Virus record (IMG/VR): IMGVR_UViG_3300050821_001527
Span: 124,001 to 188,000 of that record
Length of the DNA: 64,000 nt
Source: a virus
Direction: 5' to 3' (one strand)
Shown: positions 1 through 64,000 of the stretch, piece after piece
Layout of the letters: the number at the start of each line of letters is the position of its first letter
Position numbering within the stretch: the stretch's first letter is position 1
Notes under the pieces: model-generated
Databases searched by the model: none
Told to the model about the DNA's origin: nothing
What the model saw: only the letters and a program-made list of their open reading frames with translations
Program-made: the position numbers and the translations under genes

Positions 1-73
1 GGAGTGGTGCATAAGTAAGCACGGTTGGCTTTCACCCAGCAGAAGCTCGGAGCGTTACCGGCCTCCCCTACCA
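1..73 (+). tRNA. tRNA-Glu(TTC), 5' end cut by window edge
   Basis: Cloverleaf lacking its first about three bases: D-stem GTGC/GCAC, anticodon loop CTTTCAC (anticodon TTC), encoded CCA at 71-73. The 3' acceptor strand CTCCCCT needs AGGGGAG, of which only GGAG lies in the window. The T-loop is AGCGTTA instead of TTCRANT and the D-loop is ATAAGTAA (AG instead of GG). Confidence 0.8.
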
Positions 74-78
74 TTTCT

Positions 79-156
79 GTAGCTGACCAGTAAGTCGTCG
101 TCTGCTCTGGCTTTCAACCAGATGTGTAGTGGGTGCGAGTCCCACCAGCTATGCCA
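79..156 (+). tRNA. tRNA with anticodon TTC (Glu)
   Basis: Acceptor GTAGCTG/CAGCTAT, anticodon stem TCTGG/CCAGA with loop CTTTCAA, T-stem GTGGG/CCCAC, discriminator G and encoded CCA. The T-loop TGCGAGT has G at position 55 and the D-loop contains AAG. It is a second TTC isoacceptor next to the first. CCA is followed by TTT, as after almost every tRNA here. Confidence 0.82.
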
Positions 157-161
157 TTTCC

Positions 162-215
162 GGGGTGCGCCTCGTCAATTCGTTGATAGGACGGCGAATA
201 TATCACCCCACTTTT
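162..215 (+). other. GC-rich hairpin with UUCG tetraloop between tRNAs
   Basis: GGGGTG at 162-167 can pair with CACCCC just before a T-run. Inside lies TCAA-TTCG-TTGA, a perfect stem with a UUCG tetraloop, flanked by CGCC/GGCG. It may be a terminator-like hairpin or a degenerate tRNA; nothing decides between them. Confidence 0.4.
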
Positions 216-219
216 TCTC

Positions 220-297
220 GGTTCCGTGGTGTAAATGGATTAAGCACAAGAGACTTTGACCCTCTTAGCTCCGGGTGCCAGCCGGACGGAACTGCCA
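220..297 (+). tRNA. tRNA-Gln(TTG)
   Basis: Acceptor GGTTCCG/CGGAACT, D-stem GTGT/GCAC, anticodon loop CTTTGAC (TTG), T-stem TCCGG/CCGGA, discriminator G plus CCA. The T-loop GTGCCAG is non-canonical. The closing anticodon pair is A-C, so the arm is slightly weak. Confidence 0.78.
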
Positions 298-304
298 TTT
301 TTAT

Positions 305-380
305 TCCCTCTTGGATTGTAATAGTAGCAACTCGGGCTTTGAACCCGAAAGCGGTGGGGCAGAACCATCAGAGGGAGCCA
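305..380 (+). tRNA. tRNA-Gln(TTG)
   Basis: Acceptor TCCCTCT/AGAGGGA, anticodon stem TCGGG/CCCGA with loop CTTTGAA, T-stem GGTGG/CCATC, encoded CCA. The D-loop TAATAGTAG and T-loop GGCAGAA match those of the Gln(CTG) tRNA at 2627, so the two are related copies. Confidence 0.82.
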
Positions 381-383
381 TTT

Positions 384-459
384 ATCGGGGTAAGGGTGTA
401 TTCGTGTAACGACCACTCGGAAGGAGTCTGGAAGCTTACGGACAAACTTCGTCCCCATC
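384..459 (+). other. Unresolved tRNA-like stretch
   Basis: Sits in phase between two tRNAs. GTCTG/CGGAC (426-443) encloses AAGCTTA, close to the AGCGTTA T-loops nearby, and CCA occurs at 455-457. I cannot build a convincing acceptor or anticodon arm, so it may be a decayed tRNA. Confidence 0.3.
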
Positions 460-465
460 TATTTT

Positions 466-541
466 CGGAGTGTATTGTCAACAGCAGACGGCCCGCCTTG
501 GAAGTGGGAGGTAGTTGGGGCAGCACCAACCATTCCGACCA
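466..541 (+). tRNA. tRNA-Pro(TGG)
   Basis: Acceptor CGGAGTG/CATTCCG, anticodon stem CCCGC/GTGGG with loop CTTGGAA (TGG), T-stem GTTGG/CCAAC with loop GGCAGCA, D-loop AACAGCA, discriminator A and CCA. The C1-G72 start suits proline. Confidence 0.85.
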
Positions 542-545
542 ATTT

Positions 546-728
546 ATGAACACTGAAAAAATCGTAGGTCAAGAATATCCAGCCGAATGTCTCGTTGATT
601 CCAAGACGGGTCTGCCGGTGATGATTCGTCATACCGAAGATTCGGACAGGATTCGTCAGTTGGCGAAGGCCAGCGCGGAGAACCTTCTGAGGGCTTTGCG
701 AGACGAAACGGGGCTGACGCCCATTTAA
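546..728 (+). CDS. Small hypothetical protein (60 aa)
   Basis: Begins four bases after the CCA of tRNA-Pro (CCA-ATTT-ATG) and ends six bases before tRNA-Arg, so it is a gene in the tRNA array. The protein is mildly acidic with a helical C-terminal half (about residues 33-55). No family recognised. The frame is open further upstream, but that would run through two tRNAs, so the ATG at 546 is preferred. Removal of the tRNA would leave a four-base leader. Confidence 0.65.
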   Translation: MNTEKIVGQEYPAECLVDSKTGLPVMIRHTEDSDRIRQLAKASAENLLRALRDETGLTPI

Positions 729-733
729 TTTAC

Positions 734-809
734 GGGTCTATAACTCAAATAGATAGAGCCTCGCCTTCTAAGCGATGGGATTCAGGTGCGACTCCTGATA
801 GACCTACCA
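734..809 (+). tRNA. tRNA-Arg(TCT)
   Basis: Acceptor GGGTCTA/TAGACCT, anticodon loop CTTCTAA (TCT), T-stem TCAGG/CCTGA with loop TGCGACT, D-loop AAATAGATA, discriminator A plus CCA. It shows the AG/G55 variant pattern. Confidence 0.87.
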
Positions 810-849
810 TTTCTAGTATAGCCACATGGCGTTTCACAAGTGCTTCAAC

Positions 850-869
850 TAGGTGTAATTCTAGGTATG
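850..869 (+). promoter_or_regulatory. GTGTAAT start-adjacent promoter of HNH gene
   Basis: GGTGTAATTCTAGGTATG: an extended -10-like TGTAAT lies seven bases before the ATG. The same arrangement precedes the other four homing endonucleases in the window. Confidence 0.55.
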
Positions 870-1343
870 GGCCACAAAGCTACAAACGAACAACTGGCGG
901 TTATTATCGCAGAGTCTATTTCCTTCTCTGAGGCAATGAGAAAATGCGATATGAAGCCAAGGGGAGCGTCTTACCAATGGTTTCAAAAACGAGTTAAGAA
1001 GCTCGGATTAGACACGTCTCATTTTAAGGGATACTCGGCTGGTGGTCTGGAAAGGGCCAAGCAGATAAAGAAGCATTGGTCGGAGATTCTTGTTTTAGGA
1101 GACGGTTCGGGCAGAGAAAGGTCAGAGCCTCTTAGGAGGGCTTTTAAAGAATACTGCTTAGAGCAGGCAGTCCCACATATTTGCAACGTCTGCAACGTCT
1201 GCAAGATGGAACCAATTTGGAATGGCCAGCCAATGATATTTCAAATTGACCACATCAATTCAATCAATTTCGATAACAGACCGCTGAACCTTCAATGGAT
1301 TTGCGGCAACTGTCATCAACAGAAAAATTCTAACGGCTACTAA
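867..1343 (+). CDS. HNH homing endonuclease
   Basis: 158-residue protein. An N-terminal helical DNA-binding-like part is followed by a C-terminal HNH fold: a Cys pair (CNVCxxC), IDHINSINFDNRPLNL, then CGNCHQQK. This layout is typical of free-standing phage HNH endonucleases that nick DNA and spread themselves. The ATG at 867 was chosen because the GTGTAAT box sits just upstream; a GTG nine codons earlier is possible. The last codons overlap the 5' acceptor strand of tRNA-Phe, so the element is wedged into the tRNA array. Confidence 0.85.
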   Translation: MGHKATNEQLAVIIAESISFSEAMRKCDMKPRGASYQWFQKRVKKLGLDTSHFKGYSAGGLERAKQIKKHWSEILVLGDGSGRERSEPLRRAFKEYCLEQAVPHICNVCNVCKMEPIWNGQPMIFQIDHINSINFDNRPLNLQWICGNCHQQKNSNGY

Positions 1344-1410
1344 GCTAATCAAGTGAAAGCAGCGGACTGAAAATCCGTGGAGTTTGGCGCGATACCAAAA
1401 GTAGCCACCA
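1335..1410 (+). tRNA. tRNA-Phe(GAA)
   Basis: Acceptor GGCTACT/AGTAGCC, D-stem GCT/AGC, anticodon stem GCGGA/TCCGT with loop CTGAAAA, T-stem TTTGG/CCAAA with loop CGCGATA, CCA at 1408-1410. Its first nine bases are the end of the HNH coding sequence. Confidence 0.86.
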
Positions 1411-1415
1411 ATTTT

Positions 1416-1563
1416 GGGTATATGTTGTAATGGCAGCAAAAAGGGCGGGAGAGTCGAGGGAATAGCAGACCAACTATAGCTCTGTAAGCCTAGTAGCTCG
1501 ATTTGAAAACCTGAATACTCGTCTATACGAGTGGCCTCGGTTCGATTCCGGGTATATCCACCA
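1416..1563 (+). tRNA. Over-long tRNA-like gene (148 nt), Tyr/Ser type
   Basis: Acceptor GGGTATA/TATATCC, canonical T-arm CTCGG-TTCGATT-CCGGG, a long variable arm ACTCGT/ACGAGT and encoded CCA make a class II tRNA. The centre is about 55 nt too long. It contains a nested helix TCGAG...CTCGA and a hairpin displaying CTGTAAG (would read GTA, Tyr). The mature anticodon arm cannot be fixed by eye. It may be a precursor with an insertion. Confidence 0.6.
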
Positions 1564-1567
1564 ATCT

Positions 1568-1646
1568 CCGTCAGTAGCTCAAATGTGGTAAGAGCGTTGG
1601 TTTGAAACACCAAAGGTTGTCGTTCCCCAAACGACTTGACGGGCCA
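1568..1646 (+). tRNA. tRNA with anticodon GAA (Phe-like)
   Basis: Acceptor CCGTCAG/TTGACGG, D-stem GCTC/GAGC with loop AAATGTGGTAA, anticodon stem TTGGT/ACCAA with loop TTGAAAC, T-stem GTCG/CGAC with a C-rich loop, discriminator G and CCA. If read as written it duplicates Phe(GAA). Identity is uncertain. Confidence 0.7.
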
Positions 1647-1666
1647 TTTTAAGTGTATAATTCTGT

Positions 1667-1921
1667 GTGGAAGCACTAGCAAAACAGACCCTTCAATGTG
1701 ATGACTGCAAGAAAGTCATTGACACCCGCCGCGATACTGACCTTGAGGACAGCATCCAAGCGAAGTTGAAGAACCTCAAGGGCGACCCGCAGGTTTATCA
1801 TTTCTGCGCGGAAAGCTGCCTTGCCTCCTTTTTGCAGAAGCGCATCAAGAAAAAGAACGCCCGCGCCTCATACGACGCTTTCGCCTACGAGATTGATTTG
1901 TCCGGGGCAAAGGTTAAATAA
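1667..1921 (+). CDS. Hypothetical protein with Cys motifs (84 aa)
   Basis: GTG start; a TATAAT box at 1656-1661 ends five bases before it, so the mRNA is probably leaderless. The N-terminus has CDDC and residue 50 onward HFCAESC, a possible four-ligand zinc site; the C-terminus is lysine-rich. No family recognised. Its stop overlaps the start of the next gene by one base. Confidence 0.75.
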   Translation: MEALAKQTLQCDDCKKVIDTRRDTDLEDSIQAKLKNLKGDPQVYHFCAESCLASFLQKRIKKKNARASYDAFAYEIDLSGAKVK

Positions 1922-2130
1922 TGAAATTTTCATCTTTCGCCAAGCTTGTGTTGATTTTCGGGGCAGCGATTATGCTCCTTGATGGTTGCGCTCTCGTTGG
2001 TTGTAATCACGCATTCCCGCAAGTCGAATGGTATTGGTCAGCCGATGCTAAAGCCTGTCGCAAGGAACACGCGATGGAAGCCCAGTGGCGACAGTCCGCA
2101 ACAAACAATTTAAGGCAGTCGTTCAAGTGA
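1921..2130 (+). CDS. Small lipoprotein (69 aa)
   Basis: Residues 1-22 form a signal peptide with lipobox LLDGC, so Cys23 should be lipidated and the mature 47 residues face the periplasm or outer surface. The mature part contains further Cys and Trp residues. Such small lipoproteins in phages often act in lysis or superinfection exclusion; that role is inference. The last 17 bases overlap tRNA-Met. Confidence 0.8.
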   Translation: MKFSSFAKLVLIFGAAIMLLDGCALVGCNHAFPQVEWYWSADAKACRKEHAMEAQWRQSATNNLRQSFK

Positions 2131-2184
2131 ACAAGATGCTCTCATAAGGCGTCAAGGATGGAGCGTTACCATCGTCTGCTACCA
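2114..2184 (+). tRNA. tRNA-Met(CAT)
   Basis: Acceptor GGCAGTC/GTCTGCT (one T-T mismatch), anticodon loop CTCATAA (CAT) on an extended stem GATGCT/GGCGTC, T-stem GATGG/CCATC with loop AGCGTTA, encoded CCA. At 71 nt it is short, with a very small D-arm. Elongator, initiator or Ile-lysidine use cannot be separated. Confidence 0.8.
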
Positions 2185-2189
2185 ATTTC

Positions 2190-2266
2190 GGATTCGTAGC
2201 TCAAATGCTAAGAGCAGCCGGTTCTTACCCGGAAGGTTGTGGCTCGTCAAGCCACCGAGTCCACCA
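2190..2266 (+). tRNA. tRNA-Lys(CTT)
   Basis: Acceptor GGATTCG/CGAGTCC, D-stem GCTC/GAGC, anticodon loop TTCTTAC (CTT), T-stem GTGGC/GCCAC, CCA. The T-loop TCGTCAA and D-loop AAATGCTAA are unlike both the canonical form and the AG/G55 form. Confidence 0.8.
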
Positions 2267-2270
2267 TTTA

Positions 2271-2337
2271 TGGCCGTCAGCCTGAACCCCATCAGGCTAG
2301 TCCACCAAGGACGATGCAGAGGGTTATGCAACGGCAT
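2271..2337 (+). tRNA. Possible degenerate tRNA
   Basis: GCCGT/ACGGC can form most of an acceptor stem, and the stretch ends TCCA followed by TTT like its neighbours. AGCCTGA/TCAGGCT is a strong hairpin, but its loop has no T33 or anticodon layout. Probably a decayed tRNA or another small structured RNA. Confidence 0.35.
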
Positions 2338-2344
2338 CCATTTC

Positions 2345-2416
2345 GCCAGTGCCGTCAGCACGGATTCGAGTTTTGTAAACTTGAAGCAGTCGGGGCAGCA
2401 CCGACCTCTGGCTCCA
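2345..2416 (+). tRNA. tRNA-Thr(TGT)
   Basis: Acceptor GCCAGTG/CTCTGGC, anticodon stem CGAGT/ACTTG with loop TTTGTAA (TGT), T-stem GTCGG/CCGAC with loop GGCAGCA, discriminator T, CCA. The short D-arm CCGT/ACGG resembles that of Thr(CGT) at 8624. Confidence 0.85.
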
Positions 2417-2420
2417 TTTC

Positions 2421-2556
2421 GCCGTTCTAGTTCAATGTAGAACACGTCTCTCGAAAAGCCGATAGGCTCCCTGAACGGAGCAGTTAGTGGGGTGTTTGCC
2501 CTGCGATGTAATAAGGCCAGATGAACTGCTGGTGCCAAGTCCAGCGAACGGCTCCA
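2421..2556 (+). tRNA. Interrupted tRNA-like gene (136 nt)
   Basis: Acceptor GCCGTTC/GAACGGC is perfect. D-stem GTTC/GAAC, T-stem GCTGG/CCAGC and the CCA at 2554-2556 sit at normal distances. The anticodon stem CGTCT (2445-2449) pairs with AGATG (2519-2523), but 69 nt lie between them instead of 7. The insert has its own hairpin GCTCC/GGAGC. It looks like a precursor with an insertion in the anticodon loop; the mature anticodon is unknown. Confidence 0.65.
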
Positions 2557-2626
2557 AACTAGGCTGCGCGTGGTAGCCTCAGAGGGGTGAAAGTCCCTAA
2601 CCACGACAAATTTAATTCAATTTAAT
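2557..2626 (+). other. Minihelix-like RNA stretch and AATTCAATTTAA element
   Basis: CGTGGT (2569-2574) pairs with ACCACG (2600-2605) around AGGG-GTGAAAGT-CCCT, an acceptor-plus-T-arm shape without D or anticodon arms, followed by ACAAATTT rather than CCA. Then AATTTAATTCAATTTAAT directly precedes the next tRNA. No gene is visible. Confidence 0.3.
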
Positions 2627-2701
2627 CGCCCGTTCTGAATAATAGTAGTTCGTCGCGCTCTGAACGCGAAGGCGGTGGGGCAGAACCATCACGGGTGGCC
2701 A
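2627..2701 (+). tRNA. tRNA-Gln(CTG)
   Basis: Acceptor CGCCCGT/ACGGGTG, D-stem GAA/TTC with loop TAATAGTAG, anticodon stem TCGCG/CGCGA with loop CTCTGAA (CTG), T-stem GGTGG/CCATC with loop GGCAGAA, discriminator G, CCA. Confidence 0.86.
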
Positions 2702-2706
2702 TTTAC

Positions 2707-2780
2707 GCGGGATTAGCTCAAAAGTAGAGCGAGTCGTTTACACCGACAGGACGAGGGAGCATTACCTTCATTCCGCACCA
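2707..2780 (+). tRNA. tRNA-Val(TAC)
   Basis: Acceptor GCGGGAT/ATTCCGC, D-stem GCTC/GAGC with loop AAAAGTA, anticodon loop TTTACAC (TAC), T-stem GAGGG/CCTTC with loop AGCATTA, CCA. Confidence 0.87.
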
Positions 2781-2785
2781 TTTAC

Positions 2786-2862
2786 GCAATCGAAGCTACA
2801 GCAGACCGGCTCCCGGCTCTTAACCGGATTTGGTGAGGTTGCAACTACCTCCGATTGCACCA
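2786..2862 (+). tRNA. tRNA with anticodon CTT (Lys)
   Basis: Perfect acceptor GCAATCG/CGATTGC, anticodon stem CCGG/CCGG with loop CTCTTAA, T-stem GAGGT/ACCTC with loop TGCAACT, CCA. The D-arm (GCT/GGC) has an unusually long loop. Second of three CTT tRNAs. Confidence 0.8.
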
Positions 2863-2866
2863 TTTC

Positions 2867-2946
2867 GCGGTCTTAGCTTAAACGGATAAAAGCCCTTCGC
2901 TCTTAACGAATGAGATGTCGCCCTCCAAGCAGGACAGACCGCACCA
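2867..2946 (+). tRNA. tRNA with anticodon CTT (Lys)
   Basis: Perfect acceptor GCGGTCT/AGACCGC, D-stem GCT/AGC, anticodon stem TTCG/CGAA with loop CTCTTAA, CCA. The T-arm is irregular (GTC...CCT/AGG...GAC with a bulge). Third CTT tRNA of the window. Confidence 0.75.
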
Positions 2947-2956
2947 ATTTGATTAC

Positions 2957-2998
2957 ACCCCTGCCGCCTCTTGACAATGCGTAATCGCAGGGGTTTTT
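2957..2998 (+). terminator. Rho-independent terminator-like hairpin
   Basis: ACCCCTGC (2957-2964) pairs with GCAGGGGT (2987-2994), followed by TTTTT. The 22-base loop is long, but stem plus T-run fit a terminator inside the tRNA array. Confidence 0.6.
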
Positions 2999-3006
2999 CC
3001 ATTTAT

Positions 3007-3092
3007 GGCCGTGTGTAGCGTAAGGGAAAAGCAGAACCGATAGACTTAAAATCTGTTGCTACTTGAGGGTGCAAGACCGTCCACGGCTACCA
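3007..3092 (+). tRNA. tRNA-Leu(TAA)
   Basis: Acceptor GGCCGTG/CACGGCT, anticodon stem ATAGA/TCTGT with loop CTTAAAA (TAA), extended variable region, T-stem GAGGG/CCGTC with loop TGCAAGA, discriminator A, CCA at 3090-3092. Last tRNA of the main array. Confidence 0.83.
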
Positions 3093-3111
3093 ATTTAGTG
3101 TAATGTTTGTC

Positions 3112-3189
3112 ATGGACAACTCAAAGCCTTGGTGGAAAGAAGAATGGTTTGAAACTTGGCTGAAAATTGCCCGCCGTCAGTTCTCGTAA
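3112..3189 (+). CDS. Tiny Trp-rich protein (25 aa)
   Basis: Begins 19 bases after tRNA-Leu behind AGTGTAATGTTTGTC (TGTAAT box, leader under ten bases). The short cationic, Trp-rich peptide is probably a real translated gene because the next gene follows almost directly. No function can be given. Confidence 0.5.
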   Translation: MDNSKPWWKEEWFETWLKIARRQFS

Positions 3190-3207
3190 ATGCGTGTAAT
3201 AAGAAGT

Positions 3208-3966
3208 ATGGGAAAGTTACTAAGACTCGGAAGAAAGCAAGCCCGCTTCGACAAGCGCACTTTGAAGCTGGAAGACTACATTTCTGCTGATTTACAGTTC
3301 CCCCGCAAGGTTGTTTGGCAGAACAAGATTCCAAATTGGGGCATGATGCTTAACGACCAGTTGGGAGATTGCACCTGTGCCGCTGCCGGTCACATGATTA
3401 TGAACTGGACGGCCAATGCGGGCGTCCTCGTCACCCCAAACGACAACCAAATTCTTTCCGCTTACGAAGCCGTTGGGGGATACAACCCAAATGCCGCTCC
3501 CGACGCCAATGGAAACAACCCAACCGATAACGGTGCCGTTGAACTTGACGTTTTGAAGTATTGGCAGGGAACCGGAATCGCCGGTCACAAAATCGGGGCT
3601 TACGTCAGCATTGACCCGAAGAACAGACGCCACTTGAAGTTGGCTATCTGGCTGTTTGGGGGAATTTACACAGGTGTCAACCTCACGCAAGCGGACATGG
3701 ACGCCACCAACGCAAACCAGCCTTGGAAATACACCACCGGTTCCTCGATTGGCGGTCACGCCATTCCTGCCTTGGGATTCAACCAGCACGGCTTTCAATT
3801 CATTACATGGGGAGCCGTTCAAACGGCCACTCCTGAATGGGTCGCCAACCAAACCGAAGAAGTTTACGCCTTGATTTCCGCAGATTGGCTTGAAAACAAT
3901 GGCAATGCTCCCTCTGGTTTTGATGCTCAACAACTTGCCGCCGACTTAAAAAGCGTCCAAAACTAA
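3208..3966 (+). CDS. Papain-like cysteine peptidase domain protein
   Basis: 252 residues. LGDCTCAAAGHMIMNW carries a likely catalytic Cys at the head of a helix, and SIGGHAIPALGF carries the His, followed by QFITWG as in C1/C39-like peptidases. There is no signal peptide. Such proteins occur in phages and viruses as virion or host-directed proteases; the substrate is unknown. The ATG at 3208 follows GTGTAATAAGAAGT, the start-adjacent box used elsewhere here; an ATG six codons upstream is possible. Confidence 0.7.
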   Translation: MGKLLRLGRKQARFDKRTLKLEDYISADLQFPRKVVWQNKIPNWGMMLNDQLGDCTCAAAGHMIMNWTANAGVLVTPNDNQILSAYEAVGGYNPNAAPDANGNNPTDNGAVELDVLKYWQGTGIAGHKIGAYVSIDPKNRRHLKLAIWLFGGIYTGVNLTQADMDATNANQPWKYTTGSSIGGHAIPALGFNQHGFQFITWGAVQTATPEWVANQTEEVYALISADWLENNGNAPSGFDAQQLAADLKSVQN

Positions 3967-3999
3967 TTCAAAATATTTGCTTGGGCCAAGCCATCCGGG

Positions 4000-4005
4000 T
4001 ATAAT
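4000..4005 (+). promoter_or_regulatory. TATAAT -10 box, start-adjacent
   Basis: Perfect TATAAT ends five bases before the ATG at 4011; a weak -35 (TTTGCT or TTGGGC) lies upstream. It predicts a leaderless transcript. Confidence 0.6.
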
Positions 4006-4010
4006 ATGGC

Positions 4011-5357
4011 ATGAGTCCGTCGTCTAATGCCGTTCAGCCGCTCAAGGTAGTTTTTTGCACTACCTGCAAGGGCCGCGTAAGTCACATCAAGAAAACCCTC
4101 CCCAAGAATTTGGCCGATAATCCCGGCGCGACCTTTATCCTTCTGGATTACAATGATAGTGGTGAATTAGCTTACCACGTCCGCAACGCCTGCCAGTCCG
4201 AAATTAAAGAGGGCAGGCTGGTGTATTATCAATACCGAGACAATGTTCCCTTCCGCATGGCTCACGCCAAAAACATGGCGCACAGGCTCGGAATCATGGA
4301 AGGCGCGGATATTCTGGTGAACTTGGACGCCGACAATCGCACGGGCGAAGGCTTCGCTGAATACATCGCGGAAAACTTCACCCGCACCCGCAACGACCCG
4401 CAGGAAATTTTCATGTGGAGCAGGATGATTAAAGGGGTTCTGAAACGCGGAATCACCGGGCGCATTGTGGTCAGCAAAAACGCTTTTCTTCTCGCTGGCG
4501 GATACGACGAACAGTATGCCACTTACTCCCCGGACGATAAAGATTTTGAAGCCCGCTTACGCAGACTGGGATTCTGTGCCCAAGAGATTGACAGCAAGTA
4601 TCTGGACGCGGTATATCACGACGACAACGTAAGATTCAAGGAATACGCCCATTTGCTTGAGACGAGCGCAGCATACGAAACCCCCTGCATCTCTCCGCAC
4701 AACCGCGTAGTCAATAACGGTAAATTTGGTTGCGGGGTTGTTTACAAGAATTTCGACGAGACTCCAATCACGCTTGCTCCGGTTCCTACCCGTATTTTTG
4801 GCATCGGGATGCACAAGACCGCAACGACCTCTTTAAGCGAAGCCCTGACCATCCTTGGGCTAAAGTCGGGTCATTGGGAACACCCGCGCTGGGCTAGACA
4901 AGTCTGGTCTGACATGAAGAATGTCGGTAGCTCTCCATCCGTGGAAAAGTATTATGCGCTTAGTGATTTGCCAATCGGAATTCTGTTTAGAGAATTGGAC
5001 GTGGCTTATCCGGGGTCGAAGTTCATCCTGACTGTCCGCGATGAATATGAATGGTTGAAGTCGGTTGAGAAACACTTTGATAGAAACATCAATCCCTACC
5101 GTAATTCATGGGACAACGATGCCTTTACCCACAGACTACACAACGAAATCTATGGACAGAGAAAATTCTCTTACCGTGTGTTCGTGGAGAGATACAGGAA
5201 GCACAACGCGGAAGTCTTGGAGTATTTCAAGGACAGACCGAATGATTTGCTGGTTATGAACGTTGACGATAAGACTGGATGGACAGAGCTATGCGCCTTT
5301 TTGGGCCAGCCAGTTCCTTCTATGAGCTATCCGAGAAAGTTCGTGACCAAGAAATAA
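4011..5357 (+). CDS. Glycosyltransferase-sulfotransferase fusion protein
   Basis: 448 residues, two modules. Residues about 10-235 are a GT-A fold glycosyltransferase: VVFCTTCKGR at the nucleotide-sugar start, NLDADN as the metal-binding DxD, and GGYDEQY with PDDKDFEARL further on. Residues about 260-440 match P-loop sulfotransferases: FGIGMHKTATTSL is the PAPS-phosphate loop and KFILTVRDEYEW the second PAPS-binding segment. The enzyme may both glycosylate and sulfate a surface sugar or protein. No signal peptide, so cytoplasmic. Confidence 0.78.
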   Translation: MSPSSNAVQPLKVVFCTTCKGRVSHIKKTLPKNLADNPGATFILLDYNDSGELAYHVRNACQSEIKEGRLVYYQYRDNVPFRMAHAKNMAHRLGIMEGADILVNLDADNRTGEGFAEYIAENFTRTRNDPQEIFMWSRMIKGVLKRGITGRIVVSKNAFLLAGGYDEQYATYSPDDKDFEARLRRLGFCAQEIDSKYLDAVYHDDNVRFKEYAHLLETSAAYETPCISPHNRVVNNGKFGCGVVYKNFDETPITLAPVPTRIFGIGMHKTATTSLSEALTILGLKSGHWEHPRWARQVWSDMKNVGSSPSVEKYYALSDLPIGILFRELDVAYPGSKFILTVRDEYEWLKSVEKHFDRNINPYRNSWDNDAFTHRLHNEIYGQRKFSYRVFVERYRKHNAEVLEYFKDRPNDLLVMNVDDKTGWTELCAFLGQPVPSMSYPRKFVTKK

Positions 5358-5370
5358 ATTGAATTTTATT

Positions 5371-5460
5371 GGAAGATAAAGTAGTGAGGCAGCTACAACG
5401 CGGTGCTAACGCGATTGCCCCTCTAAAGGGGGTGGGGTTCGAGTCCTCTATCTTCCGCCA
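5371..5460 (+). tRNA. tRNA-Ser(GCT)
   Basis: Acceptor GGAAGAT/ATCTTCC, D-stem GTAG/CTAC with GG in the loop, anticodon loop GTGCTAA (GCT), long variable arm CCCC/GGGG, canonical T-loop TTCGAGT, CCA. An AATTGAATTTTATT element abuts its 5' end. It is an internal control: canonical T-loop together with canonical D-loop. Confidence 0.92.
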
Positions 5461-5465
5461 AATTT

Positions 5466-5678
5466 ATGACCACTAACGAAAAAATACTAGCGACACTCGG
5501 CGAGATGCCAGCGGGCGCGAAAATCATGTATTTCGCATTTGACGGCGACACGGGAGAGCTTTTGTCTGCTGTATATTTCAACAAGACGTATTTCCTGAAT
5601 GGACGAGAGGACGTGGCCGAAAAAGCTGCCGAACGCTTGGGTTCGGAAGTCTGCTCCAAGATGCCAGAAGCTCCATAA
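5466..5678 (+). CDS. Small hypothetical protein (70 aa)
   Basis: Starts directly behind tRNA-Ser as CCA-ATTT-ATG. Soluble alpha/beta-looking protein with FDGDTGELLSAVYF in the middle. Not recognised. Its translation presumably depends on cleavage after the tRNA or on read-through from upstream. Confidence 0.75.
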   Translation: MTTNEKILATLGEMPAGAKIMYFAFDGDTGELLSAVYFNKTYFLNGREDVAEKAAERLGSEVCSKMPEAP

Positions 5679-5683
5679 ATTTC

Positions 5684-5712
5684 TTGACTTCCCATGAAAA
5701 TTTTCATAGGAT
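5684..5712 (+). promoter_or_regulatory. Sigma70-like promoter, leaderless
   Basis: TTGACT, 17 bases, TAGGAT, then exactly 6 bases to the GTG start at 5719. Confidence 0.75.
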
Positions 5713-5718
5713 AATGGG

Positions 5719-6432
5719 GTGTTAATCAAGACTTACAAGGCCAGCGATGAAGTAAAAATCGTTACGATAAACGTGACGAAATTTCCACTGGTCATAATCA
5801 CAGACAGCCATACGAACGTAGCCAACGTCCGTCAACTCAAGGAGTTGTATCCAGACAGTCCGTTCGTTAGTCTCGGAGACATTACTTTTCTCTTTGCCAA
5901 ACCGGGCGAAAAATACAACGCAAGGTCTGTCCAGTATTTCATTGACAACAAAATCCCCTGCCTCAAGGGAAACCATGAAGAACACCTTGTCTCCTGCGCG
6001 GCCTCTGATAACGGGGACAGTCTGGTGATTTTCAAGGCCATCCCGCGATTCGACGAGCATTCCAGCCTGTATGACAAATACGACCTGTCGCAGCAGCATA
6101 CGGATTATCTCAAGGGTCTGCCAATGGGCTTCAAGCTGGTTTTGCCGAATAAGGACGAGTATCTTTGCTTCCATAACCGTCCGTCCGATTTGTGGAGTTT
6201 CACAGAGGAAGCCTTTACACAAGAAGCCTTTGAAAAGACCTACCCGCTTTCGGAGCGAACCAAGTCGGTTATCATTGGCCACAATCATCGCCATTTTGTC
6301 AAGCAATATCCTTCCGGCAAGAGCCTGACGTGTATCGGCAGGTTGAGCGTTGACGGCGATTATGCGCTCTTGACCGAGCGAGGGATTGAGCAAAAAAGGC
6401 TCCCGAAGTCCTTGACTTACTTAGAAAAGTAA
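5719..6432 (+). CDS. Calcineurin-like metallophosphoesterase
   Basis: 237 residues with the metal motifs in order: ITDSHTN (D-x-H), LGDIT (G-D), KGNHEEH (G-N-H-E), CFHNRP (H) and IIGHNHRHF (G-H-x-H). The family hydrolyses phosphate esters of nucleotides, proteins or RNA ends; the substrate here is unknown. First of three such enzymes in the window. The GTG start sits six bases after the -10 box. Confidence 0.85.
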   Translation: MLIKTYKASDEVKIVTINVTKFPLVIITDSHTNVANVRQLKELYPDSPFVSLGDITFLFAKPGEKYNARSVQYFIDNKIPCLKGNHEEHLVSCAASDNGDSLVIFKAIPRFDEHSSLYDKYDLSQQHTDYLKGLPMGFKLVLPNKDEYLCFHNRPSDLWSFTEEAFTQEAFEKTYPLSERTKSVIIGHNHRHFVKQYPSGKSLTCIGRLSVDGDYALLTERGIEQKRLPKSLTYLEK

Positions 6433-6440
6433 CGTAGTAT
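6412..6440 (+). promoter_or_regulatory. Promoter for the tRNA-like gene at 6449
   Basis: TTGACT, 17 bases, TAGTAT, then eight bases to the acceptor stem. Transcription would begin only about two bases before the tRNA 5' end, leaving almost no leader for RNase P. Confidence 0.7.
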
Positions 6441-6448
6441 CATTTTAC

Positions 6449-6526
6449 GCATCAGTATTGGCACTCTTTCCTAAAGAGGACGCGCATAATTGGACGATGT
6501 GGGTTCGACTCCCTCCTGATGCACCA
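6449..6526 (+). tRNA. Unusual tRNA, D-arm apparently absent (anticodon CCT?)
   Basis: Perfect acceptor GCATCAG/CTGATGC, canonical T-loop TTCGACT and encoded CCA. The only anticodon-like arm is CTCT-TTCCTAA-AGAG (CCT, Arg), which begins just after an eight-base TATTGGCA linker, leaving no room for a D-arm; about 20 nt follow before the T-stem. Alternatively CTC/GAG is a displaced D-stem and the anticodon is elsewhere. Confidence 0.6.
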
Positions 6527-6532
6527 ATCTAC

Positions 6533-7006
6533 ATGAAAGAAACCATTTGCCCATCTTGCGAGAACGAGATAGACCCCGAGGTTTGTCATTGCGGAGACGC
6601 AATCAAGAATCACTCGTTTCTCAACAGTAACCACGGCCCAATCCCTATGGGATGCACCTGTGGATACGCAGAACCGCCGCCGAAGCCGCTCAAGATGTAT
6701 ATTTTGGTCAAGGCGTCCCTGCCGTCTCACAAGATGATTGTGGTCGCCCACGGGGTTCTAATGGCTCACAAAGCCTTCTCTCACCTGATGTTCGAGAACA
6801 CGAAGACCTACCACGAATGGTTGGAAAAATCCTTCCGCAAGGTGGTCTGCGAAGTGAGCGATGGAGATTTTGAAAGGTTCAAGCAGTTCGATGACAAGGT
6901 GATTGTCACCGAATCCGGCTTGGATAACATGGAAGTCGGGATGGTGTTTTGCCCCCGACAGGAATGGCCGAAAGCCTTCAAGTTCCTCTCCATGAGCAAA
7001 TACTGA
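6533..7006 (+). CDS. Zinc-ribbon plus Pth2-like protein
   Basis: 157 residues. Residues 1-50 are Cys-rich (CPSC, CHC, MGCTCGY), a small zinc module. From about residue 55, MYILVKASLPSHKMIVVAHGVLMAH, KVVCEVSD and VIVTESGLDN follow the strand-helix pattern of peptidyl-tRNA hydrolase 2 (PTH2), which frees peptides from tRNA. Assignment is by eye. It follows a tRNA gene (CCA then six bases to ATG), which suits a tRNA-linked role. Confidence 0.55.
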   Translation: MKETICPSCENEIDPEVCHCGDAIKNHSFLNSNHGPIPMGCTCGYAEPPPKPLKMYILVKASLPSHKMIVVAHGVLMAHKAFSHLMFENTKTYHEWLEKSFRKVVCEVSDGDFERFKQFDDKVIVTESGLDNMEVGMVFCPRQEWPKAFKFLSMSKY

Positions 7007-7025
7007 TTTACGATAGCCGTCACAC

Positions 7026-7058
7026 GCCCGCTGGCGGTCAATCCAGATTGCGGGCTTT
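7026..7058 (+). terminator. Strong hairpin, possible terminator
   Basis: GCCCGC (7026-7031) pairs with GCGGGC (7050-7055), with an inner TGG/CCA, followed by TTT. Lies between the Pth2-like gene and tRNA-Thr. Confidence 0.5.
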
Positions 7059-7078
7059 AGAGTTCTCTGGAATTGTAT

Positions 7079-7153
7079 GCCTTGTTCGTCTAAAAGTAAA
7101 GACACGTCATTGGTAATGATGAAACGACGGAGCGTTACCGTCACTCGGCTCCA
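7079..7153 (+). tRNA. tRNA-Thr(GGT)
   Basis: Anticodon stem CGTCA/TGATG with loop TTGGTAA (GGT), T-stem GACGG/CCGTC with loop AGCGTTA, D-stem GTC/GAC with AAG in the loop, discriminator T, CCA. Acceptor GCCTTGT/ACTCGGC has two mismatches in the middle, a weakness shared with Thr(CGT). Confidence 0.8.
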
Positions 7154-7157
7154 TTTT

Positions 7158-7364
7158 ATGAAACTCTTATCCCAAGAGGAAGCGGACGAGCAGAAAGCCC
7201 AAGAAAACTTTGAGAACCAAATCAGAGATACTTGCAGGGCGTTCTGTCGCGGTTTGCTAGACCGTCAGAAGCTCGCTGGTTATCACGGCTGGAATTTGAG
7301 CAACACAACACTCGAAACCGCTTACAGTATCGGCTGGAACTATGATTTCTCCAAGCCGTTATGA
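7158..7364 (+). CDS. Small acidic helical protein (68 aa)
   Basis: Begins five bases after tRNA-Thr (CCA-TTTT-ATG). Mostly helical and rich in Glu/Gln, with two Cys near residues 26-30. Not recognised. Its TGA overlaps the ATG of the next gene (ATGA). Confidence 0.7.
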   Translation: MKLLSQEEADEQKAQENFENQIRDTCRAFCRGLLDRQKLAGYHGWNLSNTTLETAYSIGWNYDFSKPL

Positions 7365-7603
7365 AAAAACTTTGCCCGAAATGCAAGGTCGAACTGGAAT
7401 TAGTTCCGGCCTGCCCGACTGGTTGGAGCGACGAGCATCTAGCCTGTCCGAAATGCGACGGGACATTCAATCTCGGTGATGGGACGTATATGCTCATGCC
7501 CGATGACGAGTGGGAATGGCTTAAAAAAGTGAGGGCGCAATGGAAAGCTTCCGCCGAATTTGGTTGGAAGGGCACCTACGACGATGTTGATTACATCCGT
7601 TAA
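7361..7603 (+). CDS. Zinc-ribbon protein (80 aa)
   Basis: CPKCK near the N-terminus and CPKCDG at about residue 29 form a treble-clef or ribbon zinc site. The rest is acidic with a Trp-rich helix (DDEWEWLKKV). Translationally coupled to the gene before it. Function unknown. Confidence 0.72.
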   Translation: MKKLCPKCKVELELVPACPTGWSDEHLACPKCDGTFNLGDGTYMLMPDDEWEWLKKVRAQWKASAEFGWKGTYDDVDYIR

Positions 7604-7608
7604 AAGAC

Positions 7609-7637
7609 TTGACAATCCCTGAAAATACCCCTAATAT
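7609..7637 (+). promoter_or_regulatory. Sigma70-like promoter, leaderless
   Basis: TTGACA, 17 bases, TAATAT, then 6 bases to the ATG at 7644. Confidence 0.85.
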
Positions 7638-7643
7638 CAGAAG

Positions 7644-8183
7644 ATGACAGGAATCCTTAGTAAAACTAAAGTCTATACCATCGGAGCGATGCAGTATGAG
7701 AATGGCGAAGGTTGGCGCAACAGGGTGAAGGAAGTCCTTTACCCAATGGGAGTCACGGTTTTCGACCCCTATCACAAGCCGTTCATCAACGAAGTCAAAG
7801 AGGACGAGGAAGCCCGCTCCTGCCTTAAAGAGTGGATGGAGAACGGCGAGTTCGACAAGGTGGCCGGAAGGATGAAGGCCGTTCGTCGTGATGATTTACG
7901 CTTGGTTGACTTGAGCGATTTTTTCATCGTTTACATCAACCCGACGATTGCCTCTTGGGGCAGCGCCGAGGAACTGTATTGGGCGAACCGCTTGAAGAAA
8001 CCCATCTTCATTTGCATCGAAGGCGGAAAGAAAAAGACGCCTTACTGGTTGATGGGCACAGTCCCGCACAAGTATATCTATGATGACTTGGAAGATATTT
8101 TGACAGTCCTCACCAAAATCAACGACGGTGAGAAGGTCATTGATAATGACAGATGGCGTTTGCTCAAGCCGGAATACCGATAA
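7644..8183 (+). CDS. Nucleoside 2-deoxyribosyltransferase-like protein
   Basis: 179 residues. The N-terminal VYTIGAMQ...GWRNRVKEVL...VFDPY pattern, the LRLVDLSDFFIVYI strand with acidic residues and GSAEELYWANRLKKPIFI (Glu after a small residue) fit the nucleoside deoxyribosyltransferase/DUF4406 Rossmann-like fold. Such enzymes move or cleave the base of deoxynucleosides, which suits a nucleotide-scavenging phage. Exact substrate unknown. It has its own start-adjacent promoter. Confidence 0.65.
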   Translation: MTGILSKTKVYTIGAMQYENGEGWRNRVKEVLYPMGVTVFDPYHKPFINEVKEDEEARSCLKEWMENGEFDKVAGRMKAVRRDDLRLVDLSDFFIVYINPTIASWGSAEELYWANRLKKPIFICIEGGKKKTPYWLMGTVPHKYIYDDLEDILTVLTKINDGEKVIDNDRWRLLKPEYR

Positions 8184-8186
8184 TTT

Positions 8187-8468
8187 ATGCCATACATTGA
8201 GAAGAAAGACCGAGAAAAACTCGATTCCGAAATCGAGGACGTTATTGACGCTCTCACCAACCACGGGTTTAAAACCGCAGTCGTGGGGGACGTGAACTAC
8301 GTTTTCTCCAAAATCATCTGGACGTTGTTCCAGAAAAACCGCAGCTACACGAACGGTAACAACCTAGTCGGGGTGCTGGAATGTGTGAAGCAAGAGTTTA
8401 TCCGCCGTCAGCTTAATCCCTACGAGAACGAGAAGATTGCTCAAAACGGGGACATTTGTGAAGCTTAA
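8187..8468 (+). CDS. Conserved phage protein, DUF6899-like
   Basis: 93 residues. The pattern GDVNYVFSKIIW, NLVGVLECVKQEFIRRQLNPYENEKIAQNGD matches a protein widespread in phages with no known role (DUF6899-type, from memory). Starts three bases after the preceding stop behind an A/T-rich ATTTATG. Confidence 0.7.
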   Translation: MPYIEKKDREKLDSEIEDVIDALTNHGFKTAVVGDVNYVFSKIIWTLFQKNRSYTNGNNLVGVLECVKQEFIRRQLNPYENEKIAQNGDICEA

Positions 8469-8622
8469 ATGCGACAGATGTAAAAAACCCATTAAGCACC
8501 CCGGCGCGTTGGTTTTCAGTCCACCAAAGGGAAAAAACTGTCAGAAGTTCCACATTTGCGAATATTGCTGGTTTGAATTGAATCTTTGGGTTCAAGGAAT
8601 CCAATACCGCAGGATAATTTAA
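8458..8622 (+). CDS. Small zinc-binding protein (54 aa)
   Basis: GTG start overlapping the preceding gene by 11 bases. CDRCKK and CEYCWF form a two-pair Cys zinc site separated by a basic segment. No family name. An upstream in-frame start seven codons earlier exists but would overlap more. Confidence 0.65.
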   Translation: MKLKCDRCKKPIKHPGALVFSPPKGKNCQKFHICEYCWFELNLWVQGIQYRRII

Positions 8623-8623
8623 C

Positions 8624-8695
8624 GCCTTTGCCTTCAGCAAGGCCACCGCTTTCGTAAAGCGGCGGAAGTCGGGGCAGCACCGACCATTGGCTCCA
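8624..8695 (+). tRNA. tRNA-Thr(CGT)
   Basis: Anticodon stem CCGCT/AGCGG with loop TTCGTAA (CGT), T-stem GTCGG/CCGAC with loop GGCAGCA, discriminator T, CCA. Acceptor GCCTTTG/CATTGGC has one mismatch. The short D-arm CC(TT)/(AA)GG carries CAG. Confidence 0.83.
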
Positions 8696-8698
8696 TTT

Positions 8699-8899
8699 AT
8701 GTTCTGGTTCACCAAAAAGACAATATGCCCAAGCTGCATCAAGGATAAAACCGTGCCAGCCGACGCCCGACTGCAACTCTGCAAGTCCTGCGCGAAAGAC
8801 TCCGAGTATTTCGTATTCCGCCTGCCGGGAGACAAGTATATCGTCATCGTGGCTCTCAAGGCAAGGAAGCAAGCCTTTACCGTCAAGAAGGTGAATTAA
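8699..8899 (+). CDS. Small zinc-ribbon protein (66 aa)
   Basis: CPSC and CKSC pairs in the first 33 residues form a zinc ribbon; the C-terminal half is a beta-rich basic tail (KYIVIVALKARKQ). Start is CCA-TTT-ATG behind tRNA-Thr. Function unknown. Confidence 0.7.
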   Translation: MFWFTKKTICPSCIKDKTVPADARLQLCKSCAKDSEYFVFRLPGDKYIVIVALKARKQAFTVKKVN

Positions 8900-9024
8900 A
8901 ATTCAATTTATACCCGTTCCGAATGAGAGAGACGAGAATTCCGTCTCATGGCAGAAAGGTCGCCCCTTACGAGTCATAATCTTGGCAGCGGACAGAGATG
9001 GTGCGATGCCCGTCTCCGGGGTTT
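8900..9024 (+). other. Structured non-coding stretch
   Basis: After an AAATTCAATTTATA element comes GAGACG/CGTCTC around an EcoRI-like GAATTC, then GATGG-TGCGATGC-CCGTC, which resembles the variant T-arms here. No encoded CCA and no full cloverleaf could be drawn. It may be a broken tRNA. Confidence 0.3.
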
Positions 9025-9115
9025 GGATAGTCAACCAGTCAGGGCTACTGGAACCGTCTCGAAAGCGGATTGTCCCCGATGAGGGGATGGGTTTCGATTA
9101 CTCGGCTATCCGCCA
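9025..9115 (+). tRNA. tRNA-Ser(CGA)
   Basis: Acceptor GGATAGT/GCTATCC, D-stem CCAG/CTGG with GGG in the loop, anticodon loop CTCGAAA (CGA), long variable arm CCCC/GGGG, canonical T-loop TTCGATT, discriminator G, CCA. Confidence 0.9.
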
Positions 9116-9118
9116 TTT

Positions 9119-9292
9119 ATGCACCCGGAAATTCGTTGCGACAAGTGCAAGCATTGGACATTAACCAAGCCAGAGGTCAAACACGGCTGGTGCAACGTGT
9201 TCCAATACCAAACTGAAGCCGGTGCGGGAGTCAGGTTGAGCAGCCCGAGAAAATTCATCCCATGTCCGTCATTCCAGAAACTAAAGTCGTAA
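9119..9292 (+). CDS. Small Cys-containing protein (57 aa)
   Basis: Starts CCA-TTT-ATG behind tRNA-Ser. RCDKCKHW near the N-terminus and later single Cys residues (WCNVF, PCPSF) look like a small zinc knuckle. It overlaps the next gene by 31 bases. Function unknown. Confidence 0.6.
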   Translation: MHPEIRCDKCKHWTLTKPEVKHGWCNVFQYQTEAGAGVRLSSPRKFIPCPSFQKLKS

Positions 9293-9582
9293 ATATCCGT
9301 TTCGAGCCTTACGACGTTTACGTTGGCCGCGCCGGGATGGGACTGTCAGGAGAGTTTGGGAACTCGCATCCCGTGGACAAATATTGCTGGCTCTGTAAAA
9401 AGGTGCATAACCGAAAAGAGTCCATCGAGGCTTTCCGAAAAGATTTTCAGAAACAAATCCAAGACCCGGTATTTCGAGCGCGAGTATTGACGCTGAAAGG
9501 GAAAAAGCTTGGTTGTTTCTGCCACCCGGCCCCGTGTCACGCAGGCGTTTACAAAGAGTGGCTTGATAATTTGGTAGAGTAA
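9262..9582 (+). CDS. DUF4326 domain protein
   Basis: 106 residues. VYVGRAGMGLSGEFGNSHP and the C-terminal LGCFCHPAPCHAGVYKEWL are the signature of DUF4326, a family common in phages with unknown activity; conserved Cys and His suggest metal binding. Its stop codon lies inside the first acceptor strand of tRNA-Ser(TGA), so gene and tRNA overlap. Confidence 0.85.
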   Translation: MSVIPETKVVNIRFEPYDVYVGRAGMGLSGEFGNSHPVDKYCWLCKKVHNRKESIEAFRKDFQKQIQDPVFRARVLTLKGKKLGCFCHPAPCHAGVYKEWLDNLVE

Positions 9583-9666
9583 ATAATCCGGCGATTATCA
9601 CCGCCTTGAAAGCGGCTGGAACGTGCTAATACCACGTTTGGGGGTCGGCACCTCACTTTACCGCCA
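9573..9666 (+). tRNA. tRNA-Ser(TGA)
   Basis: Acceptor GGTAGAG/CTTTACC, D-stem ATAAT/ATTAT with GG in the loop, anticodon loop CTTGAAA (TGA), variable arm AACGTG/CACGTT, T-stem TGGGG/CCTCA with loop GTCGGCA, discriminator G, CCA. T55 and C56 are retained. Confidence 0.88.
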
Positions 9667-9671
9667 ATTTG

Positions 9672-9727
9672 GATTACGTCCGATATATGTTACATAATGT
9701 CGCTTAACGACTCATATATAAGACGTT
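9672..9727 (+). other. Long hairpin between two Ser tRNAs
   Basis: ACGTC/GACGT outside, ATATATG/CATATAT next, and GTCG-CTTAA-CGAC inside form a nested stem. No CCA or T-arm. Possibly a processing element or a decayed tRNA. Confidence 0.35.
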
Positions 9728-9731
9728 ATCT

Positions 9732-9825
9732 GGAACAGACAAGCCGTGGAGAACGGTCTGTGATTGGAAATCACAAGGCTCGCGCTTATACCGCGAGTTC
9801 GGAGCGTAACCGAGTTGTTCCGCCA
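9732..9825 (+). tRNA. tRNA-Ser(GGA)
   Basis: Acceptor GGAACA/TGTTCC, D-stem GCCG/CGGT, anticodon stem TGTGA/TCACA with loop TTGGAAA (GGA), variable arm CTCGCG/CGCGAG, T-stem TTCGG/CCGAG, CCA. Unlike the other three Ser tRNAs its T-loop is AGCGTAA and its D-loop TGGAGAA. Confidence 0.88.
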
Positions 9826-9829
9826 TTTT

Positions 9830-9866
9830 AGCCCTTACCCCTTGACCGGGGTAGGGGCTTTTTTAT
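9830..9866 (+). terminator. Rho-independent terminator
   Basis: AGCCC(T)TACCCC pairs with GGGGTA(G)GGGCT around TTGA(CC), followed by TTTTTTATT. It closes the tRNA-Ser block. Confidence 0.9.
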
Positions 9867-9870
9867 TGCC

Positions 9871-9899
9871 TTGACACCAACAGAAAACGCGGCTATTAT
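9871..9899 (+). promoter_or_regulatory. Sigma70-like promoter, near-leaderless
   Basis: TTGACA, 17 bases, TATTAT, 8 bases to the ATG at 9908. Confidence 0.82.
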
Positions 9900-9907
9900 T
9901 GATAATA

Positions 9908-10435
9908 ATGAGCCACGAAAGACGTTCAGTATTGCAGGACTGGGTGATGGAATTGCCGTTCATGCAGCAGTCGGTATTGATTGCCGCCATGCGCGGAGCC
10001 GACGGCGTGAACAAGATGCACCCTTCAAAGTATTTGGGCCGCTGGCTTCGACGCTGCATTGTTATTTCAGCTTTTGACCGCAAAGCCTTGGATGACCCTT
10101 ACTATCCCGGTGGAGGCTCCTATACCGGCCCTAGCGTGACTGGTGACGAACTGGGTGCCTCTACGGATTGGGAAAAGCCCATGAATAAAAAGGTCAAGGC
10201 TTACATGGACAGCATGGATGAAATTCCGCTCCATTATCACTTGCACCTGCTTCACGCGGTTGAAATTTTGGGATACAAGCATTCCAACGAGCGAGTCAGG
10301 GCTTGGTGGTTACAGACTTACAAGGCTCTCGCGCACGACATGCACTTGGCGGTGGAAACCGAAGAACAACTCAATGCCCGCCTGAACGATAACGAGTCCG
10401 ACTGGCGCAAGGACGAAACCAGATTTAAGAAATGA
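9908..10435 (+). CDS. Conserved phage protein (175 aa)
   Basis: The pattern SVLQDWVMELPFMQQSVLI, MRGADGVNKMHPSKYLGRWLRR and EIPLHYHLHLLHAVEILGYKH is familiar from many phage genomes as an uncharacterised conserved protein. Mostly helical, cytoplasmic. It starts the operon that runs through the ATP-grasp and YopX genes, with neighbouring genes overlapping by 4 bases. Confidence 0.75.
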   Translation: MSHERRSVLQDWVMELPFMQQSVLIAAMRGADGVNKMHPSKYLGRWLRRCIVISAFDRKALDDPYYPGGGSYTGPSVTGDELGASTDWEKPMNKKVKAYMDSMDEIPLHYHLHLLHAVEILGYKHSNERVRAWWLQTYKALAHDMHLAVETEEQLNARLNDNESDWRKDETRFKK

Positions 10436-10644
10436 ACCTCCCACACAAAACCGCCCTGCACGAAATTTCGCTTAACCTTTCTACCCCCAATATGGGAGAG
10501 CGCGAGAAGTCGTGGCGCAAATTCGCCGCAGGCATGGAGAATTTTATCATGGGACTCCGCAAGCCCTGCGAATACGCGGTTCCATGCAAGTTTTGCGATA
10601 CGTGTAAAACCAATAGCGAGATTGAATCATTTCTGGCCAAGTAA
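10432..10644 (+). CDS. Small Cys-containing protein (70 aa)
   Basis: ATGA overlap with the gene before it. C-terminal CEYAVPCKFCDTC looks like a zinc-binding cluster. No family recognised. Confidence 0.72.
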   Translation: MNLPHKTALHEISLNLSTPNMGEREKSWRKFAAGMENFIMGLRKPCEYAVPCKFCDTCKTNSEIESFLAK

Positions 10645-10645
10645 A

Positions 10646-10861
10646 ATGCACCTATGGGAAATATATTGGTTGTGTGCCGCGCTCCTGACTTGGATGTTTG
10701 AGTTAAGGGCTTACCTTGCTGGTGAATACGGCCAGCAGAGGGATATGTTCAATATTGACTACGAGAAGGTAGGGATAATGGGTGTGTGCCTGTTCTTCTT
10801 TTGCTTGGTGTTTTGGTGGACTTTTTGGTTGGCGATGATTTTCGGTAGGATTAAGCGATGA
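10646..10861 (+). CDS. Small two-helix membrane protein (71 aa)
   Basis: Hydrophobic segments at about residues 4-20 and 44-65 (VCLFFFCLVFWWTFWLAMIF) indicate two membrane spans with a charged loop between. Overlaps the next start by 4 bases. Function unknown. Confidence 0.72.
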   Translation: MHLWEIYWLCAALLTWMFELRAYLAGEYGQQRDMFNIDYEKVGIMGVCLFFFCLVFWWTFWLAMIFGRIKR

Positions 10862-11676
10862 AAACGAAATGGATAATTGAAAACTTCACGGATTCCGAAG
10901 ACTACCGCGAGCTTATTCAGGCGGTGAAAGATTCGGGACGCTCCTGCTTTGTCATTGATAAAAACAATCATTTTGACTTTGACCCGTCCGGGTTCGCAGA
11001 GAACGACAGGGTTATTGTCCAAGGCTCTATCCAGATGACAAAGAACATCGGAAGTCGTCTGCCCAAAGGTTGTTTTCCTGTCGCTTTTTCTTCGTGGGAG
11101 AACTATCTATGCACGTCCTATTACCCGCATTTCCGCAGATTTTTGTTCAACGATAATCATGCGGTTACGACTGTAGCCAATCTGAAAGAGGACAAGTTCT
11201 ACTTTTACAAGACATTCGGCAAGGACGCCCTTATCTTTATTCGTCCCGACAGCGGGGAAAAAAGCTTTTCTGGCCAGCTTCTCGACCTGCAAGATTTTGA
11301 TAGGTTTTGGAAGGGCGCGGTTCATGGCGGCGGAAACTGTGCCGACAATGACACTATTTTCGTTTCAACCCCCAAGAATATCAACGGGGAATGGAGATTC
11401 GTGTGCGCTCCGGGTGAGATTATCGCTTACTCGACTTATCAATACCAAGGCCAACGCACTCTTATTCCTTCCGCTCCAACCGGGGCCATTGATAAGTGCA
11501 AGGAAATTTTGGCCGTGGGCTACTATCCCGACCCGATTTTTTGCGTGGATATTTGCGAGGACGCGGACGGTAATTTCTGGCTGCTTGAACTTACGTCGTT
11601 CTCGTCTGCCGGACTATATGCTTCCGACAAAAGAAAAATTGTCGCTAAGGTCAATGAAATCGTAGAATCATTATGA
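10858..11676 (+). CDS. ATP-grasp domain protein
   Basis: 272 residues. The layout matches phage ATP-grasp proteins of the DUF4343 type: an N-terminal alpha/beta part, FIRPDSGEKSFSG as the ATP-binding central loop, GEWRFVCAPGEI, and a C-terminal CVDICEDADGNFWLLELTSFSS with the acidic metal ligands (D...E.N-like). ATP-grasp enzymes join a carboxylate to an amine or thiol using ATP; the substrate is unknown. Confidence 0.72.
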   Translation: MKTKWIIENFTDSEDYRELIQAVKDSGRSCFVIDKNNHFDFDPSGFAENDRVIVQGSIQMTKNIGSRLPKGCFPVAFSSWENYLCTSYYPHFRRFLFNDNHAVTTVANLKEDKFYFYKTFGKDALIFIRPDSGEKSFSGQLLDLQDFDRFWKGAVHGGGNCADNDTIFVSTPKNINGEWRFVCAPGEIIAYSTYQYQGQRTLIPSAPTGAIDKCKEILAVGYYPDPIFCVDICEDADGNFWLLELTSFSSAGLYASDKRKIVAKVNEIVESL

Positions 11677-12110
11677 GCCGTGATATACGCTGCCGAGTAT
11701 GGCACCCCGAGCATGACAGGATGATTTACTTTCATCCCCTCTATATGATTTTTGAGGGAGAGAGGCACATACTTACTGCCGACGCGGTTAAAGACCTACC
11801 ACACACTTTCATGGCCGAAGATGCCCCGGTGATGCTCTCTACTGGTCTGAAAGACAAGAACGACAAGGAAGTTTTCGCCGGGGATATTGTCGTGCTGGAC
11901 GAGGAATACGAAGGTAGGGAAGCCTGCTCTCCGACCATCCCCGGAAAGAGTCAGGCGATGGAAGTCTATTACGACGAAGAATTTTCGATGTTCAAGCTTC
12001 GTCGCGGGGCCGAAAGGAACTATCTGCCGATTTCTTGGCGCAGTAAATACGTCGTTGAAGTTATCGGCAATGTTTACGAGAACCCCAAGCTTTTGAAGGA
12101 GACTAAATAA
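11673..12110 (+). CDS. YopX family protein
   Basis: 145 residues. IRCRVWHPEHDRMIYF at the start and STGLKDKNDKEVFAGDIV (the T/STGLxDKxGKxIxxGDIV signature) plus a C-terminal EVIGNVYENPKLL identify the YopX family of small phage proteins of unknown function. A second member lies at 25708. Confidence 0.88.
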   Translation: MSRDIRCRVWHPEHDRMIYFHPLYMIFEGERHILTADAVKDLPHTFMAEDAPVMLSTGLKDKNDKEVFAGDIVVLDEEYEGREACSPTIPGKSQAMEVYYDEEFSMFKLRRGAERNYLPISWRSKYVVEVIGNVYENPKLLKETK

Positions 12111-12394
12111 TGTTCGATATATTGAAATTTTTTAAGCCGAAGGTAGGACAAAAGACTTCCTACAATCCAAGTAGCCGCCGCGCCTTTTTCAGAAAACTGG
12201 GCGGGGCCGCAATCGTTGCAACGGTGGCTCCGAAGTTGATTGCCACGCAGAAAATCACCCCTGAGAATTACGAGTCAACGTTTAAGGCCAATTCCCGTCC
12301 CGCCTTGGATGGCATTTATTGCTCAGGCGTATCATCGGGGGTATCTGGCCGATACTATATTACGGGCATGGGCGGCTTTCCGTTTTCGGGATAA
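12110..12394 (+). CDS. Small protein with Tat-like signal (94 aa)
   Basis: Residues 22-45 read SSRRAFFRKLGGAAIVATVA, a good twin-arginine (RRxFFRK) signal followed by a hydrophobic core, although preceded by a long n-region. If real, the folded product is exported by the host Tat system. The mature part is Gly/Ser rich (GISS-like repeats, GMGGFPFSG). Function unknown. Confidence 0.68.
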   Translation: MFDILKFFKPKVGQKTSYNPSSRRAFFRKLGGAAIVATVAPKLIATQKITPENYESTFKANSRPALDGIYCSGVSSGVSGRYYITGMGGFPFSG

Positions 12395-12397
12395 TCT

Positions 12398-12673
12398 ATG
12401 CAAGACTGGATTTTCAAAGTCGGCAACTCCATCAATCGAATCGCCACTCACGATTCCAGTGACGGCGGGACGTGGAACGACGGCACCATATTGACGGAAT
12501 ATGGCATGGTAGATTGTATGGCCCAAGGTTCAAGCAATTTTACGCCGCACAGCCGATTTGATTTCGTCCACAAGGGTAAATGCTACAGCCGTTCTTACGA
12601 CAGGCGTTTTACCAAGCGTGGCCTGTCCATGATTGCAAAACGCTTTGCCAAGGAAATTTCGGAAACAAGATAA
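12398..12673 (+). CDS. Hypothetical protein (91 aa)
   Basis: Soluble, basic C-terminus (KRGLSMIAKRFAKEI). No recognised motif. Three bases after the preceding stop, in the same operon. Confidence 0.7.
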   Translation: MQDWIFKVGNSINRIATHDSSDGGTWNDGTILTEYGMVDCMAQGSSNFTPHSRFDFVHKGKCYSRSYDRRFTKRGLSMIAKRFAKEISETR

Positions 12674-12674
12674 C

Positions 12675-12962
12675 ATGAAACTCACCAAAAAACTCATATC
12701 GCGCTGTGCCCCCATCATCAAATACAACGAAGCGGGGGAACGCCTGCTCGTCGGATACCGCCGCAAGTCCTCGGTGTCCAAAAAGGCCCGCGATACCTAC
12801 ATGCTTTCGATGCCGCAGGTTTTACCGCCAGTCATTGCACCGGACGGAAACCCGCTCTCGAAAATCGTAAGGGATTTGGTCGAGAAGGCCCAATCGGAAA
12901 TTGACAAGGAAAAACTGGAACAAGCCCTAAAGGAAGCCGAAGCCAATGAAAAAGCATCTTAA
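12675..12962 (+). CDS. Hypothetical helical protein (95 aa)
   Basis: Basic N-terminal half, then a strongly charged C-terminal helix of K/E repeats (about residues 62-92), probably coiled coil. Overlaps the next gene by 17 bases. Function unknown. Confidence 0.7.
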   Translation: MKLTKKLISRCAPIIKYNEAGERLLVGYRRKSSVSKKARDTYMLSMPQVLPPVIAPDGNPLSKIVRDLVEKAQSEIDKEKLEQALKEAEANEKAS

Positions 12963-13260
12963 CAAGATTATCGCCCTGTTCGCGGCGGGAGGGCTAGTGA
13001 TAGGTGGCTATCATTTCGGCTCTCAAAGCAAACCTCGCCCGCGCATAATGCTCTATTGGACGAATCCCATGTCGGCCAATACGAATGCGTTCGTCGAGAT
13101 ATGGGCGACCACCAACCTGCATAACTGGAACCTCAAGACTACCATCCCGTCCAGTCAAACCAATATCTACTTCCCGACCACGGAGATTGCGGAATTTTTC
13201 CGACTCAGAAATGCCTTGGTTTCTGGAAGTGTGACGCAGTATTCGGGCTGGAACCAATAA
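12946..13260 (+). CDS. Membrane-anchored or secreted protein (104 aa)
   Basis: Lysine start and a hydrophobic segment at residues 8-23 (IIALFAAGGLVIGGYHFG) suggest an N-terminal anchor or signal. The rest is beta-rich (WTNPMSANTNAFVEIWATTN), resembling small Ig-like or carbohydrate-facing domains. It directly precedes the M23 peptidase (TAATGA overlap), so it may assist lysis. Confidence 0.65.
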   Translation: MKKHLNKIIALFAAGGLVIGGYHFGSQSKPRPRIMLYWTNPMSANTNAFVEIWATTNLHNWNLKTTIPSSQTNIYFPTTEIAEFFRLRNALVSGSVTQYSGWNQ

Positions 13261-13838
13261 TGAAAATCACCCCCAACAGTTTCTTCGACGGGGATTTCTA
13301 TAAGATAAATCTCAACGTTTATCTGTCGAACGGAGGCTTCAAGGATTGCCAGAAGCCCGAAGTCGCGCAAAGGCTGATAAACAAGTTGGGGCGTTTGACG
13401 TGGGGCGGATACGGGGAAAACCGCAAGGATATTTTTCAAAACAGTTATCTGGCCAAGACGGGGAACTTTTATCACTTGGGGGTTGACATTAACGTTCCAA
13501 AGGGAACGCCGGTTAAGGCTCCATTCGATTGCGAAGTCCTGCAAGCGTGGCCCGACCCCGATACCGACATTGGTTGGGGCGGAAGGGTCATCCTCAAGGC
13601 AAGCGATTGGCTACCGTTGCTTGTTCTCGGTCATTTGCACCCAAAGAAACTGCCCTTTTGCCGAGCCTACAAACAGGGAGAAGTTCTTGGGGAAGTCGGG
13701 ACATGGCCGCTCAACGGGAACACGTTTGAACATCTGCATGTCCAATGTATCAAGCATAATAAATTCGATAAATTTGACGGCTACGGAAGTCTTGCCCAGT
13801 TGAGGCACAACCCCGACCCGATGGAAGTAGATTTTTAG
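13260..13838 (+). CDS. M23-family metallopeptidase (endolysin-like)
   Basis: 192 residues. LGVDINVPKGTPV, the VLGHLHP strand and HLHVQC supply the LytM-type zinc ligands (HxxxD-like start, HxH end). M23 enzymes cut glycyl or other peptide cross-links in peptidoglycan. No signal peptide, so release would need a holin or the membrane proteins upstream. Likely a lysis or cell-entry enzyme. Confidence 0.82.
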   Translation: MKITPNSFFDGDFYKINLNVYLSNGGFKDCQKPEVAQRLINKLGRLTWGGYGENRKDIFQNSYLAKTGNFYHLGVDINVPKGTPVKAPFDCEVLQAWPDPDTDIGWGGRVILKASDWLPLLVLGHLHPKKLPFCRAYKQGEVLGEVGTWPLNGNTFEHLHVQCIKHNKFDKFDGYGSLAQLRHNPDPMEVDF

Positions 13839-13840
13839 GC

Positions 13841-13869
13841 TTGACAACAACCGAATGATTTGATAGATT
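13841..13869 (+). promoter_or_regulatory. Promoter of the RNase P-like RNA
   Basis: TTGACA, 17 bases, TAGATT. By the spacing seen elsewhere the start is near 13876, at the first strand of the long terminal helix. Confidence 0.82.
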
Positions 13870-13872
13870 GAG

Positions 13873-14139
13873 GGTTCTGTTTTAAGAGCAAGTCCTACGC
13901 TGTGACGGGTGTAAGCCCCGGCATAGAGGACAAGTTCTCGGCTCTACAGCAGCCGTGGGAGGGAAAACCCGCTATTCACCACATGGTATGAGCAATCCTA
14001 AAGTCCCAAAGGCTAGTGCTGGCCGTAGTAAAGGGAAGGTTGGAGCAGCGACTATTAGCACGTCGCCACCGTAAGGTGAGAAAAATGTAGGACACCCGCA
14101 AGGGAACATAACCGAGGCCATTGCTCTTAAAACAGAATC
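13873..14139 (+). ncRNA. rnpB-like: RNase P RNA-like catalytic RNA
   Basis: A stable about 265-nt RNA. P1: 13873-13891 with 14121-14139 (19 pairs). P2: GTCCTAC 13892-13898 with GTAGGAC 14087-14093. P3 hairpin 13899-13922. Then GAGGACAAGTTCTCGGCTC (13926-13944) aligns with conserved region I of bacterial RNase P (GAGGAAAGTCCGGGCTC). GAGAAAAATG before P2 and ACATAACCGAGGCCA (14106-14120) align with region V. CTCGG (13937) pairs with CCGAG (14112), the P4 helix, with changed but complementary bases. The specificity half is reduced and hard to align. Known role: removes tRNA 5' leaders. Assignment by eye. Confidence 0.7.
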
Positions 14140-14162
14140 TTTGGTAGCGAGTTGGTTTTTGG

Positions 14163-14178
14163 TGTAATATCAGGTATG
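14163..14178 (+). promoter_or_regulatory. GTGTAATAT start-adjacent promoter
   Basis: GGTGTAATATCAGGTATG: TAATAT ends six bases before the ATG at 14176; same box as the other homing endonucleases. Confidence 0.6.
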
Positions 14179-14787
14179 AACAGTGGTATCTACTTGATAA
14201 CCAACATAATCAACGGCAAGAAATACATCGGGTCTTCGTCAAGATTGCATAGGCGTTGGCGCGAACACGTTAGAGATTTGGAGAGGGGAGTTCATCAAAA
14301 CCCCTATTTTCAAAAGGCATGGGACAAACATGGCCTTGCGAGCTTCCAATATTCCGTGCTTGAGGAATGTGATAGGACTCAACTCCTTGCGAGAGAGTCA
14401 TTTTGGATAGAAGCCCACCAGAGCTTTCAGAGGGAATTGGGATATAACCTATGCCGATTCCCTCAACATTATGCCCTTGGCCTCAAACGCCGTCCTGAAA
14501 CGATTGCCCGTATGAGCAAAGCTCTTAGCGGCCAAAACCATCCCGGTTGGGGCAAGAAGCTCCCCAAGTCTCAAGTTAAAAAAATGGCAGATGCTCAACG
14601 AGGGGTTTCTAAACCTACTTCCGGCAGCGAAAGGAAGATATTTGAATTGCTGTCGCCCGAAGGCAAACTCTTGAGAATAAAGGGATTAAGAGTATTTTGT
14701 CGTGAGCAAGACCTTAGCCCTTCCATGATTTGTCGGGTTCTCAGTGGGAAACAGGCCGTTCATAAAGGGTGGTCACTATCTTCTTAA
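14176..14787 (+). CDS. GIY-YIG homing endonuclease
   Basis: 203 residues. GIYLITNIINGKKYIGSS is the GIY-YIG motif, followed by RRWREHVRDL, the catalytic Glu in ARESFWIEAHQS and YNLCR. From residue 115, NUMOD-type DNA-binding repeats (RPETIARMSKALSGQNHPGWGK) and a C-terminal helix-turn-helix-like LRVFCREQDLSPSMICRVLSGK. It recognises and cuts a long target site and spreads itself. It sits next to the RNase P-like RNA, so that RNA may be its insertion landmark. Confidence 0.92.
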   Translation: MNSGIYLITNIINGKKYIGSSSRLHRRWREHVRDLERGVHQNPYFQKAWDKHGLASFQYSVLEECDRTQLLARESFWIEAHQSFQRELGYNLCRFPQHYALGLKRRPETIARMSKALSGQNHPGWGKKLPKSQVKKMADAQRGVSKPTSGSERKIFELLSPEGKLLRIKGLRVFCREQDLSPSMICRVLSGKQAVHKGWSLSS

Positions 14788-14811
14788 AACAGTGTAATAA
14801 AAGGTAATAAT

Positions 14812-15477
14812 ATGAAATATTTTACCTTATTGGTGTTGGCCCTTTGTTTGGGATTCGGGTTTCAATCCTATGCGGGTTTTTCGTTTTCGGTCAAGCCACG
14901 TCATTCCATTTTCGCGCCTGCCGCAGCCCCAACGACTGCTTTGCAGCTTCAATTACTGGCTTTACAGCAACAGTTTAACACCCAAAGCCGCAAACTGGAT
15001 TTGGTCAATCAGGCTAAAAACCTCGTAAATGGCAACGCTTTAGACAAGGTTGACCTCATGTGCCTCGAATTGGAAGCCGTGAGCCGTATTGAGAAACTTC
15101 CTTATATCAAGGACGGGCCGAGTGATACTTTGGCTGATTTGCCGAACTGGACTGTCCATGTCATGTCTTTTCTCCCGCCGCCCATTTCCTCGACCAACCC
15201 GCCAGTCGGAACCGCTGCCCAATTACAGGCTCAAATCAGCAGCCTCGAAATCCAAGTAACCATTCAGGAACAACAACTTCTGGAGATTCAGGCGTCGGCC
15301 AACAACCCGTCTCAAATCGTCAATGACGCTTGGTGGCAGAGCCAAGTGGACTGGGCAGCTTGGACGATGGCGTCTGTGGCTCAAACCCTTGCATTGCCGG
15401 TCAGCACCCCCATTTCTAACCTTCCTGCTTGGGCAGCTTCCGTCATGCTTCGTTTGCCACCCAATACCAAACTCTAA
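14812..15477 (+). CDS. Secreted protein with tandem repeats (221 aa)
   Basis: Signal peptide at residues 1-21 (LLVLALCLGFGFQSYAG). The mature part holds two related segments: LALQQQFNTQ...LPNWTVHVMSFLPPP and LEIQVTIQEQQ...LPAWAASVMLRLPPN, with Gln-rich coiled-coil stretches. Probably periplasmic or a fibre-like surface protein. Function unknown. Confidence 0.7.
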   Translation: MKYFTLLVLALCLGFGFQSYAGFSFSVKPRHSIFAPAAAPTTALQLQLLALQQQFNTQSRKLDLVNQAKNLVNGNALDKVDLMCLELEAVSRIEKLPYIKDGPSDTLADLPNWTVHVMSFLPPPISSTNPPVGTAAQLQAQISSLEIQVTIQEQQLLEIQASANNPSQIVNDAWWQSQVDWAAWTMASVAQTLALPVSTPISNLPAWAASVMLRLPPNTKL

Positions 15478-15482
15478 AACGT

Positions 15483-15653
15483 ATGAGGGTTATCCTTCTC
15501 TTGATAGCCTTGCTAACGTGTTCTGGTTGCGAGAGTTACTCTCATACCGGAAAGTGGGCACCTGACGGCTTTAATTTCACCGAATATCACGCCCTTGGCA
15601 CACCATTTAGGGGAGACACCCTTGCTGCCGGTTTTAGTTGGAGCCTCAAGTAA
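15483..15653 (+). CDS. Small lipoprotein (56 aa)
   Basis: Signal peptide MRVILLLIALLTCSGC with lipobox TCSGC; short mature part with Tyr and Phe residues. Follows the secreted protein by five bases, so both may act at the envelope. Confidence 0.75.
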   Translation: MRVILLLIALLTCSGCESYSHTGKWAPDGFNFTEYHALGTPFRGDTLAAGFSWSLK

Positions 15654-15660
15654 CTTCTCC

Positions 15661-15689
15661 TTGACAATCCCTGAAAATCTCCCTAGTAT
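15661..15689 (+). promoter_or_regulatory. Sigma70-like promoter, leaderless
   Basis: TTGACA, 17 bases, TAGTAT, 6 bases to the ATG at 15696. Its spacer is nearly identical to the promoter at 7609. Confidence 0.85.
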
Positions 15690-15695
15690 TTAGGG

Positions 15696-16331
15696 ATGAC
15701 TGATTTCTTAGACAGAAGCACCGTTTTGGTTCTGAACTCGCTCTATCAACCGATAGGGACGATTTCTCCCAAGAAGGCGCTGGTTGCCCTTAATTCGGCC
15801 TCAGACCAATGTGATATAGCCGCCAAAGCTATTGACATTCAGTATGCTGTAGGCGAAGACGGCAAGTATGACCTCGAAACCGTGGAGACGTTTACTCCAT
15901 GTTCTTTTGAGGAATGGCTGAACGTTACTGTTCGTCCGGGGCTTGACCAGATTATTCACACGTCGAAGATGCAGATTCGCTGCCCGACTGTGGTAATCAC
16001 GAACTACAGCAAGATTCCCATGCGTCGTTTCAGGGCCACGAAGTCCGTCCTTTACGAAATGCAGAAGGGCATCTGCGGTTATTCGGGCGTCAAGTGCAAC
16101 CCGAAGCAACTCAACATCGAACACAAGCTTCCGCGCAGCAAGGGCGGGAAGGACACGTTCGAGAACCTGATGCTCGTCAAGAAGGAAATCAACTTCGCTC
16201 GCGGCAACAAGCCGATGAAGGAACTTGGCCTCAAGCCGCTGTTCCGCCACCAAGAGCCGAAGCCGATTCCGGCGAGCTTCACAATCAAGACGGCTGTGCA
16301 TCCTGATTGGGGTTATTTTATTCAAAAATAA
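15696..16331 (+). CDS. HNH endonuclease family protein
   Basis: 211 residues. N-terminal VLVLNSLYQPIGTISPKKALVAL and MRRFRATK followed by CGYSGVKCNPKQLNIEHKLPRSKGGKDTFENLMLVKKEIN is the HNH family known from many bacteria and phages. IEHKLPRS carries the catalytic His and ENLMLV the second motif; one of the usual CxxC pairs is incomplete. It has the regular TTGACA promoter, not the GTGTAAT box of the homing enzymes, so it may serve the phage rather than be a mobile element. Confidence 0.8.
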   Translation: MTDFLDRSTVLVLNSLYQPIGTISPKKALVALNSASDQCDIAAKAIDIQYAVGEDGKYDLETVETFTPCSFEEWLNVTVRPGLDQIIHTSKMQIRCPTVVITNYSKIPMRRFRATKSVLYEMQKGICGYSGVKCNPKQLNIEHKLPRSKGGKDTFENLMLVKKEINFARGNKPMKELGLKPLFRHQEPKPIPASFTIKTAVHPDWGYFIQK

Positions 16332-16345
16332 CCAATAAAATTCAG

Positions 16346-16379
16346 AGCGGGGTCATCGAAAGGTGGCCCCGCTTTTTTG
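16346..16379 (+). terminator. Rho-independent terminator
   Basis: AGCGGGG pairs with CCCCGCT, loop ATCGAAAGGT, followed by TTTTTT. Confidence 0.9.
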
Positions 16380-16410
16380 TTAGTATGGGCGGGGACGAGA
16401 TAGAATAGGT

Positions 16411-16725
16411 ATGGAAATTAAGCATACGGACGGCAAAGTCACGGATACCAGTGACATGGATGACATTACGGCGATGATTTTGGAGAAGGCCGAGGAATTT
16501 CGCATTATGTGCAATGAAAACGGGCGTCCTTTCGTGCTTATCGTCGAAGCCAACCCCAAGAAAGTCCACCACAATATGTTTTGGGGCTTGAACCGCGCCG
16601 GTCTGCATCCCGGCAAGAACGAGAAAGACAGCCAAACCTGTTTTAACAACATGATGGAAATGGTCAATGGCTTCGTCAGGCACATTTCCAACGGGGTATT
16701 CACAATCGGCAGACCGCAGCAATAA
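16411..16725 (+). CDS. Hypothetical protein (104 aa)
   Basis: Soluble alpha/beta protein (ILEKAEEFRIMCNENGRPFVLIVEA, then HHNMFWGL...). Preceded by TAGAAT four bases before ATG, consistent with a short leader. No family recognised. Confidence 0.75.
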   Translation: MEIKHTDGKVTDTSDMDDITAMILEKAEEFRIMCNENGRPFVLIVEANPKKVHHNMFWGLNRAGLHPGKNEKDSQTCFNNMMEMVNGFVRHISNGVFTIGRPQQ

Positions 16726-16730
16726 TTTAC

Positions 16731-16759
16731 TTGACTTTGCCCGAACAAGGGTATATCAT
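16731..16759 (+). promoter_or_regulatory. Sigma70-like promoter, leaderless
   Basis: TTGACT, 17 bases, TATCAT, 6 bases to the ATG at 16766. Confidence 0.82.
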
Positions 16760-16765
16760 CAGGTA

Positions 16766-17011
16766 ATGAAACTTAAATTTATCCTATCCTTGGTCGTCCT
16801 TGCCTTTTACGCCCTCGGACTCAAATTGGTGGACTTCTTCTACTCCCCGATTACCGGCACACTTTCCGCACAGCAAGTGAATGACTCCACCACCGATTAC
16901 GCATTAGCCAAGTTTGTCCGTGACGGGCATCTTCAAGGCTCCATGCTCATTCTCACGGTGCTGGCCATCGTCCTGATTTGGCTTATCGTCCCCAACCGCA
17001 AAACCGTTTAA
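16766..17011 (+). CDS. Two-span membrane protein (81 aa)
   Basis: Hydrophobic segments at residues 4-23 and 57-76 with a polar central part. Could be holin-like by size, but nothing proves it. Followed by an SPFH lipoprotein after a short A-rich gap. Confidence 0.7.
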   Translation: MKLKFILSLVVLAFYALGLKLVDFFYSPITGTLSAQQVNDSTTDYALAKFVRDGHLQGSMLILTVLAIVLIWLIVPNRKTV

Positions 17012-17039
17012 CTGTCCCTAATCAAAAAAAACAAAAACA

Positions 17040-18059
17040 ATGAAAACACTAAAGTCCCTGCTCATGCTCGCAATGCTCGGCGGTCTGTTGACCGTCACGG
17101 GCTGTATCAAACCCCCGAAGGTGCCAACCTGCGTCGAAATCAAGCCGAATGCTACGGCATGGGTTATCCCGCTGGACGGGAACTCCCAATCAGGACAGGC
17201 TCAGTTCAACTCCGTTGCCTTCTTGGAGGCCAAGAAAGTCGCCACCAAGCGCATCTGGATTGACAAGGTGGAACAGCCCATTGGCCGTTTCAGTTGGGAA
17301 ATTCAATGGATTGATGCCGTCAGGGTTATCGCTGTTGACCGCTCCCTCGTTACCCGCGAATGGACTGCCGATGCCGAAACCGGGACTGCTCAAGCCGACC
17401 AGAGCATCCACGTTAATACCAAGGACAACATCGGTTTGAAAATCGGCATTAACATCACTGTCAGCATTGACGAAAGTGACGCCTCGACGTATCTGTATTA
17501 CCACGGCGAACGCCCTTTGGCTGACGTGACCGACCAGAACCTACGTGGTTTCGTCCTGACAACCTTGAGTGGCGAAGTGGCATCCATGAATCTTGTGGAC
17601 TTCCAAGAAAATCAGGCGGTTATCTACAAAAAATTGTCTGACGTTGTGACCGCCGAATGCAAGAGCAAGGGTATCACCGTGCAGAGTATCGGCAACGCGA
17701 AGGGCTGGCAGTTCATTGACCCGAAGATTCAGGAGTCAATCAACAAGAGTTACATCGCTCAACAGGACAACAAGACGGCGGAAATGGAACAGAACGCCAC
17801 CAAGACGCGCAACGCCACCGCCGTCCTCGTCAATGCGAACGAGAACTCCATCAAGGTCGCTACCGCGCAGGCCCAAGCTGACGCAGCTATCAAGCTCGCG
17901 TCTGCCAAGGAAGCCGCCTCGTTCCAGAACGAGTTGCAAATCAACCTGCTGCTCGCGCAAGCGAAAATGGCGATGGCTACCAAGTGGAACGGCTCGATGC
18001 CCGCGAGCATCCTACCAAGCACGTCACCGCTGCTGTTGAACCTTGGCGACGGCAAGTAA
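17040..18059 (+). CDS. SPFH/Band 7 domain lipoprotein
   Basis: 339 residues. Signal peptide with lipobox TVTGC (Cys22). Residues about 60-230 are an SPFH (stomatin/prohibitin) domain, with VNTKDNIGLKIGINITVSID and a late KGITVQSIGNAKGWQFIDPKIQESINKSYIAQQDN. Residues 235-315 form a long Ala/Lys/Glu helix, the usual SPFH coiled coil. SPFH proteins build membrane rings; in E. coli HflKC controls FtsH. A lipid-anchored phage version might shield or re-target a membrane protease. Role is inference. Confidence 0.78.
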   Translation: MKTLKSLLMLAMLGGLLTVTGCIKPPKVPTCVEIKPNATAWVIPLDGNSQSGQAQFNSVAFLEAKKVATKRIWIDKVEQPIGRFSWEIQWIDAVRVIAVDRSLVTREWTADAETGTAQADQSIHVNTKDNIGLKIGINITVSIDESDASTYLYYHGERPLADVTDQNLRGFVLTTLSGEVASMNLVDFQENQAVIYKKLSDVVTAECKSKGITVQSIGNAKGWQFIDPKIQESINKSYIAQQDNKTAEMEQNATKTRNATAVLVNANENSIKVATAQAQADAAIKLASAKEAASFQNELQINLLLAQAKMAMATKWNGSMPASILPSTSPLLLNLGDGK

Positions 18060-18122
18060 AGTTTATCAGCCAATACCCGAGACGCCCGCCAGCGAAAGTT
18101 GGTGGGCGTTTCCTATTTTTAC

Positions 18123-18151
18123 TTGACATTTATTGCCATTTATCGTATTAT
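18123..18151 (+). promoter_or_regulatory. Sigma70-like promoter, leaderless
   Basis: TTGACA, 17 bases, TATTAT, 7 bases to the ATG at 18159. Confidence 0.82.
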
Positions 18152-18158
18152 TTTGAAT

Positions 18159-18647
18159 ATGGAAACCAACGAACGAATCTCTACGCCCAAACTCGAATCC
18201 CTTATGGAATATCTGGAATACCAGTATCCGGCCACCAAGGGGGATATTAAATTGAAACACTTGTGCGCGGAAATTTCGTGCCTCGCCGGGGAGCGCGACA
18301 CCTACAAGGAAGTTTACGAAAGCGCGGTGAAGGACTTGAGCGACCTGCGAGTATTTTTGAGTGGGGGAACGCCGGAAACTTATTCCCTGCACATCAAAAT
18401 CTTGGCAGACACGCTGCTCAAACAGGCAAGAGATTTATTATTCACCAAAAGGCTTATCGCCACCCAAGCCCTTTGGAATTGGCAGACGGGCGACCTTGTG
18501 CATGTGGTCAGTTCCAATAGGACGTATGTGCAAGCCTGCGTTGACCGCTATAACGACAATTTGGGGGCGAGCAATCGCCTCCGCGCCACGGTTGTCCCCG
18601 CCAACGACGCTGCAAGGGTCATTTGGATGCTTGAAAATGAGTCTTGA
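18159..18647 (+). CDS. Hypothetical protein (162 aa)
   Basis: Helical N-terminal half with ERDTYKEVYESAVKDLSDLRV; Trp-rich middle. No recognised domain. Overlaps the next gene by 11 bases. Confidence 0.75.
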   Translation: METNERISTPKLESLMEYLEYQYPATKGDIKLKHLCAEISCLAGERDTYKEVYESAVKDLSDLRVFLSGGTPETYSLHIKILADTLLKQARDLLFTKRLIATQALWNWQTGDLVHVVSSNRTYVQACVDRYNDNLGASNRLRATVVPANDAARVIWMLENES

Positions 18648-18912
18648 GGAACTAATTTGGAGAAAATACCACGAATACTTCCATGAGCTTGGGGTCGCTC
18701 CAAAGACCCTTTCCCTTAGCTATCAAACGTATTACAGGGAATTCCATCAGACTCTCGCCCTACATGACTGGATTGGGCTTGGGTGTCATAGAGGACAGGA
18801 ATTTAGAGGCATGAAAATCAAATGGGTGCAGAAAAAGGGCCATATTCAATGCCTTCCGCGCCCGAAAAAGTATTTGACTTATGCAGAAACGTCAGCTAGT
18901 ATGAATGTATGA
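18637..18912 (+). CDS. Hypothetical protein (91 aa)
   Basis: Basic, aromatic protein (YHEYFHELGVAP, TYYREFHQTL). Not recognised. The promoter of the next gene lies within its end. Confidence 0.7.
   Translation: MSLEELIWRKYHEYFHELGVAPKTLSLSYQTYYREFHQTLALHDWIGLGCHRGQEFRGMKIKWVQKKGHIQCLPRPKKYLTYAETSASMNV
18874..18902 (+). promoter_or_regulatory. Sigma70-like promoter, leaderless
   Basis: TTGACT, 17 bases, TAGTAT, 6 bases to the ATG at 18909. Confidence 0.8.
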
Positions 18913-19151
18913 CTAGATACTCTGGAAAAGCTTGGGCCGAAATCCTCAAGGTCGAGATTCTCGAACCGACGGGATGGGATAACGCCACGCACTATGAAAA
19001 CGGCTTGATTGGCAAGCTGGAATTCTGCAATCGCGCTTCCAACAGCAAGCTCAAGACCCAAACCGCCTCGACCCGCCGCGAAGCTTCTGAGAAGCTCCAA
19101 CAGCACTTCAAGAATAATGAGTTGCTGAGAAAATCCGCCGAATCGAAATGA
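18909..19151 (+). CDS. Hypothetical protein (80 aa)
   Basis: Charged, helical C-terminal half (TRREASEKLQQHFKNNELLRK). Head of a chain of overlapping genes up to 20549. No family recognised. Confidence 0.72.
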   Translation: MTRYSGKAWAEILKVEILEPTGWDNATHYENGLIGKLEFCNRASNSKLKTQTASTRREASEKLQQHFKNNELLRKSAESK

Positions 19152-19498
19152 TTAGGCTGGCAATCATAGGCGGGAGGGATTTTGAGGACTGGGACTCTGC
19201 CAAGCTGTTTTTTGACCGTTGGTTTTTCGGTCGAAAGCTGGAATGTATCGTCTCTGGCGGGGCCGTGGGTGCTGACGCCATTGGTGCGCGACTGGCGAAG
19301 TTATATGATATTCCGCTAGTCGAATACCTTCCCGATTGGGCGACCTACGGTAAACGTGCTGGCTTCATGCGTAACGAGACAATCATCAGAGATTGCACCC
19401 ACGTCCTCGCCTTTTGGGACGGCGTGAGCAAGGGCACGAAGAACAGCCTCGGATGGGCGAAACTTCTCAAGAAGCCTACATTTATTTCATTTTATTGA
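19148..19498 (+). CDS. SLOG/DUF2493 (YspA-like) nucleotide-binding protein
   Basis: 116 residues. IRLAIIGGRDFEDW opens the Rossmann-like fold, CIVSGGAVGADAIGARLA is the SLOG ligand loop, followed by YLPDWATYGKRAGFMRNETIIRD and a CTHVLAFWDGVSKGTKNSLGWA strand. SLOG proteins bind nucleotides or ADP-ribose derivatives; role in phages unknown. Confidence 0.85.
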   Translation: MIRLAIIGGRDFEDWDSAKLFFDRWFFGRKLECIVSGGAVGADAIGARLAKLYDIPLVEYLPDWATYGKRAGFMRNETIIRDCTHVLAFWDGVSKGTKNSLGWAKLLKKPTFISFY

Positions 19499-19503
19499 AT
19501 TTT

Positions 19504-19734
19504 ATGTTTAAACAAGCATACTACTTTTTCGACAGGGAAGTCTTTAGCAAGCTCCCGTATGGCACCACGACCAAGACAAGCAAGCTCTTTGAAAGGGCGG
19601 AAATGGTCATTGGGGAGGACGGGAAGATTCTCAAGGGTGGGGTTGGCCTTATCGGTTGGCTGGCTCCCGAAGCCCTTGGGATATTGAGGAAAAGCTATCG
19701 CGGGCAAATCGTGTTGACGGCGGCACCTTTATGA
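19504..19734 (+). CDS. Hypothetical protein (76 aa)
   Basis: Preceded by TTGAATTTTATG, a variant of the A/T start element. Soluble; residues 32-60 contain the Gly-rich KILKGGVGLIGWLAPEALG. Unknown. Confidence 0.7.
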   Translation: MFKQAYYFFDREVFSKLPYGTTTKTSKLFERAEMVIGEDGKILKGGVGLIGWLAPEALGILRKSYRGQIVLTAAPL

Positions 19735-19919
19735 AAAAATTTAAAGGTGTGCCGGTCAAAGTTCTTCGCCCTCTGGTTGTAAAACAGCCTTACGTCGCCG
19801 GTAAGCCCCAACAAGGGACTCCCATCGTGGACAAGGAAGGCACTTGGGTTCAAGTCGAAATACTCCGTGGTGTTGATAAAGGAAATCGCAGGCCGCTAAC
19901 TTTGGAACAACTAACATGA
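19731..19919 (+). CDS. Small basic protein (62 aa)
   Basis: ATGA overlap with the gene before. Beta-rich KOW/SH3-like pattern (VKVLRPLVV, GTWVQVEILRGVDKG), possibly an RNA- or DNA-binding barrel. Low certainty. Confidence 0.65.
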   Translation: MKKFKGVPVKVLRPLVVKQPYVAGKPQQGTPIVDKEGTWVQVEILRGVDKGNRRPLTLEQLT

Positions 19920-20131
19920 AACAATCACCCTTTCAAAAATGGTATGTAAAAAACATCAAGGGCACCAGTATGGATTTGGGCGTGGGTGACGGAGCAACCC
20001 GAGGATGGAACGGGGCCATTCTGAAAATCCTTCGTCGCATCCAATACCGAAATCGTATTTTCGAGGGAAACTGGCAGCACGAAGATATTGACACCCTAAT
20101 ATCCGAATTGAAAGAAATGCTTGAAGAATGA
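19916..20131 (+). CDS. Hypothetical protein (71 aa)
   Basis: Basic centre (ILKILRRIQYRNR) and acidic C-terminal helix. Overlaps both neighbours by 4 bases. Unknown. Confidence 0.7.
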   Translation: MKQSPFQKWYVKNIKGTSMDLGVGDGATRGWNGAILKILRRIQYRNRIFEGNWQHEDIDTLISELKEMLEE

Positions 20132-20343
20132 GTAAAACCTACGCCATTTCCGAGGAACACTACGAGGCAATCAAGAAATTTGCCCGTAATTTCGCCTACC
20201 ATGACAGGGATTGCGGAATGCACCCGAGTAACATGATGTCCCTAGAGGACTATTGCACTTGCGGATATTCCGACTGGATTGCCTATTTGAAGAAAAAGGA
20301 AGCCACCTTAAAGGAAATTGACCCTTCCAAAATTCTCGCATGA
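20128..20343 (+). CDS. Small Cys/His protein (71 aa)
   Basis: HDRDCGMHP and CTCGYSDW may bind zinc. Unknown function; translationally coupled. Confidence 0.7.
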   Translation: MSKTYAISEEHYEAIKKFARNFAYHDRDCGMHPSNMMSLEDYCTCGYSDWIAYLKKKEATLKEIDPSKILA

Positions 20344-20549
20344 TACCCGACCATCTACAAGCCCTTCTGGACAAGCTCTCATTAGATAAACTTGATTACA
20401 GGGAGGAGGGTAACTTTTATCACCACCTTGCGGAAGTGACCGGCGCGGCTGATGCCGAGTGTCTGGACAAGTGCGTGGAAAGAATTTTGGGAGCCTCCCA
20501 CGCCGACTTTAGAAAGGCGTTCGACCTGACTATCGGTAAAACTCCTTGA
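20340..20549 (+). CDS. Small acidic protein (69 aa)
   Basis: Helical, acidic, two Cys (ECLDKC). Last gene of the overlapping chain; the next promoter begins at its stop. Confidence 0.7.
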   Translation: MIPDHLQALLDKLSLDKLDYREEGNFYHHLAEVTGAADAECLDKCVERILGASHADFRKAFDLTIGKTP

Positions 20550-20574
20550 CTTATACCGCATTTTCCTCTATCAT
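20546..20574 (+). promoter_or_regulatory. Sigma70-like promoter with a purine-rich leader
   Basis: TTGACT, 17 bases, TATCAT. Unlike most here it leaves a leader of about 28 bases, made of A/G runs ending AGAGGAAAAAG before the ATG at 20609, one of the few Shine-Dalgarno-like sites seen. Confidence 0.8.
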
Positions 20575-20608
20575 AAAAGAAAAAGAAAAAGAATAAAAGA
20601 GGAAAAAG

Positions 20609-21247
20609 ATGAGAACATTTTTTACATCGGATACACACTTTCACCATGCCAATATTATCAAGTATTGCAATCGTCCATTCAGGGACACGGCTGAAATGAA
20701 CAACACCATTATCACCAACTGGAACGCAAAAGTTGGGGGGAATGACCTGATTTACCATTTGGGAGATTTCGCCTTCGGGCGCGAGGACTGGCATCTGACC
20801 ATGCTCCTTGAAAAGCTGAAAGGCAAGATTATCTTCCTCAAGGGGAACCACGACAGACTCGCTTGGCGCAACCGTCAGCGTTTCTTCGCCTGCTCTGACT
20901 CGTATCGAGAGATTGAAGTCAACGGCCAAGAGATTACCCTGTGTCATTACGCTTTGCGCGTTTGGAACAAGAGCCATCATGGAGCATGGCACCTTTACGG
21001 GCACAGCCACGGCACCCTGCCCGATGACCCGCATTCCCGCAGCTTCGATTGTGGAGTGGACAGCCATAACTTCACGCCATTATCGTTCGAGGAAGTCAAG
21101 GTTATCATGGATAAGAAACTTTGGAAGCCGATTGACCACCACGGCGAAAGACAGGAAGGCGGCGGGGTTGGTCTAAGCGCAGAAGATTACGCGAAGGCAG
21201 ACCGTAAACGCCAGTATGAACAACTGAAAAAGGAATTTGAATTATGA
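20609..21247 (+). CDS. Metallophosphoesterase
   Basis: 212 residues with FTSDTHFHHANIIKYCNRPF (D-x-H and the RPF loop), YHLGDFAFG, LKGNHD, CHYALRVW and YGHSHGTLPDDPHSRSFDCGVD. This is the phage-common subfamily of calcineurin-like phosphoesterases. Substrate unknown; cyclic nucleotides or phosphate ends of RNA are candidates. Confidence 0.9.
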   Translation: MRTFFTSDTHFHHANIIKYCNRPFRDTAEMNNTIITNWNAKVGGNDLIYHLGDFAFGREDWHLTMLLEKLKGKIIFLKGNHDRLAWRNRQRFFACSDSYREIEVNGQEITLCHYALRVWNKSHHGAWHLYGHSHGTLPDDPHSRSFDCGVDSHNFTPLSFEEVKVIMDKKLWKPIDHHGERQEGGGVGLSAEDYAKADRKRQYEQLKKEFEL

Positions 21248-21660
21248 GTTGGAAATTTTGGAAGAAAAAAGTCACACCAGCACCAAAGCCAGAGCCGGTA
21301 ATTCCCGTGCCCGAGCCTCGTTGTTACGTTAAGGCTATCTTGAAAGACCTTGACGACAAGGTTAATTGGGAAGCAAAATACGAGGGCGATTCGAGATTTC
21401 TGTCCTACTCGAACAAGTCCCCAAACCAATACAGACTCCATATCTCAAATAGCGGTTGGTATAGCGGCTGCTACGTCTATGTCAGCTTGGAAGGAATTTC
21501 TTCCAGCGAAATGCAATTCACCGCTCACGAAAGGGAGCTTGTTGGGGAAAAAGCCGCCAAGTTACTCAAATGGATGGACGAAAAACTTTCCCAGTCCAAG
21601 GTGGAGGCAGACGAGAAAAAGTTGAAGAAGCTGTTCCCCGAATGCTATCCGCGCAAATGA
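21244..21660 (+). CDS. Hypothetical protein (138 aa)
   Basis: Basic start, Pro-rich linker (TPAPKPEPVIPVPEP), then an alpha/beta part and a Lys-rich C-terminal helix. ATGA overlaps on both sides. Unknown. Confidence 0.72.
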   Translation: MSWKFWKKKVTPAPKPEPVIPVPEPRCYVKAILKDLDDKVNWEAKYEGDSRFLSYSNKSPNQYRLHISNSGWYSGCYVYVSLEGISSSEMQFTAHERELVGEKAAKLLKWMDEKLSQSKVEADEKKLKKLFPECYPRK

Positions 21661-22052
21661 TTTACTACCTATTCTTAGACGACGTTCGTAAGCCGTTCCA
21701 AGTCACATGGGAGGAACTCCCCTTGGTGAACTGGACTGTCGCCAGAAGCTATGACGACTTCGTAAAGCTTGTAACTTTGATGGGCGTCCCGTCCTGCGTG
21801 TCCTTCGACCACGACTTAGCGGACGAACATTACGAGGATTACCGCGCCGTGGCCCCAAACGAGGCGAGAATCATTGACCCCCTCAAATTAAATTACAAAA
21901 AATATAAAGTCAAAAGTGGATACCACGCCGCCAAGTGGCTCGCGGCCTACTGCGCCAAGCATAAGCAACCCATCCCCGAATACCATATCCACACACTCAA
22001 TCACATAGGCCGACGCAATATCAGCAACCTTCTGGAAGGGGCCAAGAAATGA
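21657..22052 (+). CDS. cREC (cyclic-phosphate-type receiver) protein
   Basis: 131 residues. YYLFLDDVRKPF, CVSFDHDLAD and YHIHTLNHIGRRNISNLL give the LDDxR-P, DHDL and HSxNxxGxxN signature of the receiver-like family predicted to act on cyclic phosphate ends of RNA or nucleotides. It carries its three acidic positions. Together with RtcB (31297) and the HAD protein (48854) it suggests RNA repair; role is inference. Confidence 0.75.
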   Translation: MIYYLFLDDVRKPFQVTWEELPLVNWTVARSYDDFVKLVTLMGVPSCVSFDHDLADEHYEDYRAVAPNEARIIDPLKLNYKKYKVKSGYHAAKWLAAYCAKHKQPIPEYHIHTLNHIGRRNISNLLEGAKK

Positions 22053-22270
22053 AATACGTCTGCTACATGAATTACTACGGGTGGGCGAAGTTCGATGAAT
22101 ACAATGTCTTGATGTTTACTGACAGGGATATTGACCACGCCACCGAATTCAACAATGAGGATGCCGCGTATGCAGCACTCTGGAAGAATTCCGGTTACGA
22201 AGGCCACGTCCTGCAAAAGACTGAAAGCACCCGCATGATTGGACTTGACAGCCCGGAATATAAGAGGTAA
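22049..22270 (+). CDS. Hypothetical protein (73 aa)
   Basis: Aromatic, acidic small protein (MNYYGWAKFDEYNVLMF). Coupled by ATGA. The promoter of the next gene overlaps its end. Confidence 0.72.
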   Translation: MKYVCYMNYYGWAKFDEYNVLMFTDRDIDHATEFNNEDAAYAALWKNSGYEGHVLQKTESTRMIGLDSPEYKR

Positions 22271-22273
22271 TAT
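22245..22273 (+). promoter_or_regulatory. Sigma70-like promoter, leaderless
   Basis: TTGACA, 17 bases, TAATAT, 6 bases to the ATG at 22280; lies inside the preceding gene. Confidence 0.85.
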
Positions 22274-22279
22274 TGGTAT

Positions 22280-23056
22280 ATGATTGAACAGCTTTCGAGC
22301 AAGAATCAGCGCATCCTTGTTTTCGCCGACCCGCATCAGGAGATTGACAAGGTGAGCAACATTCTGAAAAGGGAACAGGCCGACAAGGTGGTTTGTTTGG
22401 GTGACTGGTTTGACAGTTTTCATCTTGAGAACGTCCGCTACAGCATCAAGACCGCCGCCTATCTTCAAAAGCTGGTCTTCCAACCCAACTTCCTTACCCT
22501 GTTCGGGAACCACGACGTTCATTACTTTTGGGGCAAGAACGAACACGCGCTTTGCAGCGGGTGGACGAAGGATAAGGACAAGGCCATCATAGGCGCGTTC
22601 GAGGGCAAGATGGCGGAAGTCAGGGACAAATTTCAGTGGTTCGTCTGGATTGACGACTATCTTTGCACCCACGCCGGGGTTCATCCTTACCACTTCCCTC
22701 CCATGCTTGAAGCCGACAAGAAAGGCATCAGCACATGGTTGAAGAAAGCCGGTGAACACGCAGAATTGAGTCTCGCCAGTGGAGGCTCGCATTGGTTCTT
22801 CCGTGCCGGGGAAGCCAGAGGCGGCAGTCAAAGAATCGGCGGAATCGTTTGGGCGGATTTTGATGACGAGTTTGAACCGATTGACGGGGTTAAGCAGTTG
22901 GTGGGCCACACCTATCATCGCCGCGCCGTCACGCATTACTCGAACAGGAATCTCGCCCGTGCCGAAGCGAACGATTTGGACATTGACTGCAATCTAACGG
23001 AGTATCTAATCATTCACAACGGCAAACTCGAAATCAAATCCTACTACGATTTATGA
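22280..23056 (+). CDS. Calcineurin-like phosphoesterase
   Basis: 258 residues with VFADPHQE (D-x-H), LGDWFD, FGNHDVHY, CTHAGV and VGHTYHRR. All five metal motifs are present. Third phosphoesterase of the window and only distantly similar to the other two, so not a recent duplicate. Confidence 0.87.
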   Translation: MIEQLSSKNQRILVFADPHQEIDKVSNILKREQADKVVCLGDWFDSFHLENVRYSIKTAAYLQKLVFQPNFLTLFGNHDVHYFWGKNEHALCSGWTKDKDKAIIGAFEGKMAEVRDKFQWFVWIDDYLCTHAGVHPYHFPPMLEADKKGISTWLKKAGEHAELSLASGGSHWFFRAGEARGGSQRIGGIVWADFDDEFEPIDGVKQLVGHTYHRRAVTHYSNRNLARAEANDLDIDCNLTEYLIIHNGKLEIKSYYDL

Positions 23057-23223
23057 TGGCAACCCTGAAAAAGTCCGTAGAAGTCGAAGGCCAGAAACTC
23101 GAAAAGGGAGCATTCGGGAAAGTCCTTGGTCATTGCTGGAATGAGGCCCATGAGGATTCTGTCTATGTCGAATTCCCAGCGGGAAAATTTCCTGTGGATA
23201 AAGCCTTGGTTGACTTAAAATAA
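23053..23223 (+). CDS. Small hypothetical protein (56 aa)
   Basis: Start ATG-ATG overlapping the previous stop. Beta-rich (GAFGKVLGHCWNEAHEDSVYVEF, a small barrel-like pattern). Unknown. Confidence 0.65.
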   Translation: MMATLKKSVEVEGQKLEKGAFGKVLGHCWNEAHEDSVYVEFPAGKFPVDKALVDLK

Positions 23224-23225
23224 TC

Positions 23226-23717
23226 ATGGGCAGAATCTTGGAATACTTTTCTGAACCACCGAATGAGAATGATTTCTTCGGAGTAAATTTACGCGAAACA
23301 ATACAAACACTTCCTAAAATGAGCAAAGCAACAAAAATCCTACTCGTTCTGTCCCTTCTAACGGTCATTTGGACAGCAGACGTAATCGTCGGCCACTACC
23401 ACCACCCTGTCGCCCCGGCCCCTTCACAAAGGTCGCTGGTTTATGGTGTGAGCAATTACATCAAGGACGCCAACCACATTATCCTTCTTGGCAACCGCAT
23501 TGGAGTCGTGGGAACGAACAACCTGTTCATTTTGGGAGGATGGGACGCCAGCCTGCCGGTTATCTCCACCAAGATTAGCGAAAGCGAGTTTCAGACAATC
23601 AGCAACGTTATTGTGAGGGCGGCAATCGAAAAAAGCAAGCAACCACGCCCGCAAGCCAAGGTTGTTCCCGCGCCCGCAGCCCCAACCAACGCTCCAAACC
23701 CACTCGACCACCCCTAA
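23226..23717 (+). CDS. Membrane-anchored protein (163 aa)
   Basis: One transmembrane helix at residues 37-56 (ILLVLSLLTVIWTADVIVG), then an extracytoplasmic domain and a Pro/Ala-rich C-terminus. Unknown; position suggests an envelope role. Confidence 0.7.
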   Translation: MGRILEYFSEPPNENDFFGVNLRETIQTLPKMSKATKILLVLSLLTVIWTADVIVGHYHHPVAPAPSQRSLVYGVSNYIKDANHIILLGNRIGVVGTNNLFILGGWDASLPVISTKISESEFQTISNVIVRAAIEKSKQPRPQAKVVPAPAAPTNAPNPLDHP

Positions 23718-24097
23718 TGAAGCTCTATGTAGTCCAAAATCGTGAAGGTAAGTTCTTCCGTTCGGTAGGCTACAACGGAGGACATACGGGCGGTGTCAAG
23801 GGGAACTGGGTTGACACTCTCGACAAGGCGAAATTCTATGCCAAAATCGGTCAGGCCAAAAGCCGAGTCACTTTCTTCTACAAGGCGTGGCCATCGTTCG
23901 GATGCCCCGATATTCTCGAATTTGAGATAGACGTGGCGATGGCGAAAGTCCTCGACATGAAGGCTGCTACTGACAAGAAAATTGCCAAGGCCCGCAAGGT
24001 TGAAGCAGAAAAACAGAGCGAACGCGCCGAAAGACACAGGCAATATCTGGAAAGTGAGCAGGCCAGAATCGCCAGCGAGCTTAAAAAATTGAATTAA
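23717..24097 (+). CDS. Hypothetical protein with coiled-coil tail (126 aa)
   Basis: N-terminal MKLYVVQNREGKFFRSVGY domain seen in small phage proteins, C-terminal third a continuous Lys/Glu/Arg helix (residues 78-125). Overlaps the previous stop by one base. Confidence 0.75.
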   Translation: MKLYVVQNREGKFFRSVGYNGGHTGGVKGNWVDTLDKAKFYAKIGQAKSRVTFFYKAWPSFGCPDILEFEIDVAMAKVLDMKAATDKKIAKARKVEAEKQSERAERHRQYLESEQARIASELKKLN

Positions 24098-24099
24098 AT

Positions 24100-24333
24100 A
24101 TGGACAAGGAAATAGCTCTTGACCTTCTCAAAGATACCTTTGACGAGGAAATTGCCCATTTGAGGTTGCGTATCATTCGTGACGCGCAGGCTCCGCGTTT
24201 TGAGGCTTTACGTGCCACGCACCCGGAAATCCACGCGGATTTTGTGAAGGCGCGAACCGGCCCGCATGAAGTGCTGCTGCAAGCCCGCAGAAAACGCATA
24301 CAAGTTCTCACCAAGCTTATCGAAAATGGATAA
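24100..24333 (+). CDS. Hypothetical helical protein (77 aa)
   Basis: Almost all helical, charged. Unknown. Two-base gap from the gene before. Confidence 0.72.
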   Translation: MDKEIALDLLKDTFDEEIAHLRLRIIRDAQAPRFEALRATHPEIHADFVKARTGPHEVLLQARRKRIQVLTKLIENG

Positions 24334-24547
24334 ACCCACACAATCAGGCGCGGGTAAAGGAGACAAACCCCGCCCAACCAATCCAAAAGTTTTCGCGGAG
24401 AATTTTGATGCGATTGATTGGGGACATGCCCCCAAAATCACGGATGCCGCGCTCCATCAGTTTTATAAGAACACCTGTAACACCCGACAGGTTTCATTCG
24501 CGGAATTCAAAAGGAACTATTATGCTACTAGCAGCCCTAACAGGTAG
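24326..24547 (+). CDS. Conserved phage-type protein (73 aa)
   Basis: GAGKGDKPRPTNPKVFAENFD resembles the GKGDxPRP start shared by many small phage proteins of unknown function. Overlaps both neighbours. Confidence 0.68.
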   Translation: MDKPTQSGAGKGDKPRPTNPKVFAENFDAIDWGHAPKITDAALHQFYKNTCNTRQVSFAEFKRNYYATSSPNR

Positions 24548-24620
24548 GGAGATTTTTGCGGTGCTGTTTTGGGCCATGCTGATTGTTTCCGCATTTATGT
24601 GTGGAAAGGAAAGCTCTTGA
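24522..24620 (+). CDS. Single-span membrane microprotein (32 aa)
   Basis: Hydrophobic core FAVLFWAMLIVSAFMCG. Overlaps the previous gene by 26 bases. Small size makes this tentative. Confidence 0.5.
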   Translation: MLLAALTGREIFAVLFWAMLIVSAFMCGKESS

Positions 24621-24645
24621 CAACCAAAGAGTAATGGGATAATAT
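24617..24645 (+). promoter_or_regulatory. Sigma70-like promoter, leaderless
   Basis: TTGACA, 17 bases, TAATAT, 5 bases to the ATG at 24651. Confidence 0.84.
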
Positions 24646-24650
24646 TAGGT

Positions 24651-24896
24651 ATGACTTTTCTTAATGTCGAACAAGTAATGGACGGGCAGAACGGGACTAT
24701 TACAAGAGCCATCATCTGCACCGCAGTCGTCGCGGAAACCTTCGTGGAAGCGATTCAGAAGTTGAAGGACAACGCTGCCAGGATAAATCTCAAATGGGAA
24801 GTCGAGAAGGAGGACGACCAAGACTTTGAATACGTCATTAAGCAGGCGTATCCGGTCTATGGCTCCATGAAGAATCGCCAGTTGAGGATTATATGA
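24651..24896 (+). CDS. Hypothetical protein, tandem paralog 1 (81 aa)
   Basis: Shares the pattern EQxMxG...TxVxAxxFxEAxxxxKxxAxxNLK...DxDxxFxxxI...PxxGxMxNxxL with the next gene, so the pair arose by duplication. Function unknown. Confidence 0.78.
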   Translation: MTFLNVEQVMDGQNGTITRAIICTAVVAETFVEAIQKLKDNAARINLKWEVEKEDDQDFEYVIKQAYPVYGSMKNRQLRII

Positions 24897-25132
24897 TATT
24901 AATTCTTACCGAGCAGCCCATGAATGGCTCGAAATCAATGGCCGTTTACACAACGGGCGTCGAGGCTGACTCTTTCAAGGAGGCTGTGGCGCGTGTTAAA
25001 AACGCCGGGGCGGAAAAGAATCTCAAGCCTGTAATCCATTCGGATAACGATGCGGAATTTTCATTTACCATTCCGTCCGATATGTTTCCGATATTTGGGG
25101 TCATGCGTAACTCGGCTCTGAAAATGCTATGA
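24893..25132 (+). CDS. Hypothetical protein, tandem paralog 2 (79 aa)
   Basis: Second copy of the duplicated small protein; ATGA overlap with copy 1 and with the zinc-ribbon gene after it. Divergence is high, so the duplication is old. Confidence 0.78.
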   Translation: MILILTEQPMNGSKSMAVYTTGVEADSFKEAVARVKNAGAEKNLKPVIHSDNDAEFSFTIPSDMFPIFGVMRNSALKML

Positions 25133-25515
25133 GCAAGCTCAATAACACCGTGGTCTGTAAACATTGTCAGGCCGAAATGAAGGCAATTTACGCGGTCTGC
25201 CCGGTTTGCGGCATGAGACAGGACGGCAAGAATACAACCGAGCTATGTCAGAAGTGCGGGACGCAATATCTCAAGGGCGGCTCCTGCGATTGCGAGGGCG
25301 AGACACGATTGTTCTTTGGTCGCCCGATTAGGAAAGATACCACGGCGCAGTTTTTCCAAGACCCGTTGACCATCGAAGAATTTAAGGCGACCATCGCAGG
25401 CAGCTTCGACGCTTTCGCGCAGAACATGAAAACTATCGGTCATGCCGGGGACAAACACGTCGAGCTATGGGCCGAGCAATACCTTGCGTGGCTGGAAATT
25501 GAACAGGAACGATAA
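25129..25515 (+). CDS. Double zinc-ribbon protein (128 aa)
   Basis: Two zinc ribbons: CKHCQ/CPVCG (residues 10-27) and CQKCG/CDCEG (residues 40-56), followed by an acidic helical region. Could bind nucleic acid or RNA polymerase; unknown. Confidence 0.75.
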   Translation: MSKLNNTVVCKHCQAEMKAIYAVCPVCGMRQDGKNTTELCQKCGTQYLKGGSCDCEGETRLFFGRPIRKDTTAQFFQDPLTIEEFKATIAGSFDAFAQNMKTIGHAGDKHVELWAEQYLAWLEIEQER

Positions 25516-25516
25516 T

Positions 25517-25711
25517 ATGGACTGGTGCTGCGAAGATTTGAAAAGAAATTTCACGCTGTCTGTGGATTACCAAGACATTCGTGAACTCTATAATGGCAAG
25601 TGTCCGTATTGCAAATCCGTAGCGAAGATTGGAGCGGAAAGGCCGGTTGGCAGAGTCATCCCCATGTCCGAGTTAAAGGCTTGGGCCGAAAAAACGTGGA
25701 GTCCTCTATGA
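25517..25711 (+). CDS. Small zinc-binding protein (64 aa)
   Basis: WCCEDL and CPYCKS form a zinc site of the kind seen in small phage proteins. Overlaps YopX by 4 bases. Confidence 0.7.
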   Translation: MDWCCEDLKRNFTLSVDYQDIRELYNGKCPYCKSVAKIGAERPVGRVIPMSELKAWAEKTWSPL

Positions 25712-26094
25712 GAGAGATAAGATTCCGCGTTTGGGACAAAAAGTATCAGCGATTCGTCAGCATCGAACCATTTGATACTGACCTGAACGACACGTTCGCC
25801 AACGACTCTTTCATCTTCCAGCAATGGACTGGCCTGCAAGACAGGAATGGCAAGGATATTTACGAAGGCGACATAGTTAGTGTCTATGACCCGGACAACA
25901 AGTTCGTGGTATCTTTTGGGAAAACGGAAAGGCAAGTTCTTTCCTATGATGGGCACACGATATTGCCCATTGAAATCGTTGGGTTCTATTTCAAGGCTCT
26001 GGATAACGGTCAGCCTTACTATAGCATCACCAATAATACCTTGGGCGAACACGACCTTAAAGGCACAATAGTCGTAGGACACGTTTTAAGCTAA
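25708..26094 (+). CDS. YopX family protein
   Basis: 128 residues. REIRFRVWDKKYQRFV, then QWTGLQDRNGKDIYEGDIVSV (the signature) and a C-terminal GTIVVGHVL. Second YopX protein of the window (see 11673). Confidence 0.9.
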   Translation: MREIRFRVWDKKYQRFVSIEPFDTDLNDTFANDSFIFQQWTGLQDRNGKDIYEGDIVSVYDPDNKFVVSFGKTERQVLSYDGHTILPIEIVGFYFKALDNGQPYYSITNNTLGEHDLKGTIVVGHVLS

Positions 26095-26100
26095 CACAAT

Positions 26101-27192
26101 ATGAACAACACCGACCAAGAATACTTCCGTCTCCTGCGCCTTATCCTCGATAATGGCCGCACGAAAGTCAATCGAACCGGCGTGGATACCATCGGCGTTT
26201 TCGGCGCACAGGCGCGTTTCAATCTCGCCGAAGGCTTCCCACTTCTAACTACCAAGAAAGTCTTTCTCAAGGCCATCATCCACGAACTGCTCTGGTTCAT
26301 CAAGGGCGACACGAATATCAAGTATCTGGTTGATAACGACGTTCACATTTGGGACGAGTGGGCCTACAAGCGTTTCTGCGATGCTCAAAAAGGGACGGAC
26401 GGAGTTATTACGAAAGCCCTTATTGACCAAAAGCAATTCATTCAGAATATCAAGGAATTTCCTGAATTTGCCGCTAGATGGGGCGACCTTGGAGAAGGCA
26501 CCTACGGAGGCATGTGGAGGGCGTTTCCTTACTACCGCGAATACGATGACGGCGAGGATGGTTCCGACTGCGCTACTATACAACGCGCCCATGAAACGAT
26601 TGACCAACTCAAAAAAGTCGTGGATAAGCTGAAAACCAATCCCGATGACCGTCGCATGATTGTCAGCGCGTGGCATCCTTACTGGGTTGACCATTGTGCC
26701 CTACCGCCGTGTCATTGTCTTTTCCACTTCAACACGGAAGAACTAACCGTCTCTGAGCGACTGGACGTGTATCACAAGGGAGGCTACAACTTGCTTCCGA
26801 AGTATCTTGGCGCGGACGATGCCACGGCGCACAAGAATCTGGATGATATTGGCGTTCCCAAACGCAGGCTTAACTGCTTGCTCTATCAACGCTCCTGTGA
26901 CACGTTCTTAGGCGTTCCATTCAATATCGCCAGCTACGCGCTCTTGACGAGCATGATTGCCAAGGTGGTCAACATGGTTCCCGGCGAGTTTGTCCACACC
27001 TACGGCGACTTGCACATTTACAAGAACCATCTGGAACAGGTCAAGGAACAGCTTTCGCGCAAACCGTTCGACAAGCTTCCTACCTTGAAACTGAACCCCG
27101 CCGTCACCGATTTATTTCAATATAAATACGAGGACATTTCAGTCATGGGATATGAATGTCATCCCGCCATCAAAGCCCCCATCGCTGTCTAA
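26101..27192 (+). CDS. thyA: Thymidylate synthase
   Basis: 363 residues, about 100 more than E. coli ThyA. Makes dTMP from dUMP with methylene-folate. [11 protein letters not shown] binds phosphate, [10 protein letters not shown], the active-site [11 protein letters not shown] with catalytic Cys, [20 protein letters not shown] with the dUMP-selecting Asn, and [12 protein letters not shown]. Extra length lies in inserts at about residues 95-135 and 215-262. The kept Asn argues for dUMP rather than dCMP. Forms a pathway with DHFR, dUTPase and dCMP deaminase here. Confidence 0.95.
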
Positions 27193-27193
27193 T

Positions 27194-27436
27194 ATGAAAA
27201 CCAACGAACGTAAAGACGCGGAAGAAATCGTCAGAAGGCTGCGCGAGCGCAATCCCGCAGCTTTCAATGGACTCATAGACGAGAACATTACATTGGAGGA
27301 CTTCGCTGAAATAGTCATTGTCCAATACAAGGCTTTCAACGCGGGAGCCAAAGAGTTGAGGCCCGACAAGAACGTAAAGGTTCCAGATTACGTTTGGTCA
27401 ACCGAAGGCTACGACCCAAGCAGATTGCCAAAATGA
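27194..27436 (+). CDS. Hypothetical protein (80 aa)
   Basis: Helical, charged; starts one base after the thyA stop. Unknown. Confidence 0.72.
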   Translation: MKTNERKDAEEIVRRLRERNPAAFNGLIDENITLEDFAEIVIVQYKAFNAGAKELRPDKNVKVPDYVWSTEGYDPSRLPK

Positions 27437-27648
27437 AATTCGACCACGAACATTGCGATAAGTGCGAGAAAGTAACCCCGCACTACAACGGGAAGTGCGG
27501 CCCCTGTGAAACGGCAGCGGGAAACAAGGCCCGCCGCCTGCACTTTGCTTCCCTAAAGGGCTTGACAGTTGAGGAAAGGCTTGATAGGATTGAAAAGTGG
27601 CAATACGAAATGCAAATCAGTCCCCCGTGGATTGAGCCAACCTACTAA
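27433..27648 (+). CDS. Small zinc-ribbon protein (71 aa)
   Basis: HCDKCEKVTPHYNGKCGPCE gives two Cys pairs; basic middle, acidic end. ATGA overlap. Confidence 0.7.
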   Translation: MKFDHEHCDKCEKVTPHYNGKCGPCETAAGNKARRLHFASLKGLTVEERLDRIEKWQYEMQISPPWIEPTY

Positions 27649-27651
27649 ACC

Positions 27652-27822
27652 ATGAACTACCGAAACGAAATACCTGCTGGAATCCCCCGAAATAAGACCG
27701 AACTGCGAGAAATGCAAGCCGCCCAAGTCAAGACCCCTCCGCTTACGGCTGGATTGGTTATTTTGGGTGCGGCGTTCGTCATTTTACTGGGCGTTTTGAC
27801 GATTATCCACATGGTTCGCTAA
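27652..27822 (+). CDS. Single-span membrane protein (56 aa)
   Basis: Charged N-terminal half, then a hydrophobic C-terminal helix (TAGLVILGAAFVILLGVLTI). Tail-anchored type. Unknown. Confidence 0.68.
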   Translation: MNYRNEIPAGIPRNKTELREMQAAQVKTPPLTAGLVILGAAFVILLGVLTIIHMVR

Positions 27823-27837
27823 TACGAATCAATAAAA

Positions 27838-27857
27838 TTCAATAAATTGAAATAAAT
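27838..27857 (+). promoter_or_regulatory. TTCAATAAAT element before DHFR
   Basis: TTCAATAAATTGAAATAAAT directly abuts the ATG at 27858. One of a recurring class of A/T elements at gene starts (34251, 43086, 46099, 52701, 53791). Confidence 0.6.
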
Positions 27858-28361
27858 ATGGCAACTTTTCGCGCAATCGTGGCAATGGGTGAAAATCGTG
27901 AAATCGGCGAGGGAGACAAGATTCCTTGGCGTCTCAAGGCCGATATGCAGCACTTTAAACGCACCACCATGAACGGCCATGTCCTTTTTGGCCGCAAGAC
28001 GTTTGATTGCCTGCCCAATAAGACCCTCGTAAACCGCACCATTTGGGTTCTGACGCGCCGTAACCCTGACGGATGGACTAAGACGACCAACCACGGTCTG
28101 ACGCTCTCCTGCGCCACCAACGTCGTGGAATCGCTATCCCAGCTTCCCGACGGACAGGACTATTGGGTTTGTGGAGGTTCTCAAATCTATTCCCTGCTCT
28201 TGGACAAGCTGGACGAGGTAGTCTGCACCCATGTTTCGGGTAAATTTTCCCAAGCGGACGCCCACATGTCTGCATTCGAGCATCTTTTCGCCCGAAAAGA
28301 CATCTTGACTACCGGCGAAGGATACAGTATCGTCAGGTATTATGATAAGATTACTGGTTAG
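27858..28361 (+). CDS. folA: Dihydrofolate reductase
   Basis: 167 residues, normal DHFR length. FRAIVAMGENREIGEGDKIPWRL is the Met20 loop, ADMQHFKRTT with the folate-binding acidic Asp, LFGRKTFDCLP and VCGGSQIY for NADPH binding. Regenerates tetrahydrofolate used by the thymidylate synthase upstream. Confidence 0.95.
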   Translation: MATFRAIVAMGENREIGEGDKIPWRLKADMQHFKRTTMNGHVLFGRKTFDCLPNKTLVNRTIWVLTRRNPDGWTKTTNHGLTLSCATNVVESLSQLPDGQDYWVCGGSQIYSLLLDKLDEVVCTHVSGKFSQADAHMSAFEHLFARKDILTTGEGYSIVRYYDKITG

Positions 28362-28500
28362 AATTTTCTGCGCTTTAGTTTTTGGGAAGCAGCCCCATTT
28401 TCATACGTGGGGCAAATGGGAAACTGAATGCCGCAGCACTTGGTCAAGACAGCATCGCCAATGTCGCACCTGTGGCAAGGAACAATCTAGGATATTTTAA
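28342..28500 (+). CDS. Small HxW/CxxC protein (52 aa)
   Basis: FHTWGKWETEC...HRQCRTCGKEQ. Belongs with 39375 and 42175 to a scattered family ending W..C..CGK.Q-like, probably one zinc each. Overlaps the dhfr end by 20 bases in another frame. Confidence 0.6.
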   Translation: MIRLLVRIFCALVFGKQPHFHTWGKWETECRSTWSRQHRQCRTCGKEQSRIF

Positions 28501-28636
28501 GTGTTGAAGATGGCCCTGCCGATGCCTTTGACGAAGAACCAAAGGTTATTCCAGCGCAGGACGAGAATGCTCAATAGGAAGCATTGAACATTGAGTAGCA
28601 AACTTTCGAGACGTTCGTTCACTTATTATATTACAC
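28501..28636 (+). other. Short intergenic stretch, possible 28-aa ORF
   Basis: GTG at 28501 opens 28 basic codons to a TGA at 28587; weak. A TATTAT box ends seven bases before the ATG of the next gene, so a start-adjacent promoter is likely. Confidence 0.35.
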
Positions 28637-29227
28637 ATGGATGGCCTGAAAAACAGAACTGGTTGGCAGAATGCCAGCAGCCTCAAAGCTTCCGCGACTG
28701 AAAGCAGCTTCGCACAGGCCATGAGCGCGGCTTTCGTGGGAACGGATTTTCGTTTGAGGCATAAGCCAAGGGAGTTCCGAAACATCTATCTACAAATTCC
28801 CTTGGATGCAGCCATCGCCGCCTCCATTTATCAGCCGATTAAGCCTTACAAGCACGGTGTTATTCCCGACTATGCCATTGACAACATTGTCACTGGGAAA
28901 ACGCTCTACGTCGAAGTCAAACGTCAGGATGGCTGGGTGGAGGGAAAGACCAGTTCGGCAGGGAGAGGAAACGCCCATGAAAGGTCTTGTAAATTCTTTA
29001 CGCCCGGATTGCTGCAAATTTTAAGGGCCAAAGGGAAGCTGGATGATTCAGTTTTGCCGTTTTGGGCCGTATATCAGGGAGATATTGCGCGTGACCCGAA
29101 GCGTGTCCGTGAAATCCATTGCTGGTTCAGCGGGTATTCCAACCACTTCTTTCTGTGGCAGGACATAAATATCTCGCATCCTTTAGTTACCCATTTTCAA
29201 ACCAAACTGAAACAAATCCTCGAATGA
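28637..29227 (+). CDS. MunI-like type II restriction endonuclease
   Basis: 196 residues. GVIPDYAIDN...LYVEVKRQDGW is a PD-(D/E)xK core (Asp, then E-x-K), and AGRGNAHERSCKFFTPGLL is the segment I know from MunI/EcoRI-like enzymes. It should cut DNA at a short palindrome. No matching methyltransferase is visible in the window, so phage DNA must be protected otherwise or be cut only in the host. Confidence 0.65.
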   Translation: MDGLKNRTGWQNASSLKASATESSFAQAMSAAFVGTDFRLRHKPREFRNIYLQIPLDAAIAASIYQPIKPYKHGVIPDYAIDNIVTGKTLYVEVKRQDGWVEGKTSSAGRGNAHERSCKFFTPGLLQILRAKGKLDDSVLPFWAVYQGDIARDPKRVREIHCWFSGYSNHFFLWQDINISHPLVTHFQTKLKQILE

Positions 29228-30798
29228 ATCCCATCCCTCTAATCCCGTTCGACAAACCCGAGTGGCGCGTGGTCAAAGAAAAGCACGTCCGCTACAAGAT
29301 TGTCAACTACAAGAAATATTACCAGCGTTCGCCCGGAACACCGCGCAACGGCAAGACGATTTTCGTTTATGACTTCGGTGACGGGTTGAACGTCATTCGC
29401 ATGAGCTATTCCGCCTCCAAGGGTGCAACCGGAGTGGAATTCGCCCGCCAAGGAGCCGACACGTTTCGTTTGCGTGTCAGGAACGGCAGGCTGGTCATTT
29501 GGAAAACCCAACTTACCCCGGACAGGGGCCGCATCGTCCGCAATGTTTCCAACCGCATTGACGACCTGAAAAGAATTTTGCTGAACTTTGGCAATAAGAA
29601 TACCTATTCCAAACCTTTCCAGAAGCCTGAACCAAAGCCTAAGCAGGAACAGTCCGATGAAATCCCCCTGAGCCACAGAATCTCCGAGCTTATGGACAGT
29701 AGTAGCGACTGGCCAGAAGTTACGAAAACCCAAGTGCGTGTGATTAAGTCTGTAAACGCACGTCTGAACAAGATTTTGATTCACTTCCTCAAGCGTCACG
29801 GAATCAAGTTCAAATACGGCAGGGACTTCTTCGAGAATCTGCGTGTCGCCTGCTATCCCTTCACGGAAGGTTTCGCCCTCAAGAGCAATTCGCTCAACGC
29901 GGTTTACTCGCGCCATTTTATTCACGGGGACATTAAGCATGTAGTCAAGAAATGCTTCGGCACGGACGGCGGAAAGCTTACCCGCATGGTCTGCGAACGA
30001 ATCCGTAAAGACCAAAACTTCGATGTTCTGTGTCTAGGCGCGGTCATCAAGGGACTCATGCCCGTGGATTATGTCTATCAGGCTTTGGAGAAGGCCAACG
30101 TCACCAAAATCAAGGACGTTGACAAAAATCGAGTAGGCGTCAAATTGAACGTCGTCAGGGCATTACTCAAGAACTACAACGCCTCCCGCGTTTTGAAGCT
30201 CGTTCTCGACGAGAATTTCGGAGAATGGTATTTCAACGACTCCATCATCATTTACGGCCAGCGTAAAGCCGAGCCTGACTTCCAGATTATCGAAAAGCCG
30301 AAAAGCTGGCAGGAAATACACGACTATCTCGCGCCCCGCCGTCTAGCAGCTTCCGTCAAGACCGAAGAAATGGAACTGCCCGTCTCGCCGAAATACAAGG
30401 AGATAGACGGATTGGAATACGAAGGATTCAAGATAGAAGTCCCCAAGCACACGAACGACCTTGTTTCCTACGCCAACCAGATGCAGAACTGTATTCGCTG
30501 GTATGGCTCACAGGTAGTCGCCAAGCAATGCAACATCCTTGGTATCTACAAGGAGGATAAGCTGGTTTACAACATTTCGATTCGCAGCAAGGTCATTGAC
30601 CAGTTCAGGGGTAAGTGTAATTCCGAACCAGACCCGGAGGATAAGTCAAAGATTCTCAAGGCTCTCTTGGAGAAGGGAATCATTTCCTCGCTACCCGACG
30701 ACAGACGAGACTCTTTGGCTCTGGCCCGCGCAGTTATCGCCCCGCCCGTCCCGGTTCCCCTTGTAGTGGCAAACGACGACGGAGGCGTTCCATTCTAA
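29224..30798 (+). CDS. PcfJ-like protein
   Basis: 524 residues. The C-terminal 130 residues, with LVSYANQMQNCIRWYGSQV, ILGIYKEDKLVYNISIR and the QFRGKCNSEPD end, match the PcfJ-like domain found on conjugative plasmids and phages. The N-terminal 380 residues (KHVRYKIVNYKKYYQR..., helical repeats) are unassigned. Biochemical role unknown. ATGA overlap with the restriction enzyme before it. Confidence 0.72.
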   Translation: MNPIPLIPFDKPEWRVVKEKHVRYKIVNYKKYYQRSPGTPRNGKTIFVYDFGDGLNVIRMSYSASKGATGVEFARQGADTFRLRVRNGRLVIWKTQLTPDRGRIVRNVSNRIDDLKRILLNFGNKNTYSKPFQKPEPKPKQEQSDEIPLSHRISELMDSSSDWPEVTKTQVRVIKSVNARLNKILIHFLKRHGIKFKYGRDFFENLRVACYPFTEGFALKSNSLNAVYSRHFIHGDIKHVVKKCFGTDGGKLTRMVCERIRKDQNFDVLCLGAVIKGLMPVDYVYQALEKANVTKIKDVDKNRVGVKLNVVRALLKNYNASRVLKLVLDENFGEWYFNDSIIIYGQRKAEPDFQIIEKPKSWQEIHDYLAPRRLAASVKTEEMELPVSPKYKEIDGLEYEGFKIEVPKHTNDLVSYANQMQNCIRWYGSQVVAKQCNILGIYKEDKLVYNISIRSKVIDQFRGKCNSEPDPEDKSKILKALLEKGIISSLPDDRRDSLALARAVIAPPVPVPLVVANDDGGVPF

Positions 30799-31265
30799 TG
30801 CAAAACAAAACATTCGGTTTCCAAACCCAAATGGCGATAGGCGACAAGGGAGAGCAGGACTTCAAACAATACTACGCTCATCTAGGCCCGGTCAAAAGCG
30901 AGGATAGGGCGATTGACTTCATTCTGGCCGATGGCACGACTGTCGAACTAAAATCCGACAGCTACCCGATGGAAAAGACCGAGAACTTTTTCATGGAAAC
31001 TTTGAGCGATACCAAGTCCGGCAAGCTTGGGGGTGTCTTTAGGGCAAGGAATGATAAAATTCATTTTTTTGTATATTATTACCCCGCCAACAAGACGTTC
31101 TTCTGGTTCGAGGTTGAAAAACTTTGTGCCGAAGTCGAAAGGCTGATTGGCACCGGAAAATACAGGGTCAAGTCCATCAAAAACAGGTCATGGACTACCG
31201 AGGGTTACGCCCTGTCCCGCAGCCTGTTCGAGAAGGTCATGCTGAGAAAAGACGTTTTTCCTTGA
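30798..31265 (+). CDS. PD-(D/E)xK nuclease-like protein
   Basis: 155 residues. GDKGEQDFKQYYAH, then RAIDFILADGTTVELKSDSY gives D...E-x-K of a nuclease active site and ENFFMET a downstream acidic helix. Similar to small phage Holliday-junction or VRR-type nucleases. Starts on the last base of the PcfJ-like stop codon. Confidence 0.65.
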   Translation: MQNKTFGFQTQMAIGDKGEQDFKQYYAHLGPVKSEDRAIDFILADGTTVELKSDSYPMEKTENFFMETLSDTKSGKLGGVFRARNDKIHFFVYYYPANKTFFWFEVEKLCAEVERLIGTGKYRVKSIKNRSWTTEGYALSRSLFEKVMLRKDVFP

Positions 31266-31290
31266 CTTTAGGCGTAAATACTGTCAATAT
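31262..31290 (+). promoter_or_regulatory. Sigma70-like promoter, leaderless
   Basis: TTGACT, 17 bases, CAATAT, 6 bases to the ATG of rtcB at 31297. Confidence 0.8.
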
Positions 31291-31296
31291 CAGTAA

Positions 31297-32466
31297 ATGA
31301 AAATCTACGCCGAAAACACTCGCGTCCCAATCAAGTCTTGGTGTGAAAACCCGGAAGCCGGGGCTATCAAGCAGGCCGAGAACATGGCCAACCTGCCATT
31401 CACTTTCAGACACGTCGCCCTCATGCCCGACACCCATCAAGGCTTTGGTATGCCTATCGGTGGAGTTCTGGCTACCGATAACGTCATCATTCCGAACGCT
31501 GTCGGAGTTGACATTGGGTGCGGTATGTGTTCCATCGAATCCAACATCCAAACTTGGGACAGGGAACTGTTGACGGAAGCCATCAAGGAAATCCGCTACA
31601 ACGTTCCTGTCGGATTCAGCCGCCATCTTACCGCGAAGCCTGTGGACAAGCTGCCCGCCAGCACGTCCCCGAACGCCTACTATGAGAAGTTCCTTGAGCC
31701 GTCCCTGTTCCAACTCGGAACCTTGGGCGGCGGGAATCACTTCATCGAATTACAGAAGAACCCGAACGGAAATCTGTGCGTGATGATTCACTCTGGTAGC
31801 CGCAACATCGGGAAGCAGGTTGCCGACTATTACAACAAGCTCGCCCTCGCTCTGAACCAGCGTTATTTCAGTCAGGTCACGAAGGAAACCGACTTGGCGT
31901 TCCTGCCGCTTGACTCTGCCGAGGGTCAGGCTTACTTGGCGGAAATGACTTACTGTGTCGCGTTTGCCTTGGCGAACCGCATGGAAATGATGAACGCTTG
32001 CCAGCAAGCCATCTACAAGGTTTTCAAGCCTTTGCAACAGGTCGAGTTCACGAACTTCATCAACATTCCGCACAATTATGCGAAGGTTGAAAAGCACTTC
32101 GGCAAGGAAGTCGTCGTCCACCGCAAGGGCGCGACGAATGCCAGCGAGGGCGTCATTGGGCTAATCCCCGGCTCGCAGGGCACCAAGAGCTACGTGGTGC
32201 GCGGCAAGGGTAATCGTGAGAGCTTCGAGAGTTGCTCCCACGGCGCAGGCCGCAAGATGGGCCGCATGGTCGCCAAACGCACTCTGAACATCGAAGACGA
32301 GCAACGCAAGCTGGACGAACTTGGAGTCATTCATGCCGTCCGCGCCAACTCTGACTTGGACGAGGCTCCGGGTTCCTATAAGGACATTGACGTGGTTATG
32401 AGCGAGCAAACCGACCTGATTGACGTTATCGAAGAACGCACTCCTTTGGGAGTCGTGAAGGGGTAA
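31297..32466 (+). CDS. rtcB: RtcB family RNA ligase
   Basis: 389 residues, slightly shorter than bacterial RtcB. PNAVGVDIGCGMCS holds the Mn-binding Asp and Cys, GGGNHFIEL and HSGSRNIGKQV further metal and GTP contacts, EVVVHRKGATNA, and SCSHGAGRKMGR the His that is guanylylated. RtcB joins a 2',3'-cyclic phosphate or 3'-phosphate to a 5'-OH, as in tRNA splicing and repair of nuclease-cut tRNA. Its own leaderless promoter and the interrupted tRNA-like genes in the window make tRNA repair or splicing the natural role. Confidence 0.93.
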   Translation: MKIYAENTRVPIKSWCENPEAGAIKQAENMANLPFTFRHVALMPDTHQGFGMPIGGVLATDNVIIPNAVGVDIGCGMCSIESNIQTWDRELLTEAIKEIRYNVPVGFSRHLTAKPVDKLPASTSPNAYYEKFLEPSLFQLGTLGGGNHFIELQKNPNGNLCVMIHSGSRNIGKQVADYYNKLALALNQRYFSQVTKETDLAFLPLDSAEGQAYLAEMTYCVAFALANRMEMMNACQQAIYKVFKPLQQVEFTNFINIPHNYAKVEKHFGKEVVVHRKGATNASEGVIGLIPGSQGTKSYVVRGKGNRESFESCSHGAGRKMGRMVAKRTLNIEDEQRKLDELGVIHAVRANSDLDEAPGSYKDIDVVMSEQTDLIDVIEERTPLGVVKG

Positions 32467-32515
32467 GGGGGCTATCCCCCATTTACGTTATGGGCTAATC
32501 GTGCTATGATGGAGT

Positions 32516-32692
32516 ATGAAGTCAAAAATGAAAAAATTAGTCCATCAATGTTCAGCCGCAATATACGCGGCGACCAGCATTAAACCCGAGTTCACTGAAC
32601 TTGGGGAGTTCGTGTTATGGCAAATCGCGGTGGGTGTCGGCGATAAGGAGTCTTATCTCGACGCCCCGCGACCATGCCACAAAGACAGATAA
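32516..32692 (+). CDS. Small hypothetical protein (58 aa)
   Basis: TATGAT ends five bases before the ATG. Basic N-terminus, one Cys near each end. Unknown. Confidence 0.65.
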   Translation: MKSKMKKLVHQCSAAIYAATSIKPEFTELGEFVLWQIAVGVGDKESYLDAPRPCHKDR

Positions 32693-32694
32693 AT

Positions 32695-32775
32695 ATGAGC
32701 AGACGATACAAGCAAGACGACGATACGACCCTGATGGGGATTGGGATGTTTTTCTTGTTCGTGGTTATCTCCTGA
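32695..32775 (+). CDS. Membrane microprotein (26 aa)
   Basis: MSRRYKQDDD then hydrophobic LMGIGMFFLFVVIS: a tiny tail-anchored peptide. Two-base gap from the gene before. Confidence 0.5.
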   Translation: MSRRYKQDDDTTLMGIGMFFLFVVIS

Positions 32776-32785
32776 GTAGAAACCC

Positions 32786-32814
32786 TTGACACCAACCGAA
32801 AGCTGGGCTATTAT
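32786..32814 (+). promoter_or_regulatory. Sigma70-like promoter, short leader
   Basis: TTGACA, 17 bases, TATTAT, 9 bases to the ATG at 32824. -35 plus first spacer bases match the promoter at 9871. Confidence 0.82.
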
Positions 32815-32823
32815 TATAGAACG

Positions 32824-33243
32824 ATGAAAATACAGCAAAAATCTCCCCCTCCCGAAAAGCGAATTCTCGACAGCGGTTCCCGCCAGCAGTTTAAAACCGG
32901 CTCAGTCCGTGACACTTCCGAGGGTAAGGGGCGATTCGATTTGCTCCCGTTTTACGCTCTTTTGAAGGTCGCGCAGCACTTTGAGGAAGGTGCGAAGAAA
33001 TACGCGGAAGACAACTGGCGCAAGGGCCAGCCCGCTTCCCGCCTGTTTGATAGCTGCCAACGTCATTTGGCGAAATACGCAATGGGGTTCGAGGACGAGC
33101 CGCATTTGACCGCTGCCGCGTGGAATCTGCTTGCGCTTATCGAAACGCTCAAGCGAGTTGAGCTTGGTCAACTTCCGGCTGAACTAAACGATTTCCCGCG
33201 TGTCAAGATGGAATTTGACACCAAAGAGGACAAGAAAATCTAA
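32824..33243 (+). CDS. dATP/dGTP diphosphohydrolase-like protein (DUF5664)
   Basis: 139 residues. SGSRQQFKTGSVRDTSEGKGRFDLLP, FEEGAKKYAEDNWRKG and SCQRHLAKYAMGFEDEPHLTAAAWNLLALI are the signature of the MazG-like helical family with dATP/dGTP hydrolysing members (MazZ in base-Z phages). No PurZ-like synthase is in the window, so use of modified adenine is not shown. Confidence 0.78.
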   Translation: MKIQQKSPPPEKRILDSGSRQQFKTGSVRDTSEGKGRFDLLPFYALLKVAQHFEEGAKKYAEDNWRKGQPASRLFDSCQRHLAKYAMGFEDEPHLTAAAWNLLALIETLKRVELGQLPAELNDFPRVKMEFDTKEDKKI

Positions 33244-33458
33244 TGGAAAAGCATGGTTTAATGGCGCGATACCCGAGGGACACAGGACACCACTCTTGGG
33301 CGAGCCGTGACTATGAGGATGTGGATTGCAAGGCGGTTGGATGCCTTTTCAATCTACAAGAGAAATGTTCCGTTCCGTCCAGATGCAAGATAAATAGCGA
33401 AGGAAGATGCGAGGGATTTATGGCGCGTCCGACGCCCAAAAAAATTGACGGAGATTAA
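33243..33458 (+). CDS. Cys-rich small protein (71 aa)
   Basis: CKAVGCLFN, KCSVPSRC and CEGF: six Cys, pattern like small phage proteins with a Zn or Fe-S knuckle. One-base overlap with the gene before. Confidence 0.7.
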   Translation: MEKHGLMARYPRDTGHHSWASRDYEDVDCKAVGCLFNLQEKCSVPSRCKINSEGRCEGFMARPTPKKIDGD

Positions 33459-33459
33459 C

Positions 33460-33624
33460 ATGCCCAAGACACAAGAACGTCCCAGTAAGAAAAAGGTGGA
33501 GAAATCCAGCCAACCCAAATCCGCGCCCGCAACGGAGCGCACGTCTCCGCGTCATTTGGGGTTTGGGCTTTACGATACGAGTGGCGGGCATTTAGGCTTT
33601 GGACTCTACAAGGTGGACAGATAA
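33460..33624 (+). CDS. Small basic protein with repeat (54 aa)
   Basis: Lys/Ser/Pro-rich start, then HLGFGLY occurs twice (about residues 32 and 44). Disordered. Unknown. Confidence 0.6.
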   Translation: MPKTQERPSKKKVEKSSQPKSAPATERTSPRHLGFGLYDTSGGHLGFGLYKVDR

Positions 33625-33625
33625 C

Positions 33626-34258
33626 ATGACAGACCGAGAACGCATCCTTTCAGCCGTGGTTTCCGAACTGGCAACGACACAACTTTTGTGTCGTGGCGGG
33701 TATTCGGAGCAGGATTTTAAGGGGCGTGGCTTGGGTGATACAGATGCTCCTTACGTTCATTTTGCGTATTATCGTGAGCCTGTCGCGGGTGATTTGGTCT
33801 TAGCTAAGACCGGCCATAACAGCGAGTGGAAAATTGGCTGGTATGTTCGCCGTCTTGATGCAGCTTTGGGTGGAGCAGTTATCCGCGAAATTGGTTCTGA
33901 AAGACTTTGTAACTACAGTAACGAGGGATTTGTCCCTATCGTTGGCATGTATAAGTCGGAAATACTGGAAGGGTTGCAATATAAGATTTCCAGACTCGTT
34001 CAGATGGCCTTTAAGAAGGGTGACGAATATTCCTACAGGTTTGCGGGAGTAGAATTCGTTGAAGGAAATAAGGCGATTATTTGGGTGCGTGAAGTTTGGG
34101 GCGGTTTATCCAAGCCTTCAAAACCGTTCTCAATCGAACTGATTTACGACAAGAAGACGACTATCAAGAAGATTCTGGAAGTCCTCCGCGCTGGCGGATA
34201 CGGAACAAGAAAATTCGAGTTGGTGAATCCCGACCCGTCCCCAAATTTAATTCAATAA
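33626..34258 (+). CDS. Hypothetical protein (210 aa)
   Basis: Beta-rich middle (PVAGDLVLAKTGHNSEWKIGWYVRR) resembling the conserved phage GDLV...G.I..I domain, and a C-terminal KKILEVLRAGGYGTRKFEL. No named family. Ends in an AATTCAATAAAT element. Confidence 0.72.
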   Translation: MTDRERILSAVVSELATTQLLCRGGYSEQDFKGRGLGDTDAPYVHFAYYREPVAGDLVLAKTGHNSEWKIGWYVRRLDAALGGAVIREIGSERLCNYSNEGFVPIVGMYKSEILEGLQYKISRLVQMAFKKGDEYSYRFAGVEFVEGNKAIIWVREVWGGLSKPSKPFSIELIYDKKTTIKKILEVLRAGGYGTRKFELVNPDPSPNLIQ

Positions 34259-34260
34259 AT
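34251..34260 (+). promoter_or_regulatory. TTCAATAAAT element at gene start
   Basis: TTCAATAAAT immediately followed by the ATG of the dUTPase gene. No Shine-Dalgarno. Confidence 0.6.
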
Positions 34261-34881
34261 ATGAGAATGCAAACAGTAAGATACAAGGCGTTTAATCCCG
34301 AGCTTCCCGTCATCGCCCCCAAGCGTGGGACTGCGAGTGCTGCCGGTTATGATTTGACCTACGTGGGCTATCCGGTCATTCTTGAACCGGGCAAGCGTTA
34401 TGCCTTTCCCACGAATCTCATTCTTGAAATACCTGAGTCGTTTTACGGACGCATCGCCCCTCGTTCCGGCCTCGCCTTCAAACAGGGCATTGATGTTCTC
34501 GCCGGGGTCATAGACTCTGACTACAGGGGCGAAGTCAAGGTAATCCTCGTTAATTTGGGGGACAAGTCAGCTTCGTTTTTGAACGGGGACAAGATTGCTC
34601 AAATAATCTTTGAGCGTTATTACGACTTCGTGGTTGAGCCTGCCGACCAGCTTGAGGAATCCGAGCGCGGCGAAGGCGGTTTCGGAAGCACCGACAAGAA
34701 AAGCAAGGTAGAGTTACTCTGCAAAATCTGCGGAGGCTCATGGGATAAAGCGCACAGTGATACGGTGGGGTGTCCTGTCAAGAATGAGGAAGTAGTCTGC
34801 GCGACTTGCGGGGCACCCCCGGCATTTCCTACGGCTGTCAAAACGCCTTATTACTGCTCGTCTTGTCAAGGAATGGCCTAA
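34261..34881 (+). CDS. dut: dUTPase with C-terminal zinc-ribbon domain
   Basis: 206 residues. Residues 1-145 are trimeric dUTPase: ASAAGYDLT (motif 1), PRSGLAFKQGIDVLAGVIDSDYRGE (motifs 2-3 with catalytic Asp), DKIAQIIFERY (motif 4) and GEGGFGST (motif 5, closes over the active site). Residues 150-205 add two Cys-pair ribbons (CKICG...GCP, CATCG...CSSC). Makes dUMP for the thymidylate synthase and keeps uracil out of DNA. The zinc tail is unusual. Confidence 0.92.
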   Translation: MRMQTVRYKAFNPELPVIAPKRGTASAAGYDLTYVGYPVILEPGKRYAFPTNLILEIPESFYGRIAPRSGLAFKQGIDVLAGVIDSDYRGEVKVILVNLGDKSASFLNGDKIAQIIFERYYDFVVEPADQLEESERGEGGFGSTDKKSKVELLCKICGGSWDKAHSDTVGCPVKNEEVVCATCGAPPAFPTAVKTPYYCSSCQGMA

Positions 34882-34884
34882 TTT

Positions 34885-35739
34885 ATGAATACGACAGTCA
34901 TCTATCATCGTGCTGACTATGACGGGATTTTCTCCCGCGAAGTAGCCAAGCGTTTCCTTCCGGCCACGACCAATTACATTGGTTGGGACTACGGCGACCC
35001 CGTGCCGGAAATTCCGCTGGATACTAAGTTGTATATGATTGACCTGTCTATTGACGCCTTAATGACCTTTCCGGGGCTTATCTGGATTGACCATCACAAG
35101 TCGGCGATTGAAAAGTTTCCCGCCGCGCTCAAGGGCTATCGCATTGACGGGGTGGCGGCTTGTCGTTTGGCCTATCAATGGTTCCTGAAAGAACAACGCG
35201 ACCTTGCCGGGATGGTTTGGATGCTCCCCGACAAGCTGGAATTTGATGAACGCAGGGTTGAAGAACCCCTTGCACTTACTCTGGCGGGTGAATACGATGT
35301 TTGGGTGCATAAGGGTGATGGCGCGGTAGAGTTCCAATTTGGCCTTGACGCCCAACCGGAACTTGATTGGGACGAGCTATTCGACTCAGCCGATTACGTC
35401 AACAAGCTTGTCGGCGAAGGAGCGATTGCCATGCGTTGTTACACCAAGCGTGACGCCGTGAATGTCACGGAGCGCGGGTTCATTCACCAATGGGAAGGTC
35501 TGAATTTCCTCACGTTGAATACCGTTCGCAGCAACTCGAACAGCTTCGCCGCAAGGGACGTTCCTGAAACCGGCCACGACGCTTTGATGACCTACTTCTG
35601 GAATGGCAAGGTCTGGACATTCTCGCTCTATCACGCGAAGCACAACAAGGAAATTGACCTTTCCGCCATCGCCTCGAAATACAAGGGTGGCGGGCACAAA
35701 GGAGCCTGTGGATTCCAGTTGGCCCAACTCCCGTTCTAA
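34885..35739 (+). CDS. DHH-family phosphoesterase
   Basis: 284 residues. VIYHRADYDGIFSREVAKRF is the first DHH metal motif, LYMIDLSID the second, LIWIDHHKSAIEKF the DHH itself, and YKGGGHKGACGFQL the DHHA1 substrate-binding end. Relatives degrade short RNAs or cyclic dinucleotides (NrnA, GdpP). Could recycle nucleotides or defuse cyclic-dinucleotide signalling. Confidence 0.88.
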   Translation: MNTTVIYHRADYDGIFSREVAKRFLPATTNYIGWDYGDPVPEIPLDTKLYMIDLSIDALMTFPGLIWIDHHKSAIEKFPAALKGYRIDGVAACRLAYQWFLKEQRDLAGMVWMLPDKLEFDERRVEEPLALTLAGEYDVWVHKGDGAVEFQFGLDAQPELDWDELFDSADYVNKLVGEGAIAMRCYTKRDAVNVTERGFIHQWEGLNFLTLNTVRSNSNSFAARDVPETGHDALMTYFWNGKVWTFSLYHAKHNKEIDLSAIASKYKGGGHKGACGFQLAQLPF

Positions 35740-35740
35740 C

Positions 35741-36001
35741 ATGAAATTTTTCAAAAATCTGTTCGCCAAACGTCCACCATCCGAAAAACCCTCACCACCG
35801 AAGGCCGGGGACAGATTCGTGGACAAGGTTTGGGGCGATACCATTCTCGCCATTACCCAAATAAGCGATAAGGGCGACCTGATTCGCTACAGGTTCGACC
35901 AGATTGATGGCAAGAACTACGAAGGCTTGAAATATCGCAGCCTATGCACTATGCCCGTTTGGTTGCTGAAAAGTCAATATAAGTTCCTTGACAGGAAGTA
36001 A
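35741..36001 (+). CDS. Hypothetical protein (86 aa)
   Basis: Basic N-terminus, Pro-rich linker, then a beta-rich domain (GDRFVDKVWGDTILAITQI). Unknown. Confidence 0.7.
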   Translation: MKFFKNLFAKRPPSEKPSPPKAGDRFVDKVWGDTILAITQISDKGDLIRYRFDQIDGKNYEGLKYRSLCTMPVWLLKSQYKFLDRK

Positions 36002-36022
36002 AATGTTGATTATTATTGATTT

Positions 36023-36298
36023 ATGAAATACGAAACACGTTCTCAAATCACTGGCAGGTTCATTTCCCGCTCTCACGCCCGTCGCATCGCTACCCTTCGC
36101 CGTCAACAGCGCACACGCCCTGAAACGGTTGTCACGGGGCGTCTCTACGGATGGAAGGGCGCGGTTGTCCGTGCTGGCCGAAAAGTCAACCAGTTGCGCC
36201 TCGTCACTCTGCATAAGAGTCTCGTTGGTTACGTGCCCGACAATGAACTGTCGTTGGTTACACCTGAAACGGTCAAGGGTTACTTAAAAACAGCCTAA
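36023..36298 (+). CDS. Basic protein (91 aa)
   Basis: Very Arg-rich (RRIATLRRQQRTRP), SH3-like beta pattern after it (VTGRLYGWKGAVVRAGRKVN). Probably nucleic-acid binding. ATTTATG start. Confidence 0.7.
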   Translation: MKYETRSQITGRFISRSHARRIATLRRQQRTRPETVVTGRLYGWKGAVVRAGRKVNQLRLVTLHKSLVGYVPDNELSLVTPETVKGYLKTA

Positions 36299-36348
36299 CC
36301 CAAAACTTTTTGGACTCGCGCTCCCGTCGAGTGTAATATAGAATAAGA

Positions 36349-36456
36349 GTGGAAAAATGGTCAAGTCAGGAGTCTTTCTCCATCTACCATAAAAGGCCAC
36401 AACTTATTGCACTCTACGAGATAGCCGAGCAATTCGGTTATTTTTCGTCCCCATAA
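36349..36456 (+). CDS. Microprotein with GTG start (35 aa)
   Basis: GAGTGTAATAT box nine bases upstream, TTGGAC further up. MEKWSSQESF..., one aromatic C-terminal helix. Unknown. Confidence 0.5.
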   Translation: MEKWSSQESFSIYHKRPQLIALYEIAEQFGYFSSP

Positions 36457-36459
36457 ACC

Positions 36460-36645
36460 ATGACCATCACGATAGGATACTGGGCATTCCCCTTGGCCGC
36501 GACAGTTATATGTCTCGTTCTGATGTTTCGACCTTATCATAGAAGCGGGAGTTATGACTTCGGGGAAATCTTCCGACTGCTTTGGTTGGTTCCTATCTCG
36601 GTGGCGTGGCTGCTTTACTTTGGTATTCGAGCCTTACTAACGTGA
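36460..36645 (+). CDS. Two-span membrane protein (61 aa)
   Basis: Hydrophobic residues 7-23 and 39-58 with a charged loop. Overlaps the next GTG by 4 bases. Confidence 0.68.
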   Translation: MTITIGYWAFPLAATVICLVLMFRPYHRSGSYDFGEIFRLLWLVPISVAWLLYFGIRALLT

Positions 36646-36977
36646 ACCATCGCCGCCCATTCAGGATTAAGAGAAGCGATGCGGAGAAAATAATCCGCGA
36701 GGCAATGTCAATGACGCCGCAGGTTTGGTGCGACCAGCTTGATGGCAGCGTCAGTTTCTCTCGCCAGCCCACCGACAAGACGCCCGAAGAAGTTTTGCAG
36801 ATTGGCTTGCGAGAGGTAAATACCTTGTGGAATTTCATTAAGCGCGAGGCAATGTGCGGCGACGAGGCTTACTATGACGTTGGCTGCTGCACTTTGGGTA
36901 AAAGGCCCGAATACTTTCTGTGGATTAAGCTATCCATAGAGGACGGAGACAAGTTAGTCAAGAAATACAAATTATGA
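36642..36977 (+). CDS. Hypothetical protein (111 aa)
   Basis: GTGA overlap decides the start. Basic N-terminus, helical, GCCTLGKRPEYFLWIKL near the end. ATGA overlap with the deaminase gene. Unknown. Confidence 0.68.
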   Translation: MNHRRPFRIKRSDAEKIIREAMSMTPQVWCDQLDGSVSFSRQPTDKTPEEVLQIGLREVNTLWNFIKREAMCGDEAYYDVGCCTLGKRPEYFLWIKLSIEDGDKLVKKYKL

Positions 36978-37477
36978 ACCTTCCAATACCTTCATGGGAC
37001 GAGCTATTCATGCGCGACGTTTATCTGCGAGCGTCCAAGTCGAAAGACCCAAGCACGAAGATAGGCGCGGTATTGGTCAAGGATGGACACGACATTCTCA
37101 AAGGCTACAACGGCTTTCCGAAGGGCGTTAAAGACCTTCCAGAACGATACGCTGATAGGGCGGTTAAATACGGAATGGTGGCTCACGCGGAAGCCAATGC
37201 TGTTTTCATGGGTGCGCGTTTTGGAATTTCGACGTTGGGCACGACGCTTTATACCCAAAGTCCTCCCTGCCATAATTGCGCTATTGCCGTCATTCAAGGT
37301 GGTATCAAAGACATTGTTGTCCACGCTCAATGGCCGGAAATGAACCACGTCGAGGAATGGGTGAAGTCAATCGCTCTTGCGAAGGTCATGTTAGGGGAAG
37401 CGGGAATCTCAATTCGCGTCTTTGACAAGGTGTTGGGACTCCAAGGGCTAATCGGAGGCAAGATTGTTGATGTATGA
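36974..37477 (+). CDS. dCMP/cytidine deaminase-like protein
   Basis: 167 residues. WDELFMRDVYLRASKSKDPSTKIGAVLV, the zinc motif HAEANAVFMGA (H-A-E) and SPPCHNCAIAVIQGGI (P-C-x2-C) are those of deoxycytidylate deaminases. It makes dUMP for the thymidylate synthase. Confidence 0.92.
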   Translation: MNLPIPSWDELFMRDVYLRASKSKDPSTKIGAVLVKDGHDILKGYNGFPKGVKDLPERYADRAVKYGMVAHAEANAVFMGARFGISTLGTTLYTQSPPCHNCAIAVIQGGIKDIVVHAQWPEMNHVEEWVKSIALAKVMLGEAGISIRVFDKVLGLQGLIGGKIVDV

Positions 37478-37770
37478 GAAATGAGATTTACTTTACCACC
37501 AACCTTACTGAGAATGAACACTACATCGTAGAGGACATTATCAGGCAGTTTTGCAAGGCTAAGGGCTGGCAGGTTTTGTATTATCGAAAGTTCAAGAATG
37601 GCCATGTTTCGGGCTACCGTGAATGCAAGATTGTCGGACATATCCCCTCTATCCTCAAAGAGTTGGAATTAAATTCAATAAATATCGGCAACGCCAATAG
37701 ACAGGTCAAGTTTAAGGAGAAAACCGTCCCTGAATGGCTGGCCGAACGCTTGGCCAAACTTTTCTCTTGA
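37474..37770 (+). CDS. Hypothetical protein (98 aa)
   Basis: Alpha/beta small protein (YIVEDIIRQFCKAKGWQVLYYRKF). The sequence AATTCAATAAATATC occurs inside it at about 37674 as LNSINI. Unknown. Confidence 0.72.
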   Translation: MRNEIYFTTNLTENEHYIVEDIIRQFCKAKGWQVLYYRKFKNGHVSGYRECKIVGHIPSILKELELNSINIGNANRQVKFKEKTVPEWLAERLAKLFS

Positions 37771-37795
37771 CAGGTTGGGAATTGTTGGATAGTCT
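37767..37795 (+). promoter_or_regulatory. Sigma70-like promoter, leaderless
   Basis: TTGACA, 17 bases, TAGTCT, 6 bases to the ATG at 37802. Confidence 0.82.
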
Positions 37796-37801
37796 GATGG
37801 T

Positions 37802-38020
37802 ATGTCTGATTACTCAACATTGAAATCAAAACTGCTCACCCTCCAAGAGCAAATGGAGGGACTCGAAGCCGAACTGAAAACCTTCAAGTTCGAGAGTGAA
37901 TTTAACCGCGAAGAAGCCTTCGACGAAATCGCCACCGCCATTGTCGCCTTCGATGACCTCGAAGAAATCCTTGACAGGGATGAAGAACTTGTTAGAATGA
38001 AGGAAGCAACAGCAGAATAA
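37802..38020 (+). CDS. Acidic coiled-coil protein (72 aa)
   Basis: Heptad-like Leu/Glu pattern over nearly the whole length (LKSKLLTLQEQMEGLEAELKT). A TTGACA/TAGAAT promoter for the next gene lies within its end. Confidence 0.72.
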   Translation: MSDYSTLKSKLLTLQEQMEGLEAELKTFKFESEFNREEAFDEIATAIVAFDDLEEILDRDEELVRMKEATAE

Positions 38021-38030
38021 CAAATACAAA

Positions 38031-38159
38031 ATGAAACCCAAACCAAAAACCAGCCAGTATCGCAACCGCGCCAGCCGCCTCGTCCGCAAGTCCAAGACCA
38101 AGGAAGGCTTGACGCCCGCGCAGAAGGAACGCCTCAAGGAACTCTCCCAGTTCGTGTAA
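38031..38159 (+). CDS. Very basic small protein (42 aa)
   Basis: Lys/Arg-rich (SQYRNRASRLVRKSKTKEG) followed by a short helix. Probably nucleic-acid binding. Unknown. Confidence 0.6.
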   Translation: MKPKPKTSQYRNRASRLVRKSKTKEGLTPAQKERLKELSQFV

Positions 38160-38171
38160 GCTTCCCATCAC

Positions 38172-38603
38172 ATGAGATTTACACCAGAGCAAATAACAAC
38201 CCTCGAACCGAACGAAGTCTTCGTTTTCGGTTCAAACCGCGCCGGGGTTCATGGTGCGGGGGCCGCGAAGCTGGCAGTCGAGAAATTCGGCGCACACTTC
38301 GGCGAGGGCGAGGGTGTCCAAGGGCGAAGCTATGCTTTCCCAACCAAGGACGAGAACATCCAGACCCTTCCGTTGGAGGAAATCGAAATCTCCGTCCAAA
38401 GGCTATTGAAAGCCTGCCGCATGGCTCCCTCCAAGACGTTTCTGTTGACGAAGGTGGGATGCGGACTGGCCGGTTTGACGGTCAAGGACGTGGCGACCTT
38501 GTTTAAGAATTACACGTTGCCTAAGAACCTTGTGCTGCCGATGGAGTTCCACGAAGTCATCTACCCGATGCCGAAACCGCGCTGCCGTTGCTCTTGTAAA
38601 TGA
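38172..38603 (+). CDS. A1S_2505-family phage protein
   Basis: 143 residues. EVFVFGSNRAGVHGAGAAKLA, SYAFPTKD and LLTKVGCGLAGLTVKDVATLF match the A1S_2505 family of non-structural phage proteins, which resembles macro-type folds. The Cys-rich tail (RCRCSCK) may bind metal. Function unknown. Confidence 0.8.
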   Translation: MRFTPEQITTLEPNEVFVFGSNRAGVHGAGAAKLAVEKFGAHFGEGEGVQGRSYAFPTKDENIQTLPLEEIEISVQRLLKACRMAPSKTFLLTKVGCGLAGLTVKDVATLFKNYTLPKNLVLPMEFHEVIYPMPKPRCRCSCK

Positions 38604-38764
38604 AGCCTTGGTGCCAGCATATCAAATTCGACTACCTTTTCGGGGATGACCCGTATCCCCGCTGGATTTTAACCAGCCGAGGAATCGAAGCGGGCGACGA
38701 TTGGAAGTGCTGCCCGGTTTGCGCTCAGAAACGACCCCGCAGAAATAAAAAGAAAAACACATGA
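38600..38764 (+). CDS. Small zinc-binding protein (54 aa)
   Basis: WCQHIKFDYLFG, WKCCPVCAQKR and a Lys/Arg tail. ATG overlaps the previous stop. May be a distant member of the HxW/CxxC family. Confidence 0.65.
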   Translation: MKPWCQHIKFDYLFGDDPYPRWILTSRGIEAGDDWKCCPVCAQKRPRRNKKKNT

Positions 38765-38952
38765 ACTTGGAAGTGGGACAACGAGTAAAGTATTGGGACG
38801 CGGATAATATCCTGCGTTTCGGCTTTTTCTGCTCTGGAAACGAGAAGAAGGTGGTTCTCGCGCTTTTCCCAACTGGCCATAAGCTTTCGGATAATTTTTC
38901 GCCGCCGAACATGACTTGGGAAGTTCAAAGGGAGAGAATCTATGAGGGCTAA
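38761..38952 (+). CDS. Small hypothetical protein (63 aa)
   Basis: Beta-barrel-like small protein (GQRVKYWDADNILRFGFF, KKVVLALFP). ATGA start overlap. Unknown. Confidence 0.7.
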   Translation: MNLEVGQRVKYWDADNILRFGFFCSGNEKKVVLALFPTGHKLSDNFSPPNMTWEVQRERIYEG

Positions 38953-39124
38953 GGACTTGGAAATTTGCTATAAGGGCATGTCGGCTCCCGTCAAGGAGTT
39001 GATTGAAGTTGCCCGCGCTGCCCAAAAGGAATGCGATAAATTCAACTTCCCCGACGAGGACAGACCGATTTTGCACGAAGCACTCGAAAAATTGAAGAAA
39101 GCCTGCCCGGACTTTTTCGCATGA
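38942..39124 (+). CDS. Small helical protein (60 aa)
   Basis: Charged helices; Cys at residues 9, 31 and 54. Overlaps neighbours on both sides. Unknown. Confidence 0.68.
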   Translation: MRAKDLEICYKGMSAPVKELIEVARAAQKECDKFNFPDEDRPILHEALEKLKKACPDFFA

Positions 39125-39378
39125 AAATCAAACGAACAATCGCAAATACCCTCTATTGGGGCATGGCCGGAACGGTTACGCTATTGATTGGCGGCATTGC
39201 CGTCGCCGGGATTTTCAAGGTTGTAGCGTCAATGGTGCAATTTCTTTCCGATTTCTTCTCCGACCCCAAGGCTCGCTTGGCTGTCGGTTTGGTCATTGCG
39301 TTCTACGGAACCGGGATTACGGTGCTGCTCCTGATTTTCAAGCTCTTTGAGTGGGCAAATAAAAATCGAAAAATATGA
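39121..39378 (+). CDS. Two-span membrane protein (85 aa)
   Basis: Hydrophobic residues 13-36 and 52-76 separated by FFSDPKAR. Holin-like in size only; no proof. Confidence 0.7.
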   Translation: MKIKRTIANTLYWGMAGTVTLLIGGIAVAGIFKVVASMVQFLSDFFSDPKARLAVGLVIAFYGTGITVLLLIFKLFEWANKNRKI

Positions 39379-39578
39379 GCTTCCATTTCATACACCGATG
39401 GGAGAAATACTCCCTTGAGGGAAAAGATGGCAGCGAACAGCTTTGGCGTCAATGCCGCGTGTGCCACGTCACCCAATTTCTCGCAGTCATCAGCCCTTCT
39501 CTGGAACTTCATTCTTCCGCCCGAACCAGTCATCCATATCCCTTGACAGACCCCGAAAAAGTCGTTAGGCTGTATTGA
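39375..39578 (+). CDS. HxW/CxxC small protein (67 aa)
   Basis: FIHRWEKYSLEGKD...WRQCRVCHVTQ: same layout as 28342 and 42175, with a longer tail. Likely one zinc. Its end carries the next promoter. Confidence 0.65.
   Translation: MSFHFIHRWEKYSLEGKDGSEQLWRQCRVCHVTQFLAVISPSLELHSSARTSHPYPLTDPEKVVRLY
39543..39571 (+). promoter_or_regulatory. Sigma70-like promoter, leaderless
   Basis: TTGACA, 17 bases, TAGGCT, 6 bases to the ATG at 39578; lies in the end of the preceding gene. Confidence 0.8.
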
Positions 39579-40000
39579 TGAAAGTTTTATACGAAGTGTT
39601 GGTTCCAACAATGTATGGCTTCCCAAAAGTCACGCCCATCTCCACCCGCCATCACAAAAACTGGGACAAAGAAGTTCAAAAAATCACTGGTGGTTTAACC
39701 ATTATGAAGCCCGCGCAGGGCAGATGGGTGGACAAGGGCGTAGAGTATCCCGAACGTATTATCCCTGTTAGGATTATGTGCGAAGAAAGGGAAAACTCAT
39801 TTAAAGCATCCCCCGGTGGAATGACTTCTTGCCCCGACAATACACAAATAACCAAAATTATCCAGTTGACCTTGAGACACTACCGACAGAAGGCCGTGAT
39901 GTATTATGTTGTCTCCAATGATGTTAGGGTAGTCTATGCTACGGAGTTTAAACTGACTTCATCGCGCAATGGTCAGCGTCCGTGCAACCCCCGCTCGTAG
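39578..40000 (+). CDS. Hypothetical protein, C-terminus overlapped by HNH gene (140 aa)
   Basis: Soluble alpha/beta protein, basic. Its last 18 codons lie within the convergent HNH gene, so the natural C-terminus may have been replaced when that element inserted. No family recognised. Confidence 0.68.
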   Translation: MKVLYEVLVPTMYGFPKVTPISTRHHKNWDKEVQKITGGLTIMKPAQGRWVDKGVEYPERIIPVRIMCEERENSFKASPGGMTSCPDNTQITKIIQLTLRHYRQKAVMYYVVSNDVRVVYATEFKLTSSRNGQRPCNPRS

Positions 40001-40469
40001 TTTTAGCTTGATGACAATTAGCGCAAAGCAGTTGCAAAATTTTAGGGAATTTCTGGCGGAAGGCCCAAGTATAAATGCTCCCTTTGGTGCCATTGAATAC
40101 TTCCTGACGGTGTTTTGCCCCGTCGTTATTGATATGGTCAAGCTGTAGATATTTATGCACACCCAAGCCACAACACTTGCATTTTCCTCCGTAGGCTTCG
40201 ATACAGGCCGCACGGTGTTTGGCGTAAATCTCTCGATTACGCTCGGAATGCTTGTCCAAACACGATTCGCACATGCTTTTGCCTTCAACGCGGGGATTGA
40301 TGCAACAATATCTGCACAAGCCATTTTGGATAGCTTTTTCTTTAAATGAATGACCGTAACTCAGGTGTTCAAGGTGGTGCTTTTCGCATCGGGTTTTCCC
40401 TTCCATGCGTGGGGCACCGCAACGGGTGCAAAGTCCTGCCGCCTTGTATTCAAAATATCTACTGTTCAT
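39948..40469 (-). CDS. HNH homing endonuclease (minus strand)
   Basis: 173 residues. Repeated Cys pairs (CTRCGAPRMEGKTRC, CRYCCINPRVEGKSMC, CKCCG), then LQLDHINNDGAKHR...LLCANCHQAKT, the HNH core. On the minus strand against nearly all other genes. The start at 40469 was chosen because CGTGTAATGAAAGGTATG, the homing-endonuclease box, is directly upstream; an ATG three codons earlier overlaps that box. Confidence 0.88.
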   Translation of the reverse strand: MNSRYFEYKAAGLCTRCGAPRMEGKTRCEKHHLEHLSYGHSFKEKAIQNGLCRYCCINPRVEGKSMCESCLDKHSERNREIYAKHRAACIEAYGGKCKCCGLGVHKYLQLDHINNDGAKHRQEVFNGTKGSIYTWAFRQKFPKILQLLCANCHQAKTTSGGCTDADHCAMKSV

Positions 40470-40511
40470 ACCTTTCATTACACGTAGCCGTATGTGGAGA
40501 GAAATTAAATC

Positions 40512-40540
40512 TTGACACGCCCGGAAAGATAACCTAATCT
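40512..40540 (+). promoter_or_regulatory. Sigma70-like promoter, leaderless
   Basis: TTGACA, 17 bases, TAATCT, 6 bases to the ATG at 40547. Confidence 0.83.
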
Positions 40541-40546
40541 TTGATT

Positions 40547-40783
40547 ATGGAATACACGCCTGATGACTTAATAAAGCTGGTTGGTGCGGTTGCCGGACTG
40601 GAACGCGCCGGACAACGTGCGTTTGTTGACTTTGGATATGGCAACGCCGTCCAAAAATGGGAGGAACTGAAATCCGCCCGCAAACAGGAACGCGAGAATC
40701 TCCAAAAGGAGTTGACCAGAATCCAAACCCGTTTACAGGAAATTGACGGCAGGACGATTTACGCCGGAACAAAGGAAGTCTAA
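40547..40783 (+). CDS. Coiled-coil protein (78 aa)
   Basis: C-terminal half a continuous helix (KQERENLQKELTRIQTRLQEI). Unknown. Confidence 0.72.
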   Translation: MEYTPDDLIKLVGAVAGLERAGQRAFVDFGYGNAVQKWEELKSARKQERENLQKELTRIQTRLQEIDGRTIYAGTKEV

Positions 40784-40786
40784 TTT

Positions 40787-41470
40787 ATGAATGACATACG
40801 CGAACCAGTTTGGACGGCGGAAAACCAAAACCGCAAATGCGGCGACACGACCTTCGATATTTGTGGATGGTGCAAACACCGTGGCTGCGGCACGATGCGC
40901 TACGACACCATGCTCCGAGGCTCCTGTGACCTGATGAAGCGTTACGGGAACGAAGTCGAGTGGGACACCCCCTGTAAAATCAAGGGTTTGGGCAAGGATG
41001 ACCTCAAGGACATTGTTGAGTCCAAGGGCTACGAAATCAGGGAACACGAAGCCGGTATCAAGCGCACCAACGAGGAAATCGTTGAACTGCAAAAACTGAT
41101 TCGCAAGGCTCCCAAAAAGCCCTGTCTCCCTGATGCTCGCGGTTGCGACCACTTTCCCCTGAATGCCCGCGTATGGGTGTTCTTGAACGGGAAAAATATC
41201 CAATCCACGACTGTCAAGACCGGCTGGTATGCAGGGGTCACGGTCAACGGCTATCGTTCCGGGGATGGGTGCGTCTCGTATGTCTTGGACGAGCTTCCTG
41301 AATCTCGCAAGGGTTGGGGCTGTGGTTTCGCGGTGCCCGTGGTCTTGCTGGCTTGGGAATACGAATACTTCAAGCAGAACACCGGCGACTTCAACGACTG
41401 GCTGCTGGCCTGCGACAAGAGCTACAACGGGGACAAGATTATCTGTCCCGCAATGAAGAACCTGAAATGA
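40787..41470 (+). CDS. Cys-rich hypothetical protein (227 aa)
   Basis: N-terminal zinc-like cluster (CGDTT..CGWCKHRGCGTM, SCDLMKRYG), a coiled-coil segment at residues 80-108, and a beta-rich Trp domain after it. Phage proteins with this DICGWCK start exist, but no function is known to me. Confidence 0.7.
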   Translation: MNDIREPVWTAENQNRKCGDTTFDICGWCKHRGCGTMRYDTMLRGSCDLMKRYGNEVEWDTPCKIKGLGKDDLKDIVESKGYEIREHEAGIKRTNEEIVELQKLIRKAPKKPCLPDARGCDHFPLNARVWVFLNGKNIQSTTVKTGWYAGVTVNGYRSGDGCVSYVLDELPESRKGWGCGFAVPVVLLAWEYEYFKQNTGDFNDWLLACDKSYNGDKIICPAMKNLK

Positions 41471-41805
41471 AAAATCCCTACATCGTCCCGCCTTTCGCGG
41501 TTCCCGACCATTACAAGCCCACTGTGAGATTTTTCTGGTGGTCTTGGCATCCGAACTACTCCTATTGGTCGAAGTCCTGTTGGGGCGGCAACACGGAGGA
41601 CGAGGCATGGGACGCCTTGGCGAAACCGATGGCCGACAGTATGCGCTATTATGACAACAGGCTTGTGCGCGAAGGTGACGGACAGTTCACGGTAGTCGCC
41701 GCCTCGCCTTGCAAGGAATTAGGAGCTTGGCAGGAAATTGCCCGCGATGCAAATGGCTGGCGCAAACCCACTGACGCCAAACCGATTAAGGGGTGGGATA
41801 AATAA
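41467..41805 (+). CDS. Trp-rich hypothetical protein (112 aa)
   Basis: PTVRFFWWSWHPNYSYWSKSCW at residues 18-40; alpha/beta. ATGA overlap. Unknown. Confidence 0.7.
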   Translation: MKNPYIVPPFAVPDHYKPTVRFFWWSWHPNYSYWSKSCWGGNTEDEAWDALAKPMADSMRYYDNRLVREGDGQFTVVAASPCKELGAWQEIARDANGWRKPTDAKPIKGWDK

Positions 41806-41813
41806 TTCAATAT

Positions 41814-41963
41814 ATGTCTGCCCGCCAAAAGAAAGTCGAACAACTTGCGGAAGTCATCTACCGCGCCCTGTATGCCACGTCCTATGACGGTGGCAACAAT
41901 TTGAGATACCATGCCGAGCAACTGGCTCAGGTGCTAGTGGACATGATTGACCCGATTGAGTAA
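41814..41963 (+). CDS. Small helical protein (49 aa)
   Basis: TTCAATATATG at the start. Two helices (KVEQLAEVIYRALY, LAQVLVDMID). Unknown. Confidence 0.62.
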   Translation: MSARQKKVEQLAEVIYRALYATSYDGGNNLRYHAEQLAQVLVDMIDPIE

Positions 41964-41967
41964 AAGT

Positions 41968-42171
41968 ATGACCCAAGCCGAAATAGACGCGGAAAAGCGC
42001 GGGAAACTAGAAGGGCTGCGCTATGCGGCCTCCCTTTGCGAGTTTCGCCGATTGCCCATGTATAATGCGTCTTACCATGCGGCCTGCAACGACATACAGA
42101 TTTTCTGTCTTGCGGCAGTTGAGCGTGTCGAAGCCGGGGAACAAATGGAAAGCCTAGCTATCGCACATTGA
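41968..42171 (+). CDS. Small helical protein (67 aa)
   Basis: Helical with Cys at 24, 41 and 48. Resembles short phage helical proteins that start TQAEIDAEKRG. Unknown. Confidence 0.66.
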   Translation: MTQAEIDAEKRGKLEGLRYAASLCEFRRLPMYNASYHAACNDIQIFCLAAVERVEAGEQMESLAIAH

Positions 42172-42174
42172 TTT

Positions 42175-42324
42175 ATGAAGCTGCGTATCTACCACGAATG
42201 GCGCAAATACACCCTCCGCGATGACAGTCGTAGATTCTACCTGCGTAAGTGCATCCATTGCGGCAAAATACAGCTACGCGGAATATTGCCCTTGACACCA
42301 TCGGAAATCCTCAATAGAGTCTAA
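42175..42324 (+). CDS. HxW/CxxC small protein (49 aa)
   Basis: YHEWRKYTLRDDSRRFYLRKCIHCGKIQL: clearest member of the scattered family with 28342 and 39375. ATTTATG start; the next promoter is in its end. Confidence 0.65.
   Translation: MKLRIYHEWRKYTLRDDSRRFYLRKCIHCGKIQLRGILPLTPSEILNRV
42292..42320 (+). promoter_or_regulatory. Sigma70-like promoter, leaderless
   Basis: TTGACA, 17 bases, TAGAGT, 6 bases to the ATG at 42327. Confidence 0.82.
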
Positions 42325-42326
42325 TC

Positions 42327-43085
42327 ATGCGACCTGAATCCGAAAGAAACGTTGACAAAGAATTTCTCCGTAAGAAAGGCTGGTGGCCTACTTCCGCAGA
42401 CGAAATGACTTGGCTCTGCGAAGGCATGAATCCTAAATACGGCGGGCACACGCTTTCCGAAGCGGTCAAACGCCAGCAGGAAATGGAAATCATCGAGCGC
42501 AACGGGGCGTATTTCTACTACGTGCCTGACCGCATGGGTTTTGGCTACTGGATTGGCAAATACATTGACCGAAACCAGACTCCCCGCCGCACTCAATTCA
42601 CTGGTCTGACGAAAGAGGAAGCTCAAAAACTCGTCACCAAACTCAACAAGGACTCGAAATACGAGCCTATCTTGGGCGTTGACTATCAAGAGCATCAGTG
42701 GAACCGCATCATCATCTTCAAAGAGAAGCATGGCGACAGGCATTTCATTGCCCAAACCCGCAGCGACATGGAGAAAATCGCCCTCAAGATTGTCTTGGAG
42801 CGCGAGGACGAGGGCTGGTATGATTTTGAATACGAGGAACCTGTCCTGCCGAAAATCGCCTTGGAAAAGGCTGACGAATATGGCGCGACCCTTGCGGAAG
42901 CTATCAAGGCCGAATGGAAGTCCTATGAATACTCCCAAAAGCAATGCGCCCAAAGCAAGAAACTCGCCGAAGCTTTGAAGAAAATTGTCAAGGAAAAAGA
43001 CGGCGACGTGGCTATCCGCTTCCTGAATGAAATGAAGGGCGGCGAATACGAAGCCTTTGAAGTAACCGGCAGCGAAGAATTTTAA
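42327..43085 (+). CDS. Hypothetical protein (252 aa)
   Basis: Acidic and basic mix; N-terminal DEMTWLCEGMNPKYGG segment, central alpha/beta, long charged C-terminal helix (residues 185-235). Unknown. Confidence 0.75.
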   Translation: MRPESERNVDKEFLRKKGWWPTSADEMTWLCEGMNPKYGGHTLSEAVKRQQEMEIIERNGAYFYYVPDRMGFGYWIGKYIDRNQTPRRTQFTGLTKEEAQKLVTKLNKDSKYEPILGVDYQEHQWNRIIIFKEKHGDRHFIAQTRSDMEKIALKIVLEREDEGWYDFEYEEPVLPKIALEKADEYGATLAEAIKAEWKSYEYSQKQCAQSKKLAEALKKIVKEKDGDVAIRFLNEMKGGEYEAFEVTGSEEF

Positions 43086-43095
43086 TTCAATAAAT
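43086..43095 (+). promoter_or_regulatory. TTCAATAAAT element at gene start
   Basis: TTCAATAAAT followed at once by the ATG at 43096. Confidence 0.6.
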
Positions 43096-43362
43096 ATGCA
43101 AACACTACTTAAATTCACAATCCTGAATCGCAAAACGAAGGAACGCACGGAGATAGGCAAATACTACGAAGGATTCCTGCCTTTCTCGGAAGGCACCATC
43201 GTCACGACTGGTTTGTATATGCTTCGTGTCGAGCGTGTTTCGTTCTCCGCAGCCCTCTCGCCGACCCTCACCGTGGATTTGGACGAGGCCGTTGCCAGCA
43301 GCGACCAAGACAAGATGAATTGCATTGCCATGCTTGAACGTTTCGGTTGGGAAGTGATTTGA
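43096..43362 (+). CDS. Hypothetical protein (88 aa)
   Basis: Beta-rich; small barrel-like (GTIVTTGLYMLRVERVSF). Unknown. Confidence 0.7.
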   Translation: MQTLLKFTILNRKTKERTEIGKYYEGFLPFSEGTIVTTGLYMLRVERVSFSAALSPTLTVDLDEAVASSDQDKMNCIAMLERFGWEVI

Positions 43363-43363
43363 C

Positions 43364-43392
43364 TTGACAGGCCCGGAAACATCATCTAATCT
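43364..43392 (+). promoter_or_regulatory. Sigma70-like promoter, leaderless
   Basis: TTGACA, 17 bases, TAATCT, 6 bases to the ATG at 43399. Heads the DNA-ligase operon. Confidence 0.84.
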
Positions 43393-43398
43393 CTAAAT

Positions 43399-43656
43399 AT
43401 GAAGTTACAAAAAGCCCCCGCCCGTAAAATCGAACCCACGATTGCGCTCAAGGACATTAAGCCCGGAGCCTGCGTCCGTTTCGCCCACGATACCATTGAG
43501 GACGCTTTCAAGTCCGACCTGTTTTTCATGCGCCTCGACGCCCCGGAAGCCAAAGACCGAGTTCGTCTGGTCAATCTGGCAGACGGCAAGCAACTTGAAC
43601 GCGACGGCGACCACCGCGTAGTCGTCCATACCTGCACCCTCAATCTCGACCTGTAA
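43399..43656 (+). CDS. Hypothetical protein (85 aa)
   Basis: Beta-rich; residues 19-80 suggest a small barrel (IKPGACVRFAHDTIED...). Four-base gap to the ligase gene. Unknown. Confidence 0.7.
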   Translation: MKLQKAPARKIEPTIALKDIKPGACVRFAHDTIEDAFKSDLFFMRLDAPEAKDRVRLVNLADGKQLERDGDHRVVVHTCTLNLDL

Positions 43657-43660
43657 TTCT

Positions 43661-44812
43661 ATGTTTGGCTCAATCATTTCAGACCTTGACGAGCAAGACG
43701 GGTTTCCAAAGCTTTTCAAGCTAACCTCCAAAGGCCAAATCCAAGAATGGCAAATATTCGTGGATGGCGGCAAATTCTATACCGTCGAAGGCATTCAAGG
43801 CGGGAAGGCTACCACTTCCAAACCCACGGTTTGCAAGGTAAAGAATCCGGGCAAGGCCAACGCCACCAGTCCCGAACAGCAAGCTTTGAAGGAAGCCGCC
43901 GCAAAGCACAAGAAAAAGCTTGAGGGCCAATATTTCAAAACCGTGGCCGAAGCCAGTGGTGGAAATAAGAACTGGTATGAGCCTATGCTGGCCTTCAAGT
44001 TCGAGGATTACAAGGAAGGGCTGGTTTACCCGGTCTATTCACAGCCGAAGCTGGACGGTATCCGTTGCATCATCACCGCCGAAGGGATGTTCTCCCGCCA
44101 AGGCAAGCCGTTCCCCGCCGTTCCGCACATTTTCAACGCGCTGAAACCGTTCTTCGCCAAAAACAAGAACGCGATTTTGGACGGCGAGCTTTATTGCGAA
44201 AAGTTGTCCGACAATTTCCCCAAGCTTGTCTCGCTGATTAAGAAAAACAAGCCGACCCCCGAGGACTTGGCGGAATCGGCCCAAATAATCGAGTTTTGGT
44301 GCTATGACGCCCCGCGTATTGGCGTCTATGCCGAGACTGACAAGTTCTATGACCGTTTCCAGTTAATGAGCAGCCTGTTGCTCAACCGTTACGCGAAAAT
44401 CAAGGTTGTCAGCACCTTCCTCATCTCGAATTACGAACAGCTTACCATCCGTTACGAGAAATACCTTGAAGATGGTTACGAGGGCCAGATGGTGCGCCTC
44501 AACGGTGCCTACGAAAATAAACGCAGCAAGAACCTTCTCAAGCGAAAGGAATTTGTGGACGAGGAATATGAAATCGTGTCATTGGAAGAAGGCAAGGGCG
44601 GCAGGATTGGGACGGTAGGGTTTATGAACTTCTATTCCCGTGGCGGCAAGCCTTTCAAGTCGAACGTCAAGGGAGAGTTCGATTATCTCCGTAAACTGTG
44701 GGCTGACAGATTGAAGCTGGTGGGCAAGAAAGCGACCATCAAATACTTCTCGCTTACGCCTGACCGCATCCCGCGTTTCCCTTACGTCATCGCAATCAGA
44801 GACTACGAATGA
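43661..44812 (+). CDS. ATP-dependent DNA ligase
   Basis: 383 residues. Residues 15-95 look like a WGR-type or phage-specific N-terminal domain. The nucleotidyltransferase core follows: YSQPKLDGIRC (motif I, K-x-DG, AMP-accepting Lys), MFSRQGKP (III), AILDGELYCE (IIIa), DGYEGQMVRL (IV) and KNLLKRKEF (V). The last about 80 residues are the OB fold. Seals nicks in DNA during replication and repair. Confidence 0.93.
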   Translation: MFGSIISDLDEQDGFPKLFKLTSKGQIQEWQIFVDGGKFYTVEGIQGGKATTSKPTVCKVKNPGKANATSPEQQALKEAAAKHKKKLEGQYFKTVAEASGGNKNWYEPMLAFKFEDYKEGLVYPVYSQPKLDGIRCIITAEGMFSRQGKPFPAVPHIFNALKPFFAKNKNAILDGELYCEKLSDNFPKLVSLIKKNKPTPEDLAESAQIIEFWCYDAPRIGVYAETDKFYDRFQLMSSLLLNRYAKIKVVSTFLISNYEQLTIRYEKYLEDGYEGQMVRLNGAYENKRSKNLLKRKEFVDEEYEIVSLEEGKGGRIGTVGFMNFYSRGGKPFKSNVKGEFDYLRKLWADRLKLVGKKATIKYFSLTPDRIPRFPYVIAIRDYE

Positions 44813-45033
44813 AAGCAGCAAAACTAACCAAAGCCGAGTTTTTAAACGTCCTCCGCGCCATTGTGGAGTGTGTCGAATCCGATGACTCTTTTGAGGGTTC
44901 GCTTAAATACACCTGTCTGGAAGGCGACTGCAAACGCGGCGAATTTCTGGTCAATGCCTTTTGGCGTAACGGCAATTCCCAAGGTCAGGGCGGCTGCGCC
45001 ATAATCTCCGGGCCAGAAACCATTGAAGCATGA
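44809..45033 (+). CDS. Hypothetical protein (74 aa)
   Basis: Acidic with Cys at 21, 35 and 41. ATGA overlap with the ligase. Unknown. Confidence 0.7.
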   Translation: MKAAKLTKAEFLNVLRAIVECVESDDSFEGSLKYTCLEGDCKRGEFLVNAFWRNGNSQGQGGCAIISGPETIEA

Positions 45034-45248
45034 GCAAGATAAAACGCAAATTCAGAAATCCGGTCAAGGTTGAAATCGTCGAATCGGAACGTGGTTGGGG
45101 CCAAAAGGTCGAATCCGTCCGCGAGTTTGGCGGCATCAAGTCCGCGCAGAAATTCGCCGACAAATTCAACGCCCCCAACATCGAGAACCACAAGAAAAAA
45201 CCCCACTACGTTCCCGACTGCTACGTCTTTGCCCGCATTGTGGGATAA
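45030..45248 (+). CDS. Basic small protein (72 aa)
   Basis: Lys/Arg-rich (KIKRKFRNPVKVEIV); possible nucleic-acid binder. ATGA overlap. Confidence 0.7.
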   Translation: MSKIKRKFRNPVKVEIVESERGWGQKVESVREFGGIKSAQKFADKFNAPNIENHKKKPHYVPDCYVFARIVG

Positions 45249-45256
45249 TCAAAAAT

Positions 45257-45655
45257 ATGGAAACTGAAAAACAACTCACCACCTACGAAAAACTCACCGG
45301 CCTGCGCCGAATCATCGTAAACCGTGCCGCCGAAGTGATGAACTACACGAATTGGAGCGACGACTTCGCCGCGAAACAGATTCGTGAAATACCGACCCTT
45401 GACCGCTTGCGAGAGCATTTCGGGGAAATAAACATCGCCGAGCTTACCGCCGCGCAGATGGACGAGCTTGGGTTTGGCCGTTGGGACGATTCGGGGTTGC
45501 GCCTGATTCCGCTCTGGATGTTCCAATTCCTGCCCGCCGAAATCAAGACGACTAACATCGAAGGGGCGACCACGCTCAAGAAAGCCGACATGGACAACGA
45601 CCATCGCTTTGGTTGCTTGGCGTATGGCGTGTTCCCAGTGGACTTGAAGAAATGA
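45257..45655 (+). CDS. Hypothetical protein (132 aa)
   Basis: Helical N-terminal half, then LGFGRWDDSGLRLIPLWMFQFLP, a pattern I have seen in conserved phage proteins of unknown role. Confidence 0.72.
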   Translation: METEKQLTTYEKLTGLRRIIVNRAAEVMNYTNWSDDFAAKQIREIPTLDRLREHFGEINIAELTAAQMDELGFGRWDDSGLRLIPLWMFQFLPAEIKTTNIEGATTLKKADMDNDHRFGCLAYGVFPVDLKK

Positions 45656-45861
45656 AAATCCTGATTACCCTCAAAGACCCGGACGGCGTTTCAAATTCGC
45701 TCGATGACTGCGCCCGTGGGCACGTTCAAGACCCTGCAAATATGGAAGACTTCAAGGCGAGCCTTGAGGACGACATTAAGAAATGGGTGCGATGGGGTGA
45801 ATACGTTTCGATTGTCATTGACACCGATAAGGGGACTGCCACAGTCGTCCCTGTTGAATGA
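45652..45861 (+). CDS. Hypothetical protein (69 aa)
   Basis: MKILITLKDPDGV...YVSIVIDTDKGTATVVPV: small alpha/beta fold seen in phage proteins. ATGA overlaps. Unknown. Confidence 0.7.
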   Translation: MKILITLKDPDGVSNSLDDCARGHVQDPANMEDFKASLEDDIKKWVRWGEYVSIVIDTDKGTATVVPVE

Positions 45862-46091
45862 TGAAACGCTCGTTTTTCTTTCACTACAACAAGCCAGCCT
45901 CGAAATCCGCTGGCCGACCAAAGCTGTCGGTTCATTTTCGAGACACATGCTACATCGTGGACAAGGTTGTCTGCCATGTGGGTGTCGAATCGAAAAATAA
46001 CAAACGCCAGCCCCATTGTGTGATGAAGGGAAAAGCCTTCCTAGTCGAAGTGAAGGAGGAAAACGGCCTATCAACCGCTTCCATCCTCTGA
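45858..46091 (+). CDS. Hypothetical protein (77 aa)
   Basis: FFFHYNKPASKSAGRPKLSVHF...CYIVDKVVC..., a short beta-rich protein common in phage genomes without a function. Confidence 0.7.
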   Translation: MMKRSFFFHYNKPASKSAGRPKLSVHFRDTCYIVDKVVCHVGVESKNNKRQPHCVMKGKAFLVEVKEENGLSTASIL

Positions 46092-46098
46092 TTTAAAA

Positions 46099-46108
46099 TT
46101 CAATAAAT
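46099..46108 (+). promoter_or_regulatory. TTCAATAAAT element at gene start
   Basis: TTCAATAAAT abuts the ATG at 46109. Confidence 0.6.
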
Positions 46109-46324
46109 ATGACACTCAAAACATACATTGCCGGTTTGCAGGAAATCGCCGAAAAACATCCCGGTGCCATCGTCGTCTATGCGGCTGATGACGAGGGAAA
46201 TAGCTACAGTCCCGTGCATTACACCGGCACCGTTGGCAATTTCAAGGACGGCGAGTTCCAGTCGCAGAAAAATTTGAAGGACGCCGGGGATGATTCCCCT
46301 CTTAACGCCGTGTGCATCAATTAG
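46109..46324 (+). CDS. Hypothetical protein (71 aa)
   Basis: TLKTYIAGLQEIAEKHPGAIVVYAADDEGN: a small alpha/beta protein of phages, unknown role. Confidence 0.72.
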   Translation: MTLKTYIAGLQEIAEKHPGAIVVYAADDEGNSYSPVHYTGTVGNFKDGEFQSQKNLKDAGDDSPLNAVCIN

Positions 46325-46362
46325 TTATTGACACGGGTTCAAATATACAAGACACTTGGATT

Positions 46363-46551
46363 ATGAAGAAGCTAAACATCACAGACACAACGAACAGCCT
46401 CTACGAGAAGCTGGTATCCGACCTTCCGTTCACGGAGGAAGATAATTCCGCCCTCGCGCAGATTGTCAAGGAGTTTCTCATGGAACACCCGGACAGAATC
46501 CATGACCTTATCGGTGGAGAACTGATTCCAGACGAAGGCGAGGAAGTATGA
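46363..46551 (+). CDS. Acidic small protein (62 aa)
   Basis: Helical, acidic. A TTGACA with a weak -10 lies about 30 bases upstream. ATGA overlap downstream. Unknown. Confidence 0.66.
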   Translation: MKKLNITDTTNSLYEKLVSDLPFTEEDNSALAQIVKEFLMEHPDRIHDLIGGELIPDEGEEV

Positions 46552-46796
46552 CCTTGACGCTCACCAAAGATGAAGTCAGGAAAATCCTTGACGGGGAATA
46601 CGTTAAGGGCGACTTTGAGAAGCATTATCGCCACAATGGGGGCTATCAGGACGTGATTTTCACCCGCGACGGCAAGCATTACCAGTTCACCTATCTCTGG
46701 TTCGAGGATGAAGGCGTGTATTGGGACAACACCTACGAAGCCACCGAAGTCGTTGAGGCCGAAAGGGTCGTAAAATACTGGAAAAAGGTCGAATGA
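46548..46796 (+). CDS. Hypothetical protein (82 aa)
   Basis: GDFEKHYRHNGGYQDVIFTRDGKHYQFTY: beta-rich, aromatic. Unknown; overlaps both neighbours. Confidence 0.7.
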   Translation: MTLTLTKDEVRKILDGEYVKGDFEKHYRHNGGYQDVIFTRDGKHYQFTYLWFEDEGVYWDNTYEATEVVEAERVVKYWKKVE

Positions 46797-46966
46797 ACTT
46801 AGACGCGAGGGCAAGAAAGATAGTCACCGATATTGATGACTTGGTAACTAAAATTCACGCTGAAAGGGGTAATAAATCCGTGGATGAAATGATACAACTT
46901 GTTCGTGTCGGGCGAATTACAATTCTTAAAAAAGCCATGCGAGACTATGCTAAGAGCCGTCAGTAA
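46793..46966 (+). CDS. Small helical protein (57 aa)
   Basis: Two charged helices (RARKIVTDIDDLVTKIH, RITILKKAMRDYAK). Abuts the convergent HNH gene. Unknown. Confidence 0.62.
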   Translation: MNLDARARKIVTDIDDLVTKIHAERGNKSVDEMIQLVRVGRITILKKAMRDYAKSRQ

Positions 46967-46967
46967 T

Positions 46968-47564
46968 TTAATTCGATAAATTTGCGCCCTTGCGGATATT
47001 TTCCTCTGCCCACAGCGGTTGAAGATTTGTGTAATGGAAGCAGGTTTTCTGTTGAGTGGGGTCTGTCAAATCAAAGGAGGCTATCGGACGGATATGGTCT
47101 ATGTGCCACCCGTGTAAGCTGTGATTATCCCACGTCATGCCCGGTTTCCATTGAGACTCAAGATGGGTTTTAAGTTGCTCAAGTGAACATCCTACCAAGT
47201 GCAGGGTTGGGTTGGTTTTACGAAGGTTTTGGCGTCCAAGGGATTCGTTGATTCTTTTGCGAAGGTTGTCCTTTAGTCGAAAATTTACGTCGGTTCTGCG
47301 CCTGTTGCTGGCGTAAGCTCTAAAATACGCACGTCCGGCTGGGGTTTTGAATTTTCTGCGGGCTTTTCGTGTGATTGCGATACGGTTAAGCTGATAATAT
47401 CTTTGAGATTTTTCAGTGTCACGTTTCTTTCGGCAGGAGTCACACAGGGCATCATAACCATGCCAAACCCCATTGACGTATTTATCCCCTCTTTTGGTCA
47501 CAGCTTTGAATTGTGTGATAGGAAAAGTCCCAAGGCATCGTTTGCATGTTTTCTCTTGCATCAT
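46968..47564 (-). CDS. HNH homing endonuclease (minus strand)
   Basis: 198 residues. N-terminal Cys ribbon CKRCLGTFPI...CDSCRKKRD, basic middle, and HGWHIDHIRPIASFDL...YTNLQPLWAEEN, the HNH core with catalytic His. Minus strand, with AGGTGTAATTACTTATG at its start: the same box as the other homing enzymes. Confidence 0.9.
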   Translation of the reverse strand: MMQEKTCKRCLGTFPITQFKAVTKRGDKYVNGVWHGYDALCDSCRKKRDTEKSQRYYQLNRIAITRKARRKFKTPAGRAYFRAYASNRRRTDVNFRLKDNLRKRINESLGRQNLRKTNPTLHLVGCSLEQLKTHLESQWKPGMTWDNHSLHGWHIDHIRPIASFDLTDPTQQKTCFHYTNLQPLWAEENIRKGANLSN

Positions 47565-47615
47565 AAGTAATTACACCTAAATCAGTAAGAATGATAACGA
47601 AAATTGAGAATAAAC

Positions 47616-47644
47616 TTGACAAAGCCTGAGAGTCTTGGTAGGAT
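47616..47644 (+). promoter_or_regulatory. Promoter of the rIIB-like gene, long leader
   Basis: TTGACA, 17 bases, TAGGAT. Start about 47651, leaving some 41 bases of A-rich leader (AAACGAAAAACAAAAACAAAC) before ATG. Confidence 0.8.
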
Positions 47645-47691
47645 AGTATTACAGTTAAACGAAAAACAAAAACAAACTAAGTCAAAAATCC

Positions 47692-48510
47692 ATGAAAACG
47701 CCGCCATATATCATAACTGACCACTCCATCACCCTCGTCATCGGCAACAAGCCCCTCACGATGGTCGCTTCCAACGCCTCCTACAGCGAGGTCAAGGCCC
47801 GTATCGCCCGTGGCGACTTCAAGGGCATCGAAGACCTTTTTGACGCTGGCAAGGCTCTGGCCCAATACGTCAATGGCAAAATCGCCATCGTCGGCAACAC
47901 CGTTCGTTTCAACGGCAACGTCGTCCACAACTACGTGGTGGACAAGATTATCGCCTTCCGCAAGCAGGGCTTACCCTATCAGCCGCTCCTGAACTTCCTT
48001 GAGAAGCTGTTGCAGAACCCGAGCCAGCATTCCGTGGAAGGTCTGTATTCCTTCTTGGAGAACGGCCTGATGCCGATTACCCCCGAAGGTAACTTCCAGT
48101 CCTACAAGGGCGTTCAGGACAACTTCTACTCCGTCCGCAACGGTTCCCTGACGTTGCTCAAGGGCCGCGCTGATTCGTCCGGCCACATCTACAACGGTGT
48201 CGGCGAGGAAATCGAATGCCCGCGCAACGAAGTCAGCGATAACTTCAACGAAGGCTGCGCCCGTGGCCTGCACATCGGTTCCCTGAACTACGCGAAGGGT
48301 TGGGGCAAGCGTGTGGTCATCGTCGAAGTCAACCCCGCTCATGTCGTCTCCGTTCCAAAGAACGAGGTCGAGAAGATGCGCTGCCACGCCTACAAGGTCG
48401 TGGGTGAGTTCAACGCCCCGCTTGACCAGAACTACACTGTCGGCACCACCGAGCAGTTGTCCGCGAAGGCCAAGGCCCAAAAGCGCGACTCCAACGGGCG
48501 TTTCGCCTAA
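47692..48510 (+). CDS. rIIB-like protein
   Basis: 272 residues. SITLVIGNKPLTMVASNASYSEVKARIARGDFKGIEDLFDAGKA and the later FLENGLMPITPEGNFQSYKGVQDNFYSVRNG...CARGLHIGSLNYA match T4 rIIB-type proteins, which with rIIA affect lysis timing and superinfection exclusion. Function in this phage is inferred from that family. It is 5.7 kb from the rIIA-like gene. Confidence 0.78.
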   Translation: MKTPPYIITDHSITLVIGNKPLTMVASNASYSEVKARIARGDFKGIEDLFDAGKALAQYVNGKIAIVGNTVRFNGNVVHNYVVDKIIAFRKQGLPYQPLLNFLEKLLQNPSQHSVEGLYSFLENGLMPITPEGNFQSYKGVQDNFYSVRNGSLTLLKGRADSSGHIYNGVGEEIECPRNEVSDNFNEGCARGLHIGSLNYAKGWGKRVVIVEVNPAHVVSVPKNEVEKMRCHAYKVVGEFNAPLDQNYTVGTTEQLSAKAKAQKRDSNGRFA

Positions 48511-48553
48511 TCCGAACAAATTCCGAATCCCACAGGGGGCTAGGTAATAAACC

Positions 48554-48588
48554 GGGCGGCTAGTCTTAGGACTGGTCGCCCTTTTTTA
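48554..48588 (+). terminator. Rho-independent terminator
   Basis: GGGCGGCTAGTC pairs with GACTGGTCGCCC around TTAG, followed by TTTTTT. Confidence 0.9.
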
Positions 48589-48621
48589 TTCAATAAATAT
48601 CAACCCCAAACTATAATAAGC

Positions 48622-48816
48622 ATGAAACAAAAACTCTCACTACTTCTGTTGGCCGGGGTGCTGGCGTTGGCGGGTTGCAGGAGCGATTCTGCGTCCGCGA
48701 TGCCCGAATATCGCCCGACCCCTTCGATTGACCTGTCCAACCCGGAGAGCCAGCGCAATTACGACGCCTATCTCAAGTGGCAGGCCGAACATGACGCACA
48801 AAAAGCCAAGCAATAA
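48622..48816 (+). CDS. Small lipoprotein (64 aa)
   Basis: Signal peptide KLSLLLLAGVLALAGC with lipobox LAGC; mature part Pro- and Asp-rich. TATAAT ends four bases before ATG. Envelope protein of unknown role. Confidence 0.78.
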   Translation: MKQKLSLLLLAGVLALAGCRSDSASAMPEYRPTPSIDLSNPESQRNYDAYLKWQAEHDAQKAKQ

Positions 48817-48818
48817 GC

Positions 48819-48846
48819 TTGACTTACGGGGAGGATTTGGTAGAGT
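48819..48846 (+). promoter_or_regulatory. Sigma70-like promoter, leaderless
   Basis: TTGACT, 16 bases, TAGAGT, 7 bases to the ATG at 48854. Confidence 0.78.
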
Positions 48847-48853
48847 AAGGGGA

Positions 48854-49399
48854 ATGAAAATCCTTTTCCTCGATATTGATGGCGTCCTGAACAGCGAAGA
48901 ATCGTTCCACCTGAACCATCAGGCTCGTTGCGATGACGCCCACCGTAATGGCCGCGACGGGGCTTCCTTCAAGCCGGAATTTTGCTGGCCCTTGGGACAC
49001 CTTCACACGCCCCTGATTGCCCGTCTGAATCAAATCATGGAGGACACTGGTTGCTTCATCGTCCTATCCTCGTCTTGGAGAATCATTTGCGACTTGCCGG
49101 ATTTGCGCGGCTGGATGAAGCAGAAGGGTTTCGAGTTTGGGGACAGGATGATTGACAAGACGGACAATGACCCGCAGGACGCCCGTGGCGGGCAGATACA
49201 GCGTTGGCTGGACGCGCACCCCGAAGTGACTGCCTACGCAATCCTTGACGATGATTCCGAGGATATTGTCGGAACCTACACCACAAAACATCACCACAAC
49301 AACTTTGTCCATACGCCTTTCATGTATGGCCTTCAAGACGAGCAGGTTGGACAGGTGTTTGAAATTTTGAATCGCAGGAATAAGTCCTTGACAGTTTGA
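48854..49399 (+). CDS. HAD-type hydrolase, RNA-repair-like
   Basis: 181 residues. KILFLDIDGVLNS (DxD nucleophile), FIVLSSSWR (Ser motif) and YAILDDDSED (acidic motif) are a HAD phosphatase. The FLDIDGVLN...SSSWR arrangement is that of the HAD domain seen in multi-domain RNA repair proteins, suggesting removal of phosphates from RNA ends; other substrates are possible. Confidence 0.75.
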   Translation: MKILFLDIDGVLNSEESFHLNHQARCDDAHRNGRDGASFKPEFCWPLGHLHTPLIARLNQIMEDTGCFIVLSSSWRIICDLPDLRGWMKQKGFEFGDRMIDKTDNDPQDARGGQIQRWLDAHPEVTAYAILDDDSEDIVGTYTTKHHHNNFVHTPFMYGLQDEQVGQVFEILNRRNKSLTV

Positions 49400-49416
49400 G
49401 AAGTGATTGGTAGTCT
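49388..49416 (+). promoter_or_regulatory. Promoter of the 136-nt tRNA-like RNA
   Basis: TTGACA, 17 bases, TAGTCT, 6 bases to GGTCTGAG. Transcription should begin exactly at the mature 5' end, so no leader would need removal. Confidence 0.8.
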
Positions 49417-49422
49417 AATTAT

Positions 49423-49558
49423 GGTCTGAGCGGTAGCTGGACGTAAGGCAGTAGTCGGTGGCTAAAACAGGAAGTGGCAGGAGTAATTGCCCTGCTTACC
49501 CTGATAAATCTAAGGCGAATCGAGCGTCCGAGGGGCTAACAGCCCTTCCTGACCACCA
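49423..49558 (+). ncRNA. CCA-ended tRNA-like RNA (136 nt)
   Basis: GGTC (49423) pairs with GACC (49551-49554), followed by A and CCA, then ATTTA as after the tRNAs. Inside are GGACG/CGTCC, GCAGG/CCTGC and a T-arm-like AGGGG-CTAACAG-CCCTT. No normal D or anticodon arm. It has its own promoter. Could be an interrupted tRNA or a separate tRNA mimic. Confidence 0.6.
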
Positions 49559-49563
49559 ATTTA

Positions 49564-49941
49564 ATGAAAAAAAAGAATCTCATAGTGGCCTATCAAACGC
49601 CTGACGGCGAACTTCATCCCGTCTGCATGGCCTACAGCCATTTCCATTTGGGCGTGGATAATGCGGCGGTGTTTACCGAAGACCAGCAGATTCGCCTCGC
49701 CATTGCCGCCGTCAAGAGCCAGAAGGCCCACTGGAAGGGTTTGTCCCGCGATGGGGCGTTTGCCATCATCAATATTGACAAGCCGCACGGGTATTCCATT
49801 TTTCTCGAAAACGCTGGCGGGATTCTTGCCCACAACTACAAGGGACAAATTCGTCGAGCGGCAATCAGGAGCATTAACGGCATGAGCGCGGCGGCATGGT
49901 ATGAGAAGCTGCGCGAACGCAAGTCTTTATGCGTCGTATGA
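49564..49941 (+). CDS. Hypothetical protein (125 aa)
   Basis: Starts five bases after the CCA of the RNA above. Alpha/beta (DGAFAIINIDKPHGYSIFLENAGGILAH). Unknown. Confidence 0.72.
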   Translation: MKKKNLIVAYQTPDGELHPVCMAYSHFHLGVDNAAVFTEDQQIRLAIAAVKSQKAHWKGLSRDGAFAIINIDKPHGYSIFLENAGGILAHNYKGQIRRAAIRSINGMSAAAWYEKLRERKSLCVV

Positions 49942-50333
49942 GATTTGAAGAACGATGGGCCTTAACGAAACATGGTCTGATAATTCCTACCATCAAGTAT
50001 GGGGATTTTAGCCAAGTCATTCTCCTACCCCTTTTTCTGTTGAGGTTTCCGAGGCAGGATTGGCCAGAGATACCAATGTATCGTGACTTCCCGGCCCTGC
50101 CCGGAACAAATACGTGTGTTCTAGTCTATGGCAAGAAACAGATTGGCTTGAGCATAGATTCAAACGGGGAGTCCATTGGGGTAAGTCTTAGCCATCCCGT
50201 ATCTAAGTATTGGTTGTCTATTTTGCAGCCAATTTGGAACGCTCATAAGCCTAAATGCCCGACGTGCCGCGATACTGGTTGGGACGGAATAGGATACACA
50301 CTAACCTGTGTTGATTGCGGAAAGTCCAAATAA
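49938..50333 (+). CDS. Zinc-ribbon hypothetical protein (131 aa)
   Basis: C-terminal CPTCRDTG...CVDCGK zinc ribbon; central Pro-rich hydrophobic region. ATGA overlap chosen as start; an ATG nine bases earlier is possible. Confidence 0.7.
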   Translation: MRFEERWALTKHGLIIPTIKYGDFSQVILLPLFLLRFPRQDWPEIPMYRDFPALPGTNTCVLVYGKKQIGLSIDSNGESIGVSLSHPVSKYWLSILQPIWNAHKPKCPTCRDTGWDGIGYTLTCVDCGKSK

Positions 50334-50335
50334 AT

Positions 50336-50695
50336 ATGATTAAATTTAAAGACATGGCGATAGGCCAGCGATTCTTCGCATGGGGCGATTGCGTCCTGAA
50401 CTACAATTACCCGAAATGGTGCCTGTTGGAAAAGGTTGACGAAAGCACAGCCAAGGAAATCATGGCTGACGGCAGCGATGGCATCAAGACCGGAATGGAA
50501 ACGGCGGGGAGTTTCATCCCCGAAGTCAAGCACGTTTTCCTTGTCGAAGTCAGCGTCCTGAATCCCATTGACAAGCCCGGAACGATTCAAGGTCATGTGG
50601 AGAAATTCTTGCAGAACGTCAATGACCTACAGACGCAAATCGGAAGTTCCTCCAACTTCACCATAAAACTCCTTGACAAGAGTGGAAGCGTTTGA
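50336..50695 (+). CDS. Hypothetical protein (119 aa)
   Basis: FKDMAIGQRFFAWGDCVLNYNYPKWCLLEKV: a beta-rich start known from small phage proteins; helical end. AATAAATATG at the start. Unknown. Confidence 0.72.
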   Translation: MIKFKDMAIGQRFFAWGDCVLNYNYPKWCLLEKVDESTAKEIMADGSDGIKTGMETAGSFIPEVKHVFLVEVSVLNPIDKPGTIQGHVEKFLQNVNDLQTQIGSSSNFTIKLLDKSGSV

Positions 50696-50701
50696 TAAGG
50701 T
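50673..50701 (+). promoter_or_regulatory. Sigma70-like promoter, short leader
   Basis: TTGACA, 17 bases, TAAGGT, 9 bases to the ATG at 50711; inside the preceding gene. Confidence 0.78.
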
Positions 50702-50710
50702 TAGAGCGTA

Positions 50711-50950
50711 ATGAAATTCGTGAAAGCAAATCTCGACGGCGAAGAATTGAGATTGACGATTGAGGGCTTAGAAAGCCTTTTGGAAAACATGAAATCTTGG
50801 GGGCAAAAAGCTCCATTATATTCTCCCATGCGAGAGGTCTTTCTTGCTCAATGTGAACAAAGAAAGGCGCGAATATCCGGTCTGGTTGAATACTTTCAGA
50901 TAGGATTGCTCAATACTCCGAACGGACAATTTATCGGAGACAAAATTTAA
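50711..50950 (+). CDS. Hypothetical protein (79 aa)
   Basis: Helical, charged. Its stop codon is directly followed by the acceptor strand of the long tRNA-like gene, so both come from one transcript. Unknown. Confidence 0.72.
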   Translation: MKFVKANLDGEELRLTIEGLESLLENMKSWGQKAPLYSPMREVFLAQCEQRKARISGLVEYFQIGLLNTPNGQFIGDKI

Positions 50951-51153
50951 CGGTGGATAGCTCAGGTTCAGAGCGCAAGCTTAATAAGCTTTCCTGAAAA
51001 GGATAGCCGCACATTACCCGAGAGAAAGCGGAAAAAGTTGGCCGTGAAATTGACGGCAGAACGTTCGTGAGTAAAGCGGATATGGGTGGTTGTTGGGTTC
51101 AGGAGTAGATTACATCTACGAGGTCGAAGAATGAAATCCTTCTCCACTGACCA
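50951..51153 (+). tRNA. Interrupted tRNA-like gene (203 nt), Val(TAC)-like
   Basis: Acceptor CGGTGGA (50951) pairs with TCCACTG (51143-51149), then A and CCA, then TTTT. D-arm GCTC-AGGTTCA-GAGC at 50960-50974. At the 3' side, anticodon arm GTAG-ATTACAT-CTAC (TAC), five-base variable loop and T-arm GAAGA-ATGAAAT-CCTTC fall at normal distances. Between D-arm and anticodon arm lie 128 extra bases with several hairpins, including AAGCTT-AAT-AAGCTT. Reading the latter as the anticodon arm is an alternative. Confidence 0.6.
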
Positions 51154-51156
51154 TTT

Positions 51157-51185
51157 TGTCACTACATTACTTTCCCGTAGTGACA
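51157..51185 (+). repeat. Perfect 9-bp inverted repeat upstream of HNH gene
   Basis: TGTCACTAC and GTAGTGACA separated by 11 bases, between the tRNA-like gene and the HNH start box. Could be an operator or a short terminator (no T-run). Confidence 0.55.
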
Positions 51186-51205
51186 TTCTTAGTGTAATAT
51201 CTGAT

Positions 51206-51769
51206 ATGAACGAGTCAGATTACATTGGAAAAACTTTCAACCGCATTACCATCATCGGGAAAGACGAAGAACGCACTACCAAAGATTGCTTCTATGTTAC
51301 TGGCAAATGCACTTGCGGACGTATCAAGAGTTATGCCCGCCACCGATTGATGGGAAAGGATGCTCCGCAAAGCTGCGGCTGCATTCAAAGAGAACTCAAG
51401 GCTGGTAAGAAATATCTCCCACCGGGAGAGGCCGCGATTCGTGAAACATGGAGAATTTACAAAGAGAATGCTAAACGTCGTAAGTTTTCTTTTTCCATTG
51501 ATTTATTGAATTTTAAATCATTGACCCAAAAACCCTGTCATTATTGCGGGGCACCACCAACCAACGTCCACAAAACCCGCACAAAGACGCCAGATTCTTG
51601 TTCTTATAGCGGTTTAGACCGAGTGAAGACGCGAGAGGGATATAGCGTAGAAAATGTCGTAACCTGTTGTGCAGTTTGTAATTGGATGAAAGGGACGATG
51701 GAATACGCCGAATTCATCAAACAGGTCGAAAAAATATCGAATCACTTGAAAAGCCTTGACAGGAAGTGA
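51206..51769 (+). CDS. HNH homing endonuclease
   Basis: 187 residues. GKTFNRITIIGKDEER...CTCGRIKSYARHRLMG...SCGC is the DNA-binding N-terminal half typical of AP2/HNH phage enzymes, and CHYCG...YSGLDRVKTREGYSVENVVTCCAVCNWMKG the nuclease core. Start fixed by AGTGTAATATCTGATATG, the homing-enzyme box. It lies directly behind the interrupted tRNA. Confidence 0.88.
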   Translation: MNESDYIGKTFNRITIIGKDEERTTKDCFYVTGKCTCGRIKSYARHRLMGKDAPQSCGCIQRELKAGKKYLPPGEAAIRETWRIYKENAKRRKFSFSIDLLNFKSLTQKPCHYCGAPPTNVHKTRTKTPDSCSYSGLDRVKTREGYSVENVVTCCAVCNWMKGTMEYAEFIKQVEKISNHLKSLDRK

Positions 51770-51784
51770 ATTTTGGTTTAATTT
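51756..51784 (+). promoter_or_regulatory. Sigma70-like promoter, leaderless
   Basis: TTGACA, 17 bases, TAATTT, 6 bases to the ATG at 51791. Confidence 0.82.
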
Positions 51785-51790
51785 CAGTAT

Positions 51791-52255
51791 ATGTTTGCGA
51801 CACATAACTCAGCCGTCGAGTCCTTCCAATTCAGGTGGGCGGAACCTTTGGGCTATCCCGAGTGTCCTTACATGAAAAGATGGGTTTTTGTGTTTTTCGG
51901 TTACTCTATTCGCGTCCATCACTGGATTCGCAGCGACGACAAACGTTTCTTTCATTGTCACCCTTGGAACTTTCTGACCATCGTTCTCAAGGGTGGTTAC
52001 ACGGATGTATCGCCGTCTTTAGACCTGTTTCTTGACGCTCAGGAGCCTATTAGAGAGACTTTGACGGCTGGAATGGTCAAATACCGTCGCGCCGAACACA
52101 AGCACTATGTTGATGTTCCCGTGGGCGGGGCATGGACTCTGCTTCTGGCCGGACGCAAAAAGCGCAAGTGGGGCTTTTGGATTAAGCCTAACCAGTTTTT
52201 CCGACCACTACGATATTTCAGTAAATACGGACACCCGCCCTGTTCGGAACAGTGA
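51791..52255 (+). CDS. Cupin-like protein
   Basis: 154 residues. FFHCHPWNFLTIVLKGGYTD and RRAEHKHYVDVP...AWTLLLAGRKKRKWGFWI give the H-x-H...E and H motifs of a cupin barrel of a type common in phages. Probably binds a metal; reaction unknown. Confidence 0.75.
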   Translation: MFATHNSAVESFQFRWAEPLGYPECPYMKRWVFVFFGYSIRVHHWIRSDDKRFFHCHPWNFLTIVLKGGYTDVSPSLDLFLDAQEPIRETLTAGMVKYRRAEHKHYVDVPVGGAWTLLLAGRKKRKWGFWIKPNQFFRPLRYFSKYGHPPCSEQ

Positions 52256-52387
52256 TTAGCTCTTAACCAGCAAGTCAACAGCAAGCAGAATAACAGCAAC
52301 CGGGATTAGGGGCCACGAAGGTTTGACAAGGGCACCAATCGCCAAGGCGAGCGCGAGAACGGGCAGGATGACATGAATGTTGTTCAT
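52256..52387 (-). CDS. Membrane microprotein on the minus strand (43 aa)
   Basis: Minus-strand reading frame MNNIHVILPVLALALAIGAL... with a charged KPS turn and a second hydrophobic stretch: two short membrane spans. On the minus strand TTGGAT, 17 bases, TATAAT ends five bases before its ATG, so it has its own leaderless promoter. One of only three minus-strand genes. Confidence 0.68.
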   Translation of the reverse strand: MNNIHVILPVLALALAIGALVKPSWPLIPVAVILLAVDLLVKS

Positions 52388-52421
52388 GCCTTATTATATT
52401 GGAAGTCAGGTATTTATCCAA

Positions 52422-52433
52422 GGGGAAATCCCC
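52422..52433. promoter_or_regulatory. GGGGAAATCCCC palindrome
   Basis: Near-perfect palindrome between the divergent minus-strand microprotein and the gene at 52442. Position suggests an operator. Confidence 0.45.
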
Positions 52434-52441
52434 GATAGAAA

Positions 52442-52708
52442 ATGAAAACTGTCAGAGAATGGACAAATAAGGCGATGGATACGACTTTTCGATGGGATTT
52501 CGAGAAGTTGATACAATCCATTCAGATAGATGCCTTTAAAGCGGGGCGCAAATCCGCCCGCCACGTTTGCCGCGAAAGCAAGACCTGTGCCTGCGATATT
52601 CAGGGTTTGGAACCCAATGAAGAATGTCCGGTGCATGGCGCGGGGGAATATCCTCCCCGTTGCGGAACCTGCGGGCGTTTTATCACCCGCGACAATAAAT
52701 CTCAATAA
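52442..52708 (+). CDS. Cys-rich protein (88 aa)
   Basis: Helical N-terminal part, then CRESKTCACD, CPVHG and CGTCGRF: zinc-binding C-terminal half. Unknown. Confidence 0.7.
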   Translation: MKTVREWTNKAMDTTFRWDFEKLIQSIQIDAFKAGRKSARHVCRESKTCACDIQGLEPNEECPVHGAGEYPPRCGTCGRFITRDNKSQ

Positions 52709-52710
52709 AT
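52701..52710 (+). promoter_or_regulatory. CTCAATAAAT element at gene start
   Basis: CTCAATAAAT abuts the ATG at 52711. Confidence 0.55.
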
Positions 52711-53391
52711 ATGAGCCTTTCACAAGACCCGGAACAACTCGAAAATCTTCCCTCCCGCGAAGTCATTCGTGTCAGCGACACCTACGACCACTATTGGGGC
52801 GAAGGGATGCCTTGGGCGCGTATGAACCGTTGGTTCGAGGCTCAGGAGGGGCGCAATGTTGACCGCGTTTTCCACGACTTCGTGCATCTGAAATGGCTGC
52901 TGGCCGAATATCGCACCAAGGAACAATTCCGCCGCCACATTGAAATGGACACCTTCGTCGTGGATGGAAGGGTTTGCTACTACGACGCTTACCACTCCCG
53001 CTGGCAAAACGAGCCTTGGCAGGTTGTCGAGAAGCAGGCTCGCAAGACCATCTACGTCAATCCGACTACACACACCGTCGAAATCTTCAAGCCTCCGACG
53101 GACAAAAGCTGGAAGTCCCGCTGGTATGCCGAACGTGCGGCGAAGGTCAAGGTGCTTGGCGATTACCACCAGCTTTACAAGAAAGACGGTATTTGGTATG
53201 AAGTCAAGGCGCAAAAGGCCACCAACCGTATGCTCCACTTCACCCCTTGGCGTTGCCCCTTGAAAAAGCCGGATGACATTCTGATGGAAAGCGGCGACTC
53301 GCCCTTGGGCCAGCCCATCCAAATCATCCTCAAACGCCAGCTTAACAGCAAGGAACTGCGTAAACATGGCTTGGCCAACGACTTGAAATAA
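52711..53391 (+). CDS. Hypothetical protein (226 aa)
   Basis: Basic, aromatic protein; N-terminal third helical, then repeated W/Y strands (YYDAYHSRWQNEPWQVV). No family recognised. Confidence 0.74.
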   Translation: MSLSQDPEQLENLPSREVIRVSDTYDHYWGEGMPWARMNRWFEAQEGRNVDRVFHDFVHLKWLLAEYRTKEQFRRHIEMDTFVVDGRVCYYDAYHSRWQNEPWQVVEKQARKTIYVNPTTHTVEIFKPPTDKSWKSRWYAERAAKVKVLGDYHQLYKKDGIWYEVKAQKATNRMLHFTPWRCPLKKPDDILMESGDSPLGQPIQIILKRQLNSKELRKHGLANDLK

Positions 53392-53394
53392 TCT

Positions 53395-53784
53395 ATGAAA
53401 ATAAGAAACGAGAAAGTAATTGACGTGTCCGATTGGGACGGCTTGGTTGAGAAAACGTATGGCAGGCCATACAGCTTCCAACAGCAAGACGGGTGCCAGA
53501 GCAGGGGTAGTTTCCGCTTTAGCGTCCCGAGCGACGAAGCCTGCGACTTTGAAAGCGAAACCGTGCCGGAAATCGTCAACCATGAAACGATGGGCGTGAG
53601 CTTTGCCGCATGGCTCAAACGCGACCCCAAGGCGAAATTGGCCGGGGAGAAAGATTGTCCCGATTACTGTATCGAATTGTGGTGGCACCGCAATTTCTAT
53701 CCTGAATTTCAAACGGTGGCGAATGACCTTCACGCCAAGGGACTTCTGGAAGCCGGGGACTACACCATCAACATTGACTGGTAA
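53395..53784 (+). CDS. Hypothetical protein (129 aa)
   Basis: VIDVSDWDGLVEKTYGRPYSFQQQDGC...: resembles a conserved short phage protein with this start. Alpha/beta. Unknown. Confidence 0.73.
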   Translation: MKIRNEKVIDVSDWDGLVEKTYGRPYSFQQQDGCQSRGSFRFSVPSDEACDFESETVPEIVNHETMGVSFAAWLKRDPKAKLAGEKDCPDYCIELWWHRNFYPEFQTVANDLHAKGLLEAGDYTINIDW

Positions 53785-53790
53785 ATAAAA

Positions 53791-53802
53791 TTCAATAAAT
53801 AT
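53791..53802 (+). promoter_or_regulatory. TTCAATAAAT element at gene start
   Basis: TTCAATAAATAT then ATG at 53803. Confidence 0.58.
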
Positions 53803-53991
53803 ATGCTAGGCTACATCATACTCATTCTCCTGTTGGCCGTGTTTGTGGCGGCGTTCATCGTCGTCCGCAACCAGCGCGACAAAATCTACGATTCGATGGT
53901 CGAATATCGTCGCATGTATTGGGCTGAATGTGACCGTGCCGACGACTTGGAAATCAGGCTCATAGACGGGCCGAAACCCCCAAAGGATTGA
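53803..53991 (+). CDS. Single-span membrane protein (62 aa)
   Basis: Residues 3-22 hydrophobic (GYIILILLLAVFVAAFIVV), then a charged helix. Spanin-like or anchor protein by shape only. Confidence 0.7.
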   Translation: MLGYIILILLLAVFVAAFIVVRNQRDKIYDSMVEYRRMYWAECDRADDLEIRLIDGPKPPKD

Positions 53992-53992
53992 C

Positions 53993-54193
53993 GTGGAAAG
54001 ACTTACGCTTAACCAGCAAGAGGATTGGCAGACATGGAAGCAGTCTATGGGGCGTTATTCGGGCATTGACTTCGACAAGGAGCCTACCCATTATCCGTGT
54101 ATCTTGTTGTGGTTCAACTATGATATTCGAGGCTCCAAACATGATGGGGGTGGCCACGATTTTGTTTACAGGGAAGATTTGGAAAAGCTTTGA
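53993..54193 (+). CDS. Hypothetical protein (66 aa)
   Basis: GTG start one base after the previous stop. Acidic, aromatic (ILLWFNYDIRGSKHDGGGHDFVY). Unknown. Confidence 0.65.
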   Translation: MERLTLNQQEDWQTWKQSMGRYSGIDFDKEPTHYPCILLWFNYDIRGSKHDGGGHDFVYREDLEKL

Positions 54194-54200
54194 TTTTCCC

Positions 54201-54229
54201 TTGACAGTTCAAGAATTATCTGTCAGAGT
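54201..54229 (+). promoter_or_regulatory. Promoter of the rIIA-like gene, long leader
   Basis: TTGACA, 17 bases, CAGAGT. Start about 54236, leaving about 35 A-rich bases before ATG, like the rIIB-like gene and unlike most others. Confidence 0.72.
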
Positions 54230-54270
54230 AATAGAGTAGTCGCAGTAAAAACCTAAACTTAAAACCTAAA

Positions 54271-56337
54271 ATGATTCAACTCGACAAACCCAACACGGTA
54301 ATTTCCAGCGGCATCGAAAACGCTGTCTCCTTCGGCATCAAGCAGGAAGGACTGGCCCACATCTTCTCCGTTCTCCGCAATCAACTGTATTCTGACAAGA
54401 CCCTCGCCGTAATCCGCGAGTATTGCACGAATGCCGTTGACGCCCATGTCGAAGCCGGGAAAGCCCTACTGCCCATCAAGGTCACGCTGCCCTCCCGCTT
54501 CAATCTGGTGTTCAAGGTGCGCGATTTCGGCTTGGGCCTGACCGAGCAGGACATTCAGGACATTTACGCCTTCTACGGCGAATCCACGAAGCGCAAGAGC
54601 AACGCCATGATTGGGCAGTTGGGCTTGGGCAGCAAGTCGGCTTTCGCCTACGGTGACAATTTCGTCATCACTTCCTACACCAACGGAACCAAGACCACCT
54701 ACAACGCCTTCATTGACGTGACGCAGATTGGTCAAATCGCCAAGTTGGGCAGCGAACCCACCGACGAGCCGAATGGTGTTGAGATTTCCATTGGCGTCCG
54801 CGAGGATGACGTGGAAGATTTCCACAGCAAGGCCGAGAACCTTTTCAAGTATTTCAAGGTCAAGCCGGAAATTGACGGCGCGGATTTCAAGTTTGAAGCC
54901 CGTGTTCCCATCATGGAAGGCAAGGGCTGGCGCGTGTTCAGCGGCACTTCCGTTGCCGTCATGGGCAACATCGGCTACCCGCTCGAAAACCACACGAAGG
55001 ACAACCAGATTGCCGAAGCTTTGACGGCGGGCATTGAAGTTGATTTCAACATCGGCGACTTGGAAATTTCCGCCTCCCGCGAAAAGCTGCAATACACTGA
55101 CCGCACCAAGGCTGCGGTGGAAGCCAAGCTGCGTGAAGTCATCAAGGAAGCGGGCGAGCAGTTGAACAAGCGTTTCGCCGCCTGCGCGACGTTGTTTGAC
55201 GCGATGAAGCTGTATGGACAGGTCATGGACTACGGTTCTAGTCTGTATCCCCTGCGCGGCCTGTTGAAGAAGAATCTGATGTTCAACGGCACTTCGATTT
55301 CGAGTAGCCGCCTACACTTCCAAACGCCGAATGACGGTAGTTGGAACGTGCGTGAATACAGCCTGACCTACCGCTCGAAGCGCGTCCGCTCGAATCAGGT
55401 CAACGTGATTGACTGTGACGAAAAGACGGTTGTGGTTCTGAACGACTTGGGCCTGCGCGGTGGGATTCCGAATCGCGTCCATGCCAATGTCATGGCGGGC
55501 AAGCGTGTCTATGTCGCCTACTATGCGAACAAGGACAGCGCGAAGTTCTTGAAGGAAACCGGACTGGTGGATGCGAACTGCATCCTCCTTAGCTCGCTGC
55601 CGAAAGTCAGCTTGGCGACTGCCGGTAATTCCGGTGGCGGGGCGAAGAACAGCAAGCACGGTCTTAGCGTGTTCTCCTTCGATTACGCCGCTTCCAAGAA
55701 CATGACCCGCTATTCCAGCCGCAATTCCGACTACTGGAAGCCCGAAACGGTGGACGTGGCGAATGATGCCGGTGTCTATGTCATCATTGACCAGTTCAAC
55801 TTCCAGACCCGCAACAGTGGTTGGGATAGCCCGAGCGACATGCGCCGTCTGATTGAACGCTTGGAAAAGTTGGGCATCACGGTGCCGACCATCTACGGGT
55901 TCAAGGCCAAGCAGTTTGAGAAGGCCCGCAAGAACGCCAAGATGGTTAGCCTGTGGAACTGGCTCGACACCACGCTGGCCGCGTATTTCACCACGAATGA
56001 CATTTCGCAGAAGCTCGCCAATCGCATCGAGTTCAACAACAACAGGGGTTCTGAAAGTTGGATTCGCACCTTGATGGCCCACGCCAGCGAGTTGACTCCC
56101 AAGACGAGTGCTGCCGGGACTGCGGAGTTCCTGCGCCATCTGGAATGCTCTGGCGAAGCTGCGAAGCTGGACGCTTGCGCCGAGTTTTCGGGTTACGTGA
56201 CGCTGGTGAAGCCCGAGTTCACCATGTCCGAAATTGCGAAGGACTTCAACGCGAAGTATCCCTTGCTCAAGTTCGTCAACTTCGGCCAGCCGAATAGCTG
56301 GATTGCGACACTCGCATACATCAACTTGGTTGGGTAA
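54271..56337 (+). CDS. rIIA-like GHKL ATPase
   Basis: 688 residues. LAVIREYCTNAVDAHVEAG (N-box), VRDFGLGLTEQDIQDIYAFYGESTKR (G1) and MIGQLGLGSKSAFAYGDNFVI (G2) form a GHKL ATP-binding site in residues 45-130. Length and domain order match T4 rIIA-type proteins. With rIIB it protects T4 against prophage exclusion and controls lysis; assumed similar here. The terminator at 56363 ends the unit. Confidence 0.85.
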   Translation: MIQLDKPNTVISSGIENAVSFGIKQEGLAHIFSVLRNQLYSDKTLAVIREYCTNAVDAHVEAGKALLPIKVTLPSRFNLVFKVRDFGLGLTEQDIQDIYAFYGESTKRKSNAMIGQLGLGSKSAFAYGDNFVITSYTNGTKTTYNAFIDVTQIGQIAKLGSEPTDEPNGVEISIGVREDDVEDFHSKAENLFKYFKVKPEIDGADFKFEARVPIMEGKGWRVFSGTSVAVMGNIGYPLENHTKDNQIAEALTAGIEVDFNIGDLEISASREKLQYTDRTKAAVEAKLREVIKEAGEQLNKRFAACATLFDAMKLYGQVMDYGSSLYPLRGLLKKNLMFNGTSISSSRLHFQTPNDGSWNVREYSLTYRSKRVRSNQVNVIDCDEKTVVVLNDLGLRGGIPNRVHANVMAGKRVYVAYYANKDSAKFLKETGLVDANCILLSSLPKVSLATAGNSGGGAKNSKHGLSVFSFDYAASKNMTRYSSRNSDYWKPETVDVANDAGVYVIIDQFNFQTRNSGWDSPSDMRRLIERLEKLGITVPTIYGFKAKQFEKARKNAKMVSLWNWLDTTLAAYFTTNDISQKLANRIEFNNNRGSESWIRTLMAHASELTPKTSAAGTAEFLRHLECSGEAAKLDACAEFSGYVTLVKPEFTMSEIAKDFNAKYPLLKFVNFGQPNSWIATLAYINLVG

Positions 56338-56362
56338 GTTTTAGGTCTTACTCGATTACTCA

Positions 56363-56396
56363 GGGCGGCGGGGAGAGTTCCTCGCCGCCCTTATTT
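56363..56396 (+). terminator. Rho-independent terminator
   Basis: GGGCGGCG pairs with CGCCGCCC around GGGAGAGTTCCT, followed by TTATTT. Immediately after comes AATTCAATTTA before the next ATG. Confidence 0.88.
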
Positions 56397-56407
56397 AATT
56401 CAATTTA

Positions 56408-56797
56408 ATGCAACGCACACTCAAAGATGCAAGTTGGGATAAGCCTTATGCCGTCATCGGCATCATAGACGCTTACGGGGCCATCCACCATCGCCCTGTG
56501 ACCCTCAACAATGATGCGAAGTCCCATGACCATTACTGGCCGGGGCAGACCCATAAGCGTTGGCGTTTGACGATTTCCGAATGGCAGTTGGAGAACAGCG
56601 TCCTGTCCCGCGAAAACAAACTGACCCCGGAGGAAGCGGAGGACGTGTATGCCGTGTGTCGTAAAGCCTATACCCCGCCTCGCTGGTTGGTCAAGGGCGA
56701 GGAATGGGAGGCGTTAGGTCGTCCGCGCTCTGGCAAGGCTTACGACGCCCACTGTGCCAAGTGGGACGCTATTATGGCCAAACCGCAATGGCCATGA
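56408..56797 (+). CDS. Hypothetical protein (129 aa)
   Basis: His/Trp-rich (HHRPVTLNNDAKSHDHYWPGQTHKRWR). AATTCAATTTA element at the start. Unknown. Confidence 0.72.
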   Translation: MQRTLKDASWDKPYAVIGIIDAYGAIHHRPVTLNNDAKSHDHYWPGQTHKRWRLTISEWQLENSVLSRENKLTPEEAEDVYAVCRKAYTPPRWLVKGEEWEALGRPRSGKAYDAHCAKWDAIMAKPQWP

Positions 56798-56943
56798 GAT
56801 ACGAACGCCGCTCCTATCATACGTGGTATGTCTGGACGCCCAAGGGCAGGCTCTATTGTGTCTCCACCCTCAACCGCAAGCGCATGATGAAACAGCTTAA
56901 ACGCTCTAGGAAAAACCTGCGAAAATTGGGCCATTGGGCTTGA
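56794..56943 (+). CDS. Very basic small protein (49 aa)
   Basis: MRYERRSYHTWYVWTPKGR, then KRMMKQLKRSRKNLRK. ATGA overlap. Likely nucleic-acid binding. The next promoter begins at its stop. Confidence 0.6.
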   Translation: MRYERRSYHTWYVWTPKGRLYCVSTLNRKRMMKQLKRSRKNLRKLGHWA

Positions 56944-56967
56944 CAGGCGGGAAAAGACTGGTAGATT
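56940..56967 (+). promoter_or_regulatory. Sigma70-like promoter, leaderless
   Basis: TTGACA, 16 bases, TAGATT, 6 bases to the ATG at 56974. Confidence 0.82.
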
Positions 56968-56973
56968 CATTAT

Positions 56974-57747
56974 ATGGCCCGAAGCAAAAAGACTAATCCG
57001 AGTCCCAAGAAGGTTGTTGATTTGTCCAAGGTGGACATTAGCAACGATTTCCGCGATTTTCCTCAACTCTACTCGACCCCCGAGGACATTCAGAAGTATA
57101 TCGGCGAGCGCAAGTTGGACGTGCCCGTCCTGAGCCATATCTTGAAGCTGCGCGAAACCGGGAAACTCGATGCAACCCCCACGGAATTAGAGTTTTACTT
57201 CGCGGAACTGTTCGATTACATCTACGACGTTTACCGTGTCCCGGTGCCGGAAACTTATCGCCGCATGGACGACTGGTTGCAGCATATCGAACTGGAACTG
57301 GTCTATGGTGGCTTTGCCCATGTTCGTGCCCATGCGTATGAATTTGCCCTTAACCGCTACCGCACCCACAAAGAGTCCGAGGCCATATTCAAGGACATTG
57401 GTGTTGAGCGCGACCCGCTGCCCCAAATCAACTGTGTCACCAAATTGGAGATAGAACACCATCCCCAATTCTACATCAGCACGAACCCGAAGCTGATTGA
57501 GTCGTTTTGGATTCACTCGTCCCGCCACTCAGGGCAACCCGAACGTGTTGGCGATGAAGCCTATATGCGAGTCCATGTTTACCCGGACAGGGTTTACATC
57601 ATGGGCTGCGACGACTGCTCCTACACCTTGCGAACCAAGAACGCTGACGAGGCTAAGGCTTTCGCGGAGTATCTGAAAACCGCCGCCCCGGTCTGGTGCT
57701 TTGGGAATTTTAAGCAGATTCACAAAGACCTTGAATTTACGAATTGA
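56974..57747 (+). CDS. Hypothetical protein (257 aa)
   Basis: Basic start, central helical region with paired Tyr/His, C-terminal alpha/beta part (YMRVHVYPDRVYIMGCDDCSYTLRT). No family recognised. Confidence 0.74.
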   Translation: MARSKKTNPSPKKVVDLSKVDISNDFRDFPQLYSTPEDIQKYIGERKLDVPVLSHILKLRETGKLDATPTELEFYFAELFDYIYDVYRVPVPETYRRMDDWLQHIELELVYGGFAHVRAHAYEFALNRYRTHKESEAIFKDIGVERDPLPQINCVTKLEIEHHPQFYISTNPKLIESFWIHSSRHSGQPERVGDEAYMRVHVYPDRVYIMGCDDCSYTLRTKNADEAKAFAEYLKTAAPVWCFGNFKQIHKDLEFTN

Positions 57748-57771
57748 CAAGGGTAGAAAACCTGCTAGGAT
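57744..57771 (+). promoter_or_regulatory. Sigma70-like promoter, leaderless
   Basis: TTGACA, 16 bases, TAGGAT, 6 bases to the ATG at 57778. Confidence 0.83.
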
Positions 57772-57777
57772 TAGATT

Positions 57778-57984
57778 ATGGACTGGCAACCGACAATGCG
57801 ACATGCTGAAATTAACGGAGTCAAGCTTACCGAAGGACAGGCTATGACAATCCATGCCGCTTTAGTGGGTTTCTCGCAGGATTTGAGGGCCAACGGTCTT
57901 GGCGAGGACGAGCATGGAAAAACGATGACCCGTCTCTATCTCAAAAACATCCAGAGCCTTTTTGACCTTTACCTGAACAAGTAA
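57778..57984 (+). CDS. Small helical protein (68 aa)
   Basis: MRHAEINGVKLTEGQAMTIHAALVGFSQDL: resembles phage proteins with this EGQAMTI pattern. Unknown. Confidence 0.72.
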   Translation: MDWQPTMRHAEINGVKLTEGQAMTIHAALVGFSQDLRANGLGEDEHGKTMTRLYLKNIQSLFDLYLNK

Positions 57985-57987
57985 ACT

Positions 57988-58164
57988 ATGGGTTACGAAT
58001 ACATCCAAACCACGGAAGTCAAAGGCGTTACAGCCGAGAAAGTCGCCGACGAAATCTCGAAGCTGATGCAGCTACGCTGTGTCAACAAAATCGTCGTAAA
58101 GCACGTCGGCGGTTGGATTTACGACATTTCCTGCGAGAACGAGGAACATGGAGTCACTTACTAA
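57988..58164 (+). CDS. Small hypothetical protein (58 aa)
   Basis: Alpha/beta; KIVVKHVGGWIYDISC at the end. Three bases after the gene before. Unknown. Confidence 0.66.
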   Translation: MGYEYIQTTEVKGVTAEKVADEISKLMQLRCVNKIVVKHVGGWIYDISCENEEHGVTY

Positions 58165-58165
58165 C

Positions 58166-58375
58166 ATGCCTAAAGTAACCAAAGAACTGATTCGCAAATT
58201 TGAAATCGGCGACCCGTTGACCGATAACGAATGCCGCGCCCTGTATGACTTTTTCGCGGAGCTACAGGATAGCCTGTCACTGATGGGTGCGGAATACCAT
58301 ATCGCTTGGGTGCCAATCATGCACAAACGAAACGCGGTGGAGGGTTATCTTCGCGCCCGCAACAAGAATGTATGA
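58166..58375 (+). CDS. Small hypothetical protein (69 aa)
   Basis: Start chosen at MPKVTKELIRK (TAACATG); an ATG six codons earlier would overlap the previous gene. Helical. Unknown. Confidence 0.68.
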   Translation: MPKVTKELIRKFEIGDPLTDNECRALYDFFAELQDSLSLMGAEYHIAWVPIMHKRNAVEGYLRARNKNV

Positions 58376-58635
58376 ACTGGTGGAAGCAACGCCGCAATGG
58401 TCAACCGACCAAATCCAAGTCCAAAAAAGGCTCGTTCTTTAACAGCGCGAACGTTACTTGGGTTTGCCTCAAGCACGGTAAGACTTCCCGCTCCCGTTTT
58501 GGCGCGTCCTGCCCGGTCTGCCGCGAACCTATGAAGTCTATGGGCTATCGTTGGCGTGTGGGACGCAATGGGCAGCTAACCAAGCAAGAAAACTTTACAA
58601 AGTCCAAGCTAGACCGCAGAGCATCAAGAATATGA
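58372..58635 (+). CDS. Basic zinc-binding protein (87 aa)
   Basis: Arg/Lys-rich with CLKHG...CPVCREP, and two similar segments NWWKQRRNGQPTKSK and YRWRVGRNGQLTKQE that look like an internal duplication. Probably binds nucleic acid. Confidence 0.68.
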   Translation: MNWWKQRRNGQPTKSKSKKGSFFNSANVTWVCLKHGKTSRSRFGASCPVCREPMKSMGYRWRVGRNGQLTKQENFTKSKLDRRASRI

Positions 58636-58862
58636 GAACATCACAACTCGAACCGGCTCTCAAAGAGTCATTCACTGAAATCGAATCGGCCACCAGCCGT
58701 AAACGCGGCAAAAAGCTTTACATGACTGTCAAGCTTAAAAAGTGGAGTCTGGACAACCATCGCCTCATGTTGAAGATTCAGGAGGCGTTGAAAAGCTACT
58801 TCCCGCGCATTTCCATGACCAGTTTCGGCGGGGAGAATGCCACGTTCCGACTTAACCCTTGA
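58632..58862 (+). CDS. Hypothetical protein (76 aa)
   Basis: Basic, helical, ends TSFGGENATFRLNP. ATGA overlap. The next promoter is in its last bases. Confidence 0.7.
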   Translation: MRTSQLEPALKESFTEIESATSRKRGKKLYMTVKLKKWSLDNHRLMLKIQEALKSYFPRISMTSFGGENATFRLNP

Positions 58863-58886
58863 CACGCCCGAAAATCCTGATAGATT
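58859..58886 (+). promoter_or_regulatory. Sigma70-like promoter, leaderless
   Basis: TTGACA, 16 bases, TAGATT, 6 bases to the ATG at 58893. Confidence 0.83.
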
Positions 58887-58892
58887 AAGTAT

Positions 58893-59105
58893 ATGAAAGA
58901 CCTACTCGAAGCGTTGCAAATCATGGCGAAGTATATGGACGACGAGTATGCTCCCACCTGTTGCGAGCATGACGTGCTGTATGTCCCCACGGTTGACTAC
59001 GACAAGGTATCCGCTGCCGACAAAAAGCGTCTGGATGAATTGGGATTCATTGAAAACACGGACGGCGGGCAGGGGTTCATGTCTTATCGTTTCGGAAGTT
59101 GCTGA
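58893..59105 (+). CDS. Hypothetical protein (70 aa)
   Basis: KYMDDEYAPTCCEHDVLYVPTVDYDKVSAADKKRLDELGF: a conserved short phage pattern with CCEHD; possible metal site. Unknown role. Confidence 0.72.
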   Translation: MKDLLEALQIMAKYMDDEYAPTCCEHDVLYVPTVDYDKVSAADKKRLDELGFIENTDGGQGFMSYRFGSC

Positions 59106-59108
59106 TTT

Positions 59109-59435
59109 ATGACTACGTTATCCAAAGCCCGCGCAGACCAAATCGCCGACGAGTGGAGTGGAGCTTATCGCGCTGATTACAATGGCCGCGAAGTTTCCGT
59201 CCAGATTATCCGCGCATTGTTCGAGGAAGGAATTAACAAGGCCGACGCGAGGGAAATCTATTTCTCGAAACACCTTCGCTGGTTCTTCGACGGACAGGGC
59301 GACAATGTGCCGGTGAAGGTCGCGGCGGAACGCTTCAAGGCGTATCTTAAACGCAACGCCAACTCCGTAAAAAGCATGTTCAAGAGCGAACTGCAACGCC
59401 CCTTGTCCGTTCAAGGACTGGGATGGAACGAGTGA
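59109..59435 (+). CDS. Hypothetical protein (108 aa)
   Basis: Helical with basic C-terminal half (FKAYLKRNANSVKSMFKSE). Unknown. Confidence 0.72.
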   Translation: MTTLSKARADQIADEWSGAYRADYNGREVSVQIIRALFEEGINKADAREIYFSKHLRWFFDGQGDNVPVKVAAERFKAYLKRNANSVKSMFKSELQRPLSVQGLGWNE

Positions 59436-59438
59436 TTT

Positions 59439-59630
59439 ATGAAATTCCGAGAGCTAAAGGTAGGCGACACGTTCCGATTCAGGTCGGAACATAGCCCGGA
59501 AGAAATCCGCAAGAAAGTCGCCTATCGAAAGTATGTGGACTTTCAAACTCGCACCATTTATGGTCTTGGCCCCGGCGACCCGAATTACGTGAAAAAAGCA
59601 AGGGGCGAATCGCCAGTAGTAAAAGTATGA
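59439..59630 (+). CDS. Small beta-rich protein (63 aa)
   Basis: MKFRELKVGDTFRF: start typical of small phage barrel proteins. Unknown. Confidence 0.7.
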   Translation: MKFRELKVGDTFRFRSEHSPEEIRKKVAYRKYVDFQTRTIYGLGPGDPNYVKKARGESPVVKV

Positions 59631-59833
59631 AGCCCGGATATACGCTGGTCTATTTTGAATGTTGGACACACCCGCAGTCGGGTAGAGTCTTTCGCCAAAA
59701 GACCACAGAGCATTCTAGGTCGCTGGCAAAGTTGCAGAAACTTATCGTTTCTCGCAGGAAGCTTTACAAACAATGGAACAACGGACGCTTCATAAGGGGC
59801 ATACGTTATTTCGAGACTTTTGAGATATGTTAG
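59627..59833 (+). CDS. Basic small protein (68 aa)
   Basis: Lys/Arg-rich helix (SLAKLQKLIVSRRKLYKQW). ATGA overlap. Unknown. Confidence 0.68.
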   Translation: MKPGYTLVYFECWTHPQSGRVFRQKTTEHSRSLAKLQKLIVSRRKLYKQWNNGRFIRGIRYFETFEIC

Positions 59834-60111
59834 ACATAGCACCAAACGAATTTTTCCTCGAAGAAATTGTCTTCCTCGAAACCGTCATCAAGCGCATGGC
59901 GGGGCGAGACGTTGATTCGTGGGCAGTCTTTACCAAGGAACCGGCGAACCAAAAAGGATACGTCTGGTGGGTGAACAGATACGAGCATGGCGGGCACATC
60001 CTATCTCCCATGTGGGTGAAGGAAACCCGCAAGAAACTCGTTGGCAGGCCATTGGCTGAGTGCATTAAGCTCGCCCTGTCTTACGAGAGGTCTTACGCGG
60101 ACGGTTGGTAA
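59827..60111 (+). CDS. Hypothetical protein (94 aa)
   Basis: Acidic start, Trp-rich middle (GYVWWVNRYEHGG). Overlaps the previous gene by 7 bases. Unknown. Confidence 0.7.
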   Translation: MLDIAPNEFFLEEIVFLETVIKRMAGRDVDSWAVFTKEPANQKGYVWWVNRYEHGGHILSPMWVKETRKKLVGRPLAECIKLALSYERSYADGW

Positions 60112-60126
60112 TTTAATTCAATTTAT
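60112..60126 (+). promoter_or_regulatory. AATTCAATTTAT element at gene start
   Basis: TTTAATTCAATTTAT then ATG at 60127; variant of the TTCAATAAAT class. Confidence 0.55.
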
Positions 60127-60504
60127 ATGGAATTTCACAAGCATTGGACTTTTCAGGAGCGAAGCGTGGATTGGGCGCACAAGTGTTTCGGCCCCGTCAT
60201 CGTGAACAACACGAAGGAGCGCGGGCATCGTTTCCTTGAGGAAGCTGTAGAACTGTTCCAGTCAATCGGACGCCCCAAAGAGGAAGCTCTGGCGTTGGTG
60301 GATTATGTCTATGGTCGCCCGGTGGGTGACAGGCAGCAGGAGATTGGCGGGGTAATGGTCACGCTGGCCGTTCTCTGCGCGGCTCTAGGCGAGGACATGC
60401 ACGAACTTGGCGACACGGAACTGGGGCGAGTCATCCAGAAGATTGATAAAATCCGCGCCAACCATCAAGCAAAAATTGCAATCAGACCACCAACAGAAAT
60501 TTAA
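60127..60504 (+). CDS. MazG-like NTP pyrophosphohydrolase
   Basis: 125 residues. RGHRFLEEAVELFQSIG (E-E-x2-E) and RQQEIGGVMVTLAVLCAALGEDMHEL (E...D) are the metal-binding helices of MazG-type all-alpha pyrophosphatases. Hydrolyses (d)NTPs to monophosphates; phage MazG proteins also influence ppGpp and nucleotide pools. Confidence 0.75.
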   Translation: MEFHKHWTFQERSVDWAHKCFGPVIVNNTKERGHRFLEEAVELFQSIGRPKEEALALVDYVYGRPVGDRQQEIGGVMVTLAVLCAALGEDMHELGDTELGRVIQKIDKIRANHQAKIAIRPPTEI

Positions 60505-60509
60505 CCATT

Positions 60510-60773
60510 ATGATTACTGACTCCATTGTGTCCAGTTGTGGTGGGTGGGACGAGGCCGGTGAATACGGCGACGTTCAACTCTATCAAGCCGTTCTTGCCA
60601 TTGATACCAAAAAGTTCAAAAAGGGGCAGACCGTCGAGACTATAAGCTTCGTATTCTCCAAGAGCCTGTGCCAAATTTGGGACAAGGCGGGCTGCGAAAG
60701 CGCAGATGGGTGTCAGCCTATGGAAGTAATTGAGGAATTTGCGCTCGTTCTCACGCCCGTCTTTAACCTGTAA
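60510..60773 (+). CDS. Hypothetical protein (87 aa)
   Basis: Acidic with three Cys; FVFSKSLCQIWDKAGCESADGC. Its stop overlaps the next start by one base. Unknown. Confidence 0.7.
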   Translation: MITDSIVSSCGGWDEAGEYGDVQLYQAVLAIDTKKFKKGQTVETISFVFSKSLCQIWDKAGCESADGCQPMEVIEEFALVLTPVFNL

Positions 60774-61105
60774 TGCGCGTAAAATTCCAAGTCCCCATTC
60801 ACGACGTTGCCGTGGTTGTAACAGTCACGGATAACATTCCCGCCGCCTACAAGAAAGAGTTCGGTATAGAGATAGGCGACAGTCGGATGGCGTGTCTAGG
60901 CTATCATGGCCGCAAGTTCGGATTGTTTTTCGAGCCTGCCGCCAAACGCAGACTGGAAATCGTCGCACATGAAATCTTTCACCTGACCCACCGCATTCTT
61001 GAGAAGAACTGCATGAATTTTGACGAGTTGCACCATGAGCAGGGTGCGTATCTCTGCGAATATCTGACCAAGCGAGTGCTGAAAATTCTGAACCAAAAGC
61101 AATGA
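60773..61105 (+). CDS. HExxH metallopeptidase-like protein
   Basis: 110 residues. IVAHEIFHLTHRILE is a zincin HExxH with a later Glu/His (DELHHEQGAYLCEYL). Similar small predicted metalloproteases occur in phages. Zinc and proteolysis are inferred. Confidence 0.72.
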   Translation: MRVKFQVPIHDVAVVVTVTDNIPAAYKKEFGIEIGDSRMACLGYHGRKFGLFFEPAAKRRLEIVAHEIFHLTHRILEKNCMNFDELHHEQGAYLCEYLTKRVLKILNQKQ

Positions 61106-61773
61106 AACCCAAACGCATCTATCTAGTCCGTCACGGCCAGTCGGAAGGCAACGTGGATAGGGCTGTTCGCGCTCTAAAGCCCGATTACGCCCTCAAGCTT
61201 ACCGAAACGGGCATTAGGCAGGCCGATGCCGTGGGCAGGGAGCTACTGCAACAGATAGGATTGCAGCCAGTCCAGTTCTATATCTCCCCGTTCTGGCGCA
61301 CACGTCAGACCTATCAGCAAATCGTGAAGTTTTTCCCGCTCTCCAATTTTTACGAAGACCCTCGCCTTCGTGAACAGGAATGGGGTCATTTCAGGGACGA
61401 GCAGCGTGACGTGCCTTTGGAAAAGGAGCGCGACAGCTATGGACACTTCTACTATCGCCTGCCTGATGGCGAGTCGTGCGCTGATGTTTACGACAGGGTA
61501 AGCGACATGATTCAAACCATGTGGCGTGACTTTGCCAAGCCGGAATATCCGAGCGAGGTTATCGTGGTCAACCACGGCATGACCATGCGTGTGTTTCTCA
61601 TGCGCTGGCTACACTGGTCGGTGGAAGAATTTGAAATCATTGCCAACCCCGGCAACTGCGAATATCACTTGTTGGAACTGGACGAGCGCACCGACAGGTA
61701 TAAACTGGTCACAAAGCCGCGCCGTTACGAGAGTTACAATCACCCTTACCAGTTTGATTGGAAAACCGCGTGA
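61102..61773 (+). CDS. Histidine phosphatase family protein
   Basis: 223 residues. RIYLVRHGQSEGN (RHG, catalytic His), LTETGIRQADAVG, SPFWRTRQT, a PDGESCADVYDRV segment and VIVVNHGMTMRVFLM (second His) define a phosphoglycerate-mutase-like phosphatase. Possible substrates are nucleotides or sugar phosphates. Possible part of the RNA/nucleotide phosphate metabolism here. Confidence 0.88.
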   Translation: MKPKRIYLVRHGQSEGNVDRAVRALKPDYALKLTETGIRQADAVGRELLQQIGLQPVQFYISPFWRTRQTYQQIVKFFPLSNFYEDPRLREQEWGHFRDEQRDVPLEKERDSYGHFYYRLPDGESCADVYDRVSDMIQTMWRDFAKPEYPSEVIVVNHGMTMRVFLMRWLHWSVEEFEIIANPGNCEYHLLELDERTDRYKLVTKPRRYESYNHPYQFDWKTA

Positions 61774-61931
61774 ACCAATATATTTCATTTTTAATCGCCA
61801 CCGGGGACTTACGCTGTGTCGAGCAAAGGTTTGGCAAGCGCAAGTATCAGTGGTTCCAAACAGTTAGCCCTTGGCTGGACAACGGAAGGGAATTGGATGC
61901 GTGGATGATTCCAATTCTTAATTGTGCTTGA
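61770..61931 (+). CDS. Small hypothetical protein (53 aa)
   Basis: GTGA overlap with the phosphatase. Basic, aromatic. Next promoter overlaps its end. Unknown. Confidence 0.6.
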   Translation: MNQYISFLIATGDLRCVEQRFGKRKYQWFQTVSPWLDNGRELDAWMIPILNCA

Positions 61932-61956
61932 CAGACCCCGAATGCTTTGGTAGGGT
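61928..61956 (+). promoter_or_regulatory. Sigma70-like promoter, leaderless
   Basis: TTGACA, 17 bases, TAGGGT, 6 bases to the ATG at 61963. Confidence 0.83.
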
Positions 61957-61962
61957 TAGAAC

Positions 61963-62199
61963 ATGCAAGACGAACCAGTAATCGGGTGGCCTTTGGAAGA
62001 TGCCTTGAAATTGATTTCCGAGGCGTATGACATTTACGCTTGGCTGGACGTGAACAAAACTACCCATCGTTCCATTCGCCTGACGCCCGAAAACGCGAGA
62101 CAGTGGTGCATCGAAGTCGCCGGGGATGGATTCAAGAAAATCCCCCTGTTTCGCAACGGCACCACGATTTTTCTCGGCAGCGTCGAGGGAAGAATTTAA
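61963..62199 (+). CDS. Hypothetical protein (78 aa)
   Basis: Acidic alpha/beta protein, no motif recognised. Followed by a promoter reading into non-coding DNA. Confidence 0.72.
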   Translation: MQDEPVIGWPLEDALKLISEAYDIYAWLDVNKTTHRSIRLTPENARQWCIEVAGDGFKKIPLFRNGTTIFLGSVEGRI

Positions 62200-62202
62200 C
62201 CC

Positions 62203-62231
62203 TTGACAAGCGGGGAAAAGGTGTGTAGGGT
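62203..62231 (+). promoter_or_regulatory. Promoter reading into non-coding block
   Basis: TTGACA, 17 bases, TAGGGT. By the usual spacing RNA starts about 62238 (ATAAGATTTTT), with no ORF for 480 bases. Confidence 0.78.
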
Positions 62232-62237
62232 TAGAGT

Positions 62238-62680
62238 ATAAGATTTTTCGTTCTTTTGACAATTATAGTCTCCGTGTCATTCGTCTAATGAAGGACAATC
62301 GGGCCTTGAACCCGAAAAGTATAGGACGCAATGCCTTTATGATAAACGGCGGCAAGGGATTGAGTTTTGATTGTAAAACATGCCGTGCATGGCCTGTTTC
62401 TTAGTCCCGCGTTTTTTTCCTGCAAGAAACTCGTTCGGTGGGTATTGCGATAGACTAAAAACCCTCCAAGGCGGCAAGTGCCCCGGTTCTGATACAGCCG
62501 AAAACTTGCATGTGGATTGCATCTACCAGTCCAGCTTTTAGACTTTTGTGCTACAACAATAATCCGTTAGGTTGCTGATTCGATAATATGCAAACAGTGT
62601 TAGCTCTTTGACTACAACAAAGACCGCCGTTTTATTCCTCCTAGAAAGGGTTTTGGGGCGCAATCCAAAATTACAATTTC
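62238..62680 (+). ncRNA. Non-coding transcribed block with tRNA-like segment
   Basis: No gene. Within it, at about 62257-62333, TGTCAT/ATGATA, D-stem GTC/GAC with AAG in the loop, anticodon-type arm TCGGG-CCTTGAA-CCCGA (TTG; C at position 33) and a T-arm-like AGG-ACGCAATG-CCT resemble the Gln tRNAs but lack CCA. Downstream are hairpins CATGC/GCATG and TTTTGG/CCAAAA and two CTACAACAA copies. Role unknown. Confidence 0.45.
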
Positions 62681-62682
62681 AG

Positions 62683-62711
62683 TTGACAATGGTAGAAACA
62701 TTTGCTTAAAT
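62683..62711 (+). promoter_or_regulatory. Sigma70-like promoter, leaderless
   Basis: TTGACA, 17 bases, TTAAAT, 6 bases to the ATG at 62718. Confidence 0.75.
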
Positions 62712-62717
62712 TAGACT

Positions 62718-63104
62718 ATGAAAATCAAAATCAATCGTGAATCTCTCGACGCTTTCGCTTCCCGCCTGTTCTATCTGGCGTGGCAGGCTTGTGGTGGCCC
62801 GCTTGGTATGGGTGTCTTTCAAGACCGTCCCGGTGCCTCCGAAAAGGACGTTTTCAACAATGTAATCACGGCGGGCGACTACGCCGGGGCGTTTGGTCGC
62901 GGCAAAAACGAGGTCTATGGCGACTACGTGTTTGGCCGAATGATGAAGTTCGGATTCACCATCTTGGACGATGGCGTTATCCAGTTCCGCAACACGGACT
63001 TCCGCCCCGATTATCAAGGGTTCTCGCGCAAGTATCCCACGATTGAAGCCTTGTTGAAGGCCACCGTGGAAAGCACCGGCATCCCATACGAAGTTGTGGA
63101 GTAA
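62718..63104 (+). CDS. Hypothetical protein (128 aa)
   Basis: NRESLDAFASRLFYLAWQACGGPLGMGVFQDRPGASEKDVF and YGDYVFGRMMKFGF are a pattern I have met in conserved phage proteins of unknown function. Alpha/beta. Confidence 0.74.
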   Translation: MKIKINRESLDAFASRLFYLAWQACGGPLGMGVFQDRPGASEKDVFNNVITAGDYAGAFGRGKNEVYGDYVFGRMMKFGFTILDDGVIQFRNTDFRPDYQGFSRKYPTIEALLKATVESTGIPYEVVE

Positions 63105-63111
63105 TTTGGTC

Positions 63112-63240
63112 TGCCCCATACGCTCTGGTTAATGCGGACGGGTTAAGCGGGATGCTTCCTATCCAAAGACAGATGGCAGACAGGTTCCGCGTGTTCGCGG
63201 ACGCACCGCTAGATTGAACCAGCAAGACTAGCGGGGAATT
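63112..63240 (+). ncRNA. Structured RNA upstream of the Leu-like tRNA
   Basis: GTCTGCC pairs with GGCAGAC, CCGCG-TGTT-CGCGG is a hairpin, CCGCTAG pairs with CTAGCGG, and CTGGTT (about 63130) can pair with AACCAG (about 63218) to give a pseudoknot-like link. Dense pairing and lack of an ORF argue for a functional RNA or leader. Family not recognised. Confidence 0.45.
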
Positions 63241-63513
63241 TGACGTGTGGCGGAATGTAAAGACGCAAGGCGAAAACACGGTCTAGCTGAGTAAGTCGGG
63301 GAGAACGCTACCCGAAAGTAAACTACTGAAATGCGGCAAGTCCTGAATTGACAGGCAGCGCGAACTGACCAGAACCAACTGGTGATACCGTTGATGGCGT
63401 AAGTAGCTCCACCATCAATCTGTGTGTAAGACCAATGGCTGAAATATGCCGACAGAAAGCGCATAAGATTAGTGAGCCGATATATCCATGCAGGTTTAAA
63501 TCCTGCCACGTCA
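63241..63513 (+). tRNA. Interrupted Leu-type tRNA-like gene (273 nt)
   Basis: TGACGTG pairs perfectly with CACGTCA; TG-GCGGAATGTAAAGACGC-A matches the D-arm of bacterial Leu tRNAs; T-arm GCAGG-TTTAAAT-CCTGC is directly before the 3' acceptor. About 190 extra bases lie between. Unlike the other tRNAs no CCA is encoded. Anticodon not located. GAATGTAAAGAC also occurs in E. coli tmRNA, probably by chance. Confidence 0.5.
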
Positions 63514-63526
63514 AAAAAATTCAATA

Positions 63527-63844
63527 AATATCAACGCTCAAGAGATTGACAACTACATCAAGGCGAATCACGCCGAAGCTTGGCCCGCAGTCAAGGCCGC
63601 TATCAGGCAGGCGATGGCTTATGCCGTCGAGGTCAACAACCAGAAGCCAAGGACAGTGATGGTTGAACACAATGGTCTTTGGGCTGGACGTGTCGCCACT
63701 GATGTTGAGGGCGAACTGAGTGTTATCATCGCCAATGACAACGCTTTCGACTTGCTCCAAGGCCGTTCCCCGCTTCCTTACGTCAAAGACATTACCCCAA
63801 GCGAGGCGACCCGCAAAAGACTTGTTGAAATTGCCACCGCATGA
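63527..63844 (+). CDS. Hypothetical protein, start codon unclear
   Basis: The ATG at 63614 gives a 76-residue protein (EVNNQKPRTVMVEHNGLWAGRV...), but 27 or so codons upstream also read like protein (INAQEIDNYIKANHAEAWPAV). They begin where other genes have TTCAATAAAT-ATG; here it is TTCAATAAAT-ATC. Either AUC is the start or the protein begins at 63614. Confidence 0.6.
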   Translation, partial: NINAQEIDNYIKANHAEAWPAVKAAIRQAMAYAVEVNNQKPRTVMVEHNGLWAGRVATDVEGELSVIIANDNAFDLLQGRSPLPYVKDITPSEATRKRLVEIATA

Positions 63845-63993
63845 ACGCATTCGAGCAGGGCTATCAAGCTAACTTGCTCTCTGAAAACCCCTTTTGGAAG
63901 GACTATCCTAACCAGAAAACCCCGGACGACGAAAAGATTCGAGCGTGGCAATGGGTGGACGGTTACGTGCAGAAAATCATTGACAATCACTGA
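63841..63993 (+). CDS. Ribosome-modulation-factor-like small protein (50 aa)
   Basis: NAFEQGYQANLLSENPFW...RAWQWVDGYVQKI follows the RMF/CrpP pattern (G-Y-x-A ... N-P ... W-x-x-G-Y). RMF dimerises ribosomes in resting cells; phage relatives have no proven role. ATGA overlap with the gene before. Confidence 0.5.
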   Translation: MNAFEQGYQANLLSENPFWKDYPNQKTPDDEKIRAWQWVDGYVQKIIDNH

Positions 63994-64000
63994 CAACCTT

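Follow-up and report, generated by a model that had tools for sequence, protein, structure and literature searches.

Bases 2421-2556 of the window, the 64,000-nucleotide stretch of viral DNA analysed here, form a real, non-random structure, a tRNA cloverleaf whose anticodon loop is 69 nt long. Our best reading of the extra bases is that they are a candidate small tRNA intron of an unclassified kind. More fully, we give about an even chance to the proposal that this is a real tRNA gene with a 62-base intron-like insert in its anticodon arm, the transcript of which is predicted to be cut and then sealed by the RtcB ligase of the same virus. The window comprises bases 124001-188000 of a record of 202,882 bases, and the virus is probably a large one that infects bacteria.

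Structure of the gene at 2421-2556

The acceptor, D, anticodon and T stems, the CCA end and the 69-base loop described in the sequence-only reading were confirmed both by direct reading and by a cloverleaf scan. The scan parses the 136 nt as GCCGTTC TA GTTC AATGTA GAAC A CGTCT (69 nt) AGATG AACT GCTGG TGCCAAGT CCAGC GAACGGC T CCA. All pairs are formed in the acceptor stem (GCCGTTC/GAACGGC, 7/7), the D stem (GTTC/GAAC, 4/4), the anticodon stem (CGTCT/AGATG, 5/5, one of them G-U) and the T stem (GCTGG/CCAGC, 5/5), and the 3′ part has a variable loop AACT, U73 and CCA. The arms had been said to lie at exact distances; the coordinates are exact and the stems complete, but the T loop (TGCCAAGT) is of 8 bases rather than 7, which had been overlooked and is the sole departure from a full cloverleaf. 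The parts of the gene are as follows.

2421-2449, + strand: tRNA 5′ half, with the 5′ strand of the acceptor (2421-2427), the D arm (2430-2443) and CGTCT (2445-2449), from direct reading and the cloverleaf scan
2450-2456, + strand: CT-CGA-AA, a canonical 7-base anticodon loop with anticodon CGA (nominally Ser), on the 5′ side of the 69-base loop
2457-2518, + strand: 62-base insert, candidate intron (AGCCG...AAGGCC), removal of which restores a 74-nt tRNA
2457-2461, + strand: AGCCG, an alternative 3′ strand for the anticodon stem, 4/5 pairs with CGTCT (shuffled P = 0.017)
2466-2481, + strand: inner hairpin 1, GCTCC-CTGAAC-GGAGC, from the fold
2487-2504, + strand: inner hairpin 2, GUGGGGU-GUUU-GCCCUGC, from the fold
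2519-2556, + strand: tRNA 3′ half, with AGATG, AACT, the T arm with its 8-base loop, the 3′ strand of the acceptor, U73 and CCA

Removal of the 62 bases yields the arm CGTCT-CTCGAAA-AGATG, with anticodon CGA. The insert lies at 38/39 in tRNA numbering, or up to two bases further into the 3′ strand of the anticodon stem, since AG is common to both borders and the excision point can slide by that much. The single hairpin that had been noticed within the loop is real, and folding adds the second; the whole element has a folding energy of -46 kcal/mol (z = -2.1). The insert is indeed below group I size, as had been claimed, and matched no Rfam intron. Neither did covariance models place the element in another RNA class: group I and all other Rfam families gave no match, and a Y RNA or YrlA was rejected on the same ground and for want of a TROVE gene in the record.

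When the 15.5-kb array region was dinucleotide-shuffled 60 times, no long-loop cloverleaf scored as high as this element (17.9), and none that does so is present on the remaining + strand (58 kb) or on the reverse strand (73 kb). With the cloverleaf taken as given, shuffling of the middle produces an anticodon stem, a loop with U33 and R37 and an insert with P = 0.009; support for the anticodon part is therefore moderate. Even at E = 5, 2421-2556 was called neither by ARAGORN nor by the Rfam tRNA model. Both programs also fail on many plain tRNA neighbours, because the D and T loops of this phage are divergent.

The tRNA array and its relatives

The gene lies close to the end of a long tRNA array, of which three features are relevant here.

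1-3092, + strand: downstream part of the tRNA array, which as a whole starts about 7.3 kb before the window
1416-1563, + strand: second over-long tRNA, 148 nt, nominally Ser(UGA), with acceptor GGGTATA/TATATCC and a D arm
2345-2416, + strand: tRNA-Thr(UGU), directly upstream of 2421-2556

The array contains about 30 divergent tRNA genes and ends about base 3090, and most of the genes close with CCA followed by a T run. It is well kept, with 2 acceptor mismatches in 196 pairs, and the perfect cloverleaf of 2421-2556 in such an array therefore suggests selection. The T loops are mostly NGC (TGCGANT, AGCGTTA, GGCAGAA) and 24 of 28 D loops lack GG. G at T-loop position 55 and loss of G18G19 are found in most tRNAs of the arrays (window 1-3092; L002 1683-8992; L268; L274), and two related arrays homologous to that of the window, G014 and G015, have the same loop traits. 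The change at positions 55 and 18-19 is thus a lineage-wide alteration of the tRNA elbow, common to two related viruses. The second over-long tRNA, at 1416-1563, has a class II variable arm, about 50 extra bases between the D arm and the anticodon, and a canonical T loop (TTCGATT) unlike those of its neighbours. Short hairpins resembling an acceptor plus T arm lie between tRNA genes at 172-226 and 2568-2606, and are possibly tRNA remnants.

The related arrays were compared with the interrupted gene. G015 stops before the corresponding point. In G014 the homologue of tRNA-Thr(UGU) is followed, at the same place and with the same CGTCTCTC, by an uninterrupted tRNA with the anticodon arm CGTCT-CTCACAC-AGACG, which is no more similar to the restored tRNA than several other tRNAs are. 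As an orthologue of the restored tRNA, this neighbour is doubtful; the best match is a tRNA-Arg(UCG). A tRNA nested in the insert was also considered, as GCCGATAGGCT matches the start of the G014 neighbour, but across all tRNAs this match is within the range of shuffles, and no tRNA in the three arrays resembles the insert more closely than shuffled sequences do. When RtcB, thymidylate synthase and a phage ORF were used to look for close relatives, identities were at most 61%, and a phage BLAST search with the array as query gave no match. The thymidylate synthase (window 26101-27192) exceeds the Pfam model by about 95 residues, and related viral contigs carry similar long forms.

RNA ligase and cutting machinery

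The sequence-only reading had guessed at sealing by RtcB, and a copy that it did not name is present in the same genome.

31297-32466, + strand: RtcB RNA ligase, 389 aa (Pfam RtcB 4e-108; PHROG 'tRNA splicing ligase' 4e-113)

Alignment with Pyrococcus horikoshii RtcB showed that DxxC, GNHF, HN, HGAGR and the C-terminal KG are all kept. It is plausible that this enzyme would act as the sealer of the interrupted tRNA. Phage RtcB is also explained by the repair of tRNAs that host nucleases have cut. Searches of the 203-kb record, which may be incomplete, found no Rnl1 (PF09511), Rnl2 (PF09414), EndA (PF01974) or TROVE (Ro60) protein, and the insert borders carry no bulge-helix-bulge motif. With neither that motif nor an EndA family protein in the record, the proposal that splicing proceeds as in archaea and eukaryotes is therefore unsupported.

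Over-long tRNAs in other phages

IMG/VR was scanned for canonical T arms lying at an unusual distance downstream of a class I D arm. At least 120 stretches were found, and 109 distinct over-long cloverleaves among the matches listed were classified, with expectations taken from shuffled middles. In 41 of these 109 listed cloverleaves, against 0.5 expected, an insert interrupts the 5′ strand of the anticodon stem, following CG or ACG, and its removal restores a perfect tRNA. These inserts are mostly of 39-55 bases among the matches listed; examples are ACG(41 nt)GC-ATTCTAA-GCCGT in a tRNA-Arg (L148) and ACG(43 nt)GA-CTGGTAA-TCCGT in a tRNA-Thr (L141). Other loci with such inserts include L143, L152, L189, L212, L219, L225, L229, L233, L246, L250 and L256. 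Alignment of 22 members revealed a shared hairpin, with changes on both sides in 7/7 predicted pairs, followed by a nearly invariant ACNGCA. A strict motif for this family occurred in eight IMG/VR stretches and in none of 84,980 bacterial and archaeal species genomes. No account of the family was found in the open literature, which takes in few subscription journals and preprints, and its novelty is provisional.

Inserts in the anticodon loop account for a further 15 of the 109 listed cloverleaves, against 0.35 expected. In some, a complete tRNA is nested behind the anticodon (Gly within His, L219 2123; Phe within Pro, L151 4972). In others, which are His and Thr tRNAs, the insert is a shrunken minihelix made of an acceptor plus a T arm (L217 448; L144, minus strand, scan position 3847; L130 4945; L153 4219). 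L162 639 is a further member of this group, whose hosts are mostly His tRNAs. The nested tRNAs and minihelices start at 36/37 and stop before AA, and RNase P could, by inference, cut their 5′ border. An ordinary anticodon arm followed by a giant variable region was found in only 3 of the 109 listed cloverleaves, in a search that is biased toward class I D arms. Three neighbouring tRNAs on the minus strand of L244 (scan positions 1574, 1885 and 2056) have long inserts after the anticodon arm, all finishing with TCAAGCCTACAAGT or similar.

The insert of the window was assigned to neither recurrent family. It resembles the 5′-strand family in having ACG followed by T after the D arm, but ACNGCA is absent and no fitting loop with a 3′ strand lies near the T stem. 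Membership of the 36/37 minihelix family was rejected since there is no stacked pair of acceptor and T arm, and the 3′ end is GGCC, not AA.

BLAST searches located 5′-strand inserts in cultured phages of Vibrio, Aeromonas and Synechococcus. About 50 Vibrio records carry one, including the KVP40-like phage phi-pp2 (JN849462 181002-181114), where the gene is annotated as tRNA-Val. Elsewhere the interrupted gene is annotated as a pseudo tRNA (Vibrio 6E35.1a), tRNA-Pseudo (Aeromonas Ahp1_CNU-2021, MT161459 11731-11844) or tRNA-Undet (Synechococcus B23), or has no annotation (BUCT-ZZ01); further isolate records are ON615601, MN695335 (220408-220517) and MW824377 (164514-164623). Enterococcus phage EfV12-phi1, which encodes RtcB, has an unannotated tRNA-like gene (L385, about 1490-1640) with a much longer insert and the motif ACAGCAA, and this appears to be a longer version of the 5′-strand kind.

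All five isolate genomes searched encode either RtcB or Rnl1 together with Rnl2 family ligases, and they are among the 11 of 15 insert-bearing records longer than 130 kb in which a ligase of the RtcB, Rnl1 or Rnl2 family scores above the family cut-off. This co-occurrence is only suggestive, because such ligases are common in such phages.

Alternative interpretations of 2421-2556

The four intact stems around the insert, the co-encoded RtcB with no Rnl1 or Rnl2 family ligase found in the record, and the existence of other phage tRNAs with inserts argue for an intron. Against it, the interrupted gene is known from one genome, its T loop is of 8 bases, the insert falls outside all recurrent phage insert families, no bulge-helix-bulge or EndA was found, and the restored tRNA would combine a Ser anticodon with U73 and a variable loop of 4 bases, which a normal tRNA-Ser does not have.

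Alternatively, the gene may be an unspliced class II tRNA-Ser(CGA), with the arm CGTCT-CTCGAAA-AGCCG, one U.C mismatch and a giant variable region of 66 bases containing two hairpins. The anticodon favours this alternative, since CGA belongs to serine and a long variable arm is usual in tRNA-Ser; pairing with AGCCG is itself infrequent in shuffles (P = 0.017), and giant variable regions do occur in phage tRNAs (L226, L244). On pairing alone, AGATG as expected for an intron is preferred over AGCCG as expected for a variable arm by only about two to one. The class II structure, however, puts a mismatch at the centre of the anticodon stem, in an array with 6 mismatches among 140 anticodon-stem pairs, and it leaves the perfect AGATG, four bases before the T stem, as a coincidence (P = 0.009). 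It would also have U73 instead of G73, although U73 speaks against a normal serine tRNA under either interpretation. Because of the mid-stem mismatch, and because few of the over-long tRNAs have a giant variable region, an intron is favoured and we regard the class II tRNA as rather unlikely.

A little less likely still is that an ordinary tRNA gene in a fast-changing array was broken by an insertion and is dead, its transcript never being spliced. The 8-base T loop, an insert of no recognisable family, a nominal serine identity with no long arm and the rapid turnover between related arrays would all be in keeping with such a history. Against it, every pair of the acceptor, D, anticodon and T stems is intact and CCA is present. 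We consider it improbable that the element is a tRNA-like RNA with another job, such as luring anticodon nucleases away as a decoy or acting as a regulatory RNA stabilised by a tRNA body; an exposed, over-long anticodon region in a phage that also encodes an RNA ligase might suit such a role, but no Ro60/TROVE gene that would accompany a Y RNA was found in the record, and no Rfam family matched.

Proposed mechanism and implications

For an intron at 2457-2518, we infer transcription, cutting, the nature of the nuclease and ligation as follows. The transcript would adopt the fold of a tRNA, from which the insert would protrude as two hairpins. An endonuclease, which might be of phage or host origin or a self-cleaving RNA, would cut at both borders of the insert, and the four stems (acceptor, D, anticodon and T) would keep the halves in place. 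The phage's own RtcB would then seal them to give a 74-base tRNA with the loop CUCGAAA. If RtcB is the sealer, the cut would have to leave a 2′,3′-cyclic phosphate or 3′-phosphate and a 5′-OH.

Judged from the DNA, tRNA inserts in phages are a widespread, structured class of several kinds, which annotation pipelines label as pseudogenes or miss. It is possible, and we propose it tentatively, that phages carry out protein-dependent tRNA splicing, in which small introns, with three or more architectures among phages, would be cut by a nuclease of neither the EndA nor the group I type and sealed by a phage ligase, RtcB in this virus and Rnl1 or Rnl2 in others. As some of the inserts are found in cultured phages, both the occurrence and the mode of splicing are now testable. 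The inserts raise the questions of whether phages splice tRNAs enzymatically, whether splicing is part of the reason why they carry RtcB and Rnl ligases, and whether it shields phage tRNAs against anticodon nucleases.

Comparison with known systems

The closest precedent is in the Lak megaphages, for which tRNA introns were reported and called enigmatic, though splicing of them was not shown (Devoto 2019, PMC6784885). The suggestion that a spliced tRNA would be new for a phage was thus too strong, and the insert of the window is best read as a probable addition to these reported but unexplained phage tRNA introns. Both are small inserts in tRNA genes of phages with large tRNA sets, and in the window, too, the anticodon arm is interrupted and removal of the insert restores a tRNA. 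One of the Lak introns, that of tRNA-Thr(TGT), possibly codes for a tRNA of its own, whereas the insert of the window is unlike a tRNA; the available part of the Lak paper names no sealing enzyme (PMC6784885). The main text of a survey of huge phages does not contain the word 'intron' (PMC7162821).

Archaeal and eukaryotic introns, which are removed by EndA or TSEN and sealed by RtcB or Trl1, are similar in size range and in their site near the anticodon, and RtcB is present in this genome; they differ in that the borders in the window lack a bulge-helix-bulge, no EndA was found in the record, and excision would be at 38/39 rather than 37/38. Group I introns of bacterial and phage tRNA genes likewise interrupt the anticodon arm, but the 62 bases found here are far short of the core of about 200 bases or more and have no Rfam match. 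Class II tRNAs, those for Ser, Leu and Tyr, have a long variable arm, and the anticodon of this gene, CGA, is a serine one, but its variable region would be of 66 bases and its anticodon stem mismatched (4/5). In phage tRNA repair by RtcB or T4 Rnl1, the same ligase could seal a cut in the anticodon arm; repair, however, acts on cuts made by the host, whereas the gene in the window itself contains the extra bases.
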